A DNA stretch of 14,848 nt from Ignavibacteriaceae bacterium (lineage in GTDB: Bacteria > Bacteroidota > Ignavibacteria > Ignavibacteriales > Ignavibacteriaceae). The notes under the pieces were generated by a model. That model saw nothing but the letters and a program-made list of their open reading frames with translations, searched no databases and had not been told where the DNA came from. The translations under genes and the position numbers were made by a program. The stretch covers positions 1 to 14,848 of the forward strand of contig JALHTS010000733.1 in assembly GCA_022865965.1 (NCBI GenBank), read 5' to 3'. Shown piece by piece: positions 1 through 14,848 of this stretch (positions are counted from its first letter, which is position 1; every line of letters starts with the position of its first letter).

Positions 1-705
1 ATTAAAAAAGTTGAAGATGTAAATGATTTTATCTTTCATATAAAACTTCATCAGGATTTTACTCACAAAAGAAAATTTAATGAACAGAATATTAAAGCTG
101 TCCGGTACAATCTTGATTTACTAAAAAAAATGGAAAGACTTGGCGGATTACTCATTCAGTTTCCATATTCATATTCGTTTGATGGAACTTCTGTTTCATA
201 TATTCAAAGGCTGAAAGATATTTTTCCTGATATAAGCTGTTCTATTGAAGTTCGTCATTCAAGTTGGAAGAATAATCGGGTATACGAATTCTTTAAAGAA
301 AATGATTTAACATTTTGCACTATTGATCAGCCCCAAATTGGACAGGCAATTGAGTTTGATCCTATAATTACAAATGATAAAGCATACATCCGTTTTCACG
401 GAAGAAATGTTGAAGCGTGGAAAAAATCACTTTCTAACTTTGGCAAGCCACAGACTTATGAAGAGCAAAGTTCACGTTACTGTTATTTGTATTCTCCGGG
501 TGAGTTGATAGAGATTGTACAGAAAATAAAATCTATACAACAAAAAGTTAAAGAAGTGAATGTTATAATGAATAATCATCCACAAGGTGATGCAGTGGCA
601 AATGCTTTTGAGCTGATTCATCTGCTAGAAGAAAAGACAAAAGTTGAAATACCGACTACAATTGTAAAGGCTTATCCACGATTGGAAGAGATATTAGCTA
701 ATTAA
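1..705 (+). CDS. DUF72 family protein, 5' end outside the window
   Basis: The frame is open from base 1, so the gene starts upstream. The visible 234 residues are the C-terminal part of a DUF72 protein, a TIM-barrel family without a settled biochemical role, usually about 240-290 residues long. Visible family signatures are KLHQDFTH near residue 16, LIQFPYS near 50, EVRHSSW near 83, YIRFHGRN near 129, the RYCYLYSPGEL segment near 158 and the closing NNHPQGDAVANA segment near 190. An internal ATG at base 130 would cut away the first part of the barrel and is not the true start. The stop is followed by a run of A and then the left arm of the DUF559 element 18 bases downstream, so any native terminator may have been displaced. 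Family assignment is sure; function is not known. Confidence 0.9.
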   Translation: MKKVEDVNDFIFHIKLHQDFTHKRKFNEQNIKAVRYNLDLLKKMERLGGLLIQFPYSYSFDGTSVSYIQRLKDIFPDISCSIEVRHSSWKNNRVYEFFKENDLTFCTIDQPQIGQAIEFDPIITNDKAYIRFHGRNVEAWKKSLSNFGKPQTYEEQSSRYCYLYSPGELIEIVQKIKSIQQKVKEVNVIMNNHPQGDAVANAFELIHLLEEKTKVEIPTTIVKAYPRLEEILAN

Positions 706-723
706 AAAATATAAATTTAAAAA

Positions 724-769
724 AATCCCCTCCTCAATGAGGAGGGGTGGCACGAAGTGCCGGGGTGGT
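724..769 (+). repeat. Left arm of DUF559 cassette: double hairpin
   Basis: Hairpin 1 pairs CCCCTCCTC (727-735) with GAGGAGGGG (739-747) around loop AAT. Hairpin 2 pairs GGCAC (749-753) with GTGCC (757-761) around loop GAA. Hairpin 2 is bracketed by two direct copies of GGGGTGG (744-750 and 762-768). On the minus strand, hairpin 1 is followed by a run of seven T, which makes it look like an intrinsic terminator for leftward transcripts, although no leftward gene ends here. Confidence 0.8.
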
Positions 770-775
770 GATATT

Positions 776-1150
776 ATGGCTATGAAGAACAACAAAAAAA
801 TATTCAACAAAAAAGAGTGGATGTCTAGAAGAAAAGAACTAAGAAACAACTCAACGTACACAGAAATTTTCTTCTGGCAGCAAGTTAAAAGCAAACAGCT
901 TGAAGGAAGAAAATTTAGAAGACAGACGAGTATTGGTTCTTATGTGGTTGATTTTTATTGTCCGGAAGAAAAACTTGTAGTTGAACTCGATGGGGAAGTT
1001 CATTTTAATGAGGAAGTAATTAAGTTTGATCAGAAGAGGACAGAATACCTGGAGTCATTAGGATTAAAAGTTATTGGATTTGAAAATAATGAGGTGCTTA
1101 AGAATACAGAATATGTGTTGAGTAAAATAAAAGAATATTTTAATAAGTAA
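776..1150 (+). CDS. DUF559 (Vsr-like, PD-(D/E)XK-type) endonuclease-domain protein
   Basis: A 124-residue protein that is essentially one DUF559 domain, a fold related to Vsr and other PD-(D/E)XK nucleases. Visible landmarks are E30 in the first helix (YTEIFFW), the basic KFRRQ strand (46-50), the IGSYVVDFYC strand with D59, the VVELDG strand with E70 and D72, H76 shortly after, and the closing GLKVIGFENNEVLKN segment. All putative catalytic positions are present, so the gene looks intact. The frame stays open upstream to an ATG at 737, but those codons lie inside the left-arm hairpins. The ATG at 776 sits just after the arm, whose GGTGGTG may act as a weak ribosome site. Family assignment is strong; substrate and role are unknown. 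It lies in its own cassette between a DUF72 gene and dinB. Confidence 0.88.
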   Translation: MAMKNNKKIFNKKEWMSRRKELRNNSTYTEIFFWQQVKSKQLEGRKFRRQTSIGSYVVDFYCPEEKLVVELDGEVHFNEEVIKFDQKRTEYLESLGLKVIGFENNEVLKNTEYVLSKIKEYFNK

Positions 1151-1155
1151 ACTTA

Positions 1156-1209
1156 ACCACCCCGTCTTCCGCTTTGCGGAATCCACCCCTCCTTAAAAAG
1201 GAGGGGATT
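1156..1209 (-). repeat. Right arm of DUF559 cassette: double hairpin, terminator-like
   Basis: This is the inverted counterpart of the left arm. Hairpin 2 pairs TTCCGC (1167-1172) with GCGGAA (1176-1181) around TTT. Hairpin 1 pairs CCCCTCCTT (1186-1194) with AAGGAGGGG (1198-1206) around AAA. CCACCCC (the complement of GGGGTGG) stands on both sides of hairpin 2, at 1157-1163 and 1183-1189. On the plus strand hairpin 1 is followed by ATTATTTCTT, a weak T-rich tail that could end the DUF559 transcript before dinB. Confidence 0.8.
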
Positions 1210-1234
1210 ATTTCTTAGAAGTTAAATCATAATT

Positions 1235-2425
1235 ATGCGTACAATTTTTCACTTAGATCTTGATGCATTCTTTGTTTCTGTAGAGAGAATTCTCGATCCT
1301 AAACTTAACGGTAAACCAGTAATTGTTGGCGGTGATCCAAAATACGGAAGGGGAGTGGTGGCTGCCTGTTCTTATGAAGCTCGTAAATATGGATTACATT
1401 CTGCTATGCCGATAAGGACAGCTAACAAACTTTGTCCACACGGAATTTATATGCATGGGCATGGCAATGAATACACTCATTTTTCCAAAGCTGTAAAAAA
1501 TATTTTAGAACAATATGCTCCTCTCATCGAACAAGCATCCATTGATGAATATTATCTTGATATGACCGGAACTCAACGAATGTATGGTTCAATGTTTGCA
1601 TTTGCTTCACATATTCAAAAAAAGATTTGGGATAGCCCTGGATTGCCTTGTTCAATCGGAATTGGTAGTAATAAAACCATTGCAAAGATTGGCTCTGATT
1701 GTATGAAGCCAACCGGTATAACTTACATTCTTCCGGGAATGGAAAAAGAATTTCTTGCACCAATGCCTGTTGAAACAATTCCCGGTGTTGGAAAAGTTAT
1801 GAAACAAAGTTTGAATGCAAGAGGAATTTATCTAATTGGTGACATAACAAAACTTCCATCTGATTATTTCTCTGTTGCATTTGGTAAATATGGAGTCGAT
1901 CTCTGGCGAAAAGCTTGCGGTGAAGGAACTGAATATCTTACTATTCAACGAACAAGAAAAAGTATTTCACGAGAAAATACTTTTGGGAATGATGTAACAA
2001 GTGAAGAAGAACTTAAAAACAATTTGTTTTATCTGACCGGAAAAGTTTGCCAGAGTTTAAGAAATAAAGGATGGGAAGCTGCTACAGTTGATATAAAATT
2101 ACGTTACACTGATTTCCAAACATTAACCCGTGCTAAAACAATAAAGCCAACTGATGATGATAAAATTATTTTTGAAACTGCCTGGAGCTTAATGAAAAAA
2201 GCACGCACACGAAGAGTTGGTATTAGATTAATTGGTATTGGCGTCACAAACTTTTCTCCTCTTAATGAACAGGAATATTTATTTGAAGACTACGAAGTAA
2301 AGAGAAAAAAAATGCTAAGAGCAGTTACACGTATCCGTGATAAGTTTGGATATAATTCATTACAGATTGGAAGTGCAAAGTTGGAAAAGGAGGTCGGGAA
2401 ACAAGAAAATTATTTTCAAATGTAA
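1235..2425 (+). CDS. dinB: DNA polymerase IV (Y-family translesion polymerase)
   Basis: A full-length 396-residue Y-family polymerase that copies past damaged or mispaired template bases at low fidelity. The catalytic carboxylates are D8 in the FHLDLDAFF motif and D104/E105 in SIDEYYLD. F13 sits at the steric-gate position that excludes ribonucleotides. The palm motif CSIGIGSNKTIAKIGSD, the helix-hairpin-helix IPGVGK (near 183-188) and the little-finger domain (about 240-350) are all present. The ATG is preceded by an in-frame stop at 1223, so the start is fixed, but the ribosome site is weak (AGAAG). The DUF559 cassette ends only 25 bases upstream, so the cassette either supplies the promoter or has replaced the original one. 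No SOS-box-like palindrome was recognised. The C-terminus has no clear beta-clamp motif that I can name with confidence. Confidence 0.96.
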   Translation: MRTIFHLDLDAFFVSVERILDPKLNGKPVIVGGDPKYGRGVVAACSYEARKYGLHSAMPIRTANKLCPHGIYMHGHGNEYTHFSKAVKNILEQYAPLIEQASIDEYYLDMTGTQRMYGSMFAFASHIQKKIWDSPGLPCSIGIGSNKTIAKIGSDCMKPTGITYILPGMEKEFLAPMPVETIPGVGKVMKQSLNARGIYLIGDITKLPSDYFSVAFGKYGVDLWRKACGEGTEYLTIQRTRKSISRENTFGNDVTSEEELKNNLFYLTGKVCQSLRNKGWEAATVDIKLRYTDFQTLTRAKTIKPTDDDKIIFETAWSLMKKARTRRVGIRLIGIGVTNFSPLNEQEYLFEDYEVKRKKMLRAVTRIRDKFGYNSLQIGSAKLEKEVGKQENYFQM

Positions 2426-2455
2426 TTACTATTGGGACGGTTTTAAAAGTTTCAA

Positions 2456-2542
2456 TTTTACTGTTATTCCCGCGTAGGCGGGAATCTAAAACCTATAAAT
2501 AAAATAGATTCCCACTTTCGTGGGAATGACAAACAGGTAAAA
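2456..2542. repeat. Inverted pair of small palindromes (REPIN/BIME-like) between convergent genes
   Basis: Two hairpins face each other. The first pairs ATTCCCGC (2466-2473) with GCGGGAAT (2478-2485) around GTAG. The second pairs ATTCCCAC (2508-2515) with GTGGGAAT (2520-2527) around TTTC. The stems differ by a paired change. Each unit ends in GGGAATCTA toward the centre, and the outer flanks TTTTAC / GTAAAA and CTGTT / AACAG are also inverted. It lies between the ends of dinB and the HIT gene and could stop transcription from both sides, though neither hairpin has a proper T-tract. Confidence 0.75.
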
Positions 2543-2577
2543 CTTAGTTTAAGATAGCCTCTTAAGAATGGAGCTTA

Positions 2578-2922
2578 TTAACCCGGTGGCCAATTCATTT
2601 TTCTACCGGCAAGAAGATGTAAATGTAAATGATAAACTTCCTGTCCGCCGTTATCACCGCAATTAAAAACTAATCTGAATCCATCATCCGCAATGGATAA
2701 ATCTCTGGCAATTTTATTAGCAGCATCGATCATTTCACCAAGTAAAGCAGCATGTTCACTTCCTTTAATATCAGTTACTTTTGGTATTTCAATTTTAGGA
2801 ATGATAAGAACGTGAACTGGGGCCTGAGGTCTGATATCATTAAATGCAAGCACTGTATCAGATTCATAAACAATATCGGCAGGGATTTCTTTATTTATTA
2901 TTTTAGAAAAGATAGTTGACAT
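2578..2922 (-). CDS. HIT-family (HinT-like) nucleotide-binding hydrolase
   Basis: A 114-residue protein close to the usual HinT length. It carries the histidine-triad motif YHLHLHLL near the C-terminus, preceded by the NCGDNGGQEVYH segment typical of the Hint branch. Family members hydrolyse AMP-lysine or related purine nucleoside phosphoramidates in the cytoplasm. The ATG at 2922 shares its A with the TGA stop of the response-regulator gene (TGATG). A strong AAGGAGGA site (2926-2933) lies inside the last codons of that upstream gene, so translation is probably coupled. A TTG one codon earlier is too close to the Shine-Dalgarno to be the start. The expected GGR after the triad appears as AGR, a minor change. 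Confidence 0.93.
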   Translation of the reverse strand: MSTIFSKIINKEIPADIVYESDTVLAFNDIRPQAPVHVLIIPKIEIPKVTDIKGSEHAALLGEMIDAANKIARDLSIADDGFRLVFNCGDNGGQEVYHLHLHLLAGRKMNWPPG

Positions 2923-4277
2923 CAATCCTCCTTTTCTATTTCATACTTTTTCATTTTATTATAAAGATGACTGCGTTGAATATCAAGCATTTCAGCAGTC
3001 TTACTGATATTCCAATCATTTTCACGAAGCTGTTTTAAGATAAAAGCCTTCTCTGCTTTCTCTTTAAATTCCTGGAATGAATTACTTGTATCAATCAGAT
3101 CATCAATTGAAGCCTGTCCGATTGAATAAAGAAACTCAATATCTTTTTTAGCAATTTCTCTTTTATCAACCAGAATTATAATTCGTTCGATGGCATTTCT
3201 AAGTTCGCGAACATTACCGCTCCATTGCAAAGTTTGTAAAAACTTCATTGCATCTTCAGTGAACTTAATCTGTGGTTTTTTGTGCTTACTTGTAATGTCA
3301 ATTACAAAATGTTCAACAAGAATGGGAATATCTTCTATTTTTTCACGCAAAGGCGGAAGTTGAACGGGAATGACATTTAATCTATGATATAGATCTTCTC
3401 TGAATGTTCCTTTTTCAATTTCCTCTTTGAGATTCTTGTTCGTTGCCGAGACTATCCTAACATCTACCTCAATCTTCTTGCCACCACCGACTCTTTCAAT
3501 TTTTCCATCTTCAATTGCGCGCAATACTTTTGCTTGTGCCTGGGGGCTCATATCACCAACCTCATCCAAAAATATTGTTCCCTTATCTGCAAGTTCAAAT
3601 CTCCCAATACGCTGAGAGACTGCACCTGTAAACGATCCTTTCTCGTGTCCGAATAATTCAGATTCAATTAGTTCATTGGGAATTGCTGCACAATTTACTT
3701 CTACAAAAGGTTTATCCTTTCTTAAACTCTTATTGTGAATAGCTCGAGCTACCAGTTCTTTTCCGGTTCCGTTTTCTCCGGTTATCAATACTCTCGTATC
3801 AAGTGGTGCAACACGTTCAATTATTTCATGAACCTGGAGCATTGCTTTGCTTCTACCAAGAATTTCTCCGGTGCCTAGTAATGATTTTTTTATTTCTTTA
3901 TTTTCAAGTAGAAGGTTTGCCTGTTCAACAGCGTTTCTTACACTGATTACAAGCTTCTCACGGTCAATTGGTTTTTCAATAAAGTCGAAAGCTCCCAACT
4001 TCGTTGCTTTAATTGCATTTTCTAAACTGCCATGTGCTGAAATTATTATAACGGAAATTTCTGGTTTAACATCTTTTACTTTTTTAAGAACTTCAAAGCC
4101 ATTCATTTCTGGCATTTGAATGTCAAGAAGTAAAGCAGAATATTCTCCGACACTAATTTTTTCGAGTCCCTCTAATGCACTTGTAGTATATTGCGGCTGA
4201 TACCCTTCATAATCGAGTATCATTTTAATGCTTTCGCAAATTTCCTTTTCGTCGTCTATAATTAATATTGATTTCAT
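2922..4277 (-). CDS. Sigma-54-dependent response regulator (NtrC/AtoC type)
   Basis: A 451-residue three-domain activator. The receiver domain (1-120) has the acidic pocket D8/D9, phospho-acceptor D52, S80 and K102. The AAA+ domain (about 138-375) has Walker A GENGTGK (167-173), the sigma-54-contact loop GSFTGA (214-219, where GAFTGA is commonest) and Walker B IFLDE (235-239). The C-terminal Fis-type helix-turn-helix (about 420-445) contains NISKTAEMLDIQRSHLY. It should drive sigma-54 promoters after phosphorylation, but no sensor kinase is in the window. The start overlaps the stop of the upstream exported-protein gene by ATGA, and its own stop overlaps the HIT start, so the three form a tightly coupled block. 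Domain calls are certain; targets are unknown. Confidence 0.96.
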   Translation of the reverse strand: MKSILIIDDEKEICESIKMILDYEGYQPQYTTSALEGLEKISVGEYSALLLDIQMPEMNGFEVLKKVKDVKPEISVIIISAHGSLENAIKATKLGAFDFIEKPIDREKLVISVRNAVEQANLLLENKEIKKSLLGTGEILGRSKAMLQVHEIIERVAPLDTRVLITGENGTGKELVARAIHNKSLRKDKPFVEVNCAAIPNELIESELFGHEKGSFTGAVSQRIGRFELADKGTIFLDEVGDMSPQAQAKVLRAIEDGKIERVGGGKKIEVDVRIVSATNKNLKEEIEKGTFREDLYHRLNVIPVQLPPLREKIEDIPILVEHFVIDITSKHKKPQIKFTEDAMKFLQTLQWSGNVRELRNAIERIIILVDKREIAKKDIEFLYSIGQASIDDLIDTSNSFQEFKEKAEKAFILKQLRENDWNISKTAEMLDIQRSHLYNKMKKYEIEKED

Positions 4278-4918
4278 AAAGTGATTCTGATATATCTAAG
4301 TGATCGTAATAAAAATATTTGTGATGGTAAAATGCATTTGTCTTTTTTTAATAGTCTACCGAACAATCTCCCATATTTATTTACATCAAGATCCCGAAGA
4401 TTGACAGAAGACTGAACTTTAAAACTTTCTTCAAAAGCTTCTACAAAATAACCAATTAGCTTTCCTAAATCAAAGAACCTGGATTCGTATGAAAGGAAGG
4501 CGCTGCCGAAAAAATGTGCAAGTTTATCCTTATCGCCATATTTATTTTGTGGTGTATCGAGAAAAAGATAACGCGGAAGATTTTCGTTTTTCTTTAAGAA
4601 AATTTCTTCATCTGCAGAAATAAGAGGATAGTAGACAAGGGACTTAATTATCGGCAGTTGAATAGGAACTTCACTATACGGGACTGTTGCAAGCATTAGT
4701 GCAAGTAATGACTCTGAGTAATTAAATTCTGTATATTGAAGAGCCTGAATATAAATTGAATCTGTTGCTGCTAAATCACCAATTTCATTTGCAAGATTGA
4801 TGAATTGTTCTGAGGCTATATATTCCGAAATATGATTTACAGCTTTGGATAGTCTGCTTTGCTGGGGGAAAGAATAGTTAGCTATGACTATTAAGATTAA
4901 AAGGATGGAAGATTTCAT
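4274..4918 (-). CDS. Exported protein with VanZ/DUF2279-like C-terminal pattern
   Basis: A 214-residue protein that starts with a short basic N-terminus and a hydrophobic stretch (about 4-16, ending near FPQQ), consistent with a Sec signal peptide or anchor. I do not recognise residues 20-125. Residues 128-190 contain the pattern GDKDKLAHFF (D131, K132, H135), then EAFEESFK (E160, E163, E164), then RDLDVNKYGRLFG (R175, D176, D178, N180, G183, G187). This spacing resembles VanZ and DUF2279-type proteins, where D/H, E and D-N-G positions are conserved. The family link is an inference from the pattern. The ATGA overlap with the response regulator suggests the two work together or need fixed ratios. 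The gene begins 11 bases after the carboxyltransferase stop and has no clear ribosome site. Confidence 0.6.
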   Translation of the reverse strand: MKSSILLILIVIANYSFPQQSRLSKAVNHISEYIASEQFINLANEIGDLAATDSIYIQALQYTEFNYSESLLALMLATVPYSEVPIQLPIIKSLVYYPLISADEEIFLKKNENLPRYLFLDTPQNKYGDKDKLAHFFGSAFLSYESRFFDLGKLIGYFVEAFEESFKVQSSVNLRDLDVNKYGRLFGRLLKKDKCILPSQIFLLRSLRYIRITL

Positions 4919-4929
4919 TTAAAGAAATA

Positions 4930-6585
4930 TTATGTCTGTATCACACCAGGATTAAATTTCAGTATCTCCGGATTATTATTCACAACTTCCAGGCACATCG
5001 AAATCCACTCTCGGGTTTGTGATGGATCTATTATTTCATCAATCCATAATCTTGCGGCAGCGTAAAGAGGAGTACTTTTTTCATTGTAAGATTTTAAGAT
5101 ATCATTAAGCAATTTCTTTTTATCCTCATCACCAAATTTGTGTCCGCTTTTTTCTTCCTGCTTAAGTTTGATATCAAGTAAAACACTGCCTGCCTGGTTT
5201 CCTCCCATCACGGAAATTTTTGCATTTGGATAAGCAAAGATAAATCTTGGATCATAAGCTTTGCCGCACATAGCATAATTTCCGGCACCAAAACTATTCC
5301 CAACAATAATTGTAATCTTTGGAACAACAGAATTTGCAACAGCATTAACCATCTTAGCACCGTCTTTGATGATTCCACCGTGTTCAGCTTTACTGCCAAC
5401 CATAAATCCGGTTACATCTTGTAAAAAGAACAGCGGAATTTTTTTCTGGTTACAGTTCATTATAAATCTTGTTGCTTTATCCGAAGAATCAGAATAAATA
5501 ACTCCGCCAACCTGCATTTCACCTTGTTCAGTTTTTACAACACTTCTTTGATTGGCAACAATCCCAACCGCCCATCCGTCAATGCGTGCGTATGCAGTTA
5601 TTAAAGTCTTTCCATAACCTGCTTTGTATTCATCAATCTCCGAATCATCAACTATTCTTGAAAGAACATCATAAGTATCATAAGGTTTGATAGTGTCCTC
5701 AGGAAGTAAACCAAAAATTTCTTTTGGTGAAAACTTTGGCGGCTTACTCTCAATTCTGTCAAATCCTGCTGTTTCATTTCTTCCGAACTTTGAAACTAAA
5801 CTTCTTATCTGTGCAATGCATTCTTCATCATTTTTCATAATGTAATCAGTTACACCGGAAATATTAGATTGAACTTTTGCACCGCCGAGTGCTTCATTAT
5901 CTATTACTTCACCGATAGCGGCACGAACTAAATGAGCTCCGGCAAGAAAAACCGATCCTTCACCTTCAACAATTAACGCTTCATCCGACATAATTGGAAG
6001 ATAAGCGCCACCAGCTACACAAGGACCCATTATTGCAGCAATTTGTGGAATACCCATTGAAGACATTTTCGCATTATTTCGAAAAATTCTTCCAAAATGT
6101 TCTTTATCGGGAAAAATATCATCTTGCAAAGGAAGAAAAACTCCGGCACTATCAACCAGATAAATAATAGGAAGTCTGTTTTCCATTGCTATTTCCTGGG
6201 CACGCAAATTCTTTTTTGCAGTTATAGGAAACCACGCACCGGCTTTTACCGTTGCATCATTAGCAACAATAACACAATCTCTTCCATGAATTTTTCCTAT
6301 TCCATAAATTGTTCCTGATGAAGGAGCACCGCCATATTCTTCGTACATCCCATAGGCTGCAAATGTGCTTAGTTCAAAAAACTTTTTTGGATCATCTACA
6401 AGAAGATTTATTCTATCACGGGCAGTAAGTTTCCCTTTAGCTTTGTGCTTTTCAATGGATTTCTTTCCGCCGCCTTCTTTAACTTTTTCTTTGACAGCCT
6501 CAAGTTTGCGGAGAAGTTCTTTTTGGTAATCTTCCTTTTTAAGAAAAGATTCATTCTCTTTTTTTTGTGATCCGATAGGTTTCAT
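4930..6585 (-). CDS. Acyl-CoA carboxylase, carboxyltransferase (beta) subunit, methylcrotonyl-type
   Basis: A 551-residue biotin-dependent carboxyltransferase that moves CO2 from carboxybiotin to an acyl-CoA. Both crotonase-like halves are present, with oxyanion-hole segments GPCVAGGAY (187-195) and GNSFGAGNY (429-437). Segments such as IVANDATVKAG, IYLVDSAG, FPDKEHFGRIF, LQDVTGFMVG and the KISVMGGNQA block match the methylcrotonyl-CoA carboxylase beta branch rather than propionyl-CoA carboxylase beta. The partner biotin carboxylase/carrier subunit is not in the window. The neighbouring acyl-CoA dehydrogenase and meaB point to branched- or odd-chain acyl-CoA breakdown. The start is ambiguous: the ATG at 6585 was chosen, but a TTG at 6600 in the same frame adds five residues and neither has a good ribosome site. 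Substrate is inferred from motif similarity. Confidence 0.92.
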   Translation of the reverse strand: MKPIGSQKKENESFLKKEDYQKELLRKLEAVKEKVKEGGGKKSIEKHKAKGKLTARDRINLLVDDPKKFFELSTFAAYGMYEEYGGAPSSGTIYGIGKIHGRDCVIVANDATVKAGAWFPITAKKNLRAQEIAMENRLPIIYLVDSAGVFLPLQDDIFPDKEHFGRIFRNNAKMSSMGIPQIAAIMGPCVAGGAYLPIMSDEALIVEGEGSVFLAGAHLVRAAIGEVIDNEALGGAKVQSNISGVTDYIMKNDEECIAQIRSLVSKFGRNETAGFDRIESKPPKFSPKEIFGLLPEDTIKPYDTYDVLSRIVDDSEIDEYKAGYGKTLITAYARIDGWAVGIVANQRSVVKTEQGEMQVGGVIYSDSSDKATRFIMNCNQKKIPLFFLQDVTGFMVGSKAEHGGIIKDGAKMVNAVANSVVPKITIIVGNSFGAGNYAMCGKAYDPRFIFAYPNAKISVMGGNQAGSVLLDIKLKQEEKSGHKFGDEDKKKLLNDILKSYNEKSTPLYAAARLWIDEIIDPSQTREWISMCLEVVNNNPEILKFNPGVIQT

Positions 6586-6602
6586 ATTAATAATTTTCAA
6601 AT

Positions 6603-6654
6603 TGTCATTCCAGCGAAAGCTTGCTAACCGGCACGCAGGTTCGTTGGAATAACG
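6603..6654. repeat. Degenerate palindromic repeat upstream of the carboxyltransferase gene
   Basis: ATTCCAGCGAA (6607-6617) pairs with TTCGTTGGAAT (6640-6650) with one G-T wobble, and inner bases around CTTGC / GCAGG extend the stem. The outer GTCATTCC / GGAATAAC resembles the ends of the repeats at 2456-2542 and 7847-7908. It fills almost the whole gap between the acyl-CoA dehydrogenase stop and the carboxyltransferase start, so it would form a hairpin in a joint transcript. Confidence 0.65.
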
Positions 6655-6670
6655 ATTAATAAATTTCTTT

Positions 6671-7828
6671 TTAATCCTTTAACAAATCTCTTGCAATAAC
6701 TAATCTTTGAATTTCAGATGTTCCTTCACCAATTGTAAGAAGTTTGGCATCTCGATAGAATTTCTCTACAGGATACTCCTTTATAAATCCATATCCACCA
6801 AAAATCTGGATGGCTTCATTAGCCGCTTTCTCAGCAATTTCACTTGCAAAAAGTTTGGCTGCGGCAGCTTCTTTTGTATTGGGAATTCCGTTGTCCTTCA
6901 TCCACGCAGCACGATAAGTAAGCAGTCTGGCCGCGTCAATGTTTGTTTGCATTTCTGCCATTTTAAATTGAATTGCCTGAAACTCTGAAAGATGTTTACC
7001 GAACTGTTTTCGTTCCTGAGAATATTTTAGTGCAGCTTCCAATGCTCCTTGTGCTAAACCGACACTGTTTGCAGCAATTGAAATTCTTCCGCCTTCAAGA
7101 ACAGTCATTGAATTTATAAATCCCATTCCTTCTTCACCAAGAAGATTTTCTGCCGGGACTTTACAATTTTCAAAAGTTAATTGTGTAGTATCACTAGCGC
7201 GCATTCCAAGTTTATTTTCTTTCTTGCCGATTATAAATCCATCCATCCCTTTTTCAAGAATAAATGCAGAAATGCCTTTCTTTTTAGCTTCTTTGTTGGT
7301 TATAGCCATTACAACTATTGTTTCACCGACAGAACCGTGTGTAGTAAATTGTTTACTGCCATTTAATATCCAATAATTTCCATCTTTAACTGCAAAGCTT
7401 TTTAAACCAGCGGCATCACTACCGGATACAGCTTCAGTTAAGCCCCAGGCTCCGATTTTTTTCCCGCTTGCAAGATCAGGAAGATATTTTTTCTTTTGTT
7501 CTTCATTTCCGAAAAGATTTATATGATTTTCACAAAGTCCGTTATGTGCTGCAACTGATAACCCTATTGAAGGATCAACGCGTGAAAGTTCTTCAACAAT
7601 AATTGCATATTCTATATAACCCAATTCTGCGCCACCGTATTCATCGCTGACAAGAATCCCAAGGAAACCAAGTTCACCAAGCTGCTGCATTATTTCCATT
7701 GGAAATTTTTGTGATTCATCGTATTCCATAACAACAGGACGAATATTTTTTTCAGAAAAATTTCGAACAGTATCGCGAATGATAATCTGGTTTTCAGTCA
7801 GTTCAGCGATGAAAGGTGATTGATTCAT
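6671..7828 (-). CDS. Acyl-CoA dehydrogenase (short-chain/butyryl-like)
   Basis: A 385-residue FAD enzyme that oxidises acyl-CoA to 2-enoyl-CoA and passes electrons to an electron-transfer flavoprotein. The N-terminal helical domain, the middle beta domain with [14 protein letters not shown] and [13 protein letters not shown], and the C-terminal helical domain with the [22 protein letters not shown] block are all present. The catalytic base is E368 in [10 protein letters not shown]. The position used by isovaleryl-CoA dehydrogenase (in helix G, before the R of GGRISIA) is glycine here, which argues for a short-chain type. The ATG at 7828 has an AAGGAG site 5-6 bases upstream. A further ATG at 7852 lies in the flanking repeat and is not the start. 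The gene is followed by a carboxyltransferase across a repeat. Exact substrate is uncertain. Confidence 0.94.
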
Positions 7829-7846
7829 ACGAACTCCTTTTGAAAA

Positions 7847-7908
7847 TGTCATTCACGAGAATCGGAAACCAATTAAAAAATGGATTCCCCTTCAAGTGCG
7901 AAATGACA
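7847..7908. repeat. Degenerate palindromic repeat between meaB and the acyl-CoA dehydrogenase gene
   Basis: TGTCATT (7847-7853) is inverted as AATGACA (7902-7908). Inside, GGAAACCA (7864-7871) and TGGATTCC (7881-7888) pair with one mismatch, and the centre is A-rich. The ends match the GTCATT and GGATTCCC parts of the repeats at 2456-2542 and 6603-6654, so it is probably an older copy of that family. It lies on the presumed leader side of the dehydrogenase gene but leaves its ribosome site outside. Confidence 0.6.
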
Positions 7909-7916
7909 AATGAAAA

Positions 7917-8870
7917 TTATATTCTATTCTTAAAATCTTCAATAATTTCTTCAGCAATATGATAAGGCGAAAAATTTCCAAGAATTACTTTTTCTAAAGT
8001 TAAATTTAAAGAATTTTCTCCTGTTTCGCTCCAGAGTTCATCTTTTAATTTATGCTCAACTATTTCTTTTATTCTTACTTTTGCCTGTTTTTCTCTTTTG
8101 GAAAGAAAAAGATTTTGTTCTTTCATAAAATTATTATGACGTTCAATCTCCTCAGCCATTTCATCAATACCTTTATTCTCAGAAGCGATGGTTTTTATTA
8201 TTTTCGGCATCCAGGTGCTTTCATCGTGATCTTTAATCATAAGAATTGTTTGAAGAGCTGTATATGCATGCTGTGAACCGGGTCGATCACTTTTATTGAG
8301 TACAAAAAAATCTGCAATTTCCATCAATCCCGCTTTCATTGCCTGTACCGAATCACCACTCTCAGGTACAAGAACTACAATCGTTGTATCGGCAGCCTGA
8401 GCAATATCAAGTTCAGATTGTCCGACTCCAACTGTTTCAAGTATTATAACTTCAAATCCTGCAGCATCAAGTACATCTGCCGCGTCAATAGCTTTTTTGG
8501 ATAAGCCGCCAAGACTTCCGCGAGTTGCCATACTGCGAATAAAAACGCCTTCATCCATTCCGATATCTGTCATTCGAACACGATCACCGAGAAGAGCACC
8601 ACCGGTAAACGGAGAAGTAGGATCAACAGCAATTATTCCAACTTTTTTATTTTCTTTGCGGTAATATTTAGTAAGCTGATTTGTGATTGTACTTTTACCT
8701 GCGCCAGGAGGACCTGTTATTCCAATTCGATAAGCTTTGCCAACTTTAGAATGTATTTCATTCAAATATTCTGAAGTAAGAGCATTATCGGACTCAATCA
8801 GAGATATAATTCTGGCAATTGCTCTCCTATCGTTTGAGAAAAGTTTTTCAATCAGAATTTTGTCAATCAT
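7917..8870 (-). CDS. meaB: MeaB/ArgK-type G3E GTPase, methylmalonyl-CoA mutase chaperone
   Basis: A 317-residue GTPase that loads and protects the B12 cofactor of methylmalonyl-CoA mutase. Walker A is GPPGAGKS (53-60). The VDPTSPFTGGALLGDR segment (82-97), the ETVGVGQSE switch (145-153) and the base-specificity motif NKSD (192-195) are all typical of MeaB. The C-terminal dimerisation arm (about 255-317) is present. The ATG at 8870 follows the epimerase TGA after one base (TGATATG), which implies translational coupling to a gene without an obvious link to acyl-CoA metabolism. The mutase itself is not in the window. The call is strong because the VDPTSPF and ETVGVGQSE motifs are distinctive; a chaperone role for another B12-dependent acyl-CoA mutase remains possible. 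Confidence 0.95.
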   Translation of the reverse strand: MIDKILIEKLFSNDRRAIARIISLIESDNALTSEYLNEIHSKVGKAYRIGITGPPGAGKSTITNQLTKYYRKENKKVGIIAVDPTSPFTGGALLGDRVRMTDIGMDEGVFIRSMATRGSLGGLSKKAIDAADVLDAAGFEVIILETVGVGQSELDIAQAADTTIVVLVPESGDSVQAMKAGLMEIADFFVLNKSDRPGSQHAYTALQTILMIKDHDESTWMPKIIKTIASENKGIDEMAEEIERHNNFMKEQNLFLSKREKQAKVRIKEIVEHKLKDELWSETGENSLNLTLEKVILGNFSPYHIAEEIIEDFKNRI

Positions 8871-8871
8871 A

Positions 8872-9795
8872 TCAAGCTAAATTTTTTCTGAAGAACTCAA
8901 CTGTTTGAATTAATCCGTCTGCAAATTTAGTGGAAGGTTTCCAACTAAATTTTTCATAAAGTTTATCACTTGTAATAACACTTCGCATTTGTTCGCCCGC
9001 AGCAGCAGGTCCATGTTTTTCTTCTTTACCAGCAGAAGTAATCTTATTTAGCGAATGGAATAACTCATTAACATCGGTTTCAATTCCCGTCCCCACGTTA
9101 TAGATATCACTTGTCTGATCATTAAGAGTTAGTAGATTTGCTTTTACAACATCACCAACAAAAACATAATCACGCGTTTGTTTTCCGTGACCGTTAATAA
9201 TTGGCGGCTCGCCTTTGAGAAGTTTAGTTGAAAATATTGCAACAACGCCTGCTTCGCCGAAAGGATTTTGTCTGGGACCATAAATATTAGCATAACGAAG
9301 AATAGTATAGTTCAATCCATACTCTGAATTATAGAAATAAAGATATTTTTCAACTGCAAGTTTAGATATTCCATAAGGTGACTTTGGTTGTGTGTTGTGT
9401 TTTTCATCAGCAGGGAAGTAGTCCTGCTCACCATAAACTGCTCCGCCTGTAGAGGCAAACATAAATTTCTTTACTCCATATTTAACAGAATTCTGAAGAA
9501 GATTAATAGTCCCGATAATATTTGTAGAAGCATCAAATGCCGGATCTGCAACAGATTTTCTTACATCCATCTGTGCTGCATGATGATTTACAAAATCAAA
9601 TTTTTCTGCTTCAAATAATTTAGATAGATTTTTATCACAAATATTTGCTTTAACAAACTTCGCTTTTGGATTTATATTTTTTTCAAAACCGGATGAAAGA
9701 TCATCAACGACAACCACAGAATGACCTTCATTTATGAATGCATCAACAATGTGGGAAGCGATGAATCCTGCTCCGCCAGTTACAAGAATTTTCAA
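8872..9795 (-). CDS. NAD-dependent nucleotide-sugar epimerase/dehydratase (GalE-like SDR), TTG start
   Basis: A 307-residue extended short-chain dehydrogenase. The NAD-binding motif GGAGFIA (7-13), D31/D32 at the end of strand 2, the FASTGGAVYGE segment with S115/T116, and the catalytic Y141-x3-K145 pair (YGISK) are present. RYANIYGPRQ, RDYVFVGDV and YNVGTG place it among UDP-glucose 4-epimerase-like enzymes of sugar-nucleotide metabolism; the exact sugar cannot be read. The start is a TTG: the nadD stop is in the same frame only three bases upstream, the next ATG would delete the Rossmann motif, and an AAGGA site lies about 7 bases before the TTG. The gene is packed between nadD and meaB in one probable transcript. 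Confidence 0.92.
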   Translation of the reverse strand: MKILVTGGAGFIASHIVDAFINEGHSVVVVDDLSSGFEKNINPKAKFVKANICDKNLSKLFEAEKFDFVNHHAAQMDVRKSVADPAFDASTNIIGTINLLQNSVKYGVKKFMFASTGGAVYGEQDYFPADEKHNTQPKSPYGISKLAVEKYLYFYNSEYGLNYTILRYANIYGPRQNPFGEAGVVAIFSTKLLKGEPPIINGHGKQTRDYVFVGDVVKANLLTLNDQTSDIYNVGTGIETDVNELFHSLNKITSAGKEEKHGPAAAGEQMRSVITSDKLYEKFSWKPSTKFADGLIQTVEFFRKNLA

Positions 9796-9798
9796 TAA

Positions 9799-10377
9799 TT
9801 ATTCCTTATATAAATTATGTTTAAAAATATAGTCCTTAACTTTTTTAGTGACTAAGTAATTAATTGGCAAACCGCGTTTTACTCTTTCACGAATATCTGT
9901 AGCACTTATTTCAATACCTCTTGTTTGAATAAATATTGCCTGATTGTAATATTTATCTTCATAAGGTGGCGGATAAGATGATTTTCTTGTGAGGACAATC
10001 AACTTTGCTAATTTTAAAATTTCATCAGGATCTTTCCACGTATTAAATTTAAATATGTTATCATATCCGATTATCAATTCAAGTTCATCGTAATGCTTTT
10101 TAAGTTCTTTCAAAGTAGCAATCGTGTAAGAAATATTTTTCTTTTTAATTTCAAAGTCAGATATATCAAAAAAGGCAATATCTTCAATTGCAAGTTTAAG
10201 CATCTTTATTCTATGCTCGGGTGAAGAAGCTATAACATCTATCTTATGAGGAGATAAAAATGCAGGAACAAAAATTATTTTGTCAAGGTTACGAATTTCT
10301 TTCACAGATTGTGCAGTGATCAAGTGACCAAGATGAATCGGATCAAATGTTCCACCGTAAATGCCAACTTTGCTCAT
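9799..10377 (-). CDS. nadD: Nicotinate-nucleotide adenylyltransferase
   Basis: A 192-residue nucleotidyltransferase that makes nicotinate adenine dinucleotide from NaMN and ATP, the penultimate step of NAD synthesis. It has GGTFDPIHLGH (8-18) with the HxGH pair, FVPAFLSPHK, the LELIIGYDN segment with its conserved Asp, and the closing ISATDIRERVKRG (about 157-169), the ISxTxIR motif. Length is normal. The ATG overlaps the stop of the upstream unrecognised gene by ATGA, and an AAGGA site sits about 9 bases upstream. Three bases separate its stop from the epimerase TTG. A housekeeping gene with a firm call. Confidence 0.96.
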   Translation of the reverse strand: MSKVGIYGGTFDPIHLGHLITAQSVKEIRNLDKIIFVPAFLSPHKIDVIASSPEHRIKMLKLAIEDIAFFDISDFEIKKKNISYTIATLKELKKHYDELELIIGYDNIFKFNTWKDPDEILKLAKLIVLTRKSSYPPPYEDKYYNQAIFIQTRGIEISATDIRERVKRGLPINYLVTKKVKDYIFKHNLYKE

Positions 10378-11066
10378 TGTAGTAATTCCTTATGTTCGAT
10401 GAACAAGTGAGTAAATCGTTCGTGCATTTCTTGTGAACAATAATTTAAACTTTCTTTTTTTGACAGTTCAATGTACAACTTTTTGAAATCATCGGCAGAT
10501 AGAATTCGCTGAAATTTTTCCATAACATTAATAAAAGCAGAACAAGTATCTTGGTGAGCAAGAAATTTCATATAATCAAATTCAGATTGAAATAAATCAT
10601 CTATTGTCTTACTTTCAAGGTTGTTAAAAGCAAGAAATGAAATAAATCCGGAAAAGGATTTACCAATAACAAAAGAATCATCTTCAATGCTCAGAAGATT
10701 AATACAATGAGATATGCTCTCTGATGAAATACCAATCGAGTCGGATAAGATTAATAAATTATTCTGATAGTTCTGAGACTTACTGGTTAAATAACTATTC
10801 AATTCATCCTTATAATTTTCAGAAAGGAATTTAAGCTTTAATAAGTCAGAATCGGTGAGTTTGAATAAGTTTTCATCTTCATTACTTAGCAATAAAAACT
10901 TATCGCATTTTATTGTTATTGAAGCGACAACTTCTAACAAATTTTCAAGAAGCGCAGAGTATAGTATAACCGAATCGGCTTGATCAAACGATTCAAAGCT
11001 TTTAACAGTAACCGGATTAAAAACCGGATGCGGAGCATAAATATAAATTGCAGAGTCGGTTTTCAT
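10374..11066 (-). CDS. Unrecognised protein, possibly a degenerate DUF2064-like (GT-A-like) domain
   Basis: A 230-residue soluble protein without signal peptide or membrane segment. I do not recognise it with confidence. Residues 104-114 (LLILSDSIGIS) followed by about 15 residues and then SFVIGKSFSGFISFLAF (131-147) resemble the DUF2064 order of a GTDxP motif, a helix and a VxGPxxDGGYYL motif, with D109 kept and the DGG lost. This alignment is by eye and weak. The C-terminal third is helical-looking and rich in charged residues. It starts two bases after the PrsW-like stop and ends in an ATGA overlap with nadD, so it is probably made together with nadD. The gene itself is well supported by coupling on both sides. 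Confidence 0.75.
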   Translation of the reverse strand: MKTDSAIYIYAPHPVFNPVTVKSFESFDQADSVILYSALLENLLEVVASITIKCDKFLLLSNEDENLFKLTDSDLLKLKFLSENYKDELNSYLTSKSQNYQNNLLILSDSIGISSESISHCINLLSIEDDSFVIGKSFSGFISFLAFNNLESKTIDDLFQSEFDYMKFLAHQDTCSAFINVMEKFQRILSADDFKKLYIELSKKESLNYCSQEMHERFTHLFIEHKELLQ

Positions 11067-11068
11067 TT

Positions 11069-12019
11069 TTAAGCTGCTTCTTGTTTTAATAAGTCGCGTA
11101 TAAAATTTCTATAATTCGTTACATCATTTTCATAATATAATTTACTTACACCGTGCGAATTTCTTGACTGTAATTTCCTGAAAGCTAAAGTTGTTGTTGC
11201 CTTAATATAAATTTTTCTTATTCGTTCATCAATCCAACCCTGCTTATCGCGAGAGGAAGACGCTAAAATATTAAGATGATTTAAAGGTATTATTCCTGAC
11301 GAAGTTTCATCCCATAACTCTTTTAGAATTGTTTTCTTTTCATTCTGAATTGATAGAGCAAATACCAGGATAAAAATTAGTATTGTTATGAACAAAAAAA
11401 TAAATCCCAATGGTGCCGTTGACTGAAAACTAACACTGAAATTCCAGGCAGAGTGAATAGTCATTGCAAGCAAAAGTCCGATAACAGGAAAAGTAACTTT
11501 AAAGAATTTACTTTTGAACTTCGCATATCCAAGAAAAGCTCCGAAAGTTGCCGTGGATACACAATGCATTGCCGCTGAGAATAAAGTCCGAACAATAACT
11601 ATAGCAATCCAATCTTGAATAGTAGTTCCATATAAAATGAAGTAAAGAAAATTTTCTGTCATACCAAAACCTAATCCGATTGCACCGCCATAAACTATAC
11701 CATCAGTTATATTATCAAATTTTCTGCTTGCTACAGTTATTAAGAGGAAAAATCCTTTAGTAATTTCTTCAACTACAGGAGCTATAACAATTGCCCCAAA
11801 TTGTCCAGTATTCACTCCATCTTTTAAGAAAAGAGATGCAAAAGAAGAGAATAGAAAGCCACCTATGATTGCAAAAATAATTGCTCCAAGTGCTCCCAAA
11901 AGATAGTTAGCAAGAACAAGCTTGAAAGGTTCTCTGTCGTATTTGTCAAATCTCCAAATAAGAAAGAGATAAAAACTCATCGGTAAAATTGCGGCTAATG
12001 CCGAAGCTATAATCAGCAT
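11069..12019 (-). CDS. PrsW-like intramembrane metalloprotease
   Basis: A 316-residue membrane protein with about seven hydrophobic segments between residues 3 and 225. The PrsW motifs are in order: APVVEEITKG (80-89) with E84, E85 and K88; the YGGAIGLGFGMTENFLYF stretch with E122/N123; H152 in AAMHC; and H189 in HSAWN. Bacillus PrsW cuts the anti-sigma factor RsiW, but many bacterial homologues have no known substrate and no sigma/anti-sigma pair is nearby. Residues 230-316 form a charged cytoplasmic tail absent from the short Bacillus protein. The gene is first in a compact run with the unrecognised gene and nadD and has a candidate promoter upstream. Confidence 0.88.
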   Translation of the reverse strand: MLIIASALAAILPMSFYLFLIWRFDKYDREPFKLVLANYLLGALGAIIFAIIGGFLFSSFASLFLKDGVNTGQFGAIVIAPVVEEITKGFFLLITVASRKFDNITDGIVYGGAIGLGFGMTENFLYFILYGTTIQDWIAIVIVRTLFSAAMHCVSTATFGAFLGYAKFKSKFFKVTFPVIGLLLAMTIHSAWNFSVSFQSTAPLGFIFLFITILIFILVFALSIQNEKKTILKELWDETSSGIIPLNHLNILASSSRDKQGWIDERIRKIYIKATTTLAFRKLQSRNSHGVSKLYYENDVTNYRNFIRDLLKQEAA

Positions 12020-12041
12020 TTAATATTAGAAATTCCGATTT

Positions 12042-12069
12042 TTTATAAGATGTAATAATGCTACTTCAA
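12042..12069 (-). promoter_or_regulatory. Candidate sigma-70 promoter for the prsW-like to meaB run
   Basis: On the minus strand TTGAAG (12064-12069) and TATAAA (12042-12047) are separated by 16 bases, 23 bases before the PrsW-like start. A 7-bp inverted repeat, GTAATAA (12052-12058) and TTATTAC (12075-12081), surrounds the -35 box and could be an operator. The region is AT-rich, so chance matches are easy. It is the only gap of about 100 bases on this strand before meaB. Confidence 0.35.
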
Positions 12070-12120
12070 ATTAGTTATTACTTGATGTAAAAATCAAAAA
12101 TAAAATCCACATTAAGAAAA

Positions 12121-13365
12121 TTATTTTTCCCGGAGCCAGGATTTCAATTCTTTGAAGTTTGGCATTTTACCATAAGCAAGTATTCCGATTCGGAAAATCT
12201 TTGCTGAAAATTTTATTGTAACATAAGTTGAAACAATCAGCAGCGCTATAGTGGCAGCAATTTCCCATACCGGAATTGGTGCGATATTTAATCTTAGCAG
12301 CATTACAGATGGTGTTGTGAGCGGAATATAAGATAAAACTTTTATTAACATTGAATCAGGATTTTGCATTGCCGGAAGAACGACTACAATTGGAATTACC
12401 AGTATTATGCTCAAGTAACTGGTTATTTGCTGCGCTTCTTGTTCTGTGGAAACTATGGAACCAATTCCTACAAATAAAGTCGTGAAAAAAATAAATCCGA
12501 GGACAAAGTAAACAAGCATAGGGAAAATATTTTTGAATGCATCTAATGGAATAACAGCAGAACCGGCTAATGCAACTCCAATCATTATCCATATTAAAAT
12601 TTGAGTAAGACCTAATGCGCTTAATCCTAAAACTTTTCCCGCAAGCAATTGATTTGAATTACAACTTGAAACGAGTATTTCAATTATTCGATTTGATTTC
12701 TCCTCAAGCAGGCTTCTTACAAGCATCTGTCCTGAATATATTACCATCATCATTAAAAGCAGGATGAAAATAAAAGATGAAAAAAATACTGTTTCAAAAT
12801 TTGATGTACCTTCTTTTCCGCCTTCTTCAATTTTAATCTGATCTATTCTAATGCTGCTTTTTAAAAATGCCACCAGGTCAGGATCAATATCTTCTTTTTC
12901 AACTTTATGACTTATCCTAACATTATCAAAAACTTCCGAAAATCTTGCAATATCTCTGAAATTACCAATTGCTTTGCTACGTAATTCAACTATTATCGAG
13001 TCAGTGCCGCCATTTTTAACATAAAGAAAAGCATCATACTTTCCTTTAACAGCATCATCATCAGCTTCTGTTTTTAACTGTTCTTCTGATTTATCATCTT
13101 TGTTAATATTTACTAAAATATAGTTCGGTTGTCCGTTATCAAGTTTGTAATTCTCAATCTCACTTTGAAAGTCGGGAAAATATATTTCTGATTTATCCAG
13201 AAATCCTATCAACTTTGAGGAATCATCTTCTTTCGTAGCAAGTAACGACGGGACGATTGAAAACAATATTAATATTGCAGGAGTAACGATAAGCGAAATG
13301 ATAAAAGCTTTTGTTTTTATCTTTTCGAGATATTCCCATTTAGCTATGGCTAATGTCTTTTTCAT
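12121..13365 (-). CDS. ABC-2 type transporter permease (NatB-like)
   Basis: A 414-residue permease with the NatB layout: one N-terminal membrane helix (about 19-43), a large external domain (about 44-190), then about five membrane helices (192-212, 242-268, 280-302, 315-333 and 365-385). The cytoplasmic coupling segment SLLEEKSNRIIEILVSSCNSNQLLAGKVLG (split here as SLLEEKSNRIIEI, 218-230, and the following residues) is the family hallmark. It pairs with the ATPase gene, whose stop is five bases upstream of this ATG. NatAB in Bacillus exports sodium, but close relatives carry other cargo, so the substrate is unknown. Confidence 0.92.
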   Translation of the reverse strand: MKKTLAIAKWEYLEKIKTKAFIISLIVTPAILILFSIVPSLLATKEDDSSKLIGFLDKSEIYFPDFQSEIENYKLDNGQPNYILVNINKDDKSEEQLKTEADDDAVKGKYDAFLYVKNGGTDSIIVELRSKAIGNFRDIARFSEVFDNVRISHKVEKEDIDPDLVAFLKSSIRIDQIKIEEGGKEGTSNFETVFFSSFIFILLLMMMVIYSGQMLVRSLLEEKSNRIIEILVSSCNSNQLLAGKVLGLSALGLTQILIWIMIGVALAGSAVIPLDAFKNIFPMLVYFVLGFIFFTTLFVGIGSIVSTEQEAQQITSYLSIILVIPIVVVLPAMQNPDSMLIKVLSYIPLTTPSVMLLRLNIAPIPVWEIAATIALLIVSTYVTIKFSAKIFRIGILAYGKMPNFKELKSWLREK

Positions 13366-13370
13366 AATTA

Positions 13371-14267
13371 TTAGTTTGAACTTTGGTTAATTACATCAAT
13401 AAAAATTTTATTTAATGTAGGTTCTACAACAGAGAAATGAGTTATAGATAGTCTGTTCACTATTGATTTTAGAAACTCGGATGGATTTACATCATCATTT
13501 AATTGTATTTCAGCATAGTTATTATAAAAATCAAAATGAGTAACTCTTCTGTCACTGCTCAGGAATTTTGCATCACCTTCAAAGCCGAGTTTTATATTGT
13601 TCCCGCCGAATCTTTTCTTAATTTCGGAAAGTTCACCGCTGCAGACTTCTTTGCCTTTGTTGATAAGAAAAATTTCTGCGCACATTTTTTCTGCTGTTTC
13701 CATCTGATGAGTTGAAAGAATAATGTATTTGCCTGAATCAACAAAAGATGAAATCAATTCTCTGATTTGCTGTTGATTTATCGGATCAAATCCGCTGAAT
13801 GGTTCATCAAAAATTAAAATTTCAGGATCGTGAAGTACTGCAGAAATAAACTGTATCTTTTGCTGATTGCCTTTTGAAAGCTCCTCAATTTTCTTGTTCC
13901 GATATTCACTTATACCAAGTTTCTTCAACCACTCATCAACTTTAATAAGTGCATTGTGTTTATCGACATTCTTTAACTCAGCAAAATAAAGCAGCACATC
14001 AACAACTTTGCTCTTTTTGTAAAGACCTCGTTCTTCAGGAAGGTAGCCGATAATGTTAAAAAATTCCTGTCCGATATGTTTACCATTAAAAGTAATTTCA
14101 CCGGAAGTAGGTCGTATTATGTTTAACACTGTTCTAATGGTAGTTGTTTTTCCAGCACCATTAGGACCAAGAAGTCCAAAGATTTTTCCCGGCTTAACAG
14201 TGAAAGAAATATTATCAACCGCTGTAACGTCTTTATATTCTTTTACAAGGTTTTTTACTTCAAGCAT
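13371..14267 (-). CDS. ABC transporter ATP-binding protein (NatA-like)
   Basis: A 298-residue ATPase. Walker A is GPNGAGKT (34-41), the signature is LSKGNQQ (130-136), Walker B is ILIFDEP (150-156) with catalytic E155, and the H-loop histidine is H187. The Q-loop reads YLPEERGLY, the Glu-bearing variant common in NatA/DrrA-type ATPases. Residues 210-298 form a DUF4162-like C-terminal domain. The chosen ATG (14267) gives the usual MLEVKNLVKEY start. A GTG at 14294 would add nine residues without family support. With the permease five bases downstream it forms a two-gene exporter operon; I see no convincing promoter in the 60 bases upstream. Confidence 0.94.
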   Translation of the reverse strand: MLEVKNLVKEYKDVTAVDNISFTVKPGKIFGLLGPNGAGKTTTIRTVLNIIRPTSGEITFNGKHIGQEFFNIIGYLPEERGLYKKSKVVDVLLYFAELKNVDKHNALIKVDEWLKKLGISEYRNKKIEELSKGNQQKIQFISAVLHDPEILIFDEPFSGFDPINQQQIRELISSFVDSGKYIILSTHQMETAEKMCAEIFLINKGKEVCSGELSEIKKRFGGNNIKLGFEGDAKFLSSDRRVTHFDFYNNYAEIQLNDDVNPSEFLKSIVNRLSITHFSVVEPTLNKIFIDVINQSSN

Positions 14268-14430
14268 TTTAATGTTTCTAATAATTGATGCCACAAATTA
14301 AGATTTTATCTGTCCACAAGAAAAAAAATCTGTTTAAGATTCAGAACTAGTATGATAAGAGGTAAAAATCAGATTATCTCGTTTTTCTTGAAAATTAGCA
14401 GAATTTGGTCATTTAGGTCAATAAAAAAGT

Positions 14431-14459
14431 TTGATAATCTAATGCTGTATGAATATATT
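14431..14459 (+). promoter_or_regulatory. Candidate sigma-70 promoter for yceD
   Basis: TTGATA (14431-14436) and TATATT (14454-14459) are each one mismatch from consensus and separated by exactly 17 bases. The predicted start is near 14466, giving a leader of about 22 bases before the yceD ATG. It sits in the divergent gap between the ABC operon and yceD (14268-14488), in which I see nothing else. Confidence 0.55.
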
Positions 14460-14488
14460 TGGACTCATTTTTGAGCGGTTTTAAGCAA

Positions 14489-14848
14489 ATGATTATTAAA
14501 ATTTCAAATTTGATTGAAGGGGAACATCATTTTAGCTTGGACGAGAGAATTGAAAAAATCAATCTTAAAGAACCGTTCTTTGGAAATTTTAAATCTGATA
14601 TCAAACTTAATAAACTTCATAATCAGATAATTCTGGATTCACATACAAGCATTAAAGCAAAATTTGAATGTGACCGATGTGGAAATGAGTTTATAACTTA
14701 TCTGGAAAATGATTATAAAATGGTTTATCTGATGAATGAAGTTCAAGAAGAAAGTGAAGCAATAAATATTGCTTATCTGCCTCCCGATGCTGCAAGTATT
14801 GATATTAAAAATGATTTAAATGAATTTGCAATGCTTTCGATACCAATG
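14489..14848 (+). CDS. yceD: YceD/DUF177 protein, 3' end outside the window
   Basis: The first 120 residues of a DUF177 protein, reading open to the last base. The family motif is a Cys pair, C61-x2-C64 in FECDRCGNEF, which follows an N-terminal beta-rich part. The expected second Cys cluster would lie beyond the window. YceD proteins are needed for normal 23S rRNA accumulation and usually precede rpmF (ribosomal protein L32), often followed by plsX and fabH; that order is a prediction here. The start is an ATG at 14489 with no clear Shine-Dalgarno, about 22 bases after a predicted transcription start. Confidence 0.82.
   Translation, partial: MIIKISNLIEGEHHFSLDERIEKINLKEPFFGNFKSDIKLNKLHNQIILDSHTSIKAKFECDRCGNEFITYLENDYKMVYLMNEVQEESEAINIAYLPPDAASIDIKNDLNEFAMLSIPM

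Follow-up and report, generated by a model that had tools for sequence, protein, structure and literature searches.

A DUF559 nuclease gene between inverted intrastrand-triplex motifs: a candidate mobile cassette

The stretch of DNA analyzed here (the window; 14,848 nt of an Ignavibacteriaceae contig) begins with a gene for a DUF72 protein (1..705, + strand; its 5' end lies beyond the window), and a dinB-type (IMS) DNA polymerase gene follows on the same strand (1235..2425). Between these two lies a small gene (776..1150, +) whose product belongs to DUF559 (Pfam PF04480, 1.2e-33). The open reading frame ends at 1150 and probably starts at ATG 776, giving a protein of ~124 aa. Two arms in inverted orientation enclose it. 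By fold and triplet reading, the left arm (724..770, +) consists of AAT followed by a hairpin-capped intrastrand-triplex motif: stem 1 spans 727..747 (CCCCTCCTC at 727-735 and GAGGAGGGG at 739-747, around the loop AAT), the 14-nt linker at 748..761 is itself a hairpin (GGCAC-GAA-GTGCC), and a third strand, GGGGTGGTG, occupies 762..770. The right arm (1155..1209, –) has the same design, with the third strand GGGGTGGTT at 1155..1163, a 22-nt linker at 1164..1185 that again is a hairpin (TTCCGC-AAA-GCGGAA), and stem 1 at 1186..1206 (CCCCTCCTT and AAGGAGGGG around the loop TTT).

Folding with RNA parameters gave two adjacent hairpins with 3-nt loops in both arms, at z scores of –3.1 to –5.2 over both strands, and in each case none of 200 shuffles folded equally well. 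A first-pass annotation had described two inverted arms, each with GGGGTGG and a second hairpin, around a DUF559 gene; a stem-1 closing pair that is C-G on the left and T-A on the right; and second stems that are unrelated in sequence, perfectly paired and closed by 3-nt loops. Sequence and folding bear this description out. What did not hold was its comparison of the arms to REP-like hairpin pairs: the arms are hairpin-capped intrastrand-triplex motifs, a repeat class already published (PMC4666352). In both arms, a third strand is provided by the terminal block GGGGTGG(T/G), which mirrors the stem-1 purine strand, and the second hairpin sits in the linker between the second and third strands. 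Left and right, 9 of 9 positions conform to the triplet rules of an antiparallel purine-motif triplex, and the closing pair co-varies on all three strands, being C:G·G in the left arm and T:A·T in the right. Both arms have the pyrimidine (Y) stem, purine (R) stem and mirrored third purine strand (R') by which BoxC/PIT/triplex motifs are recognized.

Searching the genome that the window comes from for the exact stem-1 pattern of its arm sub-family found these two arms and no others, so this copy gives no hint of having spread locally in recent times. A different arm sub-family matches 5 times in that genome. The genome also contains a second DUF559 copy, which is truncated (L002; G000:C701); by eye, several triplex-type arms precede it and what looks like an unrelated gene follows. 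Within the window, positions 2459-2533 hold two palindromes, ATTCCCGCGTAGGCGGGAAT and ATTCCCACTTTCGTGGGAAT, with GACA after the second, which by eye resemble a CGTC/TGTC-tagged REP pair of Di Nocera et al. (2013, PMC3733652). Those authors describe their CGTC-tagged palindromic repeats as lacking a dedicated transposase. The repeats have, as presented there, a CGTC/TGTC tag and an 8-9 bp stem beginning with AT, and the window arms differ from them in both stem and tag.

The DUF559 protein has the features of a nuclease. Residues invariant between the window protein and 24 of its 29 relatives include E29, D58, E69, D71, H75 and D84. Its structure model (pLDDT 90.6) matched an endonuclease-like protein of Neisseria (3hrl) and the homing endonuclease I-Bth0305I (3r3p); the match to 3r3p was obtained by Foldseek (2.9e-4) and also by profile (5.4e-6). 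We take 3r3p to belong to the EDxHD group. DUF559 is accordingly described here as a single-domain Vsr/EDxHD-type nuclease, presumably catalytic. A profile study of 2005 reports that Vsr was found with a YcjD profile (PMC1189080). VsrA, a DUF559 protein of Caulobacter, is described as needed for the DNA-damage response when a methylase is missing, and a Vsr-like role is proposed for it (PMC12907096). Rfam searches returned two chance-level hits of other kinds near the window element, and, across 16 loci, two tRNAs at gathering level and nothing else; no intron was found in either search. PADLOC gave weak matches only.

Triplex-forming repeats have been noted in bacteria since the 1990s and, to our knowledge, neither their origin nor their mover is known. 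Holder et al. (2015, PMC4666352) report intrastrand triplex motifs, earlier called BoxC or PIT, in >260 genomes, and show by CD and NMR that E. coli oligonucleotides form the triplex in vitro; as they describe it, a stable triplex was seen neither in cells nor in double-stranded DNA, and mobility activity was never found near the motifs. Their motifs and the cassette arms have in common the Y-R-R' double fold-back, triplets of the C-G-G, T-A-A and T-A-T kinds, arrangement in inverted pairs, in many arms a second loop of 3 nt and, in some genomes, a high copy number (PMC4666352). The rule of their search (ITxF), as given, allows loops of 1-6 nt; the window arms have a first loop of 3 nt and linkers of 14 and 22 nt, and hence these hairpin-capped arms fall outside that search. 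The main text of that paper names neither DUF559 nor endonuclease nor nuclease and describes no nuclease-gene cassette. The triplex repeats are already known, as is DUF559's nuclease fold; the bracketing of DUF559 genes by intrastrand-triplex motifs is new here, and we found no link between the two in print among open-licence full texts.

The E. coli K-12 genome offers a point of contact. Motif no. 9 of the 23 listed for this strain lies at 1351204-1351239 (PMC4666352), 167 bp from ycjD, a DUF559 gene at 1351407-1351760. The chance of a given gene touching one of 18 sites is ~0.008, assuming ~4300 genes. Inspection by eye of the other side of ycjD showed an inverted repeat of a different type but no triplex motif. 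Of 5426 E. coli genomes, 3362 cover the ycjD region to 80% or more. Two genomes without ycjD were fetched, and both have an efflux operon in its place. This operon is published, and its authors interpret the difference as operon loss (PMC12817139). We therefore rejected E. coli without ycjD as a clean empty site.

To compare loci, we assembled 140 DUF559 regions: 29 relatives of many phyla from a scan of species genomes, 30 from 296 genomes of the phylum to which the window belongs, searched with Pfam, 80 fetched regions, and the window. The Pfam search found DUF559 in 170 of the 296 genomes, with E<1e-15 in 126 (strong DUF559). These 140 are among the best-scoring matches, not all of them; L009 and L107 are one locus, L138 and L140 have long stretches in common, and all were kept in the set. 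Flanks were long enough in 137. A strict triplex motif was defined as a perfect stem of ≥7 bp, a linker of 1-30 nt, and a third strand without mismatch over the base-proximal positions, of which up to 8 were scored.

Association of the arms with DUF559 was strong. Matching inverted arms (score ≥18) were present in the two flanks of 68/137 DUF559 loci, compared to 5/411 flank pairs mixed between loci and 0/128 pairs taken ~1.1-1.5 kb away. Strict motifs likewise lay on both sides of 68/137 loci and on at least one side of 108/137; in distant flanks the corresponding counts were 0/128 and 4/128. The remaining 29/137 loci lacked a strict motif on either side. Requiring a linker of ≤6 nt left 50/137 loci with motifs on both sides and 86/137 with at least one, against an unchanged 0/128 and 4/128 in distant flanks. 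The 29 multi-phylum loci behaved similarly (both sides in 13, at least one in 22). The density of pyrimidine/purine hairpins was 7.5-7.8 per kb in the 250 nt nearest the domain and fell to 0.08-0.36 per kb at distances above 750 nt; counting on both strands doubles these values. Such hairpins occurred within 350 nt on both sides in 90/140 loci and on neither side in 15/140. The catalytic motif was kept in 15/15 of the hairpin-less loci versus 89/90 of those with hairpins on both sides. The association was also specific: strict motifs were absent at loci of two other nuclease families, PDDEXK_3 (PF13366; 0/28) and GIY-YIG (0/22), and in off-site stretches of LeuRS loci (0/28).

The third-strand rule was examined in 288 distinct arms, 271 of which have a G-rich block downstream. 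This block mirrors the arm's own stem perfectly in 185/271 arms, whereas 200 swaps of blocks between arms gave a mean of 19.6 and a maximum of 30. Reading the block as a direct repeat was rejected (perfect in 50/271). In a held-out test, in which half of the positions fixed the alignment and the other half were scored (209 arms with stems ≥8), G stood opposite G at a frequency of 0.79 and A/T opposite A at 0.81; swapped blocks gave 0.49-0.52 and 0.46-0.50, respectively, and direct matching 0.56 and 0.46. Arms with an 8/8 match and a linker of ≤6 nt numbered 113, versus 10.0 after swapping. A looser rule (one mismatch, any linker) was satisfied by 239/271 arms versus 123.7 swapped and is weak alone, so we relied on the strict counts. 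The 1584 triplets tabulated in 198 arms were C:G·G (1059), T:A·A (262), T:A·T (181) and others (82), a table biased by the fact that arms were kept for matching at least 6 of 8 positions. These data show a three-way covariation extending well beyond the window.

Under the looser rule, two linker designs could be distinguished: 144 arms with linkers of ≤6 nt and 87 with linkers of ≥12 nt, some of the latter surely chance given the loose selection. The window has the long-linker design. Long linkers contain a perfect inner stem of ≥5 bp in 47/87 arms, compared to 5.0 in shuffled linkers. Cassettes also tend to have their own arm pair: in 23 genomes with several DUF559 loci, a cassette's own arms matched in 31/57 cases and arms of different cassettes in 16/100. 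Protein identity and stem identity were weakly correlated (Mantel r 0.146, with 0/500 permutations as high).

We then asked where related genomes lack the element. DUF72 turned up in 47 of the family's 61 genomes; we fetched 30 loci, of which 21 extend as far as dinB. By our reading, three of the 21 DUF72-dinB gaps, the window's among them, hold a DUF559 cassette. Nine are short (6-108 bp) with neither cassette nor triplex arm, one of 33 bp being in the same genus; the short gap L153 may contain a remnant of another repeat. Two have arms but no open reading frame, three have a PDDEXK_3 gene and other repeats, with a solo arm in addition in one case, two have a GIY-YIG gene and yet other repeats, and two have another small gene.

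Within a single genus, a second site gave a similar picture. We located LeuRS in 57 of 58 genomes; among the 30 loci read, 12 have no insertion, 3 have an intact DUF559 with arm sequences, and 15 have a decayed DUF559. The 12 insertion-less sites have intervals of 40-56 aa, with little room for arms. The right arms of the three intact copies differ by eye at one triplet (C:G·G, T:G·G and T:A·A). In the decayed copies (L175, L178, L181-L184, L186, L187, L189, L191, L192, L197, L198, L202 and L203), E-F/L-SGK-E/K-D replaces E.DG..H, and no arm-like peptide was seen. This conserved, catalytically decayed domain derived from DUF559 has possibly been domesticated. The LeuRS insertion seems to replace some codons, and no target-site duplication was seen at the insertions compared. 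Thus, the cassette is present or absent as a unit, with element-free sites in relatives, and the arm-free DUF72-dinB gaps together with the cramped insertion-less LeuRS sites suggest that arms and gene come and go as one.

LeuRS is one of several host proteins. DUF559 lies in a frame running >110 codons past the domain in 47/140 loci, not all of which are insertions (e.g. L027 and L029). Pfam scans of 8 host proteins from these 47 loci found host domains around DUF559 in all 8; the hosts are LeuRS (at two sites), MetH, methylmalonyl-CoA mutase, RecG, HsdR, HsdM and an Eco57I-type methylase. At several loci, the arms are translated inside the protein. Relatives were found in 40 of 72,556 plasmid records (chromosome-length in some of the 15 that were listed) and 2 of 50,697 phage records, so few that the gene is not typical phage or plasmid cargo.

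Arms also occur apart from the gene. A pattern for one arm sub-family that placed no constraint on the middle of the third block matched in 74/296 genomes, and the reversed control pattern had 0 matches in each. One genome alone had 216 matches; in these counts, overlapping matches may be counted twice. Most third blocks among the matches listed read GGGTGAGG or GGGAGAGG, which are mirrored forms. The sub-family was present in 59/126 strong-DUF559 genomes versus 15/170 others (Fisher 7e-14), a difference that is partly built in because cassettes bring their own arms. Stratification by family (233 genomes, hand-made table) gave p=9e-5 and an odds ratio of 5.0, cassettes' own arms included. More matches than two per DUF559 hit were seen in 23/126 strong-DUF559 genomes versus 14/170 others (p=0.013), and five or more in 28/126 versus 7/170 (p=2e-6); genomes without strong DUF559 had up to 14. 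Hence solo arms are commoner where DUF559 is present, with a modest excess after allowing for the cassettes' own arms. At least 10 of 20 fetched solo-arm regions contain paired arms ~16-80 nt apart, and by hand count 27 of 43 listed hairpins of such regions lie outside frames of ≥150 codons.

The first-pass annotation had proposed a nuclease-based analogue of REP/RAYT units, and had named three outcomes that would count against it: arms only at this locus, no excess of arms near DUF559, or a DUF72-dinB gap that is always filled. None of these occurred, since the arms are not confined to the window locus, their excess near DUF559 is strong relative to distant flanks and two other nuclease families, and relatives have gaps without the cassette. 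The analogy stands in so far as a nuclease gene with structured inverted ends is found across phyla, along with solo arms and element-free sites. As in REP/REPIN elements with RAYT (TnpA-REP), an enzyme gene lies between inverted structured ends and copies without an open reading frame occur elsewhere; such dispersed copies in gene-holding genomes, as with REPIN/RAYT, were seen for one arm sub-family in relatives. Yet the RAYT enzyme is an HUH tyrosine transposase, whereas the cassette enzyme is a PD-(D/E)XK/Vsr-type nuclease (PF04480). REP ends are GTAG-tagged hairpins, whereas cassette ends have a third strand, with no GTAG in either window arm, and in-frame insertion into conserved proteins further sets the DUF559 cassette apart from REP/RAYT.

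EDxHD/Vsr-like homing endonucleases such as I-Bth0305I are related to DUF559 in fold and sequence, and sites inside conserved genes are common to both. The cassette differs in that the inserted protein remains part of the host protein, that the inverted ends are structured and that solo copies exist elsewhere. No intron was seen either in the Rfam scans, but free-standing homing endonucleases also exist, and DUF559 may belong to that group even without one.

The two other nuclease families in the DUF72-dinB gap have repeats of their own. At L150, L155 and L162, a PDDEXK_3 gene, which we take to be of the GxxExxY type, lies between inverted, internally repeated ends, e.g. CACAGATGACACTGATTTAACAGAT. 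Matching inverted flanks were found at 12/28 PF13366 loci versus 3/112 mixed and 0/28 distant pairs. At L154 and L156, a GIY-YIG gene is accompanied by repeats of the type GTCACCCTGAGCGGAGTCGAAGGGTGAC; GIY-YIG loci had inverted flanks in 4/22 cases versus 3/88 mixed and 0/22 distant pairs, a weak result. Sample sizes were small in both tests, and a short stretch or misfit length led to the exclusion of 2 and 8 of 30 loci, respectively. Arrays of GIY-YIG matches with identical scores and regular spacing were noted at G236:C1:120132-122135 (5 matches), G294:C1:2945594-2947066 (5) and G132:C1:1733881-1734727 (3).

On balance, we lean toward the view that 724-1209 is one instance of a widespread mobile element, a nuclease gene cassette whose ends are triplex-forming, and that the BoxC/PIT/triplex repeats are its derivatives without an open reading frame. 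Each inverted end, when single-stranded, would fold into an antiparallel purine-motif triplex, its design being a Y stem, a short loop, an R stem, a short or hairpin-capped linker and a mirrored R' strand. Arms and gene would be gained and lost together, and paired or solo arms without an open reading frame would make up the BoxC/PIT/triplex repeats of bacterial genomes. We imagine that an arm folds while single-stranded in replication or repair, that the DUF559 protein recognizes or cuts at the folded arm or at the target, and that repair of the break copies in the cassette or a derivative lacking the gene. Insertions that survive would be intergenic or in frame in tolerant protein loops, where the nuclease would be produced as a domain within the host protein and could subsequently degenerate. 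A broader proposal, which we put forward tentatively, casts DUF559 as a structure-guided nuclease that works on three-stranded DNA ends and mobilizes triplex (BoxC/PIT) repeats, copying cassettes and their gene-less derivatives, also in frame into essential proteins, and as one of at least three parallel cassettes of a nuclease with its own repeats (DUF559, PDDEXK_3/GxxExxY and GIY-YIG) in the same DUF72-dinB gap of related genomes. Weak points of the cassette explanation include the DUF559 loci without arms (29/137) and the modest corrected link with solo arms.

These same points lend some weight to other explanations. A homing-type DUF559 nuclease gene might have invaded triplex repeats that were already there, the arms being its landing site and spreading otherwise. 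The DUF559 fold is that of a homing endonuclease, arms occur in genomes without strong DUF559, and the solo-arm excess is modest; the closely spaced pairs in at least 10 of 20 solo-arm regions (~16-80 nt apart) resemble a cassette without its gene. But the nine short DUF72-dinB gaps are arm-free, the 12 LeuRS sites leave little room for arms, and within a genome each cassette tends toward its own arm pair, and we regard invasion of this kind as unlikely, if well worth keeping in view. The many solo arms, and DUF559 genes found without arms, would also fit arms that spread by themselves or are moved by another enzyme or replication slippage, with DUF559 along as a hitch-hiker or as cargo that maintains itself selfishly. 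Triplex arms are absent, however, from two other small nuclease families (0/28 and 0/22), which in part have inverted repeats of a kind peculiar to them, and we consider mere cargo a decidedly poor bet.

Two further explanations require no mobility of the gene. DUF559 could be a stationary mismatch-repair or defence gene whose own nicking makes its neighbourhood accumulate repeats, in keeping with the Vsr-like role proposed for Caulobacter VsrA (PMC12907096) and the weak PADLOC matches. Its scattered locations, and presence or absence at the same site, including the in-frame LeuRS insertions, speak against this, and we consider it very improbable. Arms that adjoin the gene ends and fold well with RNA parameters could, lastly, be transcription terminators or RNA hairpins flanking an ordinary gene. 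A third strand has no role in a terminator, however, the arms are translated within proteins at several loci, and Holder et al. state that RNA cannot adopt purine-motif triplexes and that terminator activity is absent from PIT elements (PMC4666352); this explanation is scarcely credible.

A nuclease gene bracketed by triplex motifs in many phyla, and lying beside 1 of the 23 motifs of E. coli K-12, provides a concrete candidate for the mover of these repeats, one that can be tested in the laboratory. If the cassette explanation is true, it would represent a new kind of mobile element, with triplex DNA ends and an enzyme that is not a transposase. It would also account for the additional nuclease domain found in some bacteria in LeuRS, MetH, RecG and restriction subunits.
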